Positions 1 to 64,000 of a DNA stretch of 64,000 nucleotides are shown here, piece after piece (positions within the stretch are counted from its first letter, which is position 1; every line of letters begins with the position of its first letter). Position numbers and translations under genes: made by a program. The DNA lies in contig NZ_CP076544.1 in the NCBI RefSeq assembly GCF_018885305.1, forward strand, positions 2,356,001 to 2,420,000, written 5' to 3'. The notes beneath the pieces are model-generated. The model was not told the origin of the DNA and did not search any database. It was given only the letters and a program-made list of their open reading frames with translations. The stretch comes from Curtobacterium sp. L6-1 (GTDB lineage Bacteria > Actinomycetota > Actinomycetes > Actinomycetales > Microbacteriaceae).

Positions 1-75
1 AGGACGACCCCGGCACGGAGCACGCTGGGACGCACCCGATCCGACGCAGGATCCGTACCGACGAGAGGAACCACC

Positions 76-234
76 ATGAGCGACCCCATCGACGACCCGC
101 GCAACCTGCAGGACGTCCAGCAGGCCGAGGAACTCACCGACGGCGGCATCGGTTCCGTCGAGGGCGCCCCGCAGGACGTCATGCCCGAGACCGACCGTGG
201 CCGCGAGGCGGCGGAGGAGCGTCCCGACGCCTGA
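76..234 (+). CDS. small acidic hypothetical protein (52 aa)
   Basis: ATG at 76 follows a purine-rich GAGAGGAA ribosome site and opens a 52-codon frame ending in TGA at 232. The product is hydrophilic and strongly acidic, with no signal peptide, membrane segment or cysteine. I do not recognise a family. Codons are G/C-ending like the neighbours, which supports real coding. The 5' end closely resembles that of the next small gene (ribosome site, ACCATGAGCGACC start), so the two may be co-expressed soluble small proteins. Function unknown. Confidence 0.6.
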   Translation: MSDPIDDPRNLQDVQQAEELTDGGIGSVEGAPQDVMPETDRGREAAEERPDA

Positions 235-299
235 GCGTGGACGGATGGTCCCCGGAGCACGGTGGACCGGTCAGTGATCCGACGAACGGAAGGAACACC

Positions 300-473
300 A
301 TGAGCGACCTCAGCGACAAGGCCAAGGACTTCGCGAGCAGCGACAAGGGCGAGAAGGCGACCGACGCCGGTCTCGACAAGGCAGCCGGCGCGGCCGACAA
401 GGCGACCGGCGGTGGCCACGGCGACCAGATCGACAAGGCGGAGCACGCCGCCGACGGCAAGATCGGCAACTGA
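300..473 (+). CDS. MT0933/Rv0909-like antitoxin-family small protein (57 aa)
   Basis: ATG at 300 is preceded by GGAAGGAA; stop TGA at 471. The 57-residue product is Lys/Asp/Ala-rich, with the pattern KAKDFA...GLDKA...ATGG...DQIDKAEHAAD, typical of the MT0933_antitox family (PF14013), whose mycobacterial member Rv0909 is paired with an SRPBCC-fold toxin. No SRPBCC-like gene lies in this window next to it, so an antitoxin role is inference from family name only; a general stress or amphipathic-helix protein is equally possible. It ends 15 bases before a strong hairpin terminator. Confidence 0.65.
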   Translation: MSDLSDKAKDFASSDKGEKATDAGLDKAAGAADKATGGGHGDQIDKAEHAADGKIGN

Positions 474-488
474 CCACCGGTCAGCGCA

Positions 489-534
489 CACGACGGGAGG
501 CCCGGTACCAGCTGGTACCGGGCCTCCCGTCGTG
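489..534. terminator. strong palindromic terminator, GGGAGGC family
   Basis: Perfect 23-bp inverted repeat centred between 511 and 512, with essentially no loop; arms extend outward after a 2-base bulge. The central 40 bases (492-531) are identical to those of the palindrome at 32541-32580. It lies between the convergent small genes at 300-473 (+) and 552-719 (-), so it probably stops both. No U-tract follows, as is common in actinobacteria. Confidence 0.75.
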
Positions 535-551
535 CGCTCGGTCGCGCGGCG

Positions 552-719
552 TCAGCCGCGGAAGAAGTCTGCGTACGAGGGGTCCCCGATCGGCTGGGTG
601 TGCCCCGGCTCGGCCAGCCGCTCCTCCACCATCGCCCGGATGACGTCCGGCGGGGTGAGTCCGCGTCGACGCCACTCCATCGGGTTCTGCCGGAGCTGCA
701 CCAGGGTGTTCGTTCGCAT
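552..719 (-). CDS. small hypothetical protein (55 aa)
   Basis: Reading the minus strand, an ATG at 719 opens 55 codons to a TGA at 552. The product begins MRTNTLVQLRQNPMEWRRRG and continues with a region like RAMVEERLAEPGHTQPIGDP, Arg/Glu-rich and soluble, ending YADFFRG. Third positions are almost all G or C, unlike the alternative overlapping frame. No clear Shine-Dalgarno is visible; the upstream 720-790 is noticeably AT-richer and carries an imperfect inverted repeat (TAGTT/AACTA at 744-758) that could be promoter or operator. No family recognised. Confidence 0.5.
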   Translation of the reverse strand: MRTNTLVQLRQNPMEWRRRGLTPPDVIRAMVEERLAEPGHTQPIGDPSYADFFRG

Positions 720-825
720 GCATGAACACTGTCACGAAGTACCTAGTTCGTCTAACTACGTGTCCTGTAGGCGCACTGTCCGCCCTCGAACAGGGGACGC
801 GACCCCACGGTCCCCGGACACACGA

Positions 826-857
826 CGGAGCGGGCAGCCCGAGGGCCACCCGCTCCG
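826..857 (-). terminator. terminator downstream of the S8 protease gene
   Basis: A perfect 9-bp stem (CGGAGCGGG at 826-834 with CCCGCTCCG at 849-857) encloses a 14-base loop, 15 bases beyond the protease stop codon on the minus strand. Rho-independent-type hairpin without U-tract. Confidence 0.6.
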
Positions 858-872
858 CTCCGTGCTCGTTCC

Positions 873-3800
873 TCACTTGTAGATGCGCCCCGAGAGGGTC
901 GACGTGGTGCTGCCCGTCGCGTACCCGGTCTTCTTCGCGGTCACGACCGCGGAGAGCCGGTGGCCGACGTCGGCCGAGGTCGTCTTGTGGGTCGACTTCG
1001 TGGCGCCGCTGATCTTCTTGCCGTCACGCAGCCACTGGTAGCTGAACGTCACACCGCTCACGTTCCAGGTGCCCGGCTTGGCGGTGAGCGTCGAGCCCAC
1101 CTTCCAGGACCCGGTGACCGTCGCCTTGCTGCCCGTCGCGAGGGCGAGCTTCGGGGTGGTGGTCTTCGACGTGAGCACCTCGGCCTGGTCGCCCACCGCG
1201 TTGTGCAGGTGGAGGAGCAGGATCTTCGCGTCCGTCGCGGTGTTGCGGCGGGTGACGTCGAGCGTGCCGTCCGGCAGCACCGGCGACGAGACGCCGCCGA
1301 CGCTGAACGTGTACGCCGGGGCGAACGCGTTGAACGAGGCCGTGCCGACCTCGTCGACGACCGAGGAACCCGACGTGGCGATCGACGGCGCGTACGCGGA
1401 CTCCGTCAGCACCGTGTAGTCGAACGCCGCGCTCTTCGACGCCTTGGTGTAGCCGAGCGCCGAGAGCGACACCGGCAGGACCTTGACCGTCGAGTCGAAG
1501 GTGTTGGTGTCCCGCGTCTCGTCGGCGTTGAGCGGCCAGGCGTCGACCGTCTTCTGCTTCGGGTCGTTGAGGTCGACCGTGGTGACCCACGTCGCGTCGA
1601 CGGCAGCGGACTTCGTGTCGTAGGTCAGGAAGTCCGGCTTGCCGTCACGGTTCGTGTCGATGAGGACCTCGACGTTCGTGACCGCGCCCGGGTTCGCGTC
1701 CGGACCGTCGGTCTGGACACCGAACGAGACGACGCCCTGCGACCGGTCGCTGAGACCGACCGCCGTCGAGCTGACGCCGAACGCCCGGATGTCGGCTGCG
1801 CGGAGGGAGTGCTGCGCCGACCCGTCGGCGAAGGACTCCTTCGGGTCGGTGCCGCCGAGGACGAACGGAGCCGCGAGCGCCCGGTAGGCGTCCGTCCCCG
1901 AGCCCTGCGCGACGCCACGACCGGTGACCGGGAGGGTCGCCTTCGTGGTCGGCCCGGCGAAGGTGACCGTCGAACCGTGCAGCGCGCTGACCGGCTTCGG
2001 CGCGGCGTAGACGCCGAGGCGGAGCGGCGTCACGTCGTCCGCGGCCGGCGTGAAGGTGACCAGGCCGGTGGCCGCCGAGACGAACTCGCGCGGGTACCCG
2101 CTCTGCAGCTTCGCCTGCGTCGGGTCGATCGACTTCCGGAGCAGGGTCGGGTCGGAGACCGTCATGGTCAGGGTGACCGTGGCGGTGCCGTTCGCCGGGA
2201 CGGTGACCGTCTTCGCGCTGAGCGAGAAGGCGACGCCCGTCTTGGCGGTGCGGGACTCGTAGGCCACCGCGTAGGTGTGGGCGACGTCGGCCGTGTTGCG
2301 GACGAGGAGCGTGCGCTTCTCGGTCGTGGCACCGCTGACCTCGACGACCCCGAACGACGCCGTGACCAGGTCGTCGTTCTCCTGGCTGCGGACCGTGGTG
2401 GTGTCCTGCACGGCCTGCAGCGCGTCGACGCGGCCGGTGCCCTGGCGGAGCAGGTTCGCCTTCTGCGTGTCCGTCGCGCTCTGCTGGACGTCCGAGGTGG
2501 CCGTGTTCATCAGTGCCGCCTTGACCTCCGGCGCGCTCCAGCCCGGGTGGGCCTCGAACGCGAGGGCGGCGACGCCGGAGACGTGCGGCGTGGCCATCGA
2601 GGTCCCGCTCATCGACATGCGGCCGTCACCGGTGCCGTTGGCAGCGGAGATGACGTTGACGCCCGGGCCGGCGATGTCCGGCTTGACGACGTCGTCGACC
2701 GAACCGTGCACACCGCGGCTGGTGAACGGGGCGAGGGTGTTCGTGGTCTCCTGCCCGCGGGCGATGTCGTAGCCCTTGAGCTCCTGCGCGAAGCGCACGT
2801 GCAGGGTCCCCGCCGTCGCGGCGGCCCGGAGGCTCGCAGCGCTCTGCTTCGTCAGCTCGGCACCCGGGATGGTCGCGTTGCCCGCGATGCCCGAGTCGAA
2901 GATGTCGATCGTGCCCGCGAGGAGCACACCGACACCACCGGCGGCCTGGACGTTGTCGAACCGGGCCTTGGAGCCGCACTCGAGTGCGCCGTCGGTCCAC
3001 TTCAGCCAGGCCACCTTGCCCTTGAGCGCCGCGGCCTCGGCCCCGGTGAAGGGCTTGCAGCCGTCGACGTCCACCGTCGGGACGAACACGTCGCCCTCGA
3101 CCGGGAGGGTGCCCTTGTAGTCACCGGAGTACTGCGAGCGGTACGTCCCCGCGACGCCGGCCGGCGCGGTGACCTGCACGCCGTCGTACAGGCTCTGGCC
3201 GGCTGCGGCCGCGGCGACGGTGAGGGCGCCCTCCGCGGTCCCCGGCGCGCCACCGATGTCGGTGAAGTCGTCGGCGTTGCCCGAGGCGATCACGGGCAGG
3301 ACGCCGCGGTCGGTCAGGGCGTCGATCTTCGCGTTGTCCGGGTCGTCGGTCGCGCCGTAGTCGGAACCGAGCGACAGGTTGATGACGTTGATGTCCTTGC
3401 CCTCGGTGAGCGCCTGGCCCACCCAGTCGAGCGCGGCACCGGTCAGGTCGGTGGACCCGCCGCCGTCGCCGAAGACCTTGAGCGCGTAGAGCCCCGCCTT
3501 GGGTGCGCTGCCCGGGCCCACCCACATGTCCTGGACCTGCTCGCGGGTGAGCGAGTCGTAGTCGCCGCGGAACGTGGTCTTGTCGGCGTTCAGGCCGTAG
3601 CCCGCCGCGGTCCCGGCCACGTGCGTGCCGTGGTCGCCGCCCGCGCCGTCGATCGGGTTGTCGTCCGGCTGCGGCAGCGGCTGGTAGCCCTCGTCGTCGC
3701 TGGAGTCCGCGTTGTACGTGGGGCCGGCGAAGTCGTGCCCGCCGAGGTACTTCGACGGGTCGTACCAGCTGGCGGCAGGTGCACTCGTGCTCGCCAGGGC

Positions 3801-4550
3801 GTCCTGGTACGCGGCCGTGGTGCCGGGACCGCCGAAGTCCGCCTGCGTGTAGTCCAGGCCGGTGTCGAGCACGGCGATGTTGACGCCCTCGCCGGTGTGG
3901 CCAGTGGCGGTCCAGGCGTCGTACGCACGCGTGTAGAGGTCGCTCGCGGCGTTCTTCGGGCTGACACCTTCGGCACCCGGACGGACGGAGTCGGGGTCGA
4001 CGCCCGAGGGTGCGGCACCCGCGTCGGCGTTGACCGTGGGCTGCACGATCTTCTTCGGGACGAGCGCGACGATGCTCTCGACGTCCGAGCGCTTCGCGAT
4101 CTCGGCGAGCGCCGAGACGTCCGCGACGACGGCGACGCCCGGGACCGTGTACTCGGTCGAGTAGAGCTCGGCGGCGTCGGGGTCGGCGGCGCGGACGGCC
4201 GAGCGGACCTTCGCGACGGTCGACTGGATCGTCTGTACGCGGCTCTGCGCGGCGGACGAGGGGCGCTTCGACCGGGTGAGGTCGCCGCCCTTCGCTGCCG
4301 CGTCGACCTCGAGGGCACCGGCGCCCGTCGTGCGGATGAAGGCGCTGACCGTCTTCGAGGGCTTGGCGTCCCGCAGCGGAGCGGCGAGCTTGAGGTCGGC
4401 TGCGGCGGGGACGCCGGCCGGAGCCGCGGAGGCCGCACCGCCCACGGCGAGTCCGCCGCAGGCCAGGGCCGCCACCGCGACGATCGAGGTCAGCAGCCGC
4501 GGGGCGCGGTACCGACGGGACGGGTTGTTGGGCGGTGTCGCTCGGGGCAC
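873..4550 (-). CDS. secreted S8 family (subtilisin-like) serine peptidase
   Basis: Large exported protease of about 1225 residues. The N-terminus has basic residues and a hydrophobic stretch ending near ASAAPAG (signal peptide), then an I9-like propeptide region (about 60-170). The catalytic triad is visible: Asp in AVLDTGLDY (about 229), His in GGDHGTHVAG (about 307), Ser in SGTSMATPHVSG (about 651). A PA-type insertion (about 455-590) lies between His and Ser. The C-terminal part has Ig/fibronectin-like beta domains and a final AKPGTW...YQWLRDG module resembling cell-wall or substrate-binding repeats. Start: GTG at 4550 has AGGAG 8 bases upstream; the in-frame GTG at 4559 lies too close to it. 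Probably degrades external protein for nutrition or surface processing. Single-gene unit. Confidence 0.93.
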   Translation of the reverse strand: MPRATPPNNPSRRYRAPRLLTSIVAVAALACGGLAVGGAASAAPAGVPAAADLKLAAPLRDAKPSKTVSAFIRTTGAGALEVDAAAKGGDLTRSKRPSSAAQSRVQTIQSTVAKVRSAVRAADPDAAELYSTEYTVPGVAVVADVSALAEIAKRSDVESIVALVPKKIVQPTVNADAGAAPSGVDPDSVRPGAEGVSPKNAASDLYTRAYDAWTATGHTGEGVNIAVLDTGLDYTQADFGGPGTTAAYQDALASTSAPAASWYDPSKYLGGHDFAGPTYNADSSDDEGYQPLPQPDDNPIDGAGGDHGTHVAGTAAGYGLNADKTTFRGDYDSLTREQVQDMWVGPGSAPKAGLYALKVFGDGGGSTDLTGAALDWVGQALTEGKDINVINLSLGSDYGATDDPDNAKIDALTDRGVLPVIASGNADDFTDIGGAPGTAEGALTVAAAAAGQSLYDGVQVTAPAGVAGTYRSQYSGDYKGTLPVEGDVFVPTVDVDGCKPFTGAEAAALKGKVAWLKWTDGALECGSKARFDNVQAAGGVGVLLAGTIDIFDSGIAGNATIPGAELTKQSAASLRAAATAGTLHVRFAQELKGYDIARGQETTNTLAPFTSRGVHGSVDDVVKPDIAGPGVNVISAANGTGDGRMSMSGTSMATPHVSGVAALAFEAHPGWSAPEVKAALMNTATSDVQQSATDTQKANLLRQGTGRVDALQAVQDTTTVRSQENDDLVTASFGVVEVSGATTEKRTLLVRNTADVAHTYAVAYESRTAKTGVAFSLSAKTVTVPANGTATVTLTMTVSDPTLLRKSIDPTQAKLQSGYPREFVSAATGLVTFTPAADDVTPLRLGVYAAPKPVSALHGSTVTFAGPTTKATLPVTGRGVAQGSGTDAYRALAAPFVLGGTDPKESFADGSAQHSLRAADIRAFGVSSTAVGLSDRSQGVVSFGVQTDGPDANPGAVTNVEVLIDTNRDGKPDFLTYDTKSAAVDATWVTTVDLNDPKQKTVDAWPLNADETRDTNTFDSTVKVLPVSLSALGYTKASKSAAFDYTVLTESAYAPSIATSGSSVVDEVGTASFNAFAPAYTFSVGGVSSPVLPDGTLDVTRRNTATDAKILLLHLHNAVGDQAEVLTSKTTTPKLALATGSKATVTGSWKVGSTLTAKPGTWNVSGVTFSYQWLRDGKKISGATKSTHKTTSADVGHRLSAVVTAKKTGYATGSTTSTLSGRIYK

Positions 4551-4664
4551 GCAGCACACTCCTGTGGGGTCCGACGTTCGGGTGAAGTTCTGATGAAGCT
4601 ATGTGGTCCTTCTCAGGACAGGGAGTCGGCAGTTCAGGGGACAGAACCCGTCGTCCTATGAAGT

Positions 4665-4680
4665 TGCACAGCGGTGTGCA
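4665..4680. promoter_or_regulatory. 16-bp perfect palindrome, probable TetR auto-operator
   Basis: TGCACA-GCGG-TGTGCA is a perfect dyad just upstream of a TATTAC -10-like hexamer (4684-4689), placing it in the core promoter of the TetR gene whose ATG is at 4699. Position between -35 and -10 is the classic place for TetR-family autorepression. The protease start is 115 bp away in the other direction, so it could also be affected. Confidence 0.55.
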
Positions 4681-4698
4681 CGTTATTACGCTGGGGTC

Positions 4699-5352
4699 AT
4701 GACCACCGCCGAACGCTCTGCACGCGCGCCGCGACGGGACGCCACCGAGAACCGGGCCGCCCTCGTGCAGGCCGCGCGGGCGGTGCTGCAGGCCGATCCC
4801 GACGCCTCCATCGAGACGGTCGCCCGCGCCGCCGGACTGTCACGGCGTGCGGTCTACGGACACTTCCCCTCCCGTGACGACCTCGTGCGCGAGGTCGTCA
4901 CGGGTGGCGCCGAGCGGATCCTGGCCGCCATGCCCAGCCGGGCCGAACTCGCCGACCTGCCCCCGGCCTCCCGGCTGGCCGCGATCGCGGTGACCCTCTG
5001 GACCGAGGTCTCGCACGTCCGCTCGATGGCGGTCATCGCCGTCCGCGGCCCCCTCGTCGAGACGGTCGCCACCGTGTTCGCCCCGCTGCGCGAGCAGGTG
5101 CGCGACGCCTGCGCCCGCGGCATCGCGGACGGCACGCTCCGTGACGACGTCGACGCCGCGACCCTCGGCCGCCTGGTCGAGGGTGCGTGCCTGGCCGTCC
5201 TCGACGAGGCCACGCGCTCCGCCACCCCCGACGACGCCGGACGCCGCATGGTCGTGCTCTCCGCGCTCGGGATCGCCGGGGTCGACTGGCGCACCGCGCG
5301 CCTCGCCCTCCCCACCACCAGCTCCACCCCCGTACCGGAGGACCACGCATGA
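4699..5352 (+). CDS. TetR/AcrR family transcriptional regulator
   Basis: 217-residue repressor. The N-terminal helix-turn-helix (about residues 15-60) reads ASIETVARAAGLSRRAVYGHF followed by a typical DDLV segment; the C-terminal ligand domain is alpha-helical and divergent. The ATG at 4699 lies 9 bases after a TATTAC hexamer with no Shine-Dalgarno, suggesting a leaderless mRNA; an in-frame upstream ATG at 4603 would put this palindrome and promoter inside the gene. The stop overlaps the next ATG by four bases (ATGA), so it is translationally coupled to the ABC-like and YhgE genes and most likely controls them in response to a drug-like or envelope-active ligand. Confidence 0.9.
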   Translation: MTTAERSARAPRRDATENRAALVQAARAVLQADPDASIETVARAAGLSRRAVYGHFPSRDDLVREVVTGGAERILAAMPSRAELADLPPASRLAAIAVTLWTEVSHVRSMAVIAVRGPLVETVATVFAPLREQVRDACARGIADGTLRDDVDAATLGRLVEGACLAVLDEATRSATPDDAGRRMVVLSALGIAGVDWRTARLALPTTSSTPVPEDHA

Positions 5353-6179
5353 CGCTCGAACTCGCCGCCGTCGGCATCGGCACCGAACCCGGAGCGGCCC
5401 TCCCGGTCGTCAGCGCCGTCGCGGGCCCGGGGCACCCCGGCGTCGTCGCCGTCGAGACCGAGCAGGCACCGGTGCTCGCGTCCCTCGTCGCCGGTGGCCG
5501 CATGAAGCCCGACACCGGGCAGGTCCTGCTCGACGGGCACGACGACCCCACGGCCGTCCGTCGCGCGTTCGCCCTCGTGGACACCCCGGGCGTCGCCGAA
5601 CCCTTCCCCGTGCTGACCCTCAAGCAGATCGTGCACGAGGAGCTCGCGTTCGCCGGACGCCGTCCCTCGCGGGCGGACGTCGCCACCGTGCTCGACGAAC
5701 TCGGCATGACCCGGTGGAGCGACACCGCCGTGCAGCGGGTGCCGACCGACGCCCGGGTGCGGCTGCTCGCCGAACTCGCGCTCCTGCGGCCCGACGTCAC
5801 CGGACTCGTGGTGACCTCGCCCGAGCGGCACGGCGGCGTGGTCGCGGACTGGTTCGCCGTCGTCCGGGACATCGCCCGCCGCGGGGTCACCGTCGTGCTC
5901 GTCACCTCCAAGGCCGCGGCCGAGACGGCGAGCGCCCTGCTCGACACCGTGACGGACACCGAGGCGGACCGGACCGCCGCCGCCGACAGCGCCGCAGCCG
6001 ACACCGCCACCGGCGGCCCCACCGCCGCCGACGCCGACGCGGACGCCGACGCCACCGTCGGCGGCACTGCCGACACCACCACCGAGGGTCCCGAGGACGC
6101 GACCCGGACCGGGGAGCCCGCCACGGGCCTCCCGACCGACACCACCGACGCAACCGCTCCCCTGGAGACCCGCTCGTGA
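5349..6179 (+). CDS. degenerate ABC-transporter ATPase-like protein (predicted pseudo-ATPase)
   Basis: 276 residues. Residues about 25-195 follow the order of an ABC ATPase: a VLASLVAGGRMKPDTGQVLL segment matching the region after Walker A, a later LTLKQIVHEELAF segment, and GVTVVLVTS where the H-loop strand should be. But Walker A is replaced by VETEQAP, no LSGGQ signature is present (VPTDARVRLL instead), Walker B/catalytic Glu reads LVVTSPERHGG, and the switch His is Ser. ATP hydrolysis therefore seems unlikely. Residues about 200-276 are an Asp/Ala/Thr-rich disordered tail. It overlaps the TetR gene upstream (ATGA) and the YhgE gene downstream (GTGA), implying a stoichiometric or regulatory partner for that membrane protein. 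Confidence 0.75.
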   Translation: MTLELAAVGIGTEPGAALPVVSAVAGPGHPGVVAVETEQAPVLASLVAGGRMKPDTGQVLLDGHDDPTAVRRAFALVDTPGVAEPFPVLTLKQIVHEELAFAGRRPSRADVATVLDELGMTRWSDTAVQRVPTDARVRLLAELALLRPDVTGLVVTSPERHGGVVADWFAVVRDIARRGVTVVLVTSKAAAETASALLDTVTDTEADRTAAADSAAADTATGGPTAADADADADATVGGTADTTTEGPEDATRTGEPATGLPTDTTDATAPLETRS

Positions 6180-8257
6180 CCATCCCCTCGCTCGTCCGCG
6201 CCGAACTCGCGCGCCTCACCGCCACCCCGCTCGCCCGCCTCGCGTTCATCGCCCTCATGTGCGTCCCGCTGCTCTACGGCGGCGCGTACCTCTGGGCGAA
6301 CCGCGACCCCTACGCCAAGCTCGACCAGATCCCGGCGGCGATCGTGGACCAGGACGCCGGCGCCACCCTCGACGGCGAACGCGTGCACTACGGCGCGGAC
6401 GTCGCCAAGGAGGCCATCGACGGCGGCGACTTCGACTGGACCGAGACCACCGCGGCCGACGCCCGCTCCGGGGTGCGCAACGGCACGTACGACTTCGTCG
6501 TGACGATCCCGCACGACTTCTCCGCGTCGCTGGCGTCCGCGCAGTCCGACGACCCCGAACGCGCCGAACTCGTGATGACCACGGCGGACACGAACTCCTA
6601 CCTCGCCTCGACCATCGCGGAGCAGGCCGGCAAGACCATGCGGACCGCCGTCGCCGAACGCGTCGGGAAGGAGGCCGCGACCACCCTGCTCGTCGGGCTC
6701 GCCGACGTCCGGGACAGCCTGGGCGACGCGGTCGACGGGGCGGGCAAGCTCGCCTCCGGCGCGACGAAGGCCGCGGACGGTGCCGACACCCTGCACGACG
6801 GCACCACGAAGCTGTCCGACGGCGCCGGGACCCTGGCGTCGAGCACGGCCGCGCTGCCGTCGCAGACCGCGCAGCTGGACTCCGGGGCGCAGCAGGTCGC
6901 GACCGGGGCGGCGTCCCTGGCCACGGGCCTCCGGTCCGCGCAGCAGCAGACCGCCGCGCTGCCCGCACAGACCCGGCAGCTCGCCGACGGTGCCGCGCAG
7001 GTCGCAGCCGGTGACGCCGAGCTCGCCGCCCGCGTGGACGAGGCGAACCGGACCGTGCAGGCCGTCGAACCGGTCGACGCGGACGCCGTCCTGCAGGACA
7101 TCACGTCGAACCTGCCCGAGGGCGTCACCCTCACGCCCGAGCAGCAGCAGGCCCTGACCGCCACCGTCACCTCGGCCGTCCAGCGGGCGAACAGTGCCGG
7201 CGCGGACGCCAAGCAGCAGCTCGGTGCCACGACGCAGCAGATCGACACGCTGAGCGCCGGGGCCCAGCAGGTGTCCGCGGGCGCCTCGGCCCTCGCCGAC
7301 GCCGCCCCCCAGCTGGCGTCCGGCATCGCCACGGCCGCCGACGGGGCGTCCACGCTGTCGACCGGTGCGGCGCAGGTCGCCGGTGGGACGTCGAAGCTCG
7401 CCGCCGCGGCCCCGCAGCTGTCCTCGGGAGCGTCGCAGCTCGCCACCGGAGCGGCCTCGGCCGACGACGGTGCGGCGTCCCTGGCGAAGGGGCTGCACTC
7501 CCTCGAGTCCGGGTCGTCGAAGCTCGCCTCGCAGCTCGACAAGGGGCGCACCGAGATCCCCGCGTCGGACGCCTCACAGCGTGCATCGCAGGCGTCCGTG
7601 ATCTCCGACCCGGTGAAGGTCGGCGACGACAACATCGCCGCAGCCTCGAACTACGGAGCCGGCCTCGCGCCGTTCTTCATCTCGCTCGCGGCCTGGATCG
7701 GTATGTACGCGCTGTTCCTCATCCTCAAGCCGATCTCGAAGCGCGCCATCACCGCCGTCCGTCGGCCCCTGCGCGTGGTGTTCGGTGGCTGGCTGACCCC
7801 GGCGCTCCTCGGGGTCGTGCAGATGGCGGCGCTGTTCCTCATCGTGCGGTACGCCCTGGACCTCGACGTCGTCCACGCCGGCGGGACGGTCGGCATCATG
7901 ATCCTGGCCTCGGCGACCTTCGCGGCGATCATCATGACGCTCAACGTGCTGCTCGGGTCGGTCGGACAGTTCCTCGGGCTGGTGCTCATGCTCATCCAGC
8001 TCGTCACCGCGGGCGGCACCTTCCCGTGGCAGACCCTGCCGGGGCCGCTCGCCGCGCTGCACTTCGCGTTGCCGATGACGTACTCGGTCGACGCGATCCG
8101 GCAGACGATGTACGGCGGGTCGCTCGGCACGGCCTGGAGCGACGCGGGCGTCCTGCTCTGCTGGCTGCTCGGCGCGCTGCTCGTGTCGTACCTCGTGACC
8201 GCGCGGCAGACCCGGACACGGACGCTGCGGGACCTGCGGCCGAGCTTGATCGGGTAG
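6176..8257 (+). CDS. YhgE/Pip-family membrane protein (ABC-2/RND-like exporter component)
   Basis: 693 residues starting at GTG 6176, which overlaps the preceding stop by four bases. One N-terminal membrane segment (about 15-35) is followed by a long extracellular region rich in repeated SGA..L..GA..LA..G heptad-like units (about 180-460), characteristic of YhgE/Pip proteins, then about six membrane helices (about 490-680) with an ABC-2-type permease arrangement. Family members include phage infection protein Pip and the ESX/type VII-associated YhgE/EsaA-like proteins; most likely an export or envelope role. A strong terminator at 8387-8430 ends the operon. Confidence 0.88.
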   Translation: MTIPSLVRAELARLTATPLARLAFIALMCVPLLYGGAYLWANRDPYAKLDQIPAAIVDQDAGATLDGERVHYGADVAKEAIDGGDFDWTETTAADARSGVRNGTYDFVVTIPHDFSASLASAQSDDPERAELVMTTADTNSYLASTIAEQAGKTMRTAVAERVGKEAATTLLVGLADVRDSLGDAVDGAGKLASGATKAADGADTLHDGTTKLSDGAGTLASSTAALPSQTAQLDSGAQQVATGAASLATGLRSAQQQTAALPAQTRQLADGAAQVAAGDAELAARVDEANRTVQAVEPVDADAVLQDITSNLPEGVTLTPEQQQALTATVTSAVQRANSAGADAKQQLGATTQQIDTLSAGAQQVSAGASALADAAPQLASGIATAADGASTLSTGAAQVAGGTSKLAAAAPQLSSGASQLATGAASADDGAASLAKGLHSLESGSSKLASQLDKGRTEIPASDASQRASQASVISDPVKVGDDNIAAASNYGAGLAPFFISLAAWIGMYALFLILKPISKRAITAVRRPLRVVFGGWLTPALLGVVQMAALFLIVRYALDLDVVHAGGTVGIMILASATFAAIIMTLNVLLGSVGQFLGLVLMLIQLVTAGGTFPWQTLPGPLAALHFALPMTYSVDAIRQTMYGGSLGTAWSDAGVLLCWLLGALLVSYLVTARQTRTRTLRDLRPSLIG

Positions 8258-8386
8258 CGCGGCGGGTCGCCGCGGGGGTGCGGCCGGTCGGGCCGGCGCC
8301 GGTCCGCTGGCCTGGCACCGGTCGGGCCGGCACCGGCGACGGCTGGCCGGCCTCGCGCCGGCTGGATCTGCTCGACGGGGACGGGG

Positions 8387-8430
8387 CGGACGGGAGGCGC
8401 GAGGCGGCGCCGGCACGGGCCTCCCGTCCG
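8387..8430 (+). terminator. terminator of the TetR-ABC-YhgE operon, GGGAGGC family
   Basis: 12-bp perfect stem CGGACGGGAGGC (8387-8398) with GCCTCCCGTCCG (8419-8430), 20-base GC-rich loop, about 130 bases after the YhgE stop. The preceding 8280-8340 has imperfect GGTCGGGCCGGCACCGG direct repeats of no evident function. Confidence 0.65.
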
Positions 8431-8515
8431 TCCCCCGGCGGCCCCGCGGGCGTGGAGCGCGACAGCGCTACGATCGACGGGACGCACCCGGCGGGTGCGC
8501 AGCCGGAGGTCGAGG

Positions 8516-9529
8516 ATGACGATGGGGAACACCAAGCCCGCGACGATCTACGACGTCGCCGCTCGCGCGGGGGTGTCGAAGTCGCTCGTGTCCCTCGTGC
8601 TGCAGCGGTCGCCGCGGGTGAGCGAGCAGCGTCGGGCGGCCGTCCTGGCGGCGATCCAGGAGCTCGACTACCGGCCCTCGACCGCGGCGGTGTCGCTCGC
8701 CGGCACCCGCTCCCGCACGATCGGCGTCGTGCTCGACGACTTCCGGAACCAGTGGTTCGTCGACCTGCTCACCGGTCTGCGCGAGTCACTGCAGGACCAG
8801 GGGCACCGGCTCGTCGTGGCGGACCGGTTCCTCAACACCGGGCTCGACGTCTCCCCCGTCGAGGGCTTCCTGTCGATGCGGGTCGAGGGTCTCGTCATCG
8901 CGGGAGAACCCGACTCCGGCATGGCGATCCCCGCCAGCACGCCGGTCGTGGTGGCGGGCGGTCGGGCGCTCCTGCCACGGGCGGACACGGTGGCGAACGA
9001 CGACCTGGCGGGTGGACGGATGGCGGCGGAGCACCTCGTCGGCCTCGGTCACGTGCGGCTCGGCTTCGTCGGTGGTCGATCCGCGGCGAGCGACGCCCGG
9101 CTCGAGGGCTGGCGCGCCGGCATCGCCGCCGCTGCACGGACCGGCGCCGACGTCAGCGGGACCGCCGTCGTCCTCGCCGCCGACGTCACCGAGGAGACCG
9201 GCGTCGTCGGGACCAACCGGCTGCTCGACGAACACCCCGACGTCACCGCCGTGTTCGCCGCGAACGACGTCACCGCCCTCGGGGCGATGTCCGCGATCGC
9301 CGACCGGGGCCTGCGCGTGCCCGAGGACGTCTCGGTGATCGGCTACGACGACACCCCGATCGCGGCGACCCGGTACGTGGGGCTGACGAGCATCGACGAC
9401 CGCAGCATCGACATCGGCCGCGGGGCCGGCGCGCGGTTGCTCGAGCGGATCGCGGACCCCGGGCTCACCGCCACCGAGGTGCTGGTCGAGCCGCGGCTCG
9501 TCGCCCGGCGGACGACCGCGCAGCGGTAG
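8516..9529 (+). CDS. LacI family transcriptional regulator
   Basis: 337 residues. N-terminal LacI helix-turn-helix: TIYDVAARAGVSKSLVSLVL plus hinge helix region around RPSTAAVSLAGTRS; residues 60-335 form a periplasmic-binding-protein-like sugar sensor (IGVVLDDFRNQW..., VIGYDDTPIAA). GGAGG at 8505-8509 sits 6 bases before the ATG at 8516, which is preferred over ATG 8522. A TACGAT -10-like hexamer occurs at about 8469. No sugar-catabolic genes are adjacent, so its target is not evident from context; it may act on distant genes. Followed by a large repeat-filled intergenic region. Confidence 0.92.
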   Translation: MTMGNTKPATIYDVAARAGVSKSLVSLVLQRSPRVSEQRRAAVLAAIQELDYRPSTAAVSLAGTRSRTIGVVLDDFRNQWFVDLLTGLRESLQDQGHRLVVADRFLNTGLDVSPVEGFLSMRVEGLVIAGEPDSGMAIPASTPVVVAGGRALLPRADTVANDDLAGGRMAAEHLVGLGHVRLGFVGGRSAASDARLEGWRAGIAAAARTGADVSGTAVVLAADVTEETGVVGTNRLLDEHPDVTAVFAANDVTALGAMSAIADRGLRVPEDVSVIGYDDTPIAATRYVGLTSIDDRSIDIGRGAGARLLERIADPGLTATEVLVEPRLVARRTTAQR

Positions 9530-9599
9530 GGGCGCGCGGGGCGGGCGCGGCTGGGCTGCGCGGCGGGGGCCCGCGGGGCCGGGGCCGGCGCGGCGGGGG

Positions 9600-9653
9600 C
9601 CTGCGCGGCGGGGCCGGGCGGCGCGGCCTGCGCGGCGGGGCCGGGCGGCGCGG
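9600..9653. repeat. 27-bp GC-rich tandem duplication
   Basis: Two adjacent copies of a 27-base unit starting CCTGCGCGGCGGGGCCGGGC, within a run (about 9535-9660) of almost pure G/C made of CGCGGCGGGGCC-like blocks. It opens the 696-bp gene-free stretch 9530-10225. No coding potential of its own is evident. Confidence 0.7.
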
Positions 9654-9665
9654 TTCGGACACGCG

Positions 9666-10131
9666 CGGGGTGCCCGCCGAGGTCGCACGATCGGCCGCCC
9701 GAGACGCTTCCGCGCGGCAGTTCGTGCGACCCCGGCGAAACGCCCACGGCACGTCGTGCGACCTCGGTGCCCGCTCGGCCCGAACCGGCCCCTCCTCGCG
9801 CTGCCCCGGCACGCGCGGGGCAGCCCGCCGAGGTCGCACGATCGGCCGGCTCGGCACGCCCGCCATGCCCGGCACGCCCGGGGTGCCCGCCGAGGTCGCA
9901 CGATCGGCCGCCCGAGACGCTTCCGCGCGGCAGTTCGTGCGACCCCGGCGAAACGCCCACGGCACGTCGTGCGACCTCGGTGCCCGCTCGGCCCGAACCG
10001 GCCCCTCCTCGCGCTGCCCCGGCACGCGCGGGGCAGCCCGCCGAGGTCGCACGATCGGACGCCCGAGACGCGTTCCGGCAGCAGGTCGTGCGACCTCGGC
10101 GATACGCCGACGGCGCGTCGTGCGACCTCGG
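9666..10131. repeat. complex repeat array with ten copies of a 14-base motif
   Basis: Fills most of the gene-free stretch 9530-10225. Bases 9666-9845 and 9879-10058 are a perfect 180-bp direct repeat. The motif CCGAGGTCGCACGA occurs on the plus strand at 9677, 9828, 9890 and 10041 and in reverse (TCGTGCGACCTCGG, two with one mismatch) at 9722, 9754, 9935, 9967, 10086 and 10118. Three units share an exact geometry: forward site, reverse site 45 bases later, reverse site a further 32 bases later. The third unit (10041-10131) is diverged outside the motifs. Opposed copies can pair into long hairpins, as in REP/BIME-type elements. Not a CRISPR: no regular spacers. Confidence 0.85.
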
Positions 10132-10225
10132 CCCCCGCACCCGGCCCGGCCCGACCATCAGCCCCGCACCGACCTCGGCCCCCGCACCACCCTCGGCGCC
10201 CCCCGCGCGCCCCGCGCGCCTCGGA

Positions 10226-10900
10226 TCAGCCCGGCAGCACCGCGTGCCGGACGACCCAGCTGTGCATCACGATCGCCGCCGCCGCCGAGGCGTTGATGCT
10301 CCGCGTCGACCCGAACTGCGTGATCTCGAGGTGCCCGTCCGCGCCCGCGACCGCCTCGTCCGTCAGGCCCGGCCCCTCCTGCCCGAACAGGAACACGCAA
10401 CGCGCCGGGATGTCCGCGACCTCGATCCGCGAGGCACCGAGCGTGTTGTCGATCGCCACCACCGGGCGTCCCTCGGCACGCATGGCCTCGAGGAACGCGG
10501 CCACGTCCTCGTGGTGCCGCACGTGCTGGTACCGGTCGGTGACCATCGCCCCGCGGCGGTTCCACCGGCGTCGACCGATGATGTGCACGGTCCCGGCCAG
10601 GAACGCGTTGGCGCTCCGGACGATCGAGCCGATGTTCAGGTCGTGCTGCCAGTTCTCGATCGCGACGTCGAACGTGTGCCGACGGGTGTCGAGGTCGGCG
10701 ACGATCGCCTCCATCGTCCAGTACCGGAAGCGGTCGACGACGTTGCGGGTGTCGCCGTGCTCGAGCAGTTCCGGGTCGTACTGCGGGCCCTCGGGCCACG
10801 GCCGCGGGTGCGGTCCGACGCCGTGCGTCGTCGCCTCGTGGCTGGGCGGGAGCGCCGGCGGCAGCTCCGGCAGGTCGCCGGACGGGAGGCCCTGGGTCAC
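10226..10900 (-). CDS. TrmH/SpoU family RNA methyltransferase
   Basis: 224 residues beginning at GTG 10900. The SPOUT knot motifs are visible in order: NIGSIVRSANAF (motif 1, about 90), FLFGQEGPGL (motif 2, about 170) and QFGSTRSINASAAAAI (motif 3, about 195). It transfers methyl from SAM, probably to a ribose 2'-OH in tRNA or rRNA; the exact substrate cannot be read from sequence. The N-terminal 60 residues are a Pro-rich extension. The start codon lies inside the loop of a 14-bp stem palindrome (10877-10941), an unusual position that could affect its expression. Confidence 0.88.
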   Translation of the reverse strand: MTQGLPSGDLPELPPALPPSHEATTHGVGPHPRPWPEGPQYDPELLEHGDTRNVVDRFRYWTMEAIVADLDTRRHTFDVAIENWQHDLNIGSIVRSANAFLAGTVHIIGRRRWNRRGAMVTDRYQHVRHHEDVAAFLEAMRAEGRPVVAIDNTLGASRIEVADIPARCVFLFGQEGPGLTDEAVAGADGHLEITQFGSTRSINASAAAAIVMHSWVVRHAVLPG

Positions 10901-10941
10901 CCGACCAGCGTACGGCGCGCGAACCGCGCCTCCCGTCCGGC
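10877..10941. promoter_or_regulatory. 14-bp-stem palindrome spanning the methyltransferase start
   Basis: GCCGGACGGGAGGC (10877-10890) pairs perfectly with GCCTCCCGTCCGGC (10928-10941). One arm is inside the first codons of the methyltransferase and its GTG start is in the 37-base loop. The sequence belongs to the window's GGGAGGC terminator family, so it may terminate transcripts from the upstream TetR gene, regulate translation, or both. Confidence 0.5.
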
Positions 10942-10944
10942 ACC

Positions 10945-11076
10945 GCGACCGACGCGCACCCGGTCGGACGACCGACGGACACCCGGTCGGACGCCCAGCG
11001 ACCGACGCACACCCGGCCGGACGCCCAGCAACCGACGCACACCCGGCCGGCCGCCCCGCGACCGACGCACACCCGA
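10945..11076. repeat. 30-bp tandem repeats, about 4.5 copies
   Basis: Units of 25-30 bases built on GACCGACGCACACCCGGCCGG followed by a short CGCCC(A/C) joint are repeated head to tail with a few substitutions, filling the gap between the TetR stop and the methyltransferase start. Units touch each other with no spacers, so this is a simple minisatellite-like array rather than CRISPR. Confidence 0.7.
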
Positions 11077-11086
11077 CGCCCGCCCG

Positions 11087-11770
11087 TCAGGCTCCCGCGG
11101 CCGCCCCGCCGCGGCCGACCCGCGCCTCGATCCCCCCGAGCAGCACGTCGAGCCCAAGCGCGAACCGCACCTCGTACGAGTGCTCGCCGAGGACCTCCCC
11201 CACCAGCCGGTGCCGCTCGGGACGCCCGGCCTCCGAGTCCCCGCGACCGACCAGCACCGCCGTGTGCCCGACGACGAAGTCGTAGACCACGAAGAACGCG
11301 TACATCGCCTCGTCCGGGGACAGCCCGGCCTCGCGGAGTGCACCGACGACGGTGGCGACGACCGCGTCGGACTCGGACGAGGCGAGCGGCGCCCGGCTGC
11401 TGTGCGACTCGAGGACGAGCGGGTGCCGGACCAGCAGGTCGCGCAGGGTCGTGGCGAAGACCCGGACGACCTCGCGCCAGTCCTCGGGCCAGATGAACGT
11501 GGCGGTGAACTCGTCGACGGTGCGGCGAACGAGCTCGGCGTGCAGGTCGTCGAGCCCGCCGATCGTCCGGTGGACCGTCATCGGGGCGACGCCGAGCGCG
11601 GCGCCGAGGGCACGGAAGGACAGCCGGTCGAGGCCCTCCTCGTTCGCGATGACCGTCGCGGCGTCGACGACCTGCTCGCGGGAGAGCGCCCGCGGCCGTC
11701 CCCGGCGTCGCGCCGGCGCTGCGGGAGCGCTGCCGTCGGGTGTGGTCTGGGCGTCCTGGTCGACGAGCAC
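11087..11770 (-). CDS. TetR/AcrR family transcriptional regulator
   Basis: 227 residues from GTG 11770, chosen because AGGAGG stands 7 bases upstream; a longer frame to 11839 lacks such a site. After a Pro/Ala-rich, RRRGRPR basic N-terminal segment, the helix-turn-helix reads LSFRALGAALGVAPMTVHRT (about residues 50-75). The C-terminal domain resembles TetR_C_1 proteins (tetracycline-repressor type). It is divergent from the HAD-IIA gene at 11871, whose promoter lies in the 100-bp gap, making that gene or its own promoter plausible targets. Effector unknown. Confidence 0.88.
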   Translation of the reverse strand: MLVDQDAQTTPDGSAPAAPARRRGRPRALSREQVVDAATVIANEEGLDRLSFRALGAALGVAPMTVHRTIGGLDDLHAELVRRTVDEFTATFIWPEDWREVVRVFATTLRDLLVRHPLVLESHSSRAPLASSESDAVVATVVGALREAGLSPDEAMYAFFVVYDFVVGHTAVLVGRGDSEAGRPERHRLVGEVLGEHSYEVRFALGLDVLLGGIEARVGRGGAAAGA

Positions 11771-11870
11771 GGGGCGTCCTCCTGGTGGTTCCGGTACGCG
11801 TACGGGAATGCGTCCTCCGAGCCTAGGGCACGTCCGCACGTCGCCCGGGTCCGCCCACTACGCTGACCCC

Positions 11871-12668
11871 ATGGCATCCCGCGACGAGGTCGAGTGCTGG
11901 CTCACGGACATGGACGGCGTGCTCGTCCACGAGAACCAGGCGCTCCCGGGCGCGCCGGAGCTGATCCGGCAGTGGCAGGACCAGGGCACCGAGTTCCTCG
12001 TGCTGACGAACAACTCGATCTTCACACCGCGTGACCTCAGCGCGCGGCTCCGCTGGTCGGGCCTCGAGGTGCCGGAAGAGCGCATCTGGACCTCGGCCCT
12101 CGCGACCGCCGACTTCTGCGCGTCGCAGATGCCCGACGGCTCCGCGTTCGTGATCGGCGAGGCCGGCATGACCACGGCGCTGCACGAGGCCGGCTTCATC
12201 ATGACCGAGACCGCGCCGGACTACGTCGTCGTCGGCGAGACCCGGAACTACTCGTTCGAGGCGATCACCAAGGCCGTCCGGCTGATCCGCGACGGCGCAC
12301 GCTTCATCGTCACGAACCCCGACGCGACCGGCCCGAGCGCCGAGGGCGTCCTGCCCGCGACCGGCGCCATCGCGGCGATGATCGAGAAGGCCACGGGCAA
12401 GCAGCCCTACGTGGTCGGCAAGCCGAACCCGATGATGTTCCGCTCGGCGATGAACCGCATCGGCGCCCACTCCGAGAACACCGGCATGATCGGCGACCGC
12501 ATGGACACCGACGTGCAGGCGGGCATCGAGGCGGGCCTGCACACCGTCCTGGTGATGACGGGCATCAGCGACCAGGCCGAGATCGACAAGTACCCGTTCC
12601 GCCCGAGCGAGGTCATCGCCGGCGTGCACGAGCTCCTGCACACGGAGCCGTACGAGGTGGAGATCTAG
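11871..12668 (+). CDS. HAD-IIA family sugar/nucleotide phosphatase
   Basis: 265 residues. HAD motif I is LTDMDGVLVHENQ (nucleophile Asp near residue 13), motif II LTNNSI (about 44), motif III Lys in VVGKPNPMMF (about 183), motif IV GDRMDTDVQAGIEAG (about 205): the NagD-like subclass IIA cap arrangement. Substrate probably a phosphorylated sugar or nucleotide. TACGCT at 11859-11864 lies six bases before ATG with no Shine-Dalgarno, so the mRNA is probably leaderless. It converges with and overlaps the CPBP gene by four bases. Confidence 0.9.
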   Translation: MASRDEVECWLTDMDGVLVHENQALPGAPELIRQWQDQGTEFLVLTNNSIFTPRDLSARLRWSGLEVPEERIWTSALATADFCASQMPDGSAFVIGEAGMTTALHEAGFIMTETAPDYVVVGETRNYSFEAITKAVRLIRDGARFIVTNPDATGPSAEGVLPATGAIAAMIEKATGKQPYVVGKPNPMMFRSAMNRIGAHSENTGMIGDRMDTDVQAGIEAGLHTVLVMTGISDQAEIDKYPFRPSEVIAGVHELLHTEPYEVEI

Positions 12669-13552
12669 GCCACCCCGGCCGGGAGGCCCGCCTCCACACC
12701 GCGCGCCGCGACCGGCTCCAGGGGCGGTACCGCCCGCCACCGGCGGCGCAGGCGCCGTGGCCGGTCGTCCCGCCAGGCGACCAGGCCGCCGGCGACGATG
12801 CCGAGCAGGAGCACCGCGAACGAGGCGAGCCCGAGCAGCCCGACCAGGAAGAAGTCGACCGACCCCGGGCCGGAGGCGCTGACGGCGATCGCCCCGAAGT
12901 CCCAGAAGGCGTGCAGCAGCACGGGGGCGAGCAGGTTGCCGGTCAGGCGTCGGGCCAGGTACAGCGTCGACCCGAACGACGCGGCGAACACCACCTGCAC
13001 CACGGTCGTGGCGACCGGGGCGCCGGCCAGGACGTTGACGAAGTGCAGCAGGCCGAAGAGCACGCAGGAGAGCGCCCACACCCAGGTCTCGGACAGGCGC
13101 CGACGGAGTCCGACGAGCAGCACGCCGCGGGTCATGAGCTCCTCGAAGACGCCGACCAGCAGCACCCCCACGGTGAGCAGCAGGAAGTACCGCACGCTCT
13201 TGCCGCCCCAGTCCACGAGCGGCAGCCGTGCGATGCAGATGCCGACGACGAGCAGCGGCGCGACCATCGTCCAGCGCGGTCGGCCGCGGGACGGGTCGAC
13301 GGTCGCGATCCGCCACCAGCCCAGTCCGGTGACGACGAGGGCCAGGACGCCGGCGACGATCGCCTCGGGCACGACGAGGTCGTGCACGACGCTGTCGACC
13401 GTGCGGCCGAGGGACGGGTAGTCGTCGCTCGGCCTGGAGCGCACGATGCTCACGACCGCGAACACGACCAGCGGGGCGATGCCGACGAGCAGCGACGGCG
13501 GGACCGGCCACCACCGACGACGACGGGAGGCGGTGGGCTGGTCGACGGTCAC
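12665..13552 (-). CDS. CPBP family intramembrane metalloprotease
   Basis: 295-residue polytopic membrane protein (about eight hydrophobic segments). The CPBP/Abi signature is present: EELMTRG (the EExxxR motif, about residue 140), FGLLHFVN (about 170) and HAFWD (about 220), the Glu and His residues that coordinate the catalytic metal in Rce1-type proteases. Start: GTG 13552, six bases after a TACAAC hexamer on the minus strand, so leaderless; the longer frame to 13615 would run across the divergent MntR promoter. Substrate unknown; relatives act in prenyl-protein processing or bacteriocin immunity. Confidence 0.88.
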   Translation of the reverse strand: MTVDQPTASRRRRWWPVPPSLLVGIAPLVVFAVVSIVRSRPSDDYPSLGRTVDSVVHDLVVPEAIVAGVLALVVTGLGWWRIATVDPSRGRPRWTMVAPLLVVGICIARLPLVDWGGKSVRYFLLLTVGVLLVGVFEELMTRGVLLVGLRRRLSETWVWALSCVLFGLLHFVNVLAGAPVATTVVQVVFAASFGSTLYLARRLTGNLLAPVLLHAFWDFGAIAVSASGPGSVDFFLVGLLGLASFAVLLLGIVAGGLVAWRDDRPRRLRRRWRAVPPLEPVAARGVEAGLPAGVA

Positions 13553-13589
13553 CTCACGGTTGTACCAGTGCCGGCCGTACCATGGGCCC
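13553..13589. promoter_or_regulatory. divergent leaderless promoters between CPBP and DtxR/MntR genes
   Basis: The 37-bp gap contains two oppositely oriented -10-like hexamers, TACAAC read leftward (complement of 13559-13564) and TACCAT read rightward (13578-13583), each exactly six bases before its start codon. There is room for only one polymerase at a time, so the two genes may be mutually exclusive or co-regulated by the metal regulator. Confidence 0.55.
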
Positions 13590-14297
13590 ATGCGCCTGCC
13601 CTCGCTCAGCACCATGGCGGAGGACTACGTCAAGCTCGTCTGGAAGGCCGGGGAGCGCGACGCCGACGGCCCGGGCTCGCGGGGCATGGCCACGCGGGAC
13701 ATCGCGGCTGCCCTGCACGTGTCGGCGTCGACGGTGTCCGGGAACCTCCGGAAGCTCGACCGCGACGGCCTCATCGAGCACACCCTGTACCGCGGTGTCG
13801 TCCTGACCCCGCTCGGGCAGCAGGCGGCCGTGGCGATGGTCCGACGGCACCGGCTGATCGAGACGTTCCTGGTCGAGCGGCTCGGGTACTCGTGGGACGA
13901 GGTGCACGCCGAGGCCGAGGCCCTCGAGCACGCGGTGTCCGAGACGTTCCTCGACCGGGTCGACGCGGACCTCGGGCACCCCACGCACGACCCGCACGGC
14001 GACCCGATCCCCGGCGCGGACGGCGTCGTGCCGGACTCCCCCGGTGCTCTGCTCTGCACGATCGACCCCGGCGTGTGCGGCACGGTCGGTCGGGTGTCCG
14101 ACGACGACCCGGCGCTCCTCCGGTACTTCGACGAGCTCGGGGTCGGTCTCGGCACGCACCTGCGGGTCGAGCGGGTGCGGGACTACGCGGGGGTCCTCGC
14201 GGTGTCGCGGCGGGACGCGGGCGGGGCGGAGGCGCTGCTGGACCTGCCGGCCGCGGCCGCGACGGCGATCTGGCTGACGCCCGACGACCCGCACTGA
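13590..14297 (+). CDS. DtxR/MntR family metal-dependent transcriptional regulator
   Basis: 235 residues with the three-part DtxR layout: winged helix (residues 1-75, with AALHVSASTVSGNLRKLDRD as recognition segment), metal-binding dimerisation domain (about 75-145, including HRLIETFLVE and EAEALEHAVS) and a C-terminal FeoA/SH3-like domain (about 155-230). Likely a Mn2+ or Fe2+ responsive repressor. Whether it is manganese- or iron-specific cannot be settled by eye. ATG 13590 is six bases after TACCAT, so probably leaderless. No metal transporter is adjacent. Confidence 0.88.
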   Translation: MRLPSLSTMAEDYVKLVWKAGERDADGPGSRGMATRDIAAALHVSASTVSGNLRKLDRDGLIEHTLYRGVVLTPLGQQAAVAMVRRHRLIETFLVERLGYSWDEVHAEAEALEHAVSETFLDRVDADLGHPTHDPHGDPIPGADGVVPDSPGALLCTIDPGVCGTVGRVSDDDPALLRYFDELGVGLGTHLRVERVRDYAGVLAVSRRDAGGAEALLDLPAAAATAIWLTPDDPH

Positions 14298-14314
14298 GCG
14301 GACCGCCGCCCCGG

Positions 14315-14959
14315 TCAGCCCTTCGCGGCCCGCGTCCGCCCGAGCGCGACCTCACGCCGAGCCCGCGCGACGGCGAGCGCCGACCCCGCGTCCGGGTCGT
14401 CGAGCAGCCGGAGGGTCTCGGCCGCGTGCTCCCGCACGGCGTCGTTGCGGTGCTCGGCAGCGGCGGCGAGGACCGGGCCGGCCACCTCGGCGCCGAGACC
14501 GGCGATCGCACGGCTCAGCGCCAACCGTGTCTCCGGGTCGCCCTGGCCGAGCTGCACGGCGAGCGTCCGGGCGAGCTCCGGGTGTGCCGACTCCGGGGCC
14601 AGCAGGACGGCGGCGCGCCAGGCCGTGCGGGCGACACCGGGGTCGACGTCGGACAGCCGTCCGGCGACCTGCGGGTACACCGAGCCGTCGCGGATCTTCG
14701 ACAGGGTGTGCAGCGCCTGGCTGCGGGCCTGCGGCTCCGGACGCTCGAGTTCGCCGACCAAGCGGGGCACGACGACCTCGGCCGGCAGGCGGACGAGCGC
14801 CCAGGTGAGCACCTCCCGGACCTGCAGGTCCGGCTCGACGGCGCACTGCTCGACGAGGAGTTCGAGGTCGTCGACGGAGGGGGTGGTCCCGGCGGCCATC
14901 ACGGCTCGGAGCCGCACGGCGGGACGGGGATCGGTCAGGTACGAGGCGAGCGTCGGCAT
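14315..14959 (-). CDS. HEAT-repeat domain protein
   Basis: 214 residues made of about five tandem helical pairs of HEAT/PBS-lyase type (units such as DPRPAVRLRAVMAAG, DLQVREVLTWALVRLP, EPQARSQALHTLSKI, DPETRLALSRAIAGLG, NDAVREHAAETLRLL). No enzymatic residues; such proteins are binding scaffolds. Start at ATG 14959 because GGAGG lies just upstream; a longer frame begins at 14983. Converges with the DtxR-like gene. Partner unknown. Confidence 0.8.
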   Translation of the reverse strand: MPTLASYLTDPRPAVRLRAVMAAGTTPSVDDLELLVEQCAVEPDLQVREVLTWALVRLPAEVVVPRLVGELERPEPQARSQALHTLSKIRDGSVYPQVAGRLSDVDPGVARTAWRAAVLLAPESAHPELARTLAVQLGQGDPETRLALSRAIAGLGAEVAGPVLAAAAEHRNDAVREHAAETLRLLDDPDAGSALAVARARREVALGRTRAAKG

Positions 14960-15048
14960 GGCCCTCCACCTCACCCCGCGCACCTGAGTGACAGCCCGGC
15001 GCCGGGCATAGCGTGGACGACGTTCGTACCGACCCGAAAGGACTGCAC

Positions 15049-15999
15049 ATGCCCCGCATCGGCACCAGCGACCTCACCGTGTTCCCCCTCGCCCTCGGCG
15101 GCAACGTCTTCGGGTGGACGGCCGACGAGAGCACCTCGTTCCGCGTCCTCGACGCCTACACCGGCGCCGGCGGCGACTTCATCGACTCGGCCGACGTCTA
15201 CTCCGCCTGGGCGCTCGGCAACTCGGGTGGCGAGTCCGAGACGGTCATCGGTTCGTGGTTCCGCGCCTCCGGCAAGCGCGACGACGTCACCATCGCGACG
15301 AAGGTCTCGCAGCACCCGGAGTTCTCCGGCCTCTCCGCCGAGACCGTGGCCGCCGCGGCACGGGCGAGCCTGCAGCGCCTGGGCACCGACCGGATCGACC
15401 TGTACTACGCCCACTTCGACGACCAGGACACCCCGCTCGAGGAGACCGTCCGCGCGTTCGACCAGCTCGTCCGCGAGGGGCTCGTCCGCCACACCGCGAT
15501 CTCGAACTACTCGGCGGAGCGTGCGGCGGAGTGGATCCGGATCGCCCGCGAGCACGACCTCGCGGTGCCGGTCGCGATCCAGCCGCACTACAACCTCGTC
15601 ACGCGCGAGCCCTACGAGTCGTCGATCGCGCCCCTCGCCGCACGGGAGCACCTCGGCGTCGTGCCGTACTTCGCGCTCGCGGCGGGCTTCCTGACCGGCA
15701 AGTACCGCTCGGCCGAGGACTTCGCGGGCAAGGACCGCGAGGGCCAGGTGTCCGGCTACTTCTCCGACCAGGGTCTCGCCGTCGTCGACGCCCTCGCCGA
15801 GATCGCGTCGGCGCACTCGGTCGAGATCGCCACGGTCGCCCTCGCCTGGCTGCAGGCACAGCCCGACGTGGTCGCCCCGATCGCCTCCGCCCGCAACACC
15901 GAGCAGCTCCCCGCCCTGCTCGCCTCGGCCGACCTCGAGCTGCACGCGGACGAACTGCAGACGCTCACCGACGTGTCGGCCGCGGTACCGGCCTCCTGA
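15049..15999 (+). CDS. aldo/keto reductase
   Basis: 316-residue NADPH-dependent TIM-barrel oxidoreductase. The catalytic tetrad is recognisable: Asp and Tyr in DSADVYSAW, Lys in ATKVSQHP, His in YYAHFDDQ; the C-terminal cofactor-binding loop is VAPIASARNTEQL. It fits the AKR11/voltage-gated-channel-beta-like branch that reduces aldehydes or methylglyoxal. ATG 15049 has AAAGGA six bases upstream; a -10-like TAGCGT lies near 15010. Monocistronic, ended by the hairpin at 16078-16115. Confidence 0.93.
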   Translation: MPRIGTSDLTVFPLALGGNVFGWTADESTSFRVLDAYTGAGGDFIDSADVYSAWALGNSGGESETVIGSWFRASGKRDDVTIATKVSQHPEFSGLSAETVAAAARASLQRLGTDRIDLYYAHFDDQDTPLEETVRAFDQLVREGLVRHTAISNYSAERAAEWIRIAREHDLAVPVAIQPHYNLVTREPYESSIAPLAAREHLGVVPYFALAAGFLTGKYRSAEDFAGKDREGQVSGYFSDQGLAVVDALAEIASAHSVEIATVALAWLQAQPDVVAPIASARNTEQLPALLASADLELHADELQTLTDVSAAVPAS

Positions 16000-16077
16000 G
16001 GGCCGACGCCGGGGGCCGACCGGCGGCCGTCACCGGCTGACGGACCGTCCCGGTCGACCGACGACACCGGCTGCCGA

Positions 16078-16115
16078 ACGGGAGGCGCGCCACCAGCGGG
16101 CGGGGCGCCTCCCGT
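16078..16115. terminator. bidirectional terminator, GGGAGGC family
   Basis: 11-bp perfect stem ACGGGAGGCGC (16078-16088) with GCGCCTCCCGT (16105-16115), 16-base loop, between the convergent aldo/keto reductase and the pyrE-linked membrane protein gene. Confidence 0.7.
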
Positions 16116-16157
16116 CCGGCACGTCGCCGGCCCGGTGCCCGGTCAGTCGGTGCCCGG

Positions 16158-18053
16158 TCAGTCGGCGGGGACGGCCTCGTGCGCGGGGACGGCCTCATGC
16201 GCGGGAACGACGGCGGCCGCTGCGGCCGGGCTGCTCGACGGAGCCGCCGGGTGCTCGTCGATCGTGTTCCCGAGGATCCACCGGGTGAGCACGAAGACGA
16301 GCACGAGCAGCACCACGATGATCGCGATCGACCCGTAGACGAGCAGCTGCTTGCCGCGCCGGCCCTCGCTCTGCAGCCGCGCGAAGCCCTCGTTGATGAA
16401 GTTGTCGCGGTCGGCGGGTGCACCGGTCCCGCCGACGCCGGGTGCTGCGTCGCGGGCACCGCCCGGGACGGCGGGCATCATCCGGGTACTGGTGTCCTCG
16501 GGCAGGCCACGGATCTGGTCGATCGCCTCGGTGCCGAACAGGTCCTTGATCACGCCGGTGTCGCTCGTCTCACGACCCTGCCACTCGGACTGGTCGATGT
16601 CCTCGGGCGCGAGGGATCCGCGTGCGGCGGGCTCGTCGACGTCGTCCGAGGACCCGCGAGCAGGGGCGCGGCCGCCGCGGGCAGGCGCGCGGTCGCCCCG
16701 GTCGGTGCCGTCCTGCCACGGCGTGGTCGACGCCGAGCGAGGGGTGTCCGACCCCGGGCGGGCGGGACGCTGCTCCGGCTCGACGAGCGGCGGCACCCCG
16801 GCGGACTCGTCCTCCCACCACCGGTCCGGTGTGGCTGCCGGCGCCGCGGGGAGCACCGACGGCGGCGGGGTCGCCGCTGCCGACCGCGGTGCGAAGACGG
16901 CGGTGGGAGCGTGGTCGTCGAGGTCGTCGTCGTGGTCCTCGGGGTCCTCGGCGGCACGCGGGGCGGACGGTCCGCTCGTGTCGTCCGGGCCGGGCGTCGT
17001 GCCGAGCACGGCCGTGCGGTCGTCGGTCACGTCGCCCGGGAACACCTCGCCGGTGCGGGCGGCCTCGTCGCTCAGCGACCAGCTCGACCCGGAGGGGGTG
17101 GTCCGCTCGTCGGCCGCGTCGTCGCCCGGCACCGCGACGGGCGGCACCACGGCGGGCGGGACCACGTCGGCGGCGCGGCGGTCGTCACCGGTCGCCCACG
17201 ACCCGGCGGCGACCAGGTTCGTGTCGTAGTCGTCGCGCGTCAGGGCCGTGGGCACCTCGCCGGTCTCGTCGTCGAGGACGGACCAGTCGAAGGGGCGGTC
17301 GGCCTGCGGGGCACCGTCGTCGTCGTGCAGGCGCAGGAGCTCGGTGAACGTCGGCGGCTCGGTGGTCGTGGGCAGGACGTCCTCGACGCCGACCGGCTGC
17401 GCCTCGGGTCCGCCGGCGAACGCGGGCGGCACGGCAGCGCGGTCGGCCGGGGAGGTCGCTGCGGGCCGCACTCGACCGAGCCAGTCCACGTCGGAGCGGC
17501 CGAGCCCGTCCGGGTCGGTACGGCGGCGCTCGTCCTCGATCGCCCGTGACTCGGCAGCACGGGCGTCCCGGTCGGAGCGGGCGGTGGGCAGCGAGATCGC
17601 GCGGGGGTCCGGCGCGTTCGACACCGGCGGCACGGTGGCCGGCGGCGGGACACGTCCGGCGACGCCGCCCGGCAGCGCGAGCTCCTCGGGCATCGAGATC
17701 GCCTGGGTCGCACCGGGGTCCGGTTCGCCACGCTGGTCAGCGTCAGCGTCGGCGTCGGGCACCGAGCCGGGAGCGGCTGCGGAGGCCGGTGCCGGCAGCG
17801 ACGCCGGGGCGGTGAAGGGCTCGGGCTCCGGCTGGCCGGCCTGCCGTGCGGCGCGTTCGGCCTCGCGGCGTTCCCGACGCGACGGCCACTCGTCCTCGGT
17901 CAGGGGCGCACCGAAGATGTCGGCGGCGCTGCGGAGCCCACGGAACGGAGCGTCCGTGTCGGAGCCGCGCGGAGCCTCCAGGCCGTCGTCCCCACGGTCG
18001 GGGGTGACGGACCGGTCGGACTCGTCGCGCCCCTCCGGACGCTCCTCGGTCAC
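16158..18053 (-). CDS. hypothetical single-pass membrane protein with long acidic/Pro-rich cytoplasmic region
   Basis: 631 residues from GTG 18053, overlapping the pyrE stop by four bases (GTGA), so translationally coupled. Residues 1-550 are low complexity: Asp/Pro/Ala-rich with many short charged blocks and an early RRERREAERAARQA helix, predicted disordered. One membrane helix lies near residues 575-597 (VYGSIAIIVVLLVLVFVLTR), followed by a short Ala/Pro external tail ending in duplicated PAHEAV units. No catalytic motif or family recognised. Topology suggests N-in, C-out. Coupling to pyrimidine synthesis may be only positional. Confidence 0.75.
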   Translation of the reverse strand: MTEERPEGRDESDRSVTPDRGDDGLEAPRGSDTDAPFRGLRSAADIFGAPLTEDEWPSRRERREAERAARQAGQPEPEPFTAPASLPAPASAAAPGSVPDADADADQRGEPDPGATQAISMPEELALPGGVAGRVPPPATVPPVSNAPDPRAISLPTARSDRDARAAESRAIEDERRRTDPDGLGRSDVDWLGRVRPAATSPADRAAVPPAFAGGPEAQPVGVEDVLPTTTEPPTFTELLRLHDDDGAPQADRPFDWSVLDDETGEVPTALTRDDYDTNLVAAGSWATGDDRRAADVVPPAVVPPVAVPGDDAADERTTPSGSSWSLSDEAARTGEVFPGDVTDDRTAVLGTTPGPDDTSGPSAPRAAEDPEDHDDDLDDHAPTAVFAPRSAAATPPPSVLPAAPAATPDRWWEDESAGVPPLVEPEQRPARPGSDTPRSASTTPWQDGTDRGDRAPARGGRAPARGSSDDVDEPAARGSLAPEDIDQSEWQGRETSDTGVIKDLFGTEAIDQIRGLPEDTSTRMMPAVPGGARDAAPGVGGTGAPADRDNFINEGFARLQSEGRRGKQLLVYGSIAIIVVLLVLVFVLTRWILGNTIDEHPAAPSSSPAAAAAVVPAHEAVPAHEAVPAD

Positions 18054-18601
18054 GCGGACAGCCCCAGGTCGGCCAACCCGATCGCCGCGAGGTACGGGTA
18101 GCCCGCCGCCTCGATCCGTTCCTTCGCGCCGGTGTCCCGGTCGACGACGACCGCGACGGCGGCGATCACGGCGCCCTCGCGCTCGAGCGCCTCGGCGGCG
18201 GCGAGCGGCGACCCGCCGGTGGTGGAGGTGTCCTCGAGCACGACCACGCGCTTGCCGCGGACGTCCGGGCCCTCGACCTGGCGACCGCGGCCGTGGTCCT
18301 TGGGCTGCTTGCGGACGACGAACGCGTCGTACGTGCCGCCGCGGGCAGCGGACTGGTGGAGCACGGCGCTGGCGATCGGGTCGGCGCCCATCGTCAGGCC
18401 ACCGACCGCGGCGACGTCCGGGACGTCCGCGATGAGGTCGGTCATGACCTGCCCGATGAGGGGCGCGACGCGGTGGTCGAGGCTCACCTTGCGGAGGTCG
18501 ATGTAGTACGACGCCTGCTTCCCGCTGGTCAGCGTGAAGTCGCCGTGGAAGACCGCATCGGCCTTGATGTGCTCGATCAACTGCTCGCGCGCGTGGGTCA
18601 C
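18050..18601 (-). CDS. pyrE: orotate phosphoribosyltransferase
   Basis: 183 residues catalysing orotate + PRPP to OMP, the fifth step of UMP synthesis. The type I PRTase PRPP-binding loop VVVLEDTSTTGGS (about residues 115-127) and the ADAVFHGDFTLTSGKQASYY N-terminal segment are diagnostic. Start: GTG 18601 is chosen because TAATCT (complement of 18610-18615) is a good -10 hexamer eight bases upstream; the possible TTG at 18610 would lie inside it. The stop overlaps the next gene. Other pyr genes are not in the window. Confidence 0.93.
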   Translation of the reverse strand: MTHAREQLIEHIKADAVFHGDFTLTSGKQASYYIDLRKVSLDHRVAPLIGQVMTDLIADVPDVAAVGGLTMGADPIASAVLHQSAARGGTYDAFVVRKQPKDHGRGRQVEGPDVRGKRVVVLEDTSTTGGSPLAAAEALEREGAVIAAVAVVVDRDTGAKERIEAAGYPYLAAIGLADLGLSA

Positions 18602-18690
18602 GGTGCTCAAGATTAGCGGCGACCGGCCGTCCGCGCTCCCCCGAGCGCTCTGTACGGCTGCTGGGATGCCGCCGCCGGTACGCTCCGGTC

Positions 18691-20376
18691 ATGCCCCTCG
18701 CCCGTCAGCGGGACGGTGTCCGACCGCTCGAGGCCGGCGTCCGTCGTCCTCGCTCCGCCCTCGTGCGGACGCTCGCGCACGAGGCGCTCGGGGCCGTGCT
18801 CGCGCTGGCGCTGGCGGTCCTCGCGCTCCGGCACGTGCTCGCGACGGAGCGGGTCGCGCTGCTCTGGTACGACGGTGACTCGGTGCTCCTGCCGCTCGTC
18901 ACACGGTCCGTCGCGCTCGGGCAGCCGTTCGAGTGGGCGATGTCCCCCGCGCTGTTCTTCTTCCCCGAGCTGCCGGTGTACCTGGGCGTCTCGGCGGTGA
19001 CCGCCACACCGCAGCAGGCACTCGCGCTGAACGGCGTCCTCGTGCTGCTCGCCGTGTACGCGATCGTCCGGGCGGCGGCCAACGAGCTCATGACGGCGGC
19101 GACCCGGCCGGCCCGGATCGCCGTGTCCGTCCTGGCGGTCGTGCTGCTGACGATGCTCGTCCTGACCGAGTCCTCCGCGACGGCCACCTCGCTCGAGCTC
19201 GCGTCCCTGCTGCTCACGACGACCTACTACTACGGCGCCGTGCTCGCGATGCTCGGCACCGGGGTGCTCGTGCTCCGGACGGTGCGCACCGGTCGGGCGT
19301 CGGTCCCGGTGCTCGTCACGCTCGGGCTCGTGGCGGCGCTCACCACCGCCTCCAACCCGCTGTACGTCCCGTGGTCGGCGGGGCCGGTCGTCGTGACGCT
19401 CGGGCTGCTGGTCGCGGCGCGGCGGCTGCCCTGGCGTCCCGCGGCGCTCGTCGCGGCGACGCTGACGGTGGGCGCGGTCGTCGGGTACCTCGTGCGGATC
19501 CCGCTGCGCCCGTTCGTCTCACTCGACCCCTCGACCTACGTGCACCCGGAGCGGGCCGGGGCCACCGCGGCGTTCTTCGCGGCGCTCACCGACGACCGTG
19601 CCGCCTCGGCGTCCGGCGACGCGGGGCTGCTGCTCATGCTGCTCGGGGTGCTGCTCAGCGCGGGCGGGACGGTGTGGGCGCTGCGGGCCCGGGCCTCGCG
19701 GACCGTGCTCGTCGCGTGCGCGCTGCCGCTCGTCACGATCGCCGCCGTGTCCGTCGGCGTCGTCGTCGCCGGGTCGGAGACGCCCCGGTACCTCGAGCCG
19801 GTGGTCGCGATGCCCCTGCTCGCGCTCGTCGCGGTGTGCGAGCTGACGCGGACCGCGGTCCGGCAGACGCGTCTGCACCGGCCGGTCCGGGCGCTGCGCA
19901 CCCTGCTCGCCGTCGGCGCGGCCACGGTGCTGGTCGCGGGGGTCGCCGTCACGCCCGGGACGGCGCGGGCCGTCGTGGAGGCGCGGTACACGCCCGTCGA
20001 CTGCCTCGACCGCTGGGTGGACGCGCACCGGAGCGCGGGCCGCGACCCGGTCGGCGTCGGCCAGTTCTGGACGATCCGCCCGCTGGCCGCCTACGCCGAG
20101 CAGGACGTCCGGCTGCTGCAGGTCCGCGACACCTTCGACACGTACCCGTGGCTCGTGGACCTCGGCGCCTACCGGCAGGCCCGGCCGGACTACGTGGTGA
20201 TCGGCTCGGGCGACGTCTGGACGACCCCGGTCGAGGACTCGCTCGGCCGCCCGGCGACGATCACGCACTGCACCGGCTACGACGTCTACGACTACGCGGG
20301 CACCCGCGGCGCCGACGTGCTGCGGGAGCGCGTGGTCGGTTCGGCGCTCGCGGTCCTGCGGCAGCGCGGGTTCTGA
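18691..20376 (+). CDS. polytopic membrane protein, function unknown
   Basis: 561 residues with about eleven to twelve hydrophobic segments between residues 30 and 430 and a C-terminal soluble domain of about 125 residues (from RYTPVDCLDRW). The layout of an early WYDGDSVLLPL loop after the first helix and a C-terminal extracytoplasmic domain recalls GT-C-fold glycosyltransferases, but I see no definite catalytic motif, so this is only a suggestion. TACGCT at 18679-18684 is six bases before ATG 18691: leaderless. Divergent from pyrE. Confidence 0.75.
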   Translation: MPLARQRDGVRPLEAGVRRPRSALVRTLAHEALGAVLALALAVLALRHVLATERVALLWYDGDSVLLPLVTRSVALGQPFEWAMSPALFFFPELPVYLGVSAVTATPQQALALNGVLVLLAVYAIVRAAANELMTAATRPARIAVSVLAVVLLTMLVLTESSATATSLELASLLLTTTYYYGAVLAMLGTGVLVLRTVRTGRASVPVLVTLGLVAALTTASNPLYVPWSAGPVVVTLGLLVAARRLPWRPAALVAATLTVGAVVGYLVRIPLRPFVSLDPSTYVHPERAGATAAFFAALTDDRAASASGDAGLLLMLLGVLLSAGGTVWALRARASRTVLVACALPLVTIAAVSVGVVVAGSETPRYLEPVVAMPLLALVAVCELTRTAVRQTRLHRPVRALRTLLAVGAATVLVAGVAVTPGTARAVVEARYTPVDCLDRWVDAHRSAGRDPVGVGQFWTIRPLAAYAEQDVRLLQVRDTFDTYPWLVDLGAYRQARPDYVVIGSGDVWTTPVEDSLGRPATITHCTGYDVYDYAGTRGADVLRERVVGSALAVLRQRGF

Positions 20377-20483
20377 CCGCCGCTCGGGGACGACTCCTCC
20401 ACAGCCCCCGGATCCGCCTGATCGGTCCACATCGGAGCGTCGCCGCAGCGAACTGCCTGTGCGGATGTATAGGCTCCGTTCCG

Positions 20484-21848
20484 ATGTCTCGCTCCGTGGT
20501 CACCGCTCCCCGTCCCCGCTCCGCGTCGACGGCCCGACGTCGCATGCTCGCCACCGGGCTGGCGATCGCCGGTCTGATCGGCACGCTCGTCCTCGACGCG
20601 CCCGCCGCCCAGGCCGCCACGTACCCCTCGTGGGACGACGTGGTCGCGGCGCGCGGCAAGGAGTCCGCCAAGCAGTCGCAGATCGTCGAGATCCGCGGGC
20701 TCATCTCCGGCCTGGCCGACGACGCCGAGGCCGCCCGGGCCGAGGCCGAACGTCTCGGCGCCGAGTTCGAGGCCGCGCAGCGCCGTGCCCTGCGTGCCGC
20801 CGAGAAGGAACAGGCCCTGCGCAAGGACGCCGAGGACCACGCCGAGGTGGCCGAGGCGAGCGCGGCCCAGGCCGGCCGGTTCGCCGCGCAGATGGCCCGC
20901 TCCGGCGGCGCCGACGTCACCACGAGCGTGATCACCGGCGGCGAGGACGCCCGTGACCTGCTCTACGACCTCGGTGCCCTGAGCAAGCTGTCCGAGCAGG
21001 CCGAGCGCGTCGAGACGGCGGCCACGACCGACGCCTCCGTCGCCCGGTCGCTCACGAACCAGGCGGACCGCGCGGCACTCGAGCTGAAGGACCTCGCGCA
21101 GGCCGCCCAGGACCGGATGGGCGAGGCGCAGGCCGCGTCCGACCGCGCGCAGGCCGCGTACGACGAGCAGGAGACCAACAAGTCCCGACTCGAGGCGCAG
21201 CTCGCCTCGCTGGTGTCGGGCCGCGCGACGACCGAGGCCCAGTACGAGATGGGCGAGCGGATCCGCAAGGCCGAGGAGGAACGCCGACGACGGGCGCTCG
21301 AGGCCGAACTGGCACGGCAGGCGCAGCAGCAGCGGGAGGCCGCAGCCGCAGCCGCAGCCGCGAACCAGGGCGGTGGCGGCGGCGGGAGCGCCCCGGCGGC
21401 GCCCAGCACCGGTGGATCCGCCCCGGGGGCCGGGTCCGGCTCCGGCTGGGTCCGTCCGGCGGGCGGGTGGATCACCAGCGGCTACGGCGTCCGCGTCAAC
21501 CCGGTGTCCGGCGTGGTCCGGATGCACGACGGCATCGACCTCGGCAGCGGGTGCTCGACGGCAATCGTCGCCGCGTCCTCGGGCACGGTCGACTACGTCG
21601 GCCCCTACGGCGGGTACGGCAACTACGTCCGCATCGACCACGGCAACGGCGTGAAGACCGCCTACGGCCACATCGTCAACGGCGGGTTCCGGGTCTCGCC
21701 CGGCCAGCAGGTTGCCGCGGGCACGCTCATCGCCCTCGTCGGGTCGACCGGCAACTCGACGGGCTGCCACCTGCACTTCGAGACCCACGTCGGCGGCGGG
21801 ACCGTCGACCCGGTGTCCTTCATGGGCGCACGGGGCGTCGGCTTCTAG
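20484..21848 (+). CDS. secreted M23 family metallopeptidase with coiled-coil domain
   Basis: 454 residues. Signal peptide with hydrophobic core (about 20-42) ending AQA-AT. Residues about 60-300 are an Ala/Glu/Arg coiled coil (EnvC/CwlO-like regulator region), then a Gly/Ser/Pro linker (about 305-330), then a LytM-type M23 domain: GYGVR...RMHDGIDL (metal His/Asp), AYGHI and the terminal HLHFET motif. It cleaves peptidoglycan cross-bridges or activates amidases in division or cell separation. TATAGGCT just upstream suggests a short or absent leader. It overlaps the convergent APH-like gene by four bases. Confidence 0.9.
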   Translation: MSRSVVTAPRPRSASTARRRMLATGLAIAGLIGTLVLDAPAAQAATYPSWDDVVAARGKESAKQSQIVEIRGLISGLADDAEAARAEAERLGAEFEAAQRRALRAAEKEQALRKDAEDHAEVAEASAAQAGRFAAQMARSGGADVTTSVITGGEDARDLLYDLGALSKLSEQAERVETAATTDASVARSLTNQADRAALELKDLAQAAQDRMGEAQAASDRAQAAYDEQETNKSRLEAQLASLVSGRATTEAQYEMGERIRKAEEERRRRALEAELARQAQQQREAAAAAAAANQGGGGGGSAPAAPSTGGSAPGAGSGSGWVRPAGGWITSGYGVRVNPVSGVVRMHDGIDLGSGCSTAIVAASSGTVDYVGPYGGYGNYVRIDHGNGVKTAYGHIVNGGFRVSPGQQVAAGTLIALVGSTGNSTGCHLHFETHVGGGTVDPVSFMGARGVGF

Positions 21849-22708
21849 TCCGTCCCGCCCGCGTCGCCTGCAGCGCGGCGCGGGTCGTCCACGTCGTCGA
21901 CGTCGAGCTCCCAGAGCGCGCGGTACCAGGCGGTCCGCTCGTGGTCCTGGGCGATGCCGTACGCCTCGTGGAACAGGGCGTCCCACCCCGGGCCGTGGTT
22001 CCACCCGAGGCTCATCGACGCCACCGCGAGGTCGGCCCAGCGGTCCGCGACGCCGAGCGCTCCCAGGTCCACGTGCCCGAGCCACCGGCCGTCGTCACCC
22101 ATCAGGGTGTTCGGCGTGCAGGCGTCCCCGTGGCAGACGACCAGCCGGTCCACCTCGGGAGCCGGGCCGATTGCCTCGACGTCCACGCCGGCCGCCCGCG
22201 CACGGTCCAGGCGGTCGTCCGTCGACCACACGAACGGGCACGTCGACACCGGCAGCGTCTCGTGCACCGCCCGCAGCCCCTCGCCGACGGCGATCACCGC
22301 CGCCCGCGGGTCGCCCCGCCACCGGTCGTCGATCGCACTCCAGCCAGGCAGCGGCCGCGTCACCATCCAGGCACCGGACCGGTCGGCGCCGTGCTCGACA
22401 ACCTCGGGGACGCTCAGCCACCGGCCGGCCCAGCGGAGTCGCGCCACCTCGTCGGCGACCCACGTCGCGTACCGGGGCGACACCCACTTCACGTACCCGG
22501 TGGCGTCGTCAACACCGACAGTCGGTGCTGCTGCGGGTGCCCGGTGCCGGTCCACATCGGGAGACGGGCCGAGCCGGAAGGTCCGGCCGCCTGCCGAGTT
22601 GACCCACACCGGTTCGAGGACGCGACCGGCCGCCAGTCGCAGCACGGCGTCCGGCACGCCCACCGGTCCGTCCGGACGCCCGCCCCGCCCCGCCAGGTCG
22701 TCGGTCAC
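21845..22708 (-). CDS. APH(3')-like phosphotransferase
   Basis: 287 residues. The kinase-fold catalytic loop is CHGDACTPNTLM (HGDxxxxN, about residues 195-206), followed by GHVDLGALGVADRWADLA, which occupies the metal-binding Asp position typical of aminoglycoside 3'-phosphotransferase relatives. The N-lobe is divergent with a long insertion (about 45-65). A GTG at 22708 starts the frame. Many chromosomal members phosphorylate unknown small molecules, so resistance activity should not be assumed. Divergent promoter region 22709-22998 is Pro/Gly-coding-like GC-rich and holds nothing further recognisable. Confidence 0.82.
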   Translation of the reverse strand: MTDDLAGRGGRPDGPVGVPDAVLRLAAGRVLEPVWVNSAGGRTFRLGPSPDVDRHRAPAAAPTVGVDDATGYVKWVSPRYATWVADEVARLRWAGRWLSVPEVVEHGADRSGAWMVTRPLPGWSAIDDRWRGDPRAAVIAVGEGLRAVHETLPVSTCPFVWSTDDRLDRARAAGVDVEAIGPAPEVDRLVVCHGDACTPNTLMGDDGRWLGHVDLGALGVADRWADLAVASMSLGWNHGPGWDALFHEAYGIAQDHERTAWYRALWELDVDDVDDPRRAAGDAGGTD

Positions 22709-22998
22709 CGGTCAGCGCTCCCGGCCCGACCCGGCGACGACGGTGCCGGCAGCGCCGGCAGGTCCCGCCGGGAGCTGCGGGACCGGCGGGACCGGCGGAG
22801 CGGGCGTCGGTGTCATGCGTGCCTCCGGGCTGGTCGCGGCGTGGGTGCTGGCTCCACCCTGTCACCGGAGCACCGGTCGGGCCAGGGCCGCCGCCGCCAC
22901 CGCCACCGCCACGGCCCCCACCACAGGGCCGACCCGCGTCGGGCAGCAGGACCCCCGCCCCGGGCAGGCGGTCGGTCGCGCCCGGTAGGTTCGATCCC

Positions 22999-23835
22999 AT
23001 GCGCGTCGCGACCTGGAACGTCAACTCCGTCCGCACCCGAGTCGGTCGGGTCGTCGACTGGCTCGTGCGCGAGGACGTGGACGTCCTCGGCATGCAGGAG
23101 ATCAAGTGCAAGCCCGAGCAGTTCCCGGTCGAGGCGTTCGAAGCCGCCGGCTACACGGTCGAGGCGCACGGCCTCAACCAGTGGAACGGTGTCGCCTTCG
23201 CCAGCCGCCTGCCGATGGAGGACGTCACGCGCGACTTCCCCGGTCAGCCCGGCTTCCTCAAGGGCCAGGAGGGGCCGGACCTGCCGGTCGAGGCCCGCGC
23301 GATCGGCGTCACGGTCGAGGGCGTCCGTCTCTGGAGCCTCTACGTCCCCAACGGCCGCGAGCTCGGCGACCCGCACTACACGTACAAGCTCGACTGGCTG
23401 GCGCAGCTCGCCGACCGCACGACCGAGTGGCTGGCCGCCGAGCCCGACCTGCCGCTGGCGCTGATGGGCGACTGGAACGTCGCACCGCTCGACGAGGACG
23501 TCTGGGACCTGCGGGTGTTCGAGGGGTCGACGCACGTCAGCGAGCCGGAGCGCGCGGCCTTCCGGGCGTTCGAGGAGCGGGGGCTGCAGGACGTCGTCCG
23601 TCCCCTCGTGCCCACCGGGTACACGTACTGGGACTACAAGCAGCTGCGGTTCCCCCGCAACGAGGGCATGCGCATCGACTTCGTGATGGGGTCCCAGGCG
23701 TTCGCCGACGTCACGGTCGGGGCGACGATCCACCGCGACGAGCGCAAGGGCGACGCCCCGAGCGACCACGTGCCGGTGTCCGTCGACCTGGACCTCGACA
23801 CGGTCCTCGACGACGACCGTCCGATGATCTTCTGA
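22999..23835 (+). CDS. xth: exodeoxyribonuclease III
   Basis: 278 residues of the AP-endonuclease/exonuclease III (EEP) family acting in base-excision repair. Visible motifs: ATWNVNSVR (residues 4-12), GMQEIKCKPEQFP (catalytic Glu about 34), LYVPNGRE (Tyr/Asn), MGDWNVAP (Asp/Asn about 157), and the terminal APSDHVPV catalytic His. The TAGGTT hexamer at 22986 lies seven bases before ATG 22999, so the transcript is probably leaderless. Terminated by the palindrome at 23868-23909. Confidence 0.95.
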   Translation: MRVATWNVNSVRTRVGRVVDWLVREDVDVLGMQEIKCKPEQFPVEAFEAAGYTVEAHGLNQWNGVAFASRLPMEDVTRDFPGQPGFLKGQEGPDLPVEARAIGVTVEGVRLWSLYVPNGRELGDPHYTYKLDWLAQLADRTTEWLAAEPDLPLALMGDWNVAPLDEDVWDLRVFEGSTHVSEPERAAFRAFEERGLQDVVRPLVPTGYTYWDYKQLRFPRNEGMRIDFVMGSQAFADVTVGATIHRDERKGDAPSDHVPVSVDLDLDTVLDDDRPMIF

Positions 23836-23867
23836 CGCGACGGGCGGCGCCCGCCCGGCCCACCGTC

Positions 23868-23909
23868 GGACGGGAGGCGCGTGTCCGGCCCGCCCCGCGC
23901 CTCCCGTCC
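23868..23909. terminator. bidirectional terminator, GGGAGGC family
   Basis: 14-bp perfect stem (23868-23881 with 23896-23909, core GGACGGGAGGCGCG) and 14-base loop between the convergent xth and AEC carrier genes. Confidence 0.72.
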
Positions 23910-23932
23910 ACCGGCACGACGCGGGGCCGCGC

Positions 23933-24865
23933 CTACGGGTGCAGCAGCGCCGCGACGACGACGAGCACCGGCACGGACCCGATCGTCGTCAGCAGCACGA
24001 CGTCCCGCGCCACCGGCACCGCCGCCCCGTACCGCTGCGCGTAGTTGAAGACGTTCTGCGCCGCGGGCAACCCACCCAGGACGGTCAGGACGAACACGTG
24101 CTCGGCGTCCAGGACGAACGCGTACCGGGCGAGCGCGAACGCGACCGCCGGCATGACCAGGAGCTTGATCCCGCTCGCGAGCAGCACGTCGACCCGGGTG
24201 GCCGCGTCCCGCAGCGGGGCGGCACCGTGCAGGCTCATCCCGAACGACAGCAGCACGACGGGGACCGCCGCTCCCCCGACGAGCACGAACGGCTCGAGCA
24301 CGGGGTCCGGCAGGGTCACCCCGGTCACGGAGCAGACCAGCCCGAGCAGCGACGCGATGATGAGCGGGTTCGACACCGGACCGAGCACACGCCGTCGCCA
24401 GCCGCCGCCGGACGCCGTCGCCGCGTCGAGGACGGTCAGGGCGATCGGGGCCATCACGACCAGCTGCAGCATGATCACCGGCACGACCGCGGTGGCCTGC
24501 CCGAGCACGTAGACGGCGACGGGCAGCCCGATGTTGTTCGCGTTCGAGTACGAGGCGGCCAGGGCACCGACGGTCGTCGTGGTGAGCGGTCGACGCAGCA
24601 CGAGCCCGAACACGAGCGCGGTGCCGGCCGCGACGGACAGGGCGGTGATCGCGGACACGGCCAGCATCGGCGAGAAGAGCGTGCGCACGTCGGCGGTCGC
24701 GATCGTGTGGAACAGCAGACACGGCATGAGCACGAAGAACGCCAGCCGATTCATCACGAACTGGGCGTGCGGCCCGAGCAGTCCGGCCCGGCCGACGCCG
24801 TAGCCGACCGCGATGACGACGCCGATGATCGCGAAGCCGACCAGGACGCCACTCATCCTGACCAT
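23933..24865 (-). CDS. AEC family transporter (auxin efflux carrier-like)
   Basis: 310 residues, ten predicted membrane helices in two five-helix halves, with the unwound NANNIGLP-type crossover (SYSNANNIGLPVAVY, about residues 110-124) and the second QNVFNYAQRYG crossover near residue 280, both characteristic of the BART/AEC fold. Probably exports or imports an organic anion. Start chosen at ATG 24865 with GGAGG nine bases upstream; ATG 24856 is an alternative. Divergent from the nitroreductase gene, with the promoters of both within about 50 bases. Confidence 0.85.
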   Translation of the reverse strand: MVRMSGVLVGFAIIGVVIAVGYGVGRAGLLGPHAQFVMNRLAFFVLMPCLLFHTIATADVRTLFSPMLAVSAITALSVAAGTALVFGLVLRRPLTTTTVGALAASYSNANNIGLPVAVYVLGQATAVVPVIMLQLVVMAPIALTVLDAATASGGGWRRRVLGPVSNPLIIASLLGLVCSVTGVTLPDPVLEPFVLVGGAAVPVVLLSFGMSLHGAAPLRDAATRVDVLLASGIKLLVMPAVAFALARYAFVLDAEHVFVLTVLGGLPAAQNVFNYAQRYGAAVPVARDVVLLTTIGSVPVLVVVAALLHP

Positions 24866-24917
24866 CCTCGCAGACCTCCGTGGAAATACGGATGCGCTGC
24901 CGGTCGTTCTGGTGAGC

Positions 24918-25505
24918 ATGACGACGCAGACGCTCTCCCGGTCCACCGACTCCAGCCAGCCCCTCGTGCCCCTGCTCGAGGAGCGGTGGAGCCCGCGGTC
25001 CTACGACGAGACCGCTACCATCTCCGACGAGCAGCTCGACGCCGTGCTCGAGGCCGCGCGCTGGGCTCCGTCCGCGATGAACCTGCAGCCCCGCCGCTTC
25101 GTCGCCGCCCGTCGTGGCACGGCGGCGTTCGACGCGGTGACCGCGAACCTGCTCGGCTTCAACGCCGCGTGGGCCTTCCGCGCCAGCGCCCTCGTGGTCG
25201 GCATCCTCGAGACGACGAACGAGGACGGCGAGCCGCTCCGCTTCGCCGAGTACGACCTCGGCCAGTCGCTCGCGTTCCTGACCGTGCAGGCGCACGCCGA
25301 GGGCCTGCACGTGCACCAGATGGCCGGCATCGACGCCGCGGGGCTGTCCGCCGCGTTCGACCTGCCCGAGCGGTTCGTGCCGTTCACCGTCACCGCCATC
25401 GGCACCGTGGCGGACCCGTCGGTCCTCGACGAGAAGGCCGCCGCGCGTGAGGTCGCCCCGCGCACCCGCATGCCGCTCGACGAGGTCGTGCTCGTCAAGG
25501 AGTGA
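24918..25505 (+). CDS. nitroreductase family protein
   Basis: 195-residue FMN-dependent oxidoreductase. The N-terminal RWSPRSYDET segment binds FMN phosphate, WAPSAMNLQPRRF (about 50-62) is the conserved second FMN-contact region, and LGQSLAFLTVQAHAEGLHVH (about 115-134) the central helix. Such enzymes reduce quinones, nitro or azo compounds with NAD(P)H. ATG 24918 with a weak GGTGAG upstream. Divergent partner of the AEC carrier; a common regulator is possible but not seen. Confidence 0.88.
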   Translation: MTTQTLSRSTDSSQPLVPLLEERWSPRSYDETATISDEQLDAVLEAARWAPSAMNLQPRRFVAARRGTAAFDAVTANLLGFNAAWAFRASALVVGILETTNEDGEPLRFAEYDLGQSLAFLTVQAHAEGLHVHQMAGIDAAGLSAAFDLPERFVPFTVTAIGTVADPSVLDEKAAAREVAPRTRMPLDEVVLVKE

Positions 25506-25513
25506 CCCGCGAC

Positions 25514-25606
25514 ACCGGTCCGGCAGCAGGCCGGACCGGTCGGCGCCCCGGTCCGACAGCAGGCCGGACCGGTCAGCGCCTCCGGTCCGGCAGCAGGCCG
25601 GACCCG
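25514..25606. repeat. three tandem hairpin units downstream of the nitroreductase gene
   Basis: Three copies, about 34 bases apart, of a hairpin of the form CCGGTCCGGC-AGCAG-GCCGGACCGG (25514-25540, 25548-25572, 25582-25604). Each has a constant five-base AGCAG loop and an 8-11 bp stem, copies 2 and 3 with single changes. Could be a multi-hairpin terminator or a REP-like element. Confidence 0.7.
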
Positions 25607-25670
25607 GGTCGCACCACGCCGGACCCGGCGCGACACGAGGTGGACACCCGGCCCTGGCATGATCGAGGGC

Positions 25671-26435
25671 ATGTCCGCACCTCGCCTCGTCGCCTTCGAC
25701 CTCGACGACACGCTCGCCCCGTCGAAGTCGCCGCTCGACCCCCGCATGCTCGAGACCTTCGCGTCCCTGCTCGAGGTCGTCCCCGTGGCCGTCATCAGCG
25801 GCGGCAACTTCCAACAGTTCGAGCAGCAGCTCGTCACCCCGCTCCGGAAGCGCGACGGGCTGCTCCTCGACGAGCTGCACCTCATGCCGACCTGCGGCAC
25901 CCGCTACTACCGCTGGGAGGCCGGCGACTGGGTCCTGCAGTACGCCGAGGACCTCACCGACGACGAGAAGGCCCGCGCCCTCGCCACGGTCGAGGCGCAG
26001 GCGAAGGCCGCCGGCTACTGGGAGGCCGAGCCCTGGGGCGACATCCTCGAGGACCGCGGCTCGCAGATCACGTTCTCCGCACTGGGCCAGACGGCTCCGG
26101 TGGACGTAAAGAAGCAGTGGGACCCCACGGGCGCGAAGAAGGACGACCTCCGCCGCCGGGTGCAGGCCGAGCTGCCCGACCTCGAGGTGCGCTCCGGCGG
26201 GTCCACGAGCATCGACATCACCCGCAAGGGGATCGACAAGGCGTACGGCATGCAGCGCCTGGCGGAGATCACCGGGATCGCGCTCGACGACGTGCTGTTC
26301 GTCGGCGACCGGCTCGACCCCGAGGGCAACGACTACCCGGTGAAGGCGCTCGGCGTCCCCACCCACGCGGTCGAGGGGTGGGAGGACACCGACGTGTTCC
26401 TCCGCGCGCTCGTCCCCACGCTCCGCACCGCCTGA
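25671..26435 (+). CDS. HAD-IIB hydrolase of phosphomannomutase (PMM) type
   Basis: 254 residues. HAD nucleophile motif AFDLDDTLAPSKSPL (Asp about 12 and 14), ISGGNFQQF (about 42-50), cap with DVKKQWDPTGAKK and RSGGSTSIDIT (alpha-PMM signature), and FVGDRLDPEGNDYPVK (acidic motif IV). This matches the eukaryotic-type alpha-phosphomannomutase branch, which interconverts mannose-6-P and mannose-1-P for GDP-mannose supply, though some bacterial members are phosphatases. ATG 25671 follows CATGAT by seven bases; the upstream in-frame ATG 25659 falls within that hexamer. Confidence 0.82.
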   Translation: MSAPRLVAFDLDDTLAPSKSPLDPRMLETFASLLEVVPVAVISGGNFQQFEQQLVTPLRKRDGLLLDELHLMPTCGTRYYRWEAGDWVLQYAEDLTDDEKARALATVEAQAKAAGYWEAEPWGDILEDRGSQITFSALGQTAPVDVKKQWDPTGAKKDDLRRRVQAELPDLEVRSGGSTSIDITRKGIDKAYGMQRLAEITGIALDDVLFVGDRLDPEGNDYPVKALGVPTHAVEGWEDTDVFLRALVPTLRTA

Positions 26436-26450
26436 CGGCGGTCCGACCAC

Positions 26451-26494
26451 CGGACGGGAGGCCCGTCACCAGATGGTGACGGGCCTCCCGTCCG
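26451..26494. terminator. bidirectional terminator with 20-bp perfect stem
   Basis: Arms 26451-26470 and 26475-26494 pair perfectly around an AGAT tetraloop; outer part is the shared CGGACGGGAGGCC core. Lies between the convergent PMM-like and trpF genes. Confidence 0.82.
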
Positions 26495-26519
26495 TGCACC
26501 CCGCGTCGGACGCGACCGG

Positions 26520-27143
26520 TCAGGGGATGCTGCGGACCGCTTCGACGAAGGCGCGGATCCGCGCAACGTCCTTGACGCCCCGGGACGACTCCACACCGCT
26601 GGAGACGTCGACGCCGTCCGGGTCGAGCCGCTGCACCAGGTCGGCGACGTTGGCCGGCGTCAGGCCGCCGGCGAGGATCCAGGCCTCGTCGACGGTACCG
26701 GTCAGCGTGGCGGGGTCGACGAGGTGGCCGCTGCCGGGGACGGCTGCGTCGAGCAGCAGCAGGTCGTGGTCCGACGCGGCGCGCTGCTCGGGCGTCTCAC
26801 CGAGGTAGTCCTGCGCGGCGACGGCGCGGATCGTGAAGAAGCCGGCGTCGCGGGCACGGGCGAAGTCGGACGCGGACTCGCCGCCGTGCAGCTGCAGGGT
26901 GGTGAGCCCGACCTCGGAGGCGATGCCGACCACCTCGTCGATCGGCTGGTCGCGGAACACCCCGACGGCGTCGATGCCGTCCGGCAGGCGCTCGACGAGC
27001 TGCTTGGCGGTGTCGGCCGTCACGGTGCGGGGGCTGCCCGCGGCGAAGACGAAGCCGACCGCGTCCGCACCGGCGTCGACGGCGGCGTCCACGGTCTCCG
27101 GCGTGGAGAGGCCACAGATCTTGATCCAGCGCTGGTCGCTCAT
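26520..27143 (-). CDS. trpF: phosphoribosylanthranilate isomerase
   Basis: 207-residue TIM barrel catalysing the Amadori rearrangement of PRA to CdRP in tryptophan synthesis. KICGL at residues 8-12 has the catalytic Cys, VGFVF and FRDQP follow, LQLHG is at about 82-86, the catalytic Asp is in LLLDAAVPGSG, and AGGLTPANV plus VDVSSGVESSRGVKD form the phosphate-binding end. The gene stands apart from other trp genes. ATG 27143. The following 150 bases (27144-27300) contain only GC-rich GGGCTC/GGGCTCGGG short repeats. Confidence 0.94.
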   Translation of the reverse strand: MSDQRWIKICGLSTPETVDAAVDAGADAVGFVFAAGSPRTVTADTAKQLVERLPDGIDAVGVFRDQPIDEVVGIASEVGLTTLQLHGGESASDFARARDAGFFTIRAVAAQDYLGETPEQRAASDHDLLLLDAAVPGSGHLVDPATLTGTVDEAWILAGGLTPANVADLVQRLDPDGVDVSSGVESSRGVKDVARIRAFVEAVRSIP

Positions 27144-27300
27144 GCTCCCATCCTGCCTGATCGGTCCGCCGCCCGGGCAGGGCGGCGGGGCAGGGGGCGC
27201 CGTCGGACGCCGACGGGACGGAGCTGGACCGGGCCGTGCCGGGACGGGGCGGACCGGGTCGGGCTCGGGCTCGGGCTGGGGCTCGAGCTGGGCGCGTCGT

Positions 27301-28356
27301 CTAGTGCAGGGCGCCGACGACGTACGAGCCGACGCACGCCGCGGCGACCGCGACCGCGGTGATCGACACGGCGATGACGTTCCTGCGCCGCCAGCGCCGG
27401 ACGGCCTCGAAGGTGCCGCGCTTGGCGTGCCGGTGCGCGGCACGGTGCATCTTGTGCTCGCGGCGGTGGACCTCGCGCCCCGGGCCGAGCGGCACCGGGC
27501 CGGTCACCTGCGTCGACCCACCGCGCAGGGCGCGTGCGACGGCGACCGCGGTCGGCCGCTTCGACGGGTCGCGCGAGGTCATCTTCGTGAGCAGGTCGCG
27601 CCACTCCGAGGCGACCGAGTCCGGCACCTGCGGGTCACGACGGAGGCGCGCGAGGGCGGCCTCGATGACGGTGCCGGAGTACTCCTGGTCGCCGGTGAGC
27701 GCCTCGAGGAGCACCAGCCCGAGCGAGTAGACGTCGGTCGCGAAGCTGATCGGCTCCCCGGCGACCTGCTCCGGCGACAGGTACGCGGCGGTGCCGATGA
27801 TCGTGCCGTCGTTCGTCAGCCGGGAGCCGTCGACGAAGTGCGCGACGCCGAAGTCGGTGAGCTTGACGGTGCGGACGAACCCGGAGGCGCCCTCGTCGCT
27901 CAGCAGGATGTTGGCGGGCTTGACGTCGCGGTGCACGATCCCGCGGGAGTGCACGTACGCCAGGGCGTCGGCGAGCTGCGCACCGAGGTCCGCGACCTCG
28001 TAGTTGTGCAGCGGCCCCTCGGCCAGGCGGCGGAGGAGCGTCGCGTCGGCGATGAGCTCCATCACGATGTAGCGGTGCGGGCCGTCCTCGAAGTCGTGCG
28101 TGCCGGCGTCGTAGAGCGGGATGAGGCCGGGGTGCGAGAGCATGCTGAGCAGCCGGATCTCACGCTCCTGGCGCACGCGGTCCGCGGTGGTCATCCGCTC
28201 GGGCGTCGCGAACATCTTCACGGCGACGGCACGGTAGGTGTGCTCGTCGCGGGCCTCGTACACGGACCCCATGCCGCCGGTGCCGATCAGTCGGACGAGT
28301 CGGTACCGTCCGGCCAGGACGGTCTCCGCCCTCGCGCTGTCGGTTGCCAGGCTCAT
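27301..28356 (-). CDS. membrane-anchored serine/threonine protein kinase (PknB-type)
   Basis: 351 residues. Complete Hanks-type kinase: glycine loop GTGGMGSVYEARD (25-37), Lys47 in VAVKMF, HRDVKPANILL with catalytic Asp144, DFG at 168-170, activation segment ending GTAAYLSPEQ. A basic juxtamembrane region (RREHKMHRAAHRHAKR) leads to one C-terminal membrane helix (about 328-347) with almost no external domain, so it senses little outside by itself. ATG 28356 is used rather than the longer 28494 frame because MSLATDS is the natural start and the upstream part is not kinase-like. Targets unknown. Confidence 0.92.
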   Translation of the reverse strand: MSLATDSARAETVLAGRYRLVRLIGTGGMGSVYEARDEHTYRAVAVKMFATPERMTTADRVRQEREIRLLSMLSHPGLIPLYDAGTHDFEDGPHRYIVMELIADATLLRRLAEGPLHNYEVADLGAQLADALAYVHSRGIVHRDVKPANILLSDEGASGFVRTVKLTDFGVAHFVDGSRLTNDGTIIGTAAYLSPEQVAGEPISFATDVYSLGLVLLEALTGDQEYSGTVIEAALARLRRDPQVPDSVASEWRDLLTKMTSRDPSKRPTAVAVARALRGGSTQVTGPVPLGPGREVHRREHKMHRAAHRHAKRGTFEAVRRWRRRNVIAVSITAVAVAAACVGSYVVGALH

Positions 28357-28571
28357 GGTGCACGTCGATCCCTTGGGAGCCCGGATCCGCGTCGGGTGTT
28401 CGCGGTGTGGCTCCCCGGCAATGGTACCCGCGGCCCGGGCGATCGGAGCGGCGGTTACCCGAATGTGATGGGGGACAGGGCCGGGAGTGCGCACCAGGGA
28501 TGATGCAGCGGTCGCGGGTAGCGTCCGGCCTCCCGGGTGGACGGTCCGCCGGGGAACGGCAGGAGGCCGAC

Positions 28572-28769
28572 ATGCGCAAGGGTGACGAGGTCACGTGGAA
28601 CACCTCCCAGGGGAAGACGACCGGCAAGCTCGTCGAGAAGAAGACGAAGGACTTCGAGTTCGACGGTCAGTCGTTCAAGCCGACCGATGACGACCCGTAC
28701 TGGATCATCGAGTCGGAGAAGTCCGGCAAGCAGGCCGCGCACAAGGAGTCCGCGCTCACCGCGAAGTAG
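28572..28769 (+). CDS. HVA1/TUDOR-domain (DUF2945-like) small protein
   Basis: 65 residues starting at ATG 28572, with AGGAGG five bases upstream. The sequence MRKGDEVTWNTSQGKTTGKL and later PYWIIESEKSGKQAAHK matches the hypervirulence-associated TUDOR domain family (PF11160), a small beta-barrel fold found in bacteria and fungi with no settled function. Divergent from the kinase gene across a 215-bp gap that includes a TAGCGT -10-like hexamer near 28515. Confidence 0.82.
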   Translation: MRKGDEVTWNTSQGKTTGKLVEKKTKDFEFDGQSFKPTDDDPYWIIESEKSGKQAAHKESALTAK

Positions 28770-28886
28770 CGGCAGGAGCGCCGCCCGCAGCACGAGCGGC
28801 GGGAGCGCAGCCGGCGACGGGGCGGGACGCGACGGGTCGGCGCGGCGCGGCGCGGCGCGATCAGGCGCTGCGGTTGGACGCGGTGG

Positions 28887-29648
28887 TCAGGCGCCGTCGG
28901 ACGACGCGCGGCGCCGACCGCTCGCGGACCGGTCCCGGCCCTCGCCGCCGTCCCGCGCCGCGGCCCGACCCCGTCGGACCCGCCGGACGACGAAGGCGAC
29001 GACGATGACGGCGACCGCCAGGTACACGGCCCGGTCGATCCACTCCGTGTAGGCCTCGACCCGCTCGTACTGGGTGCCGAGGGCCGCGCCGCCGAGCACC
29101 AGGAGCGAGTTCCACAGCCCGCTGCCCAGGATCGTGAACACCGAGAACGTGGCCAGGTGCATCCGGTCGGCCCCCGCGGGCAGCGAGATGAGGCTGCGGA
29201 CGACGGGTACCAGTCGCCCGAAGAACACCGCGCTCCTGCCGTGCCGGTGGAACCACGACGCCGCCTTGCGGAAGTCGTCCTCGTCGACGAGCGGCAGCTT
29301 CCCGAACCACCGGACGGTCCGCTCGAAGCCGATCACCGCGCCGAGCCAGTAGAGCACGAGCGCGCCGGCGTACGAGCCGACCGTCGCCAGGACGAGCACG
29401 AGTGTCAGGTCCATCCGACCGGCACCACCGAGGAAGCCGGCCAGCGGCAGGATGACCTCGGACGGGATCGGCGGGAACACCGTCTCGATGAAGAGCATCA
29501 TGGCGACGCCCCACTCCCCCATGGTGTCGATCACCTGCAGCACGAGCCCGGTCAGCCCGCCGATGTCGGGGTCCGGGCCACCGCCGGGACCGGAGGAGGC
29601 GGAGGTGGCGCCGACGTGGGCGACGGTCGAGGGCACGGCGGTCGTCAT
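28887..29648 (-). CDS. DedA family membrane protein
   Basis: 253 residues. After a flexible N-terminal 30 residues, the DedA/VTT domain carries ETVFPPIPSEVILPLAGFL (about 55-73), a re-entrant and helical region, and the conserved FFGRLVPVVRSLISLPAG motif (about 145-162). DedA proteins are proposed undecaprenyl-phosphate or phospholipid flippases and contribute to envelope integrity. C-terminal 30 residues are Arg/Gly-rich and disordered. ATG 29648. The short gap 28770-28886 is GC-rich with a CGGCG run and no clear gene. Confidence 0.88.
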   Translation of the reverse strand: MTTAVPSTVAHVGATSASSGPGGGPDPDIGGLTGLVLQVIDTMGEWGVAMMLFIETVFPPIPSEVILPLAGFLGGAGRMDLTLVLVLATVGSYAGALVLYWLGAVIGFERTVRWFGKLPLVDEDDFRKAASWFHRHGRSAVFFGRLVPVVRSLISLPAGADRMHLATFSVFTILGSGLWNSLLVLGGAALGTQYERVEAYTEWIDRAVYLAVAVIVVAFVVRRVRRGRAAARDGGEGRDRSASGRRRASSDGA

Positions 29649-29685
29649 CCCGTCACCCTGCCTGAGCGGGCTGACAGACTCCGGT

Positions 29686-30117
29686 GTGCAACGCGGACGC
29701 CGCCGAGCGGCCGAGCCGATCCCGGTCTCGATCGTCCTCGACGTGGACACGGTGTACGCGTTCGACCCGGTGCCCGGGTCCCTGACCGAGGCCGAGCGCA
29801 CCCACGTCGTCGGCGGCCAGGCGAACACGTGGACCGAGCACGTGGACACGGTCAGCCGTCTCGACCACCAGCTGTTCCCGCGGGTCGTGGCCCTCGCCGA
29901 GGCGCTCTGGTCGGCCGACGCCGGACCGCGGGACGTCGAGGAGTTCCGGGGCTGCCTGACCGAGCACCTCGCCCGGCTCGACGCGCTCGGGGTGGAGTAC
30001 CGCCACGAGTCCGGACCGCGGCCGTGGGAGGAGCGCCCCGGCGTCCCCGGTCGACCCAGCACGCGCGAGGAACGGGCCGCCTCCATCGACGCGGTCACGG
30101 CGAACATCGCCGTCTGA
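29686..30117 (+). pseudogene. C-terminal remnant of a GH20 beta-N-acetylhexosaminidase
   Basis: About 143 codons from a possible GTG at 29686. The segment VYAFDPVPGSLTEAERTHVV, then GGQANTWTEHV and LFPRVVALAEALWS, is the final portion of the GH20 catalytic barrel (VLGGQANLWTEY-type motif and the LFPR..ALAE helix), with an ordinary C-terminus following. The N-terminal three quarters, including the catalytic Asp-Glu pair, are absent; upstream lies the DedA gene on the other strand. It therefore cannot be an active hexosaminidase. Reading frame remains open, so a recent truncation or expressed stub is possible. Confidence 0.65.
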
Positions 30118-30123
30118 CGCGGA

Positions 30124-32370
30124 TCAGCCGGTCGGTGCCCCGACGCTCGGCGACGGCGTCCCGGTCGGGACGGGCGTCGCGGTGGGCGTCGGGGTCCCGG
30201 TCGGGACGGGCGCCGAGGTCGGTGTCGGGGCGGGAGTCGGGCCCACCGGTCGGCTCGTGGGCGTCGGACTCGGCGTGCCCGGCCGGGTCGGTGTCGGTGT
30301 CGGCGTGGGCTTCGGCGTGGGCTCCGGCGCGGGCGACGTCGGCGCGGTCGTCCGGACCCAGCGCCGCGCCGCCGCGTCCCAGCGCACGAGGCCCGACGGC
30401 CACCGCGACCCGGTGTTCCGCACGACGTCCCCGTTCCGGGGCGCCAGCAGTGCGGCGTCGACCCCGACGGTGGTGCTCGACGCCGACACCGACTGCCGGG
30501 CCGTCCGCGACACGAGCGGCGACGCCCGGGTGAACGCCGACGTCGTGACCCGGACCGGCGAGGCGTTCGCGGAGTCGAGCCGCACCGCCGCCTTCGCCGC
30601 CGACGACTGCTTCGCGTTCCGGACGACCACGCGCGCGGGGCTCCGCAGCAGGGCGACGGCGCGACCGCCGGTCATCCCGTCGACGACGAGGTCCGTGGTC
30701 GTCCGGGTGCCGTCCGCGGTCGCGGCCCAGACGGACCCCGTGCTCCGCGAGATGCGCGTGAAGGTGGCACTCCTGACGCGGTACCGCGCCGCAGCGGCGG
30801 GCATCGAGAACACGTTCCCGGCGCGGGCGGCGGAGCTGTCGTCGGACACCCGCAGCGTGGTGATGCCGACGTCGGACGTCACGAGCTGGACGGAGTCGAA
30901 GGACGGCGCGAGGACCGGGCAGGCCACCCGCGAGACCGTGAGCGAGCCGATGGTCTTCACGGCGACGGTCACCGCGGCGACCGAGCCCCCGTCGGACGTC
31001 GGCCGGACGGACCGGTTCGTCACACCGTCGACCGTCAGCGAGGTCGCCGTCCTCCCCGCGAACCGGACGATGCCGCGCACCGGTGCGGGGGACGCCGCCG
31101 GCCAGGTCACGTCGCGGACGACGACCGTGCCCAGGGTCACCGCGTTGCAGTTCACCATCGGGCTGTTGTCCTTCGTCGCGGTGACGTCGGCGATGGTGCC
31201 GGAGAACCAGGTCGGCCCGGCGTAGTCCACGACGTTCACCGGCGACCCACCCGTGGCGGTGCCGCTGATGCCGGACGCCGTGAAGCGCTGCAGCCGCCGC
31301 TGGACCCCCGCCGCGCCGGTGCCCGACGTCAGCTTGAGGTGCGTGTGGCAGGCGGTGCCGTCGACGCCCTCGACAACGACGTCGGAGATGTCGCCCTCGC
31401 AGTCGCCGAGCAGCGAGCCGTCCTTGGACTGCCCGTCGACCGTCGTGAACGCGACGAGGTCGTCACCGGTGTGGTCGCCCGTGATGCGCTGCAGGGTGAT
31501 CCGCGCGGCCGGTCCCTGGAAGTGGATGCCGTCGGAGGCGGTGCGCACGAAGGTCAGGTCGGTCGCGCGGACGTCGGTCACGTCACCGAGCGACACCGCG
31601 TACTGCCCGCCCACCTGTCGCGCGCCGTCCGACCGCACGGTGAAGCCGGACAGGGTGACGCCCGACACCCGGCGGAGGAGCATCCCGTGCGAGGTCGTGC
31701 GCTGCGAGAGCGCGTTCTTGCCCCGGTTCGTCCAGGTCCCGCCCGTGATGGTGATGCCGGCGTCGTTCGGCGGGAACACGTACGTCGTCGCACCCGTCAG
31801 GCTCGTCGTGGCCGGGACGCTCAGCGTGACCGTCGTCGAGGACCGCACCGCGGTGATCCGCCCGTACATCGACCCCGGCGCCGCCACCCGACCGCCGCGC
31901 GGCCCCGCACCGAGCACCTGCACCCGTCGCCCGACCATCGCCGCCGTGAAGACACCGCGGGCGGTCGTGACGGTCGTCGACCCGGCCGACACGGTCGCGG
32001 TGGTCGTCACCGCCGGGGTCGCCGCCGCGTTCCGGAGCACGTTGTCGCGCGCCGGACCGGTCACCGAGGCGCCGGTGGCGTCGAGGACCGTCCCGCCGAG
32101 CACGACCAGCGGCGCGGTCAGCACGGCGGTGCCCCGCAGCCGGCGGACACCGGTCGTCGGGTCGCGGCGGGCCAGCCAGGCGTTGATCGTCGCGGTGCTC
32201 GTCGCGGGCGTCACCGTCAACTCGTCGGCGTCGACGTCGACGGCGACGGCGGTGTCCGGTCGACCGGCGAGGGCCGTCAGCGCACCGACCGCGCCGCCCG
32301 CCGCGAGGACGAGGACGTTGCGGCGACTGGGTCGGACGGCGCGGGGGACGACGGGGGACGGAGACGTCAC
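30124..32370 (-). CDS. Tat-exported right-handed beta-helix (pectate lyase/GH28-like) protein
   Basis: 748 residues from GTG 32370. N-terminal SRRNVLVLAAGGAVG resembles a twin-arginine signal. Residues about 60-600 are parallel beta-helix repeats (short T/V-rich strands with repeated N/D turns; runs such as GITITGGTWTNRGKN, GVTLSGFTVRSDGAR and TDLTFVRTASDGIHFQG), the fold of polysaccharide lyases and tailspike-like enzymes. GDHTGDDLVAF may hold active-site Asp residues. The last 70 residues are a TPTPTPTRPG-type Pro/Thr linker with repeated PTGTP units, typical of wall-spanning or glycosylated tails. No sequence-level substrate assignment. Confidence 0.8.
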   Translation of the reverse strand: MTSPSPVVPRAVRPSRRNVLVLAAGGAVGALTALAGRPDTAVAVDVDADELTVTPATSTATINAWLARRDPTTGVRRLRGTAVLTAPLVVLGGTVLDATGASVTGPARDNVLRNAAATPAVTTTATVSAGSTTVTTARGVFTAAMVGRRVQVLGAGPRGGRVAAPGSMYGRITAVRSSTTVTLSVPATTSLTGATTYVFPPNDAGITITGGTWTNRGKNALSQRTTSHGMLLRRVSGVTLSGFTVRSDGARQVGGQYAVSLGDVTDVRATDLTFVRTASDGIHFQGPAARITLQRITGDHTGDDLVAFTTVDGQSKDGSLLGDCEGDISDVVVEGVDGTACHTHLKLTSGTGAAGVQRRLQRFTASGISGTATGGSPVNVVDYAGPTWFSGTIADVTATKDNSPMVNCNAVTLGTVVVRDVTWPAASPAPVRGIVRFAGRTATSLTVDGVTNRSVRPTSDGGSVAAVTVAVKTIGSLTVSRVACPVLAPSFDSVQLVTSDVGITTLRVSDDSSAARAGNVFSMPAAAARYRVRSATFTRISRSTGSVWAATADGTRTTTDLVVDGMTGGRAVALLRSPARVVVRNAKQSSAAKAAVRLDSANASPVRVTTSAFTRASPLVSRTARQSVSASSTTVGVDAALLAPRNGDVVRNTGSRWPSGLVRWDAAARRWVRTTAPTSPAPEPTPKPTPTPTPTRPGTPSPTPTSRPVGPTPAPTPTSAPVPTGTPTPTATPVPTGTPSPSVGAPTG

Positions 32371-32536
32371 GGATGGACTCCAGGCGTGGCGGGCGGGCAG
32401 CCGGACGAGCCTAACCGACCGCTCCACCCCGCGTTGCCCCCGGTCCGGGGCACGCACCCCGACCGCGGCGACGCCGCACCGGCCCCCTCGGCGCGGCACC
32501 GGCCGACCGTCGCGACGATCCGCGGACCGCCACGAC

Positions 32537-32584
32537 GACGGACGGGAGGCCCGGTACCAGCTGGTACCGGGCCTCCCGTCCGTC
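32537..32584 (-). terminator. 24-bp-arm perfect palindrome, terminator of the fru operon
   Basis: Perfect inverted repeat centred at 32560/32561, no loop. Its central 40 bases are identical to the palindrome at 492-531. It is 34 bases past the fruA stop and separates fruA from the beta-helix gene, both on the minus strand. Confidence 0.78.
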
Positions 32585-32617
32585 AGGTGGTCACGTCCGC
32601 GTCGCGCGGACGCCCCG

Positions 32618-34762
32618 TCACGCGGCGACGGGCGAGCGCTGCCCGACCGTGTCGCCGGCGGTCGCCGCCTCGGCCGCCGCGGCATCCGTCGCGGCCGGCG
32701 ACCGGCGCACCCACTTCTTCAGCGCCACGAGCACGAGCGCGGAGATCACCGTGCCGGCGAGGATCGCGAGCACCCAGACCAGGAACGAGTCGATCGCGAA
32801 GAACACGAACACCCCGCCGTGCGGCGCCCGCGAGGTGACGCCCGCGGCCATCGAGATCGCACCGGTGACCGCGGCACCGACCATCGACGCCGGGATGACG
32901 CGCAGCGGGTCGGCGGCGGCGAACGGGATCGCCCCCTCGGAGATGAACGAGGCACCGAGCAGCCACGCGGCCTTGCCGTTCTCGCGCTCGGGCTTCGTGA
33001 ACCCCTTGCGGTACAGGACGGTCGAGGCGAGGGCGAGGGCCAGCGGCGGCACCATGCCGGCGGCCATCACGGCGGCCATGATCTCGTAGGGCACCACGTT
33101 CGTGGCCGACCCGGCGCCGAGCCCGGCGACGGCGAAGGCGTACGCCACCTTGTTCACCGGGCCACCGAGGTCGAACGCCATCATCAGGCCGAGGATGATG
33201 CCGAGCAGGACCACCGAGGTGCCGTTGAGCGAGTTCAGCCAGGCGGTGAGCTGCGTCATCAGCCAGGCGATCGGCCCGCCGAGCACGAGGAGCATCAGGC
33301 CCGAGGCGATGATCGAGGCGAACAGCGGGATGATCACGACCGGCATCAGGCCGCGCAGCCAGCGCCAGGTCGGGATGCGCCCGATCCAGTACGCCGCCGC
33401 ACCGGCGATCAGGCCGCCGACCAGGCCGCCGAGGAACCCGGCGTTCATGAAGACGGCGATCGACCCGGCGACGAAGCCCGGCGCGATGCCCGGCCGGTCG
33501 GCCATGGCGTAGGCGATGTACCCGGCCAGGGCTGCGACGAGGAACCCGAGGGACACGCCACCGATCTGGAACGCGGCCGCACCGAGGTAGTACGCCAGAC
33601 CCTCCGGCGGCAGGTTCAGCAGCGTGTGGTTCGTCAGCGTCCAGACCGCGTTGTTCTGCCCGGAGTCCCCGTGCGTCAGCGCGATGCCGTAGCCCGACAG
33701 CAGGAAGCCGAGCGCGATGAGCAGGCCGCCGCCCGCGACGAACGGGATCATGTAGGAGACGCCCGTGAGCAGCCAGCGCTTGAGGGCCTGGCCGAAGTGC
33801 TCGTCCTTCGCGGTGCTCGTACCCGCCTCGGCGGCGGAGCCGGAGACGCGGGCGGCACGCGGGTCGTCGGCGGCGCGGATGGCCTCGGCGATCATGGCGT
33901 CCGGTTCGTCGACACCGCGCTTGACCGGCCCCGACACGAGTGGCTTGCCGGCGAACCGGCCGCGGTCACGGACGTCGACGTCGACCGCGAACACGACGGC
34001 GTCGGCGCGGGCGATGAGGTCCGGGTCGAGGGGCTCGACCTGCGAGGAGCCCTGCGTCTCGACGTGCATCTCGGCACCGGCGCGCTGGGCCGCGGCGACG
34101 AGTGCGTCGGCCGCCATGTAGGTGTGCGCGATGCCGGTCGGGCAGGCCGTCACCCCGACGATGACCTTGCGGGCGCCGGTCGCCGGACCGGACGCGTCGC
34201 CGGTCGCGGCGTGCGCTGCGGCGCCGGGTCGGGCCTCCTGGCCGGTGGCCGGACCGGAGGCTCGGCTCGCGGACCCGACGCCGGCTGCGGACACCTCGCC
34301 ACCGACCTCACAGTCGACCAGGTCGACGACGTCCTGCGGCGTCGCCGCCGAGCGGAGCGCGGCGGTGAAGTCGTCACGGATGAGCGCACGGGCCAGGGTC
34401 GAGAGCACCGTGAGGTGGTCCTTGTCCGCCCCCTCGGGCACCGCGATCATGAAGACGATGTCGGCGTCGCCGTCCGGGGCGCCGAAGGGCACCGTACGGG
34501 CGAGCCGCGAGAACGCCAGGGTCGGCTCGGCGACCGAGGCGGAGCGGGCGTGCGGGATGGCGATGCCGCCGGGGACGCCGGTGCCGACGCTCGCCTCGCG
34601 GGCGATGGCGTCCTCGGCGAGGGCCGCACCGTCGGCGGCACGGCCGGTCACGGCGACGCGGTCGGCGAGGACGCGGATGACGTCGCTCGACGTGGCACCG
34701 AGGTCCTCGTCGAGGCCGACGAGCTGGACGCTGATGAGGCGTGGGCTCGTGGTGTCGGACAT
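32618..34762 (-). CDS. fruA: PTS fructose transporter subunit IIABC
   Basis: 714 residues with three fused PTS modules. IIA (about 8-150) has phospho-acceptor His71 in IPHARS; an Ala/Gly linker leads to IIB (about 198-295) with phospho-Cys207 in VTACPTGIAHTY; IIC (about 325-690) has some nine membrane helices, including APHGGVFVFFAID near the sugar site. It imports and phosphorylates fructose to fructose-1-phosphate. ATG 34762 has AAGGAG five bases upstream. Last gene of the deoR-fruK-fruA operon. No ptsH or ptsI is in the window, so general PTS proteins must be elsewhere. Confidence 0.95.
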   Translation of the reverse strand: MSDTTSPRLISVQLVGLDEDLGATSSDVIRVLADRVAVTGRAADGAALAEDAIAREASVGTGVPGGIAIPHARSASVAEPTLAFSRLARTVPFGAPDGDADIVFMIAVPEGADKDHLTVLSTLARALIRDDFTAALRSAATPQDVVDLVDCEVGGEVSAAGVGSASRASGPATGQEARPGAAAHAATGDASGPATGARKVIVGVTACPTGIAHTYMAADALVAAAQRAGAEMHVETQGSSQVEPLDPDLIARADAVVFAVDVDVRDRGRFAGKPLVSGPVKRGVDEPDAMIAEAIRAADDPRAARVSGSAAEAGTSTAKDEHFGQALKRWLLTGVSYMIPFVAGGGLLIALGFLLSGYGIALTHGDSGQNNAVWTLTNHTLLNLPPEGLAYYLGAAAFQIGGVSLGFLVAALAGYIAYAMADRPGIAPGFVAGSIAVFMNAGFLGGLVGGLIAGAAAYWIGRIPTWRWLRGLMPVVIIPLFASIIASGLMLLVLGGPIAWLMTQLTAWLNSLNGTSVVLLGIILGLMMAFDLGGPVNKVAYAFAVAGLGAGSATNVVPYEIMAAVMAAGMVPPLALALASTVLYRKGFTKPERENGKAAWLLGASFISEGAIPFAAADPLRVIPASMVGAAVTGAISMAAGVTSRAPHGGVFVFFAIDSFLVWVLAILAGTVISALVLVALKKWVRRSPAATDAAAAEAATAGDTVGQRSPVAA

Positions 34763-34820
34763 GGTTGCTCCTTTGCAAGGGCGCCGGGGGCGCGGGTCGT
34801 GCGGTGTTCGGGGAGGGGGG

Positions 34821-35825
34821 TCAGACGTGTTCCGGCGCCGCGTGCGGTGCCAGCGTCCGGACGGAGACGGCGTCGGGGTCGGTGTGGTCGAGGGCGGGCA
34901 CGTCGCTGCCGGGAAGGGCCGCGGCGGCCGCACCCGTCGCGACGGCCTGGGCGAGGCGTCGTCCGGGGCTCGCTCCGGCGACCTCGGCGAGCAGGTAGCC
35001 GGCGAGCGCCGAGTCCCCCGCACCGACGGTCGAGCGGGCCGTGATCCGGGGAGCCGCGGCGACGTGGCTGCCCTCGTCCGTGACGAGGACGGCACCGGCG
35101 CTGCCGAGCGTCAGCAGGACCGCACCGACGTTCCGCTCCCGGAGGCGCTGGGCAGCCGCCACCGCTGCCTCGAGGTCCCGCTCGTACTCGTCCGGGTCGC
35201 CCCCGACGACCTCGGCGAGCTCCTCGGCGTTCGGCTTGACCAGGTCGATCCGCTCACCGGACTGCAGCAGCGCGGTGAACGGCAGCCCCGAGGAGTCGAC
35301 CGCGATCCCGACGGTGTCGCCGTGGCGCTGCCGGACGGCCCGGACCAGGACGGCGTAGGCGTCGTCGGGCAGGCCCGGCGGCAGCGACCCGGCGAACACG
35401 ACCCAGCGCGCGGCCGGGCCGGTCGCGGTCGCACCGGCGGTGGTGGCGACGAGCTCGGCGAGGTCGTCGAGGCGCCCGGCCAGCGAGGGGCCCGGCTCGT
35501 TGAGCTTCGTGGTGGTCCCGGTCGGCTCGGTGACGGTGACGTTCGAGCGGAGCGGGGCACCGATCGGCAGCGCCGCGGTCGGGATGCCCCGCGTCGCCAG
35601 GCCCGCGAGCACCGGGTCGGACGCATCGCCGGGCAACACGGCCACGGTGTCACCACCGCTCGCGACGACGACCCGGGAGACGTTGACGCCCTTGCCGCCG
35701 GGCTCGGCCGTGGTGCGGACGGCACGCTGCACGGCGCCGCGCTGCAGTTCGCCGGAGAGCTCGATCGTGCGGTCGAGGCTCGGGTTCGGGGTGACGGTGA
35801 CGATGCGGGTGCTGCGCTCGCTCAT
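34821..35825 (-). CDS. fruK: 1-phosphofructokinase
   Basis: 334-residue PfkB-family kinase converting fructose-1-phosphate to fructose-1,6-bisphosphate. TVTPNPSLDRTIEL near the start, GGKGVNVSRV (PfkB signature 1, about 43-52), PNAEEL (about 210) and the catalytic GAGDSALAGY (about 268-277) are all present. ATG 35825 overlaps the deoR stop (ATGA). The 58-bp gap to fruA contains the fruA ribosome site and no clear terminator, consistent with cotranscription. Confidence 0.94.
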   Translation of the reverse strand: MSERSTRIVTVTPNPSLDRTIELSGELQRGAVQRAVRTTAEPGGKGVNVSRVVVASGGDTVAVLPGDASDPVLAGLATRGIPTAALPIGAPLRSNVTVTEPTGTTTKLNEPGPSLAGRLDDLAELVATTAGATATGPAARWVVFAGSLPPGLPDDAYAVLVRAVRQRHGDTVGIAVDSSGLPFTALLQSGERIDLVKPNAEELAEVVGGDPDEYERDLEAAVAAAQRLRERNVGAVLLTLGSAGAVLVTDEGSHVAAAPRITARSTVGAGDSALAGYLLAEVAGASPGRRLAQAVATGAAAAALPGSDVPALDHTDPDAVSVRTLAPHAAPEHV

Positions 35826-36610
35826 GCGACGACCACCTCGACGTCGGCGTCGGTGAACGCCTGGGCCAGGTCGGCCGGCGGTGCCTGGTCGGTCACGACG
35901 GTGTCGACCTCGTCGAGCCGGGCGAACCGCATGAGTGCCTCGACGCCGTGCTTCGCCGCGTCGGCGAGGACCACGCTGCGCCGGGCCGCGAGCACGTAGG
36001 CGCCCTTCACGGCGGCCTCGTACTCGTCGGGCGTGCTCAGGCCGAAGCCGGCGGACACCCCGTTCGTGCCGACGAAGGCGATGTCGGGGCGGAGGGCGCC
36101 GATCTGCTCGACCGTGGCGGTCCCGACGGCGGCGCTCGTGACCCCGCGGACGCGACCGCCGAGGAGGTGCAGTTCGACGTGCTGGCTGTGCTGCAGGGTC
36201 GCGGCGATCGGCACCGAGTTCGTGACGACGGTGATCGTCGCCCCCGCCGTGGCGGGCTCCCACCGTGCGAGTTCGGCGGCGACCGCGGCGCAGGTCGTGC
36301 CCGCGTCGAGGGCGATCGAGCCGGTGAAGGTCGGCGGGACCAGGCGCATCGCGGCGCGGGCGATGGCGGACTTGGCGGTGCCGTGCTGCCCCTCGCGCTC
36401 GGCGACGGTGAGCTCGACGACGCTCGACCGGCCGACGGGCACCGCTCCCCCGTGCACGCGGCGGAGGACGCCGGCGGACTCGAGCGTGTCGAGGTCACGG
36501 CGCACGGTCTCGGTCGTGACGTCGAAGTGCTCGGCCAGGCCGGCGACGGAGACCCGGCCGGCCGACTGCAGCGCAGCGGCGATGGCGTCGTGCCGCTCGG
36601 TTGCGTACAT
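35822..36610 (-). CDS. DeoR/GlpR family regulator of the fructose operon
   Basis: 262 residues. N-terminal DeoR helix-turn-helix (RVSVAGLAEHFDVTTETVRR then DLDTLESAGVLRRVHGGAV), C-terminal sugar-phosphate sensor domain with LDAGTTCAAVA and VGTNGVSAGFG, typical of FruR-type repressors that respond to fructose-1-phosphate. ATG 36610 has AAGGAG eight bases upstream. First gene of the operon, so likely autoregulatory. Promoter at 36645-36674. Confidence 0.92.
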   Translation of the reverse strand: MYATERHDAIAAALQSAGRVSVAGLAEHFDVTTETVRRDLDTLESAGVLRRVHGGAVPVGRSSVVELTVAEREGQHGTAKSAIARAAMRLVPPTFTGSIALDAGTTCAAVAAELARWEPATAGATITVVTNSVPIAATLQHSQHVELHLLGGRVRGVTSAAVGTATVEQIGALRPDIAFVGTNGVSAGFGLSTPDEYEAAVKGAYVLAARRSVVLADAAKHGVEALMRFARLDEVDTVVTDQAPPADLAQAFTDADVEVVVA

Positions 36611-36644
36611 GTGGCGAACTCCTTCGTTCCCGTTGGGTTCGAGC

Positions 36645-36674
36645 ACTGTACGTCGCAAAGCCACACGTTCGCAA
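36645..36674 (-). promoter_or_regulatory. probable sigmaA promoter of the fru operon
   Basis: On the minus strand TTGCGA (complement of 36669-36674) and TACAGT (complement of 36645-36650) are separated by 18 bases. The spacer holds a second TTGCGA-like half (TTTGCGACG), giving a direct repeat TTGCGAACG / TTTGCGACG that could be the DeoR-type operator. Confidence 0.55.
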
Positions 36675-36713
36675 CCGTTCCGCCGGGGAACCAACACGAA
36701 CGCAGGCTGGAAT

Positions 36714-36761
36714 GCCTGGAGGCGCGGGGCCGGTCGACGGACCGGCCCCGCGCCTCCAGGC
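36714..36761 (-). terminator. 22-bp-stem terminator downstream of the MacB-type operon
   Basis: Perfect 22-bp stem, arms 36714-36735 and 36740-36761, GACG tetraloop, GGAGGCGCGGGGCCGG core. About 60 bases past the permease stop on the minus strand and between it and the fru promoter region. Confidence 0.82.
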
Positions 36762-36823
36762 GGTCACCGCAGGCAGGCACCAGCGGTCGGGGCGCTCCCG
36801 CAGACCGCGCGCGTGCCCGCCGC

Positions 36824-38011
36824 TCACACGGCGGCGAGTGCCGACGTCGGCGGGATGCGCGCGGCCCGCGCCGCCGGGTAGAGCCCGGACACGCCGCCGA
36901 TCACCACGGTCGCACCGAGGCCGCCCGCCACGGCCCACAGCGGCACGGCGACCGGCCAGCCCTGCGCGAGGGCGAAGGCGATCGTCACGCCGAGGCCGAC
37001 CACGACCCCTGCGATCCCGCCGAGGAAGGACAGGAGCAGCGACTCGACGAGGAACTGGTCGCGGATGTTCCGTCGCCGGGCACCGAGCGCGCGGCGGACA
37101 CCGACCTCGGCCCGACGTTCGAGCACGGTGATGACCATCGTGTTCGCGACGCCGATGCCTCCGACGAGCAGCGCGACGCCGCCGATGCCGACCAGGAGCC
37201 CGGTGAAGGAGTCGTCGGTGGCGTTCTTCGCGGCGAGCGCGTCGGAGGGTCGGGTGACGGCGACGTCGTCCGGGGTCGTCGGCTCGATCGCCGCCGGCAG
37301 GAGTGCCCGCACGTCGGGCACGAGCGCGTCGTCGACCCGTGCGGAGACGGACGTAGGGTGTCCGTCGTACCCGAGCTCGGTCGCGAGGCCGCGGGGCACG
37401 AACGCCTGGTTGTCGAGGTCCGGAGCGAGGGCGAGCGGTTCCAGGACGCCGACGACCTGCACCCAGCGACCTCCGGTCCACAGACGCGTGTCCGCGTCGA
37501 CGGTCTCGAGGCCGAGCGCCCTCGCCGCAGCGGCACCGAGGACGACCTGCGGAGGGGCGTCCGCGCGGGTGTCGAGCCAGCGTCCGGACGCGACCGCACC
37601 GTGCAGTACGCCGGGCAGGTCACCCGAGGTCGCGAGCACCCCGATGCCCTTCGTCTCGGCCGCCGGCACGAACGGGTTGCGGTAGACGCGGCCCTCCGGG
37701 ACCTTCCCGATCGCAGCCGCTCCCTCGACGTGGTCCTGGCGGAGCACCGAGTCGAGCGCCGTCGTCGGGAGCGGCGGGGCCTCGCGGAAGCCCTCGGCCT
37801 TCGTCACCGTGAGGACGTTCGTCCCGAGGGTGTCGAGCACGCGGTCGAGGGCGGCCTTGCTCGAGGACGAGATCCCGACCACGGCGATCATCGCGGCGAT
37901 GCCGATCGCGATGCCGAGGGCCGACAGGACGACGCGGGTCGGGCGGGTCCGGAGTCCGAAGACCCCGAGCCGGACGAGGTCGGCCGCGCCGACGGTCCGC
38001 CGCGCGATCAC
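36824..38011 (-). CDS. ABC transporter permease, MacB/FtsX family
   Basis: 395 residues. One N-terminal helix (about 27-50, LSALGIAIGIAAMIAVVGIS), a large extracytoplasmic MacB_PCD domain (about 55-270), then three helices with the FtsX signature ERRAEVGVRRALGARRRNI (about 305-323). Works with the adjacent ATPase as a mechanotransmission-type exporter rather than a channel. GTG 38011 overlaps the ATPase stop (GTGA). Last gene of the module 36824-42740. Confidence 0.92.
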   Translation of the reverse strand: MIARRTVGAADLVRLGVFGLRTRPTRVVLSALGIAIGIAAMIAVVGISSSSKAALDRVLDTLGTNVLTVTKAEGFREAPPLPTTALDSVLRQDHVEGAAAIGKVPEGRVYRNPFVPAAETKGIGVLATSGDLPGVLHGAVASGRWLDTRADAPPQVVLGAAAARALGLETVDADTRLWTGGRWVQVVGVLEPLALAPDLDNQAFVPRGLATELGYDGHPTSVSARVDDALVPDVRALLPAAIEPTTPDDVAVTRPSDALAAKNATDDSFTGLLVGIGGVALLVGGIGVANTMVITVLERRAEVGVRRALGARRRNIRDQFLVESLLLSFLGGIAGVVVGLGVTIAFALAQGWPVAVPLWAVAGGLGATVVIGGVSGLYPAARAARIPPTSALAAV

Positions 38012-38733
38012 CGCGGGCTCCTCGTCGCGCAGGCACGGATCGACGCCGCGAGGGCCGTGGCGTCCGAGGTGGAGTCCTCCTCGACGGCGCCGTCACGCAT
38101 CCGCACCTGACGGGGCAGGGAAGCAGCGAGCTCGAGGTCGTGGGTGATGACGAGCACGGTCGTCCCCGCGTCGTTGAGCTCGCAGAGCAGTTCCAGGACC
38201 GCGGCACCCGCGGCGGTGTCCAGCGCTCCGGTCGGTTCGTCCGCCAGCAGCAGGGTCGGTTCGCCGACGACCGCGCGGGCGATCGCCACGCGCTGCTTCT
38301 CCCCGCCGGACAGCTGGTGCGGACGGTGGTCGACGCGGTGCGCCAGCCCGACCCGCTCGAGCGCCGCGACGGCCCGCTCCCGTCGCGCGCGCCGCGACAC
38401 TCCCGTGTAGAGGAGCCCGTCTGCCACGTTCTCGGTCGCCGTGGCGCCGGCCTGCAGGTGGAAGTGCTGGAACACGAAGCCGACGTGCTGTGCCCGCAGC
38501 GCCGACAGGGCATCGTCGGACAAGGTGCTGACATCGTGACCGGTGATCGTCACCGTCCCGCTCGACGGCCGGTCGAGCGTCCCGATGACGTTGAGCATCG
38601 TCGACTTCCCGGACCCGGACGGCCCCACCACCGCCACGAGCTCCCCCGCCTCCACCGACAGCGTGACACCGCGCAGCGCCTGGACGTCGCCGTACACCCG
38701 GGTGACGTCGTGGAGCTCGAGGACCGCGGTCAC
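38008..38733 (-). CDS. ABC transporter ATP-binding protein, MacB/LolD type
   Basis: 241 residues with Walker A GPSGSGKST (about 37-45), Q-loop FQHFHLQ, signature LSGGEKQRVAIARA (about 138-151), Walker B LLLADEPTGALD and H-loop ITHD. Sequence around the Q-loop and signature is typical of the MacB/LolD subfamily that drives FtsX-type permeases. GTG start and GTGA overlap on both sides give tight coupling to the adaptor and permease. Confidence 0.95.
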   Translation of the reverse strand: MTAVLELHDVTRVYGDVQALRGVTLSVEAGELVAVVGPSGSGKSTMLNVIGTLDRPSSGTVTITGHDVSTLSDDALSALRAQHVGFVFQHFHLQAGATATENVADGLLYTGVSRRARRERAVAALERVGLAHRVDHRPHQLSGGEKQRVAIARAVVGEPTLLLADEPTGALDTAAGAAVLELLCELNDAGTTVLVITHDLELAASLPRQVRMRDGAVEEDSTSDATALAASIRACATRSPR

Positions 38734-39773
38734 GACGGCACCACGACGCGGTCACCCGCACGGAGGTCACCGCGCACCTCGGCTCGACCGTCCGCGACGA
38801 ACCCGACCTCGACCTCCACCCGACGCGTCGCGCCTGCCTTCCCGACGACGTCGACCGCGAAGCCGGCGTGACGGGATGCGACGAGCGCGGAGACCGGCAC
38901 GGACAGGACGCCGCGTTCGGTGCGCCCCTCGGCGACGACCTGTGCCGACGCCGCGGCGGGGAGTCGGTGACCACCGGCGTCGAGCTCGATCGTCACCGTC
39001 ACGGTCTGCTTGCCGTCGTCGGTCTGCGTCGGTGCTGAGTCGACGACCTTCCCGGGGATGTCCGCCGCCGACCCGTTCACCCCGACCCGGACCGACGTCC
39101 CGACCGCGAGCACATCGGCGTCGCGCTGCGGAAGGTCCGCGGTGACGACCTGCTGCGGGCTCGTCACCTGCAGCACGTCGCCGCTCGGGGGCTGCCCGAG
39201 CGTCGCCGGAACCGACGCCACCCGGACGTCGCCGTCGACGAACGCGACCTGCGTCGCGTCGAGGCTGCCCGTCCGCGGGAGGTGGCGATCGGCCTGCCAC
39301 CGGAGGACCGCGGCCAGCGTCCGCCGGCCGAAGACGTCGTCCTGCACCACGTCGTACCCGAGCGCCGCGAGGTTCTCGTTCAGCTGCCGGACGTCCGCAC
39401 CGCGCAGGCCGGACTCGAGCGACCGCCAGAGGGGGGTGGAGCCGCGCATCGCGCGGACCGGGACCTCGTCGACGGCGTACAGCGGTTCGTCGCGGTGCAC
39501 GACCTGCCCCGGCTTCGGCAGCCAGGTCAGCGTGCCGGTACCGGAGCCCGGGACACCGACCGGTGCACCGTAGCCCAGGGTGCCGGCGACGGTCGTCGAG
39601 TCGCGGAGGTCGCCCCGTTCGACCGCGGCGGTCGCCGTGGACCGGGCGGGCGTCGCCGCGGCGTTGCTCGGCTCCGGGACGTTCGTGACCGCCCAGGTCG
39701 CGGCGCCGGCGCAGAGGACCACGACGAGGGAAGTCGCCGCCACACCGATCCTGGTCTTCGTCGCGCGCGTCAT
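38730..39773 (-). CDS. HlyD-like periplasmic/extracytoplasmic adaptor with peptidoglycan-binding domain
   Basis: 347 residues: N-terminal membrane anchor (about 9-29), barrel-sandwich/lipoyl-like start (GTLTWLPKPGQVVHRDEPLYAV, hydrophobic part read as GTLTWLPKPG), a PG_binding_1 domain (about 120-170, LRGADVRQLNENLAALGYDV), then adaptor beta-barrel domains (about 190-340). In Gram-positives such proteins link a MacB-type pump to the wall. ATG 39773 overlaps the upstream lipoprotein stop (ATGA). Confidence 0.88.
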   Translation of the reverse strand: MTRATKTRIGVAATSLVVVLCAGAATWAVTNVPEPSNAAATPARSTATAAVERGDLRDSTTVAGTLGYGAPVGVPGSGTGTLTWLPKPGQVVHRDEPLYAVDEVPVRAMRGSTPLWRSLESGLRGADVRQLNENLAALGYDVVQDDVFGRRTLAAVLRWQADRHLPRTGSLDATQVAFVDGDVRVASVPATLGQPPSGDVLQVTSPQQVVTADLPQRDADVLAVGTSVRVGVNGSAADIPGKVVDSAPTQTDDGKQTVTVTIELDAGGHRLPAAASAQVVAEGRTERGVLSVPVSALVASRHAGFAVDVVGKAGATRRVEVEVGFVADGRAEVRGDLRAGDRVVVPS

Positions 39774-40111
39774 CGTTCGCCACCCCGACCGTCGGACACG
39801 CGATCCCCGCTGGGGTCAGCACTCGGGTCACCCGCCGGGTCCTCGGCACCGGAGCACGCCAGGAGGTCCTGCGCCCACTGCGTCCCGTCGACGCCGGCCG
39901 GCGCGGCGAAGTCGTCACTGACGGCGTCGGAGTCGTCGAAGTCGTACCCCTTCTCGCGCATGCAGGTGCCGACCTCGCCCGGCGCCGGTCGACCGTCCCT
40001 CGAGGAGGTGGTGGTCGTCGAGGTGGGCTCGCCGCCGCCGCAGGCCGTGAGCACCATCGGCACCGTGAGTGCGCAGACGATCGCCGCGCTCGCCCTCGTG
40101 CGCCGGGTCAT
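39770..40111 (-). CDS. small lipoprotein with CMR-x-x-G motif (second of a pair)
   Basis: 113 residues. Signal with lipobox LTAC (lipid-modified Cys about 24). The mature part has GTCMREKGYDFDD, then PAGVD and a second Cys in LLACSG. The same order of elements occurs in the neighbouring lipoprotein, so they are paralogues. ATG 40111 overlaps the upstream stop. Such small CMR-motif lipoproteins are found beside MacB-type systems and HlyD adaptors in other actinobacteria (from memory); role unknown, perhaps sensing or substrate delivery. Disulfide between the two mature Cys is plausible. Confidence 0.8.
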   Translation of the reverse strand: MTRRTRASAAIVCALTVPMVLTACGGGEPTSTTTTSSRDGRPAPGEVGTCMREKGYDFDDSDAVSDDFAAPAGVDGTQWAQDLLACSGAEDPAGDPSADPSGDRVSDGRGGER

Positions 40112-40674
40112 CGGCTCATCGTCTTCGTGTCGGGGGCGAACTCCTGCAGGCATTCCTGCGAACGGTCCACGAAGCCCTGCTCGGATGCGCGGGGGTACTG
40201 GTCCGGGGACAGCATGAGCATGCCGGGGGACTGCTCCGGGTAGTCCTCGTACTCCTCGCGGATGCAGGACGCGACTTGCTCGTACTGCCGCGTCCACTTG
40301 TCCTGCTCGGCCGAGTCGGTGCGCTCGACACCGATTTCCTCGGCGCACTTCGATCCCGCTTCGGTCGCCTTCTCCTCGTCGACGCCGGAGGGGAACTGCG
40401 CCGCGCCGCTCTCGACGAGCGCGTCGCTCGGGTCCTCGACGTCGAACCCGGCGGCGCGCATGCAGGCGCCCCACTTCGCGCCGATGCCCGTACCGGCCGC
40501 GGCGGCCGGGGACGACGAGTCGGGAGCCTCGGAGCACCCGGCGAGGGCGACGACGAGGACGAGTGCGCCGGCCACGCTGGCGATGGTCCCGCGGGCAGCG
40601 GTCCCGCGGGCGGCGGCCGCGCCGGCGGTGGTTCGTGCGGTCCTGGTGGTTCGTGGTGTCGTGGTGTCGTTCAT
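40108..40674 (-). CDS. lipoprotein with CMR-x-x-G motif (first of a pair)
   Basis: 188 residues. Basic, Thr/Arg-rich N-terminus, hydrophobic core and lipobox ALAGC (Cys about 48). The mature part carries GACMRAAGFDVED, PSGVDEE, SKCAEEIG, ASCIREEY and QECLQEF, i.e. four further cysteines, so probably two disulfides. ATG 40674: a CAT-like -10 (TGTCAT) six bases upstream suggests it may also be transcribed from its own leaderless start besides the operon promoter. 47 bases after the kinase stop. Confidence 0.8.
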   Translation of the reverse strand: MNDTTTPRTTRTARTTAGAAAARGTAARGTIASVAGALVLVVALAGCSEAPDSSSPAAAAGTGIGAKWGACMRAAGFDVEDPSDALVESGAAQFPSGVDEEKATEAGSKCAEEIGVERTDSAEQDKWTRQYEQVASCIREEYEDYPEQSPGMLMLSPDQYPRASEQGFVDRSQECLQEFAPDTKTMSR

Positions 40675-40721
40675 GCCTCCATGACAGCGCGCGCGGCGTT
40701 TCGCGAGCGGGTCCCACCAGG

Positions 40722-41951
40722 TCACATCGGCGAAAGGTGGACGTCGACGACGAGGCCGCCCCCGGGGCGTGGTGCGGGGTCGACCCGCCACCCGTGCGCG
40801 ACCGCCACGGCCTCCACGATCGACAGCCCCAGCCCGCTGTGCCGTCTGCCCGTCGCCTCGCAGTCGGCGGGTACGGAACCGGCACGCGGCTCGGCCACGG
40901 CACGACGGAAGGGCTCGCGCAGCGTCGCCACCACGTCCGGAGCGAGTACCGCGCCCGGGTTCGTCACCCGCAACAGGTCGACGCGCAGCACGACGTCCAC
41001 CACGCCGTCCGGGGCGCTGTACTCGACGGCGTTGTCGATCAGGTTGCGGACGAGCTGGCGCAGCAGCACGGGCTCGGCCGTCACGACCGGTCCGGCACAC
41101 GTCGAGCCGGGAGGCGCGGGGTCGCGTCGGCAGCGCACTGTCACGTCCGCCCGCGCGCCCGTCCGGCGCAGCTCGTCGACGACGTCGTCCACGACCTGGC
41201 CGAGGTCGACCGGTCCCTGCCGTCCGTCGAGACCCCGCTCGGCCTCGGCGAGGACCAGGAGCGACTCGACGAGGTGTTCGGTCCGTCGGTTCTGCTCGAG
41301 CAGCTCGGTCTTCGCGCACGCCACCTCGTCGGCCGTTGCGTCCTCGTGCAGGCCGATCTGCACGGCCGCACGCTGGACCGCGAGGGGCGTCCGCAGTTCG
41401 TGTGATGCCTGCGCGACGAACCGGCGCTGGCTCTCGAACGCCGACTCCAGCCGGTCGAGGAGGTCGTCGACGGTCCGGGACAGCCGGCGGAGTTCGTCGT
41501 CGGGGCCGTCGAGGCCGATGCGTTCGTGGAGCGTCGACGCGGAGATGCGCGTGGCAGCCGCGGTGATCCGGTCGATCGGTGCGAGCATCCGGCGACTGAC
41601 GACCCACCCGACGCCGCCGGAGAGGACCCCGGCCGCACCGATCCCGAGGACCGACCACTGCCACTGGAGCGTCGCGACGACCGTGAGCACCGGCAGCTCG
41701 ACGTCCCCGCTGCGTTCGGCCGCCCCCGGCACCCGAGCAGAGGAACGGGGGTCCGGGCGGAGCCGGGGCCGCTCGACCTGGTACCGGTGCGCTCCGTCCC
41801 CGTCCGAGCTGTCAGCGACGTCGGTGACGACCGATCCGAGCGACGCCTGCGACCCGAGGTTCACCAGCGCGACGGTCGACCCGGTCACCGCCATCGAGGT
41901 AAGGGCGAACACGATCGCCGTGCGGACCCCGATGCTCCAGGTCCGTCTCAC
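40722..41951 (-). CDS. sensor histidine kinase (two-component system)
   Basis: 409 residues. Two membrane helices (about 10-31 and 98-118) enclose a 65-residue external sensor; HAMP (about 118-170), HisKA with phospho-acceptor in ASHELRTPLAVQ (His about 183), and HATPase with N-box LIDNAVEYSAPDG, then PFRRA and GLGLSIVEAVAVAHG (G2). GTG 41951 overlaps the response-regulator stop (GTGA). Adjacent efflux and lipoprotein genes suggest it senses envelope or antimicrobial stress. Confidence 0.93.
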   Translation of the reverse strand: MRRTWSIGVRTAIVFALTSMAVTGSTVALVNLGSQASLGSVVTDVADSSDGDGAHRYQVERPRLRPDPRSSARVPGAAERSGDVELPVLTVVATLQWQWSVLGIGAAGVLSGGVGWVVSRRMLAPIDRITAAATRISASTLHERIGLDGPDDELRRLSRTVDDLLDRLESAFESQRRFVAQASHELRTPLAVQRAAVQIGLHEDATADEVACAKTELLEQNRRTEHLVESLLVLAEAERGLDGRQGPVDLGQVVDDVVDELRRTGARADVTVRCRRDPAPPGSTCAGPVVTAEPVLLRQLVRNLIDNAVEYSAPDGVVDVVLRVDLLRVTNPGAVLAPDVVATLREPFRRAVAEPRAGSVPADCEATGRRHSGLGLSIVEAVAVAHGWRVDPAPRPGGGLVVDVHLSPM

Positions 41952-42616
41952 ACCGCGTACCCCTGGCCGGGCACCGTCCGGATCGGGTCCGGGTCGCCGA
42001 GCTTGCGGCGGAGCTTCGACATCGTGACGCGGACGGCGGTCGTGAAGGGGTCGACGTTGACGTCCCAGACCTTCTCGAGCAGGTCCTCGGCGGACACGAT
42101 CCCGCCGTCGGCGCGCAGGAGCACCTCGAGGACGCCGAACTCCTTGCTCGTCAGGTCGAGCGGCCGGCCGGCCCGCGTCGCCACCCGCCGGGCGGGGTCG
42201 AGCGAGAGGTCACCCCGGGCGAGGACCGGCGGCACGGGCGGCACGGCACGGCGTCCGAGCGCACGGACACGTGCGACGAGTTCTGGGTACTCGAACGGCT
42301 TCGTCAGGTAGTCGTCCGCGCCGAGCTCGAGGCCGGTCACCCGGTCGTGCAGCGCCGTCGCCGCGGTGAGCATGAGGACCCGCGTCACCGATCCACGTGC
42401 CGCGAGGCGTCGTGCGACCTCGTCGCCGTGCACCCCCGGGACGTCGCGGTCGAGCACGACGACGTCGTAGTCATTGACCGCGAGGAGTTCGTCGGCGTCG
42501 TCGCCCCGGTACGCCACGTCGACGGCCATGTCCTGCCGGCGGAGCCCGCGGGCGATCAGGTCGGCCAGGGAGCTCTCGTCGTCCACCACCAGTACGCGCA
42601 CCGGAACATCACACAT
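41948..42616 (-). CDS. OmpR/PhoB-type response regulator
   Basis: 222 residues. Receiver domain (about 6-120) with acidic pair VVDDE, phospho-acceptor Asp in VVVLDRDVPG (about 56), Thr in LMLTA and Lys in YLTKPFE; C-terminal winged helix (about 130-220) with LTSKEFGVLEVLLR and VRVTMSKLRRKLG. ATG 42616 is preceded by AGGAG at four bases. Cognate to the overlapping kinase, and the likely activator of the downstream transport genes. Confidence 0.94.
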   Translation of the reverse strand: MCDVPVRVLVVDDESSLADLIARGLRRQDMAVDVAYRGDDADELLAVNDYDVVVLDRDVPGVHGDEVARRLAARGSVTRVLMLTAATALHDRVTGLELGADDYLTKPFEYPELVARVRALGRRAVPPVPPVLARGDLSLDPARRVATRAGRPLDLTSKEFGVLEVLLRADGGIVSAEDLLEKVWDVNVDPFTTAVRVTMSKLRRKLGDPDPIRTVPGQGYAV

Positions 42617-42740
42617 CACGCTCCTCGGCGTCTCCTGAGCGGAGCACGACGCAGCCGTCCGGGCCAACGTCGACGACGAAGGAGACCGTGGCGGTCGGGG
42701 AGGCGGCGGTCAGCAGGGAGGGCATGAGGCGTGCGTCCAT
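42609..42740 (-). CDS. possible small protein or leader peptide upstream of the response regulator (43 aa)
   Basis: An ATG at 42740 opens 43 codons whose TGA (42609-42611) lies eight bases inside the response-regulator gene. The product starts MDARLMPSLLTAASPTATVS and ends in an acidic segment SGDAEERDV. Nearly all codons end in G or C, and it passes the regulator's own ribosome site in frame, as in translationally coupled leaders. No recognised family and no strong Shine-Dalgarno. A second ATG is at 42725. Confidence 0.35.
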   Translation of the reverse strand: MDARLMPSLLTAASPTATVSFVVDVGPDGCVVLRSGDAEERDV

Positions 42741-42880
42741 GGACACGAGCCTCGACGAACGCCGGTTTCGCCGACGTTGCGTCAGCCGGTCACGCCGAGG
42801 AGCCAGCGGCGCGGGAGGCGACCTCTGACCGGGCCAGACGTCGAGCGCGCCAGCGGCGCGGGGGACGCCCTCGGACCGGA

Positions 42881-43441
42881 TCAGGCGTCGAACGGCACCT
42901 CACCCGAACCGGTCGCGCTCACGCCGGCGCGCTGCCGGTAGGACAGGTGCCCGCCGAGGTACCCACCGACCGACACCGTGGCGAGCCCGACGTATCCGAG
43001 CGCACGGCCGGCCGCGTGGTTGCCGCGCTTCCGCTGCCACCACGACAGCCCGTAGAACGTGATGCCGACCCAGTTGACGGCCTGGTGCACCCACCCGGTG
43101 CGGAGCTGCTCGCGGTCGAGCTCGGACCAGTCGGTGTAGCCGGCGATGCTCGCACCCCCGGCGGACGCCACGCCGACGCCGACGAGGGTCGTCGCGGCCT
43201 TCTCGTTGCCCTTCCCGCCGATGAGGTCGAGGACGGCGGCCGAGATCCAGGCACCGAGCGGGACCTGCACCATGAGCGGGTGGATCGGGTGCCCGAACGG
43301 GACCCCGTGCAGGATCTGCCGGAGTGCCCGCGGGCGGATGAGGGCGTTGACGACCTTGCGGTCGAGGTCGACGGCCTTGTCGAGCACGCTGGCCTGCTCG
43401 ATCGAATCGGTCACGCGTCGCAGTGCTGCAATCTCCGGCAT
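42881..43441 (-). CDS. DUF2231 domain membrane protein
   Basis: 186 residues. An N-terminal soluble segment (1-45) leads into HGVPFGHPIHPLMVQVPLG (about 46-64), the DUF2231 hallmark with conserved His residues, then about four membrane helices. DUF2231 proteins are small membrane proteins of unclear, possibly heme- or metal-related, function. ATG 43441 is seven bases after TAGCGT (complement of 43449-43454), so a leaderless start is likely. Monocistronic. Confidence 0.85.
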   Translation of the reverse strand: MPEIAALRRVTDSIEQASVLDKAVDLDRKVVNALIRPRALRQILHGVPFGHPIHPLMVQVPLGAWISAAVLDLIGGKGNEKAATTLVGVGVASAGGASIAGYTDWSELDREQLRTGWVHQAVNWVGITFYGLSWWQRKRGNHAAGRALGYVGLATVSVGGYLGGHLSYRQRAGVSATGSGEVPFDA

Positions 43442-43457
43442 GCCGCTGACGCTAGAC

Positions 43458-43500
43458 GGGAGCCCCGGTGCCGGTCCCAGGAACCGGCACCGGGCCTCCC
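43458..43500 (-). terminator. terminator downstream of clpB
   Basis: An 18-bp stem with one mismatch (43458-43475 with 43483-43500), seven-base loop; inner part CCCGGTGCCGGT pairs perfectly. Belongs loosely to the GGGAG(C/G)C family. Located directly after the clpB stop and before the DUF2231 promoter. Confidence 0.65.
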
Positions 43501-43504
43501 CCGG

Positions 43505-45673
<2,169 letters not shown>

Positions 45674-45729
45674 GCGTCGTCGTCCTTCCGTTGCGTCCGG
45701 CTCGTGGCCGGGTGGCCTGTCGGACTCTT

Positions 45730-45750
45730 CTTGAGTCCTGATGACTCAAC
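45730..45750. promoter_or_regulatory. HAIR element (HspR operator) upstream of clpB
   Basis: CTTGAGT at 45730-45736, seven bases, then ACTCAAC at 45744-45750: one mismatch to the HspR-associated inverted repeat CTTGAGT-N7-ACTCAAG. It lies 57 bp before the clpB ATG. HspR itself is encoded at 54704-55123. Confidence 0.85.
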
Positions 45751-45819
45751 TTTACGTCGCGCCCGGTGTTCCCGCCACCCGTAACAGTGACGAAACACCC
45801 TGCTCGCTGTCATGGGGCC

Positions 45820-46156
45820 ATGACACGAACCGCACAGCGCCTCATCGGCCTGGACGCCGCCCGCGGACTCGCCGTCCTCGGGATGATCGCGGCGCACCTC
45901 GGGCCGCCGCACGCCGACCTCGACCTCGGTGACCCGTCGACGTGGTTGTCCTCGTCGACGGTCGCTCCGCGGTCCTCTTCGCCCTGTGCGCCGGGATCTC
46001 GCTGACGCTGATGACCCACCCGCCGCCACCGCGGTCGGCGCGGTCGTGGTCGCGGTGCCGTGGCGGCGGTTCGTCGGGTCCGGCCCGCTCGTGGCCGTGG
46101 TCAGGCGTCTGTCGCGGACCCTCGACGGCCCGGGTCCACGATCCCGACCGCGCTGA
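45820..46156 (+). pseudogene. decayed membrane acyltransferase-like gene (DUF418/heparan-glucosaminide-acetyltransferase-like)
   Basis: From ATG 45820 one frame encodes LIGLDAARGLAVLGMIAAHL, the first helix of this membrane-protein family, up to about 45945; the continuation VVLVDGRSAVLFALCAGISL, the expected second helix, is in another frame (from 45942). A third frame ending at 46156 gives AVVVAVPWRRFVGSGPLVAVVRRL, like the family's C-terminus. The middle of the gene, normally 250 or more residues, is missing. So both a frameshift and a large deletion have occurred. The end overlaps the MFS gene on the other strand. Confidence 0.6.
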
Positions 46157-47534
46157 CGACCGACCCCGCCACGAGCAGCACCGCCATCACCACGACGGCC
46201 CGGTGCAGCCCGCCGACGCTCATCTCCCCGCCGAGGACCACACCCGCGAGTGCCACCATCACCAGTCCGGCGATCCGCGCGACCGCGTTGTTCACGGCGG
46301 ACCCGGCACCGGCCTCCGCCTCGGGCACCGACCCGAGGACGGCGCTGGTCAACGGGGTGACCATGAGTGCGATGCCCACGCCGACGAGCACGAGCCCGGG
46401 GAACACCGAGGTCCAGTACCCGATGGCCCCCGGGCTGTCGCCGGCCAGGAGCATGAGCAGCGCACCGACCGCCGCGACCGCGGGTCCCGCGGCCATGAAC
46501 CGCCGCGGTCCGTACCGGCCGGCCAGCGTCCCGACGGTGGTCGACAGCGCCAGCAGGACCACGGTCGGCGGCAGCGTGGCGAGACCGGCCACCCACGCCG
46601 GGAAGCCCCAGACCTCCTGCAGGAACAGCGTCACCACGAAGCCGACCATGCCGAGCGCGCCGTAGATCGACAGCGTGGCGACGTTGCCGACCGAGAAGTT
46701 CCGCGCGCGGAACAGCCGGAGCGGGACGATCGGCGCCCCGCCCGACCGGGTGACGCGTCGCTCCCACGGCACGAAGCCGCCGAGCGCCGCCACCCCGAGC
46801 ACGAGCGCGGCGACCACGGCGGGCGATCCCCACCCCAGGCGCTGCTGCTCGATGAGCGCGAGCACCACGCCGCCGACACCGACCACCGCGAGCACGGCCC
46901 CGACGACGTCGACGTGCACGTGTCGGTCCGCCGCGACGTCGCCGGTGACGCGCCGCACGAGCACGATCGTCACCGCGATCGGCACCGCGGTGAGCACGAA
47001 GATCCACCGCCACCCGATGCCGTCGACGATCAGCCCGCCGACCACCGGGCCGACGATGACCGCCGCGCTCGACCAGGCCGTCCACGACCCGATCGCCTTC
47101 GCCTGCGCCCCACCGCGGAACGCCGCGACGATGAGCGCCAGGGAGCTCGGGGTGACGAGCGCGCCCCCGACGCCCTGCAGCGCCCGGGCACCGATGAGCA
47201 CCTCGCCGGTCGGGGCGACGGCGCACGCGACCGACGCGACCCCGAAGACCACCAGCCCCCACGTGACGACCCGGACGCGCCCGAACAGGTCCGACAGCGA
47301 CCCGGCGACCAGCACGAGCGAGCCGAGCGTGACGAGGTACGCGTCGACGACCCACTGCTGCACGACGAGGCCACCACCGAGCTCCGTCCGGACCGCGGGC
47401 AGGGCGACGTTCACGACGCTCGAGTCGAGGCCGACGACGAACGAGGCCAGGATCGCGACGACGAGCACGAGGCGACGGTCGTCGTGGAGGGGCGCCGGGC
47501 CTCCCGGCCGGGCGGCGGGCGGCGTGGACGTCAT
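46101..47534 (-). CDS. MFS transporter, DHA2 (EmrB/QacA-like) family
   Basis: 477 residues, about 14 membrane helices. Motif A-like segment GSLSDLFGRVRVVTWG (about 78-93), the QWVVDAYLVTLGSLVLVAGS region and motif C-like GPVVGGLIVDGIGWRW (about 160-175) indicate a proton-driven multidrug-type exporter. ATG 47534 lies six bases after CATGAT, so probably leaderless. Substrate unknown. No regulator is adjacent. Confidence 0.9.
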   Translation of the reverse strand: MTSTPPAARPGGPAPLHDDRRLVLVVAILASFVVGLDSSVVNVALPAVRTELGGGLVVQQWVVDAYLVTLGSLVLVAGSLSDLFGRVRVVTWGLVVFGVASVACAVAPTGEVLIGARALQGVGGALVTPSSLALIVAAFRGGAQAKAIGSWTAWSSAAVIVGPVVGGLIVDGIGWRWIFVLTAVPIAVTIVLVRRVTGDVAADRHVHVDVVGAVLAVVGVGGVVLALIEQQRLGWGSPAVVAALVLGVAALGGFVPWERRVTRSGGAPIVPLRLFRARNFSVGNVATLSIYGALGMVGFVVTLFLQEVWGFPAWVAGLATLPPTVVLLALSTTVGTLAGRYGPRRFMAAGPAVAAVGALLMLLAGDSPGAIGYWTSVFPGLVLVGVGIALMVTPLTSAVLGSVPEAEAGAGSAVNNAVARIAGLVMVALAGVVLGGEMSVGGLHRAVVVMAVLLVAGSVVSAVGIVDPGRRGSATDA

Positions 47535-47563
47535 GGGGCCATCATGCGCCCACCCCGGAACGG

Positions 47564-47596
47564 CCGCAGCCCCGTGCTGGTGCACGAGGGCTGCGG
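47564..47596 (-). terminator. terminator downstream of tatA
   Basis: CCGCAGCCCC-GTGC pairs with GCACG-AGGGCTGCGG around a TGGT loop (47564-47596; one bulge), 37 bases beyond the tatA stop. Confidence 0.6.
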
Positions 47597-47632
47597 TCGG
47601 TCCCGGGGCCGGGATGCCGATGGGTCGGCTGT

Positions 47633-47932
47633 CTAGCGGGAGTGCGTGTCGCTGTTCGGCTGCGCGGACGGCGCGGGGTTCACGACCGGCTGCTGCGGAG
47701 CGGTGCTGCTCGGGTACTGGGTGGCGTCCTGGGCGGGGGCGGCCGTGTGGACGGTGCCGTCCGACGCGACGGTCCCGGACTTCTTGCGGTCGTCGGTGTC
47801 CATCTCCTTCTTGAAGATGTTGATGGACTGGCCGAGGCCCTTCGCGAGCGCCGGGAGCTTGGTCGCACCGAACAACAGCAGCACGATGCCCAGGATGATC
47901 ACCAGGTGTAGTCCGGTGAGGCCTTGCAACAT
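47633..47932 (-). CDS. tatA: Sec-independent protein translocase component TatA
   Basis: 99 residues. Short external N-terminus, one membrane helix (about 8-26, LHLVIILGIVLLLFGATKLP), the F-G-x-x-K-L-P hinge at about 21-27, an amphipathic helix (LAKGLGQSINIFKKEM) and an unstructured Pro/Gln-rich tail. Forms the pore for folded Tat substrates, e.g. possibly the beta-helix protein at 30124-32370. ATG 47932 with AAGGAG upstream. tatB and tatC are not adjacent. Confidence 0.93.
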   Translation of the reverse strand: MLQGLTGLHLVIILGIVLLLFGATKLPALAKGLGQSINIFKKEMDTDDRKKSGTVASDGTVHTAAPAQDATQYPSSTAPQQPVVNPAPSAQPNSDTHSR

Positions 47933-48110
47933 GATGACTCCTTCGGTACTGGAACCGGTCGCCGTCCGACCAGGGCGTCTGGTCGTCTCGCCCGGTCATC
48001 GTCGACCGGTCCGGCGGTGCTCCGCTGTCCGTCCATGCTAACTCCCGATGCCCGAGAAGCCCAGGCGGGCCGGGCAACGGACACCGTTCGTCCAGGGAGG
48101 ACCCCGCCGC

Positions 48111-50774
48111 TCACCCGTCGGACGGCTGCCCGTCGTCGAGGACCCGGTCGAGCGTCCAGAGCACCGGCGCCGCGGTGAGGGCTGCGGCGTCGCGCTCGCT
48201 CACACCCGTGACGCGGTACTCCACCCGCTCCCCCGGCAGCAGGGTCATGAAGCCGCGATCGACCCGCCCCTCCGGACCGACGCGGTCGGGCTGCACGAGC
48301 AGGTCCCGCACCAGGGAGTCGGCCTCGACGACCATCCGCACGCCGCCGGCCGGGTCGTCCGTCACGCTGACCCGGTAGTGGGCCGGGCGCCAGCGCATGT
48401 CCTGGTCGGGCGACGGCGTCCACACCGCGCGACGCCAGTCCATGTCCGCCACGATGAGCTCGTCGCGGGCGTCGTCGACCACGCCCACCGACGGCGGCAG
48501 CCGCACGACGGCGACCCCGGGTCGGTCGAGGACCACCGGCAGGTACTCCTCCGCCAGGATGCCGCCCGCCAGGTCGACGCGGCGGACACGGACCACCGTG
48601 TCGATGCCGTTGCGCGCCGAGCGCACCGCGACCTCGACCGGGGACACCGCGTCCGGGGGACCGGCCACGTCGGGGACCGGCAGTGACGCGGTCCGCGGGT
48701 GCGCGCCTCCCGTCCGGTCGTCGGTCCCGTCCGGCGCGACCGTCGGGGCGGGCCCGACCGTCGTGTCGGTGTGCGAGACGGGGCGCAGCGTCAGCAGGAC
48801 GTCGTCGTACAGGCGCCGGAGCTCGTGCGCGAGGGGCTTCCAACGGCCGGCCGAGTCGATCGCGGACCACGACGACACCGGCCACAGGTCGTTCAGCTGC
48901 CACACGACGACGCCGGTGTTGCGCGGCCAGTGCGTCCGCCAGTGCTCGACACCGGTCGCGATCGCTCGGGCCTGCTGCAGCTGGGTCAGCCAGTGCCAGC
49001 GGTCCAGGTCGGCGTCCCAGCCGTCGCCGAACCGCGGCTCGAGCCCACGGGCGAGCTTGCCCATGCCGTCGTCGGCCTTCTGGTGGTGCACCACGCCGGG
49101 CGAGGTCGGGGTCATCGGCTCGTCGGCGACCGCGTCGCGCAGGGTGCGCCAGGTCGGCGGTGCCTGCCAGCCGAACTCCGAGACGAAGCGCGGGACCGAG
49201 TCGCGGTAGTGCTCGTCGGACACCCGGTTCCAGACGTCCCACGAGTGGTGCGTCTCGTGGTCGACGTCGTTCGGTGCCAGCGCCTCGTCACCCGACCAGG
49301 GCGACGCCACCGTGTAGAACCGCGACGGGTCGACCGCGTCGACGATCGTCGGCAGCAGGTCGAGGTAGTAGTCGAGCCCCCACCCGCGGTCGCCGAGCTC
49401 CTCGCCCCACCCGTCGACGTCGTGCAGCCAGATGTTCTCGTTGTTGCCGTTCCACACCACCAGGGACGGGTGCCGGGCCAGGCGGGCAACGTTGTCCCGC
49501 GCCTCGGCGATGACCTCGCTCCGGATCGGCTCGATCTCCGGGTACGACGCACACGCGAACAGGAAGTCCTGCCAGACGAGCAGCCCGAGCTCGTCGCAGC
49601 GCTCGTAGAAGTCGTGCGACTCGTACACGCCGCCGCCCCAGACCCGCACGAGGTTCGCGTTGAGGGCCGCCGCCGCGTCGAGCCGGTCGGCGTACCGCTC
49701 GGGCGTCACGCGCGAGACGACGACGTCGTCGGGGATCCAGTTCACGCCGCGGACGTCGACGAGCGTGCTGTTCACCCGGATCGCGAACGGGCGGCCGATC
49801 GAGTCCTCTGCGGTGTCGACGACCACGGACCGGAAGCCGGTGCGGAACGACGACCGGTCGAGGACGTCGCCGTCGACCGTCTGCAGGTGGACCTCGACGT
49901 CGTACAGCGGCTGCGGCCCGTAGCCACGCGGCCACCACAGCTCGGCGTCCGGGATGCGGACGGTGACGACGGCCTCGTCCTCCTTCGGCGTGACGTTGAC
50001 GCGTGAGCGCTGCTTCGTCCCGTGGCCGGACACCGTGACCACGAGCACCAGGTCGTCGTCCTCGCCGTCCTGGTCGAGGTCGTTCATGCCGGAGCGCTCG
50101 AAGGCGATGTGCGCGTCGAGCACGCCCTCGCCCGCCTCGACGTCGACGAGCGGTCGGACGTCGCGCAGGCGCGCGGTCGACCAGCGTTCGATCGCGACGG
50201 GGCGCCAGGGTCCGCTCGTGACCGCCGTCAGCCCCCAGTCCCACCCGAAGTTCGAGGCCGACTTCCGCACGTACGGGAAGGGCTCGTCGTACGGCCCCGG
50301 CATGGTGCCGGCGCGGGCGGCGACCCGCTCGGCCTCGCGGTAGGGCGACTCGAACAGGATCTCGAGCTCGCGGTCGGTGCTCGCGTTCGTCCCGTCGGTC
50401 ATGTCCCGCAGGTCGAACCGGTAGCGCCGGTGCATGTTGCGCGTCGTGCCCACCTGCACGCCGTCGAGCGTCAGCGTGGCGACGGTGTCGAGGCCGTCGC
50501 ACACCAGGTCGACGCGCTCCGCCCCGCGCGGGTCGATGTCGACCGTCCGCCGGTACACCCAGTCCGCCCGGCCCACCCACGCCGTCGTCGGCTCGTTGCG
50601 GTCGTACGCGGGGTCGGGGAGCAACCCCTCGCGTTCGAGGTCGGTGTGCACCTGCCCCGGCACCGTCGCCGGGAGCACGGCACCGCGGACGGCGTCCGGC
50701 GCGCCGCTGCGTCCGTCCTCGTCGCCGAGGGTGACGGTCCAGTTCTCGCGGAGTTCCTCGCGGTCGAGGGTCAT
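48111..50774 (-). CDS. glycoside hydrolase family 2 protein, beta-mannosidase type
   Basis: 887 residues, cytoplasmic (no signal). Sugar-binding jelly roll (about 1-195), Ig-like domain (about 200-320), TIM barrel (about 325-680): GGGVYESHDFYERCDELGLL, acid/base Glu446 in WNGNNEN, nucleophile Glu533 in VSEFGWQ; beta-sandwich domains at the end. The WNGNNEN and VRVWGGGVYE motifs match GH2 beta-mannosidases rather than beta-galactosidases. Cleaves terminal beta-mannose from oligosaccharides. ATG 50774 with AAGGA upstream. Neighbouring sugar genes are absent. Confidence 0.9.
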   Translation of the reverse strand: MTLDREELRENWTVTLGDEDGRSGAPDAVRGAVLPATVPGQVHTDLEREGLLPDPAYDRNEPTTAWVGRADWVYRRTVDIDPRGAERVDLVCDGLDTVATLTLDGVQVGTTRNMHRRYRFDLRDMTDGTNASTDRELEILFESPYREAERVAARAGTMPGPYDEPFPYVRKSASNFGWDWGLTAVTSGPWRPVAIERWSTARLRDVRPLVDVEAGEGVLDAHIAFERSGMNDLDQDGEDDDLVLVVTVSGHGTKQRSRVNVTPKEDEAVVTVRIPDAELWWPRGYGPQPLYDVEVHLQTVDGDVLDRSSFRTGFRSVVVDTAEDSIGRPFAIRVNSTLVDVRGVNWIPDDVVVSRVTPERYADRLDAAAALNANLVRVWGGGVYESHDFYERCDELGLLVWQDFLFACASYPEIEPIRSEVIAEARDNVARLARHPSLVVWNGNNENIWLHDVDGWGEELGDRGWGLDYYLDLLPTIVDAVDPSRFYTVASPWSGDEALAPNDVDHETHHSWDVWNRVSDEHYRDSVPRFVSEFGWQAPPTWRTLRDAVADEPMTPTSPGVVHHQKADDGMGKLARGLEPRFGDGWDADLDRWHWLTQLQQARAIATGVEHWRTHWPRNTGVVVWQLNDLWPVSSWSAIDSAGRWKPLAHELRRLYDDVLLTLRPVSHTDTTVGPAPTVAPDGTDDRTGGAHPRTASLPVPDVAGPPDAVSPVEVAVRSARNGIDTVVRVRRVDLAGGILAEEYLPVVLDRPGVAVVRLPPSVGVVDDARDELIVADMDWRRAVWTPSPDQDMRWRPAHYRVSVTDDPAGGVRMVVEADSLVRDLLVQPDRVGPEGRVDRGFMTLLPGERVEYRVTGVSERDAAALTAAPVLWTLDRVLDDGQPSDG

Positions 50775-51101
50775 GCGGGTCCTTCTCTGCTGGCGGGCCG
50801 GTCCGCGTCGACCGCGGTCCGGAGCCCGGCCACGGGTCCCCCGCCCCCTGCGGCCACGGCAGGGAGGCACGGCACCGGTCGCCCGGGCGTCGTCACGTCG
50901 CGCACGCGGATCGACGAGCGACCGTGCGTGAGGATGCTCGGCGATGTTAGTACGACTGTCCGGCGTCCAGCCCGGGAACACGGCGGCGGGGTCCGGAGGT
51001 CGCGGGCTGCCCGCGCACGCCGGCCGGGACGGTGGGCCGTCCCGTGGGACGTGCCACGGGCCTCCCGGCCGTCGGACGGCTCGGGGTGCCAGGCTGGCCG
51101 C
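50775..51101. other. 327-bp gene-free region between divergent GH2 and hypothetical genes
   Basis: Contains a relatively AT-rich box with an imperfect dyad (GTTAGTACGAC at 50946-50956), likely the promoter or operator of the GH2 gene, and a nested structure at 51021-51071: outer arms CGGCCGGGA / TCCCGGCCG enclose an inner CCCGTGG / CCACGGG hairpin, directly before the gene at 51102. No conserved ORF is seen in the rest. Confidence 0.5.
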
Positions 51102-51524
51102 ATGATCAGCGTCGAACTCGCCCGCACGCTCCGGGACGCCGGACTGCGCTGGCACCCGGAGACCGGGGACCGCTTCGTGATCGACAAGCCCGGGGTGGAC
51201 GAGGACGTCTTCACCGTGTCGGAGATGACCGTCGAACGGCACGACTACCCGTCCGGCACCGAGCTCGGCTTCAACGGGACGACCGAGTGGGCGCTCGACT
51301 CCGTGGCGGCCTCGGAGTCGCTGTGGCTGCCGCGCGAGGACCAGCTGCGGGAGCTCCTCGGGCGCTCCTTCGTCGGGCTGACCCGGACCGAGTCGCCGGC
51401 CGGCCGGGTCATGCACACCGTGACGGCCCGGATCGGCGGCGCCGAGCGGACGTTCGCGGCGGCCGACGCCGCGACGGCCTACGGCGAGGCGCTGGCCGCG
51501 TACATCGCGGCGGCCCTGGCGTAG
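51102..51524 (+). CDS. conserved hypothetical protein (140 aa)
   Basis: 140 residues beginning MISVELARTLRDAGLRW; soluble, alpha/beta, with VSEMTVERHDYPSGTELGFN and WALDSVAASESLWLPREDQL. I recall homologues in many actinobacteria, sometimes mislabelled as pilus assembly protein, but the sequence shows no pilus motif. ATG 51102 is six bases after CAGGCT, without Shine-Dalgarno. Function unknown. Confidence 0.75.
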   Translation: MISVELARTLRDAGLRWHPETGDRFVIDKPGVDEDVFTVSEMTVERHDYPSGTELGFNGTTEWALDSVAASESLWLPREDQLRELLGRSFVGLTRTESPAGRVMHTVTARIGGAERTFAAADAATAYGEALAAYIAAALA

Positions 51525-51592
51525 GCCGCCGCCCGCGCGCTTCCTGGACGTCCCCGACGAGTGCGCTGAGCCCCCGGGAGTTGACTGGGGTC

Positions 51593-52423
51593 ATGACCGT
51601 TCCGAACATCACGCTCAACGACGGACGCACGATCCCCCAGCTCGGCTTCGGCGTCTTCCAGATCGACCCCTCCGAGACGAAGGCCGCGACCCTGACGGCG
51701 CTCGAGGTCGGCTACCGCCACATCGACACCGCCGAGATGTACGGCAACGAGAAGGAGGTCGGCGAGGCCATCGCGGAGTCCGGCATCGACCGCTCCGAGA
51801 TCTTCGTCACCTCGAAGCTCAACAACGGCTTTCACGACCCGGCCCTGGCCGCGGAGAACGGCAAGAAGTCGGCCGACCTGCTCGGCGGGTACACCGACCT
51901 GTTCCTCATCCACTGGCCGCTCCCGACCGTGAGCGACTTCGTCCCGACGTGGAAGGCCCTCGAGGAGCTCTACCACGCAGGCACGGCGCGCTCGATCGGT
52001 GTGAGCAACTTCCAGGCGCACCACCTCAACCGCCTCGCCGCCGAGACGACCGTCACCCCGGCCGTCAACCAGATCGAGGTGCACCCGTACCTCGTGCAGG
52101 AGGAGCTCCGCGCCTACGGCCGCGAACACGGCATCGTGACCGAGGCCTGGTCGCCGATCGCGCAGGGCCTCGTGCTCGACGACGAGACCATCACCCGCAT
52201 CGCCGGCGCCACGGGCAAGACCCCGGCGCAGGTCGTCCTCCGCTGGCACATCCAGCGCGGCGACGTCGTCTTCCCGAAGTCGGTCACCCGCTCGCGCGTC
52301 GAGGAGAACTTCGCGATCTTCGACTTCGAGCTCTCCGACGAGGACATGACCGACATCTCGACGCTCGACAAGGGCCACCGCACCGGCCCGGACCCGGACA
52401 CGTTCGACTACGTCCCGGCGTAG
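51593..52423 (+). CDS. aldo/keto reductase (AKR5-like)
   Basis: 276 residues. Catalytic Asp and Tyr in HIDTAEMYGNE, Lys in TSKLNNG, His in LIHWPLP; cofactor segment VVFPKSVTRSRVEEN near the C-terminus. Typical of 2,5-diketo-D-gluconate/methylglyoxal-reducing AKRs. ATG 51593 is five bases after TTGACTGGGG; a leaderless or very short leader mRNA is likely. Terminator at 52437-52473. Confidence 0.94.
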   Translation: MTVPNITLNDGRTIPQLGFGVFQIDPSETKAATLTALEVGYRHIDTAEMYGNEKEVGEAIAESGIDRSEIFVTSKLNNGFHDPALAAENGKKSADLLGGYTDLFLIHWPLPTVSDFVPTWKALEELYHAGTARSIGVSNFQAHHLNRLAAETTVTPAVNQIEVHPYLVQEELRAYGREHGIVTEAWSPIAQGLVLDDETITRIAGATGKTPAQVVLRWHIQRGDVVFPKSVTRSRVEENFAIFDFELSDEDMTDISTLDKGHRTGPDPDTFDYVPA

Positions 52424-52436
52424 TCCGGCCGACACG

Positions 52437-52473
52437 ACGACGCCCCCGCACCGTTCGGTGCCGGGGGCGTCGT
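52437..52473. terminator. bidirectional hairpin terminator
   Basis: ACGACGCCCCC (52437-52447) pairs with GGGGGCGTCGT (52463-52473), with a near-perfect inner extension around a TTCG loop; TGTT follows on the plus strand. Between the convergent aldo/keto reductase and methyltransferase genes. Confidence 0.78.
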
Positions 52474-52480
52474 TGTTCCC

Positions 52481-53632
52481 TCAGCCGGTGGCGACCGAGG
52501 CGGTCACCGTGAACTTCGCCGTGCGCACGACCTGCCGGGTCGGACCGATCGCCCGCTCGAGCACGGGGCGGTAGCGCAGGTGCGAGTTCCAGACGCACCA
52601 GAACTCACCACCGGCCTGGAGGATCGTGGCCGCGTTCCGGAACATCGCCTCGGCCGCGTCCGTGCTCACCGTGGTGCCCTCGTGGAACGGCGGGTTGCAG
52701 AGGACGAGCTGCGCACTGCCCGCGTCGATCTCGTCGCCGGCGTCACTCCGGAGCACCGTGATGCGGTCGGCCACGCCGTTCGCCGCCGCCGTGGCCGCCG
52801 TGGAGGCGACGGCCGTCGTCGAGACGTCGGTCGCGACCACCCGGACGGCCGGACGGCGCCGCGCGAGCTCGACCGCGATGACGCCGTTGCCGCTGCCCAG
52901 GTCCACCGCCGTCCTGGCCGTGGGGACCGCGCCGTCCATCGCCTCGAGCAGCACGCGGGTGCCGAGGTCGAGCGATGCACCGGCGAACACGCCGCCGTGC
53001 GCCGCGACCGTCATGCCGAGTTCGTCGAGGTGCACTCGTCGGGGCCAGGGTGCCGTGAGGTCGGCGCGGGACGCCTGCGCTGCGAGGGGGTCCTGCGCGA
53101 CGAGGAGGCGGCTCTTCCCCCGACCCCGCGAGGCCGTCACGTCGCCGAAGTACCGACGGAGGACGTCGTTCTGGGACAGCGTCATGTGCTTGTTCACCCC
53201 GCCGCAGAGCAGCACCACGTCCGGCGCGGCGAACCGTGCGACCGCCCGGGCGACCTCGTCGAGCCGGTCGTTCGACTTCGACAGCCGCAGCAGCACGAGC
53301 CGCACGTCGCGGAAGGCACCCTCGAGGGTGTCGGGGTGGTGGAACCCGCGCCGGCCGAACGTCCCGGCCGCGGCACCGAGAGCACGCTCACTGACGAGGG
53401 AGTCCTGCACGACCCGCACCTGGTCGGCACCGTGCAGCGCGAGCAGGCCGAGCGTCAGCACACCGTACCGGTCGTCGACCACGGCCACCTCCCCCGGCTG
53501 CCGGAGCGCGTCCCCGTGCACGTGCGGGGCCTCGTCGAGCAGGAACCGGTCCGTGCCGTCGATGGTCATGAAGTCCGGACCGCGGTCGGCGGGGGAACGG
53601 CGGAAGTGGTCCGCGAAGTCGAAGGACGGCAC
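52481..53632 (-). CDS. RsmC/RlmG-like rRNA (guanine-N2) methyltransferase
   Basis: 383 residues in two Rossmann-like halves: a degenerate N-terminal domain (about 1-190, including VVLLCGGVNKHMTLSQN) and a catalytic C-terminal domain (about 200-380) with SAM motif VDLGSGNGVIAVELARR and NPPFHEG, the N-P-P-F signature of N2-guanine methyltransferases. GTG 53632 is six bases after TACCCT (complement of 53639-53644), so leaderless; the frame to 53692 would start within the divergent promoter. Confidence 0.86.
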   Translation of the reverse strand: MPSFDFADHFRRSPADRGPDFMTIDGTDRFLLDEAPHVHGDALRQPGEVAVVDDRYGVLTLGLLALHGADQVRVVQDSLVSERALGAAAGTFGRRGFHHPDTLEGAFRDVRLVLLRLSKSNDRLDEVARAVARFAAPDVVLLCGGVNKHMTLSQNDVLRRYFGDVTASRGRGKSRLLVAQDPLAAQASRADLTAPWPRRVHLDELGMTVAAHGGVFAGASLDLGTRVLLEAMDGAVPTARTAVDLGSGNGVIAVELARRRPAVRVVATDVSTTAVASTAATAAANGVADRITVLRSDAGDEIDAGSAQLVLCNPPFHEGTTVSTDAAEAMFRNAATILQAGGEFWCVWNSHLRYRPVLERAIGPTRQVVRTAKFTVTASVATG

Positions 53633-53772
53633 GGTCCGAGGGTAGCCGCGCCGTGCTGGCAGGTGCGCCACCGTGGGCCGGTGGTATGTCACACGCGACA
53701 GCGGGGCGCGTGGACCCTACGCTCGGGACCGCCCCGGGGCGTCCGGGTCGTGATGAGCAGCGAGAGGGGCCG

Positions 53773-54426
53773 ATGTTCGCACCGCCTTCCGACACCAGGA
53801 CACTGCTGCGCGACATCGCGCGGGACCGCCTCCGGAGCGAGATCATGCGCGGCTCGCTGTGCCCCGGCGACCGCTTGGACGACGAGGAGCTGGCCGCACG
53901 ACTCGGGTGCTCCCGCACGCCGGTGCGCGAGGCACTCGCCGACCTGGCCCACCTCGGACTCGTCGAGCTCCGGGCGAACCGGTACACGCGGGTCGCCGTG
54001 CCCGCGCGGGAGGACGTGGTCCCGGCACTCCAGGCCCTCGGTCTGCTGTTCGGCGGTGTCGTGCGGGTGACCGTCCCGCGGCTCGGGGACCGCAGCCGCA
54101 GCGCGGTGTTCCGACGGCTGGGCGTGCTGCTCGACTGCCTCGAGGCGCCCTCGTTGCAGCCGTCGGCAGACGCGGCGACGCCGATCTACCGGACGTTCAT
54201 CGACGAGTGCCGGAACCCGATGCTCACGGCCGCGCTCCGGGGGTCGCTCGACGGACTGACGTTCCGGCTCCGCCACCGCGCCCTGGAGTCGGCGCTTCCG
54301 TGGCAGGACATCCGGACCGGTGTGGTCGCGCTGCGGGTCGCCGTCGACGTCCGGGACGGTCGGCTGGCGGAGCGTGCGACGTGGTCTGCGCACCTGCTGC
54401 CGGATCCGGACGGGAACGAGGCCTGA
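53773..54426 (+). CDS. GntR family transcriptional regulator
   Basis: 217 residues. N-terminal winged helix (about 10-75): RLRSEIMRGSLCPGDRLDDE then ELAARLGCSRTPVREALADL; C-terminal FCD-like helical domain (about 85-205). ATG 53773 has GAGAGG upstream. The stop is two bases before a small Cys-containing ORF. Target unknown; divergent methyltransferase gene is a candidate. Confidence 0.85.
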   Translation: MFAPPSDTRTLLRDIARDRLRSEIMRGSLCPGDRLDDEELAARLGCSRTPVREALADLAHLGLVELRANRYTRVAVPAREDVVPALQALGLLFGGVVRVTVPRLGDRSRSAVFRRLGVLLDCLEAPSLQPSADAATPIYRTFIDECRNPMLTAALRGSLDGLTFRLRHRALESALPWQDIRTGVVALRVAVDVRDGRLAERATWSAHLLPDPDGNEA

Positions 54427-54428
54427 GC

Positions 54429-54602
54429 GTGTGTTCGTCGTGCCACGGTGCCGTGCTCAGGCACCTGCGGCAGCAGCGGGCCCGGCACTGCCCGGCGCCG
54501 CCGGCCCGCGGGACGGGGCACGCGGAGCGCCCGGACGACGGCGCCACGTGCAGCTCGGCCGGGAGCGGGTTCGACGCCCTGTTCGACGACGGGTACCCCT
54601 GA
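54429..54602 (+). CDS. possible small Cys-containing protein (57 aa)
   Basis: GTG 54429, two bases after the GntR stop, opens 57 codons to 54602. The product has CSSCHG at the N-terminus, two later Cys (HCPAPP, TCSSAG) and an acidic end FDALFDDGYP. Pattern hints at a small zinc-binding fold. Its closeness to the GntR gene suggests coupling, but there is no independent ribosome site and I recognise no family. Confidence 0.4.
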   Translation: MCSSCHGAVLRHLRQQRARHCPAPPARGTGHAERPDDGATCSSAGSGFDALFDDGYP

Positions 54603-54610
54603 CACAGCCG

Positions 54611-54659
54611 GACCGGCGGCACGGTCCGACCGGCGGCACGGTCCGACCGGCGGCACGGG
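54611..54659. repeat. 17-bp tandem repeat, about 2.9 copies
   Basis: Unit GACCGGCGGCACGGTCC repeated head to tail directly after the small ORF and before hspR's 3' end; each unit can fold as a small hairpin (GGACCG with CGGTCC across the joint). Confidence 0.6.
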
Positions 54660-54703
54660 TGACACCGGCGCGGGCGGTGGGGCGCCCGACCGGAGCGCGC
54701 GGC

Positions 54704-55123
54704 TCAGCGCTGGGGGCGGTAGAGCACGACGGCGTTGTTGCGCTGCGGTCGCGCACCGGCACGGAGGGACACCGCAGCGCCGGTCGCCGTGGCTGCGAAG
54801 ACCCGGGCCCCGGGACGGCTGATGAGCTGGTCGGCGAGCGCACGCTCGAGGTCGCGGACCCGCGTCCGGAGCAGCGCGTTCTCGTTCTCGAGGTCGAGCA
54901 CCCGACGGATGCCCTCGAGCGACACCCCCTCGGACCCGAGCCGGGCGATCTCCCGCAGCTGCGTGATGTCACGCATCGAGTACCGCCGCGACCCGCCACG
55001 GGTGCGCCCGGGCACGACGAGACCGAGCCGGTCGTACTGCCGGAGCGTCTGCGGGTGCATCTCCGCCAGCTCCGCCGCGACCGCGATCGCGAACACGGGC
55101 GAGTTCTCGTCCATGTCGGCCAT
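54704..55123 (-). CDS. hspR: HspR, MerR-family heat-shock repressor
   Basis: 139 residues. N-terminal MerR winged helix (about 10-75): VAAELAEMHPQTLRQYDRLG, then SRRYSMRDITQLREI, followed by a coiled coil (about 80-115) and a short C-terminal tail. HspR binds HAIR boxes with DnaK as co-repressor. ATG 55123 with GAAGGAC upstream. Last gene of the dnaK operon, but separated from dnaJ by a hairpin cluster. HAIR boxes are present before dnaK and clpB. Confidence 0.94.
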   Translation of the reverse strand: MADMDENSPVFAIAVAAELAEMHPQTLRQYDRLGLVVPGRTRGGSRRYSMRDITQLREIARLGSEGVSLEGIRRVLDLENENALLRTRVRDLERALADQLISRPGARVFAATATGAAVSLRAGARPQRNNAVVLYRPQR

Positions 55124-55157
55124 GGGACGTCCTTCCGTCGCGCAGGTGGGGTGGGGC

Positions 55158-55210
55158 GGCCGGGAGGCGCGGTGCGGGTCCGTGACGGAGCCGCACCGCG
55201 CCTCCCGGCC
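55158..55210 (-). terminator. 20-bp-stem hairpin between dnaJ and hspR, GGGAGGC family
   Basis: Arms 55158-55177 and 55191-55210 pair perfectly (core GGCCGGGAGGCGCGGTGCGG), 13-base loop. It would terminate or attenuate readthrough from dnaJ before hspR. Confidence 0.75.
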
Positions 55211-55216
55211 GGTGGT

Positions 55217-55290
55217 GCACGACGCGCGTCGTGCGCGGGTGGTGCACGACGCGCGTCGTGCGCGGGTGGTGCGTGACGCGGTCACGCACC
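55217..55290. repeat. tandem palindromes in the dnaJ-hspR gap
   Basis: The 18-base perfect palindrome GCACGACGCGCGTCGTGC occurs at 55217-55234 and 55244-55261 (27-base period), followed by a 10-bp stem hairpin GGTGCGTGAC-GCG-GTCACGCACC at 55268-55290. Together with the 55158-55210 hairpin the 180-bp gap is almost entirely dyad symmetric. Confidence 0.75.
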
Positions 55291-55303
55291 GTGGTGCGTG
55301 GCG

Positions 55304-56305
55304 CTAGCCGCGCGCCTTGGCGAGGAGGTCCTCGCGGGGGTCCTCGTCCGGCAGGGCCTGGGCGAGGGCGTCGAGCGCCTCGCGGGCCTTGTCGGAGAGG
55401 TGCGACGGGACCGCGACCTGCACGGTGGCGAGCAGGTCGCCCGTCCCGTTCTTGGTCGTGACGCCCCGGCCCTTCACGCGGAGGACGCGACCCGACGGCG
55501 TGCCGGGCGCGACCTTGAGCTTGACGGGCTCGCCGCCGAGGGTGGGCACCTGGATCGTCGCACCGAGCGCCGCCTCGACGAACGTCACGGGGACGTCGAT
55601 CCGCAGGTTCTGCCCGTCGCGCTCGAACACCGGGTGCTTCCGGACGGTGACGGCGACCACGAGGTCACCCGCCTCACCGCCGTCCGGGCTCGGTTCGCCC
55701 CGGCCGCGGAGGCGGATCTTCTGCCCGTCCGCGACACCGGCGGGGATCCGCACGTTGACCGGACGGCCGTTGCCCTGCGCGAGCTTGACGGTGTCGCCGG
55801 CGATGGCGGTCGCGAAGTCGAGGGTCGTCGTCGCGGTGACGTCGCGCCCCTTCGTCGGACCGCCGAAGCCGCGGAATCCGCCGGAGTTCTGGCCGAAGCC
55901 GCCTCCGCCGAACATCCCGCCGAGGATGTCCTCGAACCCACCTGCTCCGCCGCCGCCCTGGCCGAAGCGGACACGCTGCCCGCCGCCCTGGCCGCCGCCG
56001 AACATGCCACCGAAGACGTCCTCGAAGCCGCCCTGACCCCCGGCGCCGCCTGCGGTGAAGCGGGCGCCGGAGCCCATCGCGCGCACCTGGTCGTACTCCT
56101 GGCGCTGCTCCTTGTCGGAGAGCACCGAGTACGCCTCGCTGATCTCCTTGAACTTCGACTCGGCTGCAGCGTCACCCGGGTTGGAGTCCGGGTGGTACTG
56201 CCGCGCGAGCTTCCGGTAGGTCTTCTTCAGGTCAGCGTCCGAGGCGTCCTTCGACACCCCGAGCACTGCGTAGAAGTCCTTGTCGAACCAGTCCTGACTG
56301 GCCAC
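55304..56305 (-). CDS. dnaJ: DnaJ-type co-chaperone without zinc finger (CbpA/type II)
   Basis: 333 residues. J domain (about 8-72) with HPD in RQYHPDSNPG, a Gly/Phe-rich linker (about 80-150) with repeated GGMFGGG, and two C-terminal beta-domains (about 155-320). CxxCxGxG zinc repeats are absent, so this is type II. It stimulates DnaK ATPase and delivers substrates. GTG 56305 with GGAGGTGA upstream. Third gene of the operon. Confidence 0.93.
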   Translation of the reverse strand: MASQDWFDKDFYAVLGVSKDASDADLKKTYRKLARQYHPDSNPGDAAAESKFKEISEAYSVLSDKEQRQEYDQVRAMGSGARFTAGGAGGQGGFEDVFGGMFGGGQGGGQRVRFGQGGGGAGGFEDILGGMFGGGGFGQNSGGFRGFGGPTKGRDVTATTTLDFATAIAGDTVKLAQGNGRPVNVRIPAGVADGQKIRLRGRGEPSPDGGEAGDLVVAVTVRKHPVFERDGQNLRIDVPVTFVEAALGATIQVPTLGGEPVKLKVAPGTPSGRVLRVKGRGVTTKNGTGDLLATVQVAVPSHLSDKAREALDALAQALPDEDPREDLLAKARG

Positions 56306-56335
56306 GGCTCACCTCCCGTCCACCGTCGTCGGCGC

Positions 56336-57091
56336 TCAGGCCGGGACCGCCACGGCGACCTTGGCCGCACGGAGCACGCGGTCGCCGAGCTTGTAGCCCG
56401 GCTCCACGACGTCCGCCACGGTCTGGTCGGTGGCACCCGGCGTGGGCAGCTGGACGATGGCCTCGTGGACGTTGGGGTCGAAGACCTCGCCCTTCTCGCC
56501 GATGCGCACGAGGTGGAACTTGTCGAACCCGCCGCGGAGCTTCTGTGCGATGACCTGCATCGGGCCCTCGGCGAGGTCGCCGTGCGACTCGGCCCGGTTC
56601 AGGTCGTCGAGCGCCGGGAGCAGTGCCCGGACGACCTCGGCGATGACGACCTCGCGGTTGGCGTCGCGGTCGCGTTCGACACGCTTCCGGAAGTTCACCA
56701 GCTCGGCCTGCGCGCGGAGCATGTCGGTGCGCATCTCCGCCACCAGGTCACGGTCCGACGGGGACAGCCGGTCCTCGGCGATGCCGCTGGCGGCGTCGGC
56801 GAGGAGGGCCTCGTCCTCGGGGCTGAGGTCACCGCCGGCCGCGGCGTCGGTCGACACCTCGACGTCCGGGCCCTCGGCCTCGATGAGGTCCTCGGTGCCG
56901 TCGACGTCGGCGGTCGCGCCGTCCTCGGAGCCCTCGGCGGGGTTGCCCTCGGGAGCCGTGCCGGCGGCGCCGGCCGGCCCGGCGGGGGTGCCCGCCGAGC
57001 CGGGACCGGTCTGCGTGCCGTCAGCCGAGCCTCCGGGCAGGTCGGCGTCGTGCCGACCCGGGTCCTGCGGGTTCTCGTTGCTGCTCGTCAT
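56336..57091 (-). CDS. grpE: GrpE nucleotide-exchange factor
   Basis: 251 residues. Long acidic, Gly/Pro-rich disordered N-terminus (1-105), coiled coil (about 110-155) and the GrpE beta domain (about 160-250) with FDKFHLVRIGEKGEVFDPNVHEA and VVEPGYKLGDRVLRAAKVAV read in part. Resets DnaK by exchanging ADP. ATG 57091, five bases past the dnaK stop. Confidence 0.94.
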   Translation of the reverse strand: MTSSNENPQDPGRHDADLPGGSADGTQTGPGSAGTPAGPAGAAGTAPEGNPAEGSEDGATADVDGTEDLIEAEGPDVEVSTDAAAGGDLSPEDEALLADAASGIAEDRLSPSDRDLVAEMRTDMLRAQAELVNFRKRVERDRDANREVVIAEVVRALLPALDDLNRAESHGDLAEGPMQVIAQKLRGGFDKFHLVRIGEKGEVFDPNVHEAIVQLPTPGATDQTVADVVEPGYKLGDRVLRAAKVAVAVPA

Positions 57092-57096
57092 GCGCC

Positions 57097-58968
57097 CTAC
57101 TTCTTGTCGTTGTCGTCGTCGTCCACGACCTCGGCGTCGACGATGTCCTCGTCGTCGCCGGTGGCCTGACCCTCGGCACCCGCACCGGCGCCCTGGGCAC
57201 CGGCGGTGTCGGCCGCCTGGTCCTGGGCGTAGATGGCCTGGCCGAGCTTGCCCTGCGACTCGTTGAGCTTGTCGAAGGCGGTCTTGACCGCGTCGTCGTC
57301 GTCACCCGCGAGGGCGGACTTCAGCGCGTCGACGTCGGCCTGCACCTCGGACTTGACGTCCGCGGGGAGCTTCTCGTCGTTCTCCTTGATGAGCTTCTCG
57401 ATCGAGTAGGCGAGCTGCTCGGCCTGGTTGCGACGCTCGCTGGCCTCACGACGGGCCTTGTCCTCGGCCGCGTGCTCCTCGGCTTCGCGGACCATGCGCT
57501 CGATGTCCTCCTTCGGCAGCGACGAGCCACCGGAGATGACCATCGACTGCTCCTTGCCGGTGCCCTTGTCCTTCGCGGACACGTGCACGATGCCATTGGC
57601 GTCGATGTCGAACGTGACCTCGATCTGCGGGATGCCCGCCGGAGCCGGGGCGATGCCGGTCAGCTCGAAGGTGCCGAGCGGCTTGTTGTCGCGGGTGAAC
57701 TCGCGCTCGCCCTGGAAGACCTGGATCGCGACCGACGGCTGGTTCGAGTCGGCGGTGGTGAAGGTCTCGCTGCGCTTGGTCGGGATCGCGGTGTTGCGGT
57801 CGATGAGCTTCGTCATCAGGCCGCCCTTGGTCTCGATGCCGAGCGAGAGCGGGGTGACGTCGATGAGCAGGACGTCCTTGCGCTCGCCCTTGAGGACGCC
57901 GGCCTGGAGCGCGGCGCCGACGGCGACGACCTCGTCCGGGTTGACGCCCTGGTTCGGCGACTTGCCGCCGGTGAGCGACTTGACGACCTCGGCCACGGCG
58001 GGCATGCGGGTCGAGCCGCCGACGAGGACGACGTGCGCGATGTCGTTGACCGACACGCCCGCTTCCTTGATGACGTCGTTGAAGGGCTTCTTGGTGCGGT
58101 CGAGCAGGTCGGAGGTCATCTGCTCGAACTGCGCGCGCGAGATGGTCTCGTCGAGGTTCAGCGGGCCTTCGCTGGTGAGCGTGAGGTAGGGCAGCTGGAT
58201 GTTGGCGCTGAGCTGGCTCGAGAGCTCCTTCTTCGCCTGCTCGGCAGCTTCCTTCAGGCGCTGCTTCGCGATCTTGTCCGTGGACAGGTCGACGCCGTGG
58301 TCGGCCTTGAACTTCTTGACCAGGTGGTCGACGATGCGCTGGTCCCAGTCGTCGCCGCCGAGGCGGTTGTCGCCGGAGGTCGCACGGACCTGGATGGTCG
58401 AGAAGTCGTCGTCCTTGCCCACCTCGAGCAGGGAGACGTCGAACGTGCCACCGCCGAGGTCGAAGACCAGGATGAGCTCGTCTTCCTTGCCCTTGTCGAG
58501 GCCGTACGCCAGCGCGGCGGCGGTCGGCTCGTTGATGATGCGGAGGACGTTGAGGCCGGCGATCTCACCGGCGTCCTTCGTGGCCTGGCGCTCGGCGTCG
58601 TTGAAGTACGCCGGGACGGTGATGACCGCGTCGGTGACGTCCTCGCCGAGGTACTGCTCGGCGTCGCGCTTGAGCTTGCCGAGGGTGCGGGCTGAGATCT
58701 CCTGCGGCGTGTAGCTCTTGCCGTCGATGTCGACCTTCCAGTCGGTGCCGATGTGGCGCTTGACGGAGGCGATGGTGCGGTCGACGTTCGTCACGGCCTG
58801 GCGCTTGGCGGTCTCGCCGACGAGCACCTCACCGTCCTTCGTGAACGCGACGATCGACGGGGTGGTCCGGAGGCCCTCGGCGTTGGCGATGACGGTGGGC
58901 TCGCCGCCCTCGAGCACGCTGACGACGGAGTTCGTGGTTCCGAGGTCGATTCCTACTGCACGTCCCAT
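57097..58968 (-). CDS. dnaK: Hsp70 chaperone DnaK
   Basis: 623 residues. Phosphate loop [10 protein letters not shown] (5-14), [14 protein letters not shown] (about 175), [11 protein letters not shown] (about 320), substrate-binding beta domain (about 370-490) and helical lid ending in an acidic tail EVVDDDD. Central chaperone and HspR co-repressor. ATG 58968 with AAGGAG upstream. First gene of dnaK-grpE-dnaJ-hspR; HAIR boxes at 59019 and 59081. Confidence 0.98.
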
Positions 58969-59018
58969 TGGTGATGCTCCTTCGGTCGGGGTGCTGGTCT
59001 TGCTGAAGCCTACGCGGA

Positions 59019-59039
59019 CTTGCGTCCGCTGGGCTCAAG
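59019..59039. promoter_or_regulatory. HAIR element proximal to dnaK
   Basis: CTTGCGT-N7-GCTCAAG, two changes from the HspR operator consensus CTTGAGT-N7-ACTCAAG, about 50 bases before the dnaK ATG. Confidence 0.78.
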
Positions 59040-59080
59040 TTTACTCCGGACGGGGGGCGCGTCAAGTCCAGGTCGGAGAA

Positions 59081-59101
59081 GTTGCGTCGAGTGGGCGCAA
59101 G
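59081..59101. promoter_or_regulatory. second HAIR-like element upstream of dnaK
   Basis: GTTGCGT-N7-GCGCAAG at 59081-59101, the same 21-base frame as the first box, 62 bases further out. Two boxes before dnaK and one before clpB fit a stronger repression of the dnaK operon. It is also 113 bases from the secreted protein gene on the other strand. Confidence 0.68.
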
Positions 59102-59213
59102 GTCGGCGGTAGGCATTGCACCCGGGATGTTCTCAGCGCTTGCATGTGATATTTCTTACACCAGCAGGTTGCCGCGCTGTGGTGCGGCCCGATCCCGAAA
59201 GACACCTCTCCAG

Positions 59214-62200
59214 ATGAAGTCATTCCTTCGAGCCGCGGCCGCGACCGGCGTCGCCGCGGCCACCATCGCCACGGGGCTGAGCTTCGGCCCAGCAGCAACG
59301 GCAGCCACAGAACCATCCAAGATCGCGTCGGTGAACGGCGAGGCTCGAAGCCTCCTGCAGCCGGCCGGTCCGGAGTCCGCGTCGTTCACTTCCGCGGACA
59401 CCTCCGACGCGAAGATCGACGTCCGACTCCCGATCGAAGGCGCTGGGTACACCAGAGGGTACGCGTACCGATCCCCCCACCCCGGGTTCAACCGACCGGG
59501 ATCGGACTATCTGAAGGACAGCGTGGGATACACGCCGCTGATCACTGGTGGCGGCAACGCAGTCGTCCAGTCATCGTTCACCGTCTCCTGGAGCACGCTC
59601 GGTCTCGCCGAAGGTGAATCGACCACGCTGTACGTGCACAACGGGCACTTCGACAACGTCACGCACTGGAACAACTCCTCCGCGTACAGGACGGTCAGGG
59701 TGACCCGCCCGCGGACGTTCGCCGCGTCGTCGTCGTACGACAAGGCCGGGGACTCGTTCTCGATCTCGGGCAAGACGGTCAACTCGACCTCGTCGATCCA
59801 GGTCAGTGACGACGGCGGGAGCACCTGGCATGCAGTCGGCAACGCATCGAGCTACAGGTACGACCTACAGGTAGACCGGAAGTACACGAGCGGGACGACC
59901 ATCCGCGTTCGCGAGGGCAGCTCCGGAAGCGGCTGGTCGATCTCGACCCACACCGCCGCCCTGACCGAGGTTTCCCTCGGCAAGAACGGCAACAAGCGGA
60001 CCCTGACCGCCAAGACGAGTGCGTACGCCGAGATCCACGTGTCGAAGTCCGACGTCGCTACCGACGACTACCAGGTCGTCAAGGCCGGCGGTGACGGCTG
60101 GGTGCGCAACATCGACCTGGACCAGGTGCCGGGCACCGCGAAGACGGCGACGATCTGGAGTGGCGACCGGGGCAAGCGGACCGAGGTCAACCTGCCGCTG
60201 ACCCTCAGCGCGAACGCCACCGCTGTCGACGTCGAGAGGGGCACCGCGAACCTCGAGGGTTTCGTACCGGACGGCACGAACCTCGTCCAGATCAAGTGGG
60301 GCTCCACCACGAAGGCAGTCGCGCCGACCGCCGAGGGTACCTTCCAGTACACCCTCGACAAGCTCGACCTCGGCTCGAACCCAGTCGAGATCACCGCGTA
60401 CAAGGGTGGCGTAGAACTCGGAACCTTCACGCTGGACGTCGAGCTGAAGGTCGAAGACATCACCGCGAAGGCGACCTTCGACCTCGAGGACGTTGAGAAG
60501 ACCGTTCAGGTCGAGGGCGCCGGTACACCGGGTGCGAAGGTCGAGATCCGTCGAGGCATGAAGACGATCAGCGTCGGGACCGTCGGCGCCGACCATCAGT
60601 GGACCGCAACGGTGAACCCGCCGAACATGACCGGGGTCGACACGCTCGAGTTCGTCCAGGTCGTCCGCGGCCAGGACAACGGCTCGATCGAGCTTCCCGT
60701 CGACTACGGCCTGGGCACCACCATCACGTCCCCGGACGAGGACTTCGATCTCGCTCCCGGCAGCACCCTGGTGATGCGCGGTGTCTCCCAGCAGAACTCC
60801 CTGCTGCGCGTCTACGAGAAGGGCAAGCCCGGGACGATCCTCGGTTCCACGAAAGCCGACAGCGACGACGGCAGTTGGTCGATCGCCATCGACGACCTCG
60901 AGGATCGCGAGTACGAGCTCGTCGTCGCGACCACCTCGAAGGGCTACAACGTCACGACCACCGAGCGCACGATCAACCCGGGCAAGTCCACCGTTGAGCA
61001 GCCGACGGCCGCGGTGCAGTTCGACCCGGACGTGACGAAGAAGGCGGTCGCTTCCGGTACGGGCGCTGAGGGCGCGACGATCACGGTCAAGAACGGTTCG
61101 AAGACGCTCGGGACGACCGATGTGAAGAACGGCGCGTGGTCGCTCCCGATCGACCCGGTCGGCCCCGGCCAGCACACCCTGACCGTCGAGCAGACCGGCA
61201 TCGACGGCGTCCAGACCACGCAGACGACCGCCGACTTCGGTGAGGCCATCTCCCTGAACGCCCCGACGAGCTTCACCGGCGGCAAGATGACCGTCACCGG
61301 CAAGTCGTCCCAGGGCGCGCAGGTCGCCATCGTCACCGGCGGCAAGCAGGTCGACTCGTTCATCGTGACCGGCGCGGACGGGTCGTTCCGTCGTGACCTC
61401 ACCGGCCTCGGCTCCGGGAAGATCGAGCTGCGCGCCACCGCGAAGTCGAAGGGCGCCCTGACGACCGAGACCACGGCCTCCTCGACCGCGCCGGTCACCG
61501 CAGAGTCCGTGCAGCTCTCCTCGCACGTCAAGAACGGCACCTTCGTGCCCGGCCAGCAGCACTTCGTCGGCCGCGGCACGGTCGGCGCGACCATCACGCT
61601 CAACCCCTTCGGCTTCGACCCGAAGTACGCGGGCTACAACCTGACCGCCCGGGTGGACCAGTTCGGCGAATGGGCCATCGACCGCGGGCTGAGCGACACC
61701 CCGTACGCGATGTTCTCGTTCAAGCAGACCGCCCAGACCGGCGTGACGAACGAGGTCGTGAACTACGGCCTCAAGCCCTACCGCGATCTCGGCCAGCCGG
61801 GCGACCTGCAGCTGACGAACTTCGCGTCGGGTGACTTCTTCAACCCGGGCGACCAGGTCTTCGCGGGCAAGGCCACTCCCGGCGCGACCGTCGTGCTCAA
61901 CCCGTTCGGCTTCGACCCGCGCTACGCCTCGTACTCGATGTCGACCACGGCCGACGAGACCACCGGGGAGTGGCAGATCCGCCGCGGCCTGGGGAACACG
62001 ATCTACCGCGAGGTGGCCGTTCGCCAGGAGCCCGAAGCCGCGGGCAAGGTCAACAAGATCGAGCACATCAGCATCGCCGCGAACGGATGGGTCGGCCAGC
62101 CCGCAGACCTGACGGTGACGAGCCACAGCGACAAGGGCACGTTCCCCCCCAACACCCTGCAGACCTTCCGCGGCACCGCCACGCCGGGCACCGAGGTCAC

Positions 62201-62384
62201 GCTCTACCCGTTCGGTACCGAGTACCCCACCAAGGCGATGACCGTCACGGCGGACACCCTCGGCAAGTGGGAGATCCAGCGGACCCTGGGCAACCAGGTG
62301 TTCCCGATGGTCTTCACGCAGGACGCTGACGACGCCGGCACCAAGACCGCCCGCGTCGACGTCCGGCTCGTCCCCACCCCGTGA
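59214..62384 (+). CDS. large secreted Ig-like repeat surface protein
   Basis: 1056 residues. Signal peptide (basic start, hydrophobic core, cleavage near TAATEPSK). Region 1 (about 40-180) is unrecognised; then several Ig-like beta domains (about 180-780), including ones of bacterial Ig type with EGATITVKNGSKTLG. The C-terminal third has three repeats of about 100 residues, each starting with NPFGFDPKYAGYNL-like sequence (about residues 793, 894 and, as LYPFGTEYPTKAM, 996) and each including a W(A/Q/E)I(D/Q)RGL segment. No LPXTG or membrane anchor, so it is probably released or non-covalently bound. Codons are less GC-biased than neighbours. No SD-like site except weak AAAGA. Confidence 0.85.
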   Translation: MKSFLRAAAATGVAAATIATGLSFGPAATAATEPSKIASVNGEARSLLQPAGPESASFTSADTSDAKIDVRLPIEGAGYTRGYAYRSPHPGFNRPGSDYLKDSVGYTPLITGGGNAVVQSSFTVSWSTLGLAEGESTTLYVHNGHFDNVTHWNNSSAYRTVRVTRPRTFAASSSYDKAGDSFSISGKTVNSTSSIQVSDDGGSTWHAVGNASSYRYDLQVDRKYTSGTTIRVREGSSGSGWSISTHTAALTEVSLGKNGNKRTLTAKTSAYAEIHVSKSDVATDDYQVVKAGGDGWVRNIDLDQVPGTAKTATIWSGDRGKRTEVNLPLTLSANATAVDVERGTANLEGFVPDGTNLVQIKWGSTTKAVAPTAEGTFQYTLDKLDLGSNPVEITAYKGGVELGTFTLDVELKVEDITAKATFDLEDVEKTVQVEGAGTPGAKVEIRRGMKTISVGTVGADHQWTATVNPPNMTGVDTLEFVQVVRGQDNGSIELPVDYGLGTTITSPDEDFDLAPGSTLVMRGVSQQNSLLRVYEKGKPGTILGSTKADSDDGSWSIAIDDLEDREYELVVATTSKGYNVTTTERTINPGKSTVEQPTAAVQFDPDVTKKAVASGTGAEGATITVKNGSKTLGTTDVKNGAWSLPIDPVGPGQHTLTVEQTGIDGVQTTQTTADFGEAISLNAPTSFTGGKMTVTGKSSQGAQVAIVTGGKQVDSFIVTGADGSFRRDLTGLGSGKIELRATAKSKGALTTETTASSTAPVTAESVQLSSHVKNGTFVPGQQHFVGRGTVGATITLNPFGFDPKYAGYNLTARVDQFGEWAIDRGLSDTPYAMFSFKQTAQTGVTNEVVNYGLKPYRDLGQPGDLQLTNFASGDFFNPGDQVFAGKATPGATVVLNPFGFDPRYASYSMSTTADETTGEWQIRRGLGNTIYREVAVRQEPEAAGKVNKIEHISIAANGWVGQPADLTVTSHSDKGTFPPNTLQTFRGTATPGTEVTLYPFGTEYPTKAMTVTADTLGKWEIQRTLGNQVFPMVFTQDADDAGTKTARVDVRLVPTP

Positions 62385-62390
62385 CAACCA

Positions 62391-62424
62391 GGCGCGGGGC
62401 CGGGCACCATGCCGGCCCCGCGCC
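62391..62424 (+). terminator. terminator after the Ig-like repeat gene
   Basis: 13-bp stem GGCGCGGGGCCGG (62391-62403) with CCGGCCCCGCGCC (62412-62424), eight-base loop, seven bases past the stop. Confidence 0.72.
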
Positions 62425-62444
62425 ACCGACCCGAAGGCCCGATC

Positions 62445-62861
62445 ATGACCAGACGCAGCACCCTCTCCGCCCTCCTGACCGCCGGGACCGCGGCTGTCCT
62501 GCTCACCGGATGCGCGAACGCAACCGCCCCGGACAGCAAGGAGAGCGCGCAGCCCACGAAGACCCCGACCAGCCTCGCGATCCCCGCCTACGAGAACAAG
62601 TGCGACGGATCGCAGGCCGTCCTGAGCGGCGATGGCGTCGAGCACACGCTCAAGAAGGGATGCAAGGCCGTGTCGATCGCCTCCTCCGGGAGCGCAATCG
62701 CGCTCGGTCCGACGAAGAGCATCGTCGTCGAGGGCAACAACAACGACATCACCGCCGCTTCGTCGGACCAGGTGACGCTCTTCGGCTCGAACAACAAGCT
62801 GCACGTCGAGGGCGGTGAGCCCGAGGTCGACGACCAAGGCACGGGCAACACCGTCGACTGA
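62445..62861 (+). CDS. DUF3060 family lipoprotein
   Basis: 138 residues. Lipobox LLTGC (Cys about 25), then a Thr/Pro linker and a DUF3060 beta domain with VLSGDGVEHTLKKGCKAV, VEGNNNDITAA and FGSNNKLHVEG repeats, which predict a small parallel beta structure. Two Cys (53, 79) could form a disulfide. ATG 62445 with GAAGG upstream. Sits between the surface protein and polysaccharide kinase, so a cell-envelope role is inferred. Confidence 0.83.
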   Translation: MTRRSTLSALLTAGTAAVLLTGCANATAPDSKESAQPTKTPTSLAIPAYENKCDGSQAVLSGDGVEHTLKKGCKAVSIASSGSAIALGPTKSIVVEGNNNDITAASSDQVTLFGSNNKLHVEGGEPEVDDQGTGNTVD

Positions 62862-62868
62862 CGGACGT

Positions 62869-62908
62869 GCGCACGAACGGCCGCCCAGCAGGGCGGCCGT
62901 TCGTGCGC
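62869..62908 (+). terminator. 18-bp-stem terminator
   Basis: Arms 62869-62886 and 62891-62908 pair perfectly (GCGCACGAACGGCCGCCC) around an AGCA tetraloop, eight bases past the lipoprotein stop. Confidence 0.82.
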
Positions 62909-62916
62909 TCCGACAC

Positions 62917-62945
62917 TTCCGTATTCATATATCACGTGCTAGTAT
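62917..62945 (+). promoter_or_regulatory. probable promoter of the tyrosine autokinase gene
   Basis: TTCCGT (62917-62922) and TAGTAT (62940-62945) separated by 17 bases, in the most AT-rich stretch of the window (62920-62960). ATG follows 26 bases later. Confidence 0.55.
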
Positions 62946-62971
62946 CTTGACATCTCGACAGACAGGACGCC

Positions 62972-64000
62972 ATGGAACTCCCCGACCTCCTCCGCTCTCT
63001 CCGCCGTCGATGGCCCCTCGTCGTCGGCAGCATCGCGCTCGGCTCGGCAGCGGCGTGCACGCAGCTCCTCCTCGCGACCCCGACGTACGACGCGACGGCG
63101 CAGCTGTACGTGACGGTGGCGGCCGCGGACACCGGTTCAACGACCGACCTCGTCCAGGGCGGCAACGCAGCGGAACAACGTGTTCGCTCCTACGTCGACA
63201 TCATCACCACGCCCCGGGTGCTCCAGTCCGCGATCGACGAACTCGGGCTCGGGCTGACCGCCCAGGAACTCTCCGAGCACGTCCGCGCCAGTTCGCCGAA
63301 CGAGACCGTGCTCCTCTACCTGACCGTCAACGACACGTCCCCGAAACGGGCCGCCGCCATCGCCAACGCGATCAGCGCGAGCTTCACGGACGCCGTCGCC
63401 ACCGACCTGGAGCAGGCGGGGGCCGACCGGCAGAGTGCGGTCTCGGTCCGTACCTCCCAGCCCGCGCTCGCGCCGGAGACGGCGGCGACACCGCAGCCCC
63501 TGAAGTCGATGCTGCTCGGCCTCGGTGGCGGGACGGCGGTGGGCGTCCTCGCCGCGCTGCTCCGAGACCTCCTCGACACGAGGATCCGCGGGCGGGCGGA
63601 GGTCGAGTCCGCGACCGATCGTCCGGTACTGGGCATGGTCCCCCGTTCGAAGGACCTGGCGAAGACGCCGGTCTACGTCCAGGGTGACGGCCGCGGGGCC
63701 TTCGCTGAGTCCTTCCGCTCGCTCCGGACGAACCTCCGATTCGTGGACCAGACCGAGCACAGCCGCGTCCTCGTCATCACGTCGGCGAACCCCAGCGAAG
63801 GGAAGACGACCACCTCGGTCAACCTCGCCGCCGCACTCATGGAGGGCGGATCGAGGGTGACGCTGGTCGACTGCGATCTCCGTCGTCCCGCCGTCGCGGC
63901 ACGGCTGGACCTCGAGAACTCGGTCGGTCTGACGGACGTGCTCATCGGACGCGCCGAACTCGACGACGTGCTGCAGCCCTGGGGTGAGAACGGACGTGTC
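62972..64000 (+). CDS. polysaccharide biosynthesis tyrosine autokinase (Wzz/CpsD-type), cut by window end
   Basis: 343 codons visible, open to the edge. N-terminal Wzz domain with a first membrane helix (about 15-33), extracellular loop and second helix (about 175-195, LLGLGGGTAVGVLAALLRD), then a BY-kinase domain: Walker A SANPSEGKTTTSVNL (about 270) and Walker A' VTLVDCDLRRP (about 300). The two-part fusion is typical of actinobacterial BY-kinases that control capsule or exopolysaccharide chain length. The Tyr-rich C-terminal tail lies outside. Starts the surface-polysaccharide locus. Confidence 0.9.
   Translation, partial: MELPDLLRSLRRRWPLVVGSIALGSAAACTQLLLATPTYDATAQLYVTVAAADTGSTTDLVQGGNAAEQRVRSYVDIITTPRVLQSAIDELGLGLTAQELSEHVRASSPNETVLLYLTVNDTSPKRAAAIANAISASFTDAVATDLEQAGADRQSAVSVRTSQPALAPETAATPQPLKSMLLGLGGGTAVGVLAALLRDLLDTRIRGRAEVESATDRPVLGMVPRSKDLAKTPVYVQGDGRGAFAESFRSLRTNLRFVDQTEHSRVLVITSANPSEGKTTTSVNLAAALMEGGSRVTLVDCDLRRPAVAARLDLENSVGLTDVLIGRAELDDVLQPWGENGRV

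Follow-up and report, generated by a model that had tools for sequence, protein, structure and literature searches.

REP-like repeats are widespread among bacteria; to our knowledge, RAYT is the only dedicated enzyme known for them. REP/REPIN-RAYT systems (TnpAREP, 'REPtron') consist of dispersed extragenic inverted pairs and of a gene with its own repeat, in inverted orientation, on both sides; there can be several families of repeats, each next to the gene that belongs to it (PMC3116915, PMC8266576). The CGTC-tagged REPs are described as dispersed palindromic repeats without RAYT and apparently without a dedicated transposase (PMC3733652). Here we compare with these systems an intergenic array from Curtobacterium sp. 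L6-1, which belongs to a dispersed repeat family with a candidate enzyme of another kind.

The array in the window and its counterparts in the genome

The window, i.e., the whole 64-kb stretch of DNA that was analyzed, contains an array that an earlier note had described as ten copies of a 14-base motif. All ten copies were found, at 9677-10131, eight of them exact and two with one mismatch (Table 1). They form three units in which a forward site (F) is followed by reverse sites (R) at the spacings of 45 and 32 bp that the note had proposed, and the tenth is a lone forward site. The exact 180-bp repeat was borne out as well, and its identity extends 0 bases beyond either edge. The statement that the third unit shares only the motifs had to be corrected: within the 21-bp sites, units 3 and 1 are identical at 58 of 63 positions, and outside them at 22 of 29. 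With up to two mismatches, the 14-mer CCGAGGTCGCACGA matched the window 15 times, as compared with 4.95 matches expected, and none of 100 shuffles reached 15. The array is located between two convergent genes, the left of which, judged by its sequence, presumably encodes a LacI-type regulator, and the right of which presumably encodes a TrmH/SpoU-like RNA methylase.

Table 1. Features of the array and its neighbourhood (positions in the window; gene names are assumed)
Feature	Position	Strand	Remarks
Unit 1, F-45-R-32-R	9677..9767	+	sites 9677 +, 9722 -, 9754 -
Lone forward site, end of first 180-bp copy	9828..9841	+	
Unit 2, exact duplicate of unit 1	9890..9980	+	sites 9890 +, 9935 -, 9967 -
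Unit 3, diverged, geometry unchanged	10041..10131	+	sites 10041 +, 10086 -, 10118 -
Exact 180-bp direct repeat, copy 1	9666..9845	.	
Exact 180-bp direct repeat, copy 2	9879..10058	.	
LacI-type regulator gene, left convergent neighbour	8495..9529	+	ORF as listed
TrmH/SpoU-like RNA methylase gene, right convergent neighbour	10226..10900	-	

Clearly, the array is not a local accident, since the genome (3.40 Mb, one contig) contains 78 exact copies of CCGAGGTCGCACGA, and 0 copies of the reversed pattern used as a control; the confinement to one locus that the note had named as a refutation was thus not observed. The exact copies form about two dozen intergenic arrays that share one geometry. In the 21 stretches around exact copies, which together with the window represent every listed place of such copies in the genome, F and R sites are 45 bp apart, and on their outer sides further sites of like direction follow at 31 or 32 bp (up to three mismatches), the exceptions at this threshold being one stretch with only the 32-bp spacing (L019) and one with mainly 77 bp, i.e., 45 + 32 (L013). 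When at most two mismatches and distances of up to 130 bp were considered, 49 of 59 neighbouring F-R pairs were exactly 45 bp apart, with 8 more at 77 bp, and 73 of 92 same-direction neighbours were 31 or 32 bp apart. The R-to-F distances between units were spread over 44-127 bp with no peak. Thus, the spacing is fixed within units and free between them.

The alignment of 65 dyads from this genome revealed that the 21-bp site of this repeat type (T1) is bipartite, CCGAGGTCGCACGA-nnn-GCCG, with GCCG strongly conserved after three free bases, and that the middle 17 bases of the dyad are unconserved. The dyads occurred in the forms FRR (27), FFR (24), FFRR (13) and FR (1); in one stretch (L011), four F sites in a row were accompanied by a single R. 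The arms did not covary. Watson-Crick pairs at the three free positions were about as frequent as in shuffled arms (137/288 versus a shuffled mean of 125.0 in 96 non-redundant T1 dyads; largest of 1000 shuffles, 146), and the arms of another repeat type, T4, behaved similarly (16/51 versus 18.4 shuffled). The arms of a further type, T2, did pair at variable positions (21/33; shuffled mean 13.6, largest 21), as estimated from only 11 non-redundant dyads. A search of Rfam gave no family match up to an E value of 5. The suggestion of a structured RNA is thus unsupported for T1; the independent variation of the arms and the lack of an Rfam match favour a protein-bound DNA duplex over an RNA stem. 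The suggested array for a partition protein does not fit either, as the exact sites are not clustered in a parS-like manner, being spread from 0.30 to 3.37 Mb of the 3.40 Mb. As for the mechanism, a binding array is probably a correct description, with a putative cognate protein in place of a partition protein.

The arrays are unevenly distributed relative to genes. According to gene calls by a simple codon-usage gene finder made for this analysis, 18 of 24 arrays are flanked by convergent genes, 6 by tandem genes and none by divergent ones, as compared with 11 convergent and 11 divergent pairs among the 53 neighbouring gene pairs of the window (Fisher p of 9e-6 for the convergent excess and 0.014 for the divergent deficit).

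T1 dyads (up to three mismatches) were present in 34 of 66 Curtobacterium genomes, with 51 in the genome analyzed here and 0 in 32 genomes. Among 299 genomes of the family they occurred in 4, all belonging to the 7 members of the genus, and in none of the 292 others. The orthologous gap was found in other species with the TrmH/SpoU-like gene as an anchor, and was compared in the eight nearest named records (seven Curtobacterium and one 'Microbacteriaceae bacterium'). T1 sites, forming a single unit, were present in the gap of one record (sp. MCBA15_001, L073); in six the gap before the lacI-type gene had no T1 sites, and in one (L071) the neighbour was different. In three records (C. flaccumfaciens LMG 3645, L074; G005, L149; G061, L150) the trmH-lacI gap contains one 59-bp T2 palindrome (CTTCGTGAGCAGAA...), and thus another repeat type fills the gap that holds the T1 array in the window. 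In four orthologous array sets compared by eye, the sites were recognisable and the spacers had diverged.

T1 arrays and arrays of another type, T3, adjoin within one gap in three stretches (L170, L166 and L046). The T3 dyads have unequal arms; in the examples that were read, one arm forms a small inverted repeat of its own. In G061 (L036, about 876-1780) there are three tandem copies of ~270 bp, each with one F-F-R unit, and with other repeated motifs between them.

A candidate partner gene flanked by its own dyads

A linked RAYT-like transposase, which the earlier note had proposed to look for, was not found: PF01797 matched in 0 of 66 Curtobacterium genomes, and in 5 of 14 known genomes in the control search. 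A candidate partner gene is located 0.96 Mb from the window array (G000:C1:3328203-3329081, in L030), between two T1 arrays that are inverted copies of the array's unit. It encodes a protein of 293 aa with an AbiEi-like DNA-binding N-terminal half and a Vsr/homing-type C-terminal half; the latter has the fold and the conserved acidic residues of PD-(D/E)XK Vsr/DUF559 proteins, and is a putative nuclease. The AbiEi model of PADLOC matched only one of the three family members scanned (best E value, 4e-5). Matches to the protein were found in all 66 Curtobacterium genomes, 1 to 5 in each, and matches to its family, whose members are often named 'hypothetical', in 52 of 57 genomes picked from other Microbacteriaceae genera, up to 18 in one. 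Two genomes, G091 and G164, have 18 and 11 matches, respectively, at least one of them with an internal stop, and are a natural place for seeing many protein/repeat pairs together.

The association of this gene with dyads is not limited to one genome. The only two T1 dyads of G065 flank its copy of the partner gene, one on each side, and the same is true of G076 and G028; G061, G005 and G001 have T2 dyads next to a paralog that is more distantly related. We scanned the flanks of 90 gene copies, out of a larger number that exist, with dyad criteria and flank windows that were fixed after a first flank scan had been seen. Dyads were present upstream of 51 copies, mostly at -156 to -220, downstream of 31, on both sides of 23, and on at least one side of 59. 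Contrary to this pattern, 31 of the 90 copies had no dyad on either side under the criteria used. In controls, dyads occurred in 5 of 270 gene-body windows and, among 34 other Curtobacterium genes of like length, upstream of 2, downstream of 6 and on both sides of 1. The two flanks of one gene agree at a mean of 16.4 of 18 positions, and those of different genes at 12.4.

The type of dyad follows the type of protein. The copies at about 57% identity or more to the protein described above (group A, 50 copies) are flanked by T1, T4 (CCGAGCGGTCACGA-nnn-GTCG), T5 (TTCTGGTCGCACGA-nnn-GCCG) or no dyads. Of 18 T1 dyads beside group A genes, 15 have the extra 31/32-bp site on the side towards the gene and 4 have it on the outer side; the F-R-R units to the left and right of the gene are thus inverted relative to each other. 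The remaining 40 copies fall into two tree clades of 20 (with weak root forks), one with 17 T2-like flanks (...GAGCAGAA-nnn-GTCG), 0 T3-like and 3 unlabelled, the other with 11 T3-like flanks (GCGAGCGGGCGAAA), 0 T2-like and 9 unlabelled. Three protein clades carry three motif types. Contrary to a strict pairing, some genomes in which the group A gene lacks T1 flanks have many T1 dyads (14 in G074, 17 in G075 and 16 in G030).

A prediction from gene flanks alone, written beforehand, expected T4 repeats in 14 genomes and none in 9. T4 dyads were found in all 14 (4 to 57 each, the flanks of the own gene counted), in 2 of the 9 (15 in G007 and 4 in G034), and in 13 of the 43 genomes for which nothing had been predicted. 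Under a stricter label rule, three of the 14 predicted positives (G013, G029 and G084) would be labelled 'other', and G074 and G075, which were absent from the list and have 3 and 6 T4 dyads, would be T4. When only genomes with more than two dyads were counted, the Fisher p was 1.5e-4 for T4 and 7e-4 for the T1 counterpart (8/9 versus 2/14), both values ignoring shared descent. When flank types were mapped onto a tree of 33 group A proteins, 5 changes were required, as compared with 16.2 for shuffled labels, none of 200 shuffles being as low. Distances between proteins also correlate with distances between their 14-mers (Mantel r = 0.58, n = 59; 0/2000 permutations as high), although such protein/repeat correlations are inflated by shared descent. 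Within group A (n = 33), the coefficient was 0.57 for the N-terminal part and 0.29 for the C-terminal part (0/2000 permutations each). This fits a role of the N-terminal half as the putative reader of the 14-mer.

In other genera, 30 loci were scanned for near-perfect dyads, which were present upstream of 12 genes, downstream of 15 and on both sides of 10; 13 of the 30 had none on either side. All 10 genes flanked on both sides have a 12-mer common to the two flanks, and of the best matches between different genes 78 of 90 are 6-8 long and one is 12. Dyads were found in 0 of 60 gene-body windows from these loci and, for 202 control genes of like length from samples of G150 and G167, on the left of 10, on the right of 6 and on both sides of 0. 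Further dyads away from the gene were found in 400-kb samples, one for the G150 motif (two mismatches per arm) and two for the G167 motif, and none for seven control motifs per genome in the same samples. Among the commonest repeated words of these samples (L293-L332), which represent two different genera, were 14-mers of the palindrome CGGATGCCGCGGCATCCG, with counts per 400 kb of up to 15 in G150 and 13 in G167. In the G150 sample (L293-L312, 400 kb), GTTTCACGTGAAAC, presumably a parS-like core, was counted seven times.

Probable movement of a unit and competing explanations

A T4 unit of the form F-32-F-45-R-32-R (123 bp, four sites) lies in G001 (L336) inside a 128-bp stretch that is missing from the same place in G005 (L338/L344) and G061 (L342). 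At the empty site, 17-20 bases can be aligned with the left as well as the right border of the G001 unit, with a few changes private to each copy. As we read them, these changes do not match what one crossover deletion would leave behind, and we interpret the unit as an insertion with an imperfect duplication of ~20 bp. A filled and an empty site with a target duplication were thus seen once, for T4, and none was seen for a T1 array. Another place differs in the number of dyads (6 in G001, 4 in G061 and 1 in G005); this is a copy-number difference by tandem duplication, a process like that behind the 180-bp repeat in the window. The 'REP/BIME-like mobile element' of the earlier note therefore stands in that the repeat is dispersed, intergenic and organised in dyads, holds its spacing across the genome and the genus, and has a sister type with one insertion polymorphism; its RAYT partner does not stand.

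We consider it roughly 70% probable that the array belongs to a REP-like repeat present in about two dozen copies, with the cognate putative nuclease as its mover. In the mechanism that we infer, the unit of inverted and direct 21-bp bipartite sites would be recognised by the protein encoded 0.96 Mb away. The 14-mer of each site would be read by the AbiEi-like half of one protomer, and DNA would be cut by the C-terminal half. Repair at the cut would then lead to insertion or copying of the unit, in its full form the 123-bp F-32-F-45-R-32-R, new copies would be tolerated mostly between convergent gene ends, and arrays would then grow or shrink by tandem duplication. The repeat types may not all work alike, as the T2 arms look hairpin-like. 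The addition of control genes and of the tree left the odds of this reading unchanged.

Alternatively, the AbiEi-like domain could regulate its own gene via the dyads, with the dispersed copies as regulatory sites or a titrating sink and with a nuclease that moves nothing. The upstream position of many dyads would suit such an operator network, and for AbiEi and Rv2827c the binding sites described are inverted repeats of 23 bp that precede the gene itself (PMC7319586). It is nevertheless unlikely, since dyads are also present downstream of about a third of the gene copies (31/90), dispersed arrays shun divergent promoters and favour convergent ends, and the insertion in G001 indicates that a unit can reach a new place.

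Positive supercoils gather between convergent genes. The convergent excess of the arrays and a site spacing near three helical turns would therefore suit a chromosome-structure or gyrase/nucleoid array, copies of which the cognate gene merely happens to keep. However, species differ in motif type, and they do so in step with the flanks of one gene, the repeat is patchy (0 to 51 dyads per genome), and seven of the eight nearest named records have no T1 site in the trmH gap, which makes this explanation improbable. Least credible of all is a family of RNA hairpins (terminators or 3'-end stabilisers) duplicated by recombination, as, despite the location at 3' ends, inverted arms that can pair and the pairing of T2 arms, the T1 and T4 arms do not covary, Rfam gave no match, and four F sites in L011 share one R.

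Comparison with known systems

In our literature search, no link to dispersed repeats was found for Vsr, I-Bth0305I, DUF559 or REase_MTES_1575, and no DNA-binding nuclease of this kind was found described as a partner of REP-like repeats. A Vsr-like DUF559 protein of Caulobacter is discussed for mismatch repair (PMC12907096), and a large HEPN protein is described as containing MTES_1575, a novel Vsr REase (PMC3710099). The gene family studied here, with dyads of its own so often beside it, offers a direct candidate enzyme for repeats without RAYT. Its pairs of protein and 14-mer are a natural set for learning how an AbiEi-type domain reads DNA, and they suggest a function for a family often left as 'hypothetical' and yet present in most of the other-genus genomes searched. 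We are evenly divided on a broader reading, namely, that a second, independent REP-like selfish or domesticated system exists across Microbacteriaceae, with an AbiEi/homing-type nuclease instead of a transposase, movement by cut and repair, a fast-changing bipartite site, 123-bp four-site units, and a repeat population of its own for each paralog.

Compared with the AbiEi antitoxin and Rv2827c, the partner protein differs in that its AbiEi-like half is joined to a nuclease half, and in that its sites are also found downstream of the gene and dispersed. Like the CGTC-tagged REPs, the Curtobacterium repeats are dispersed and have no RAYT; unlike these REPs of other phyla, they have a different sequence and geometry and a dedicated candidate enzyme. 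The resemblance to REP/REPIN-RAYT extends to dispersed extragenic repeats, often in inverted pairs, and to a cognate gene that has its repeat on both sides in inverted orientation, though the protein differs. In contrast to REP/REPIN-RAYT, the Y1/HUH transposase is found in 0 of 66 genomes and the partner is an AbiEi protein with a Vsr/homing-type nuclease, the sites are spaced by 31/32 and 45 bp, and the T1 arms do not covary. REP/REPIN-RAYT palindromes have a GTAG tag beside them; the 14-mer itself contains no GTAG. As the defining transposase is absent, the system falls outside the REP-RAYT class; it behaves like REP/REPIN, and we read it as a RAYT-less counterpart.
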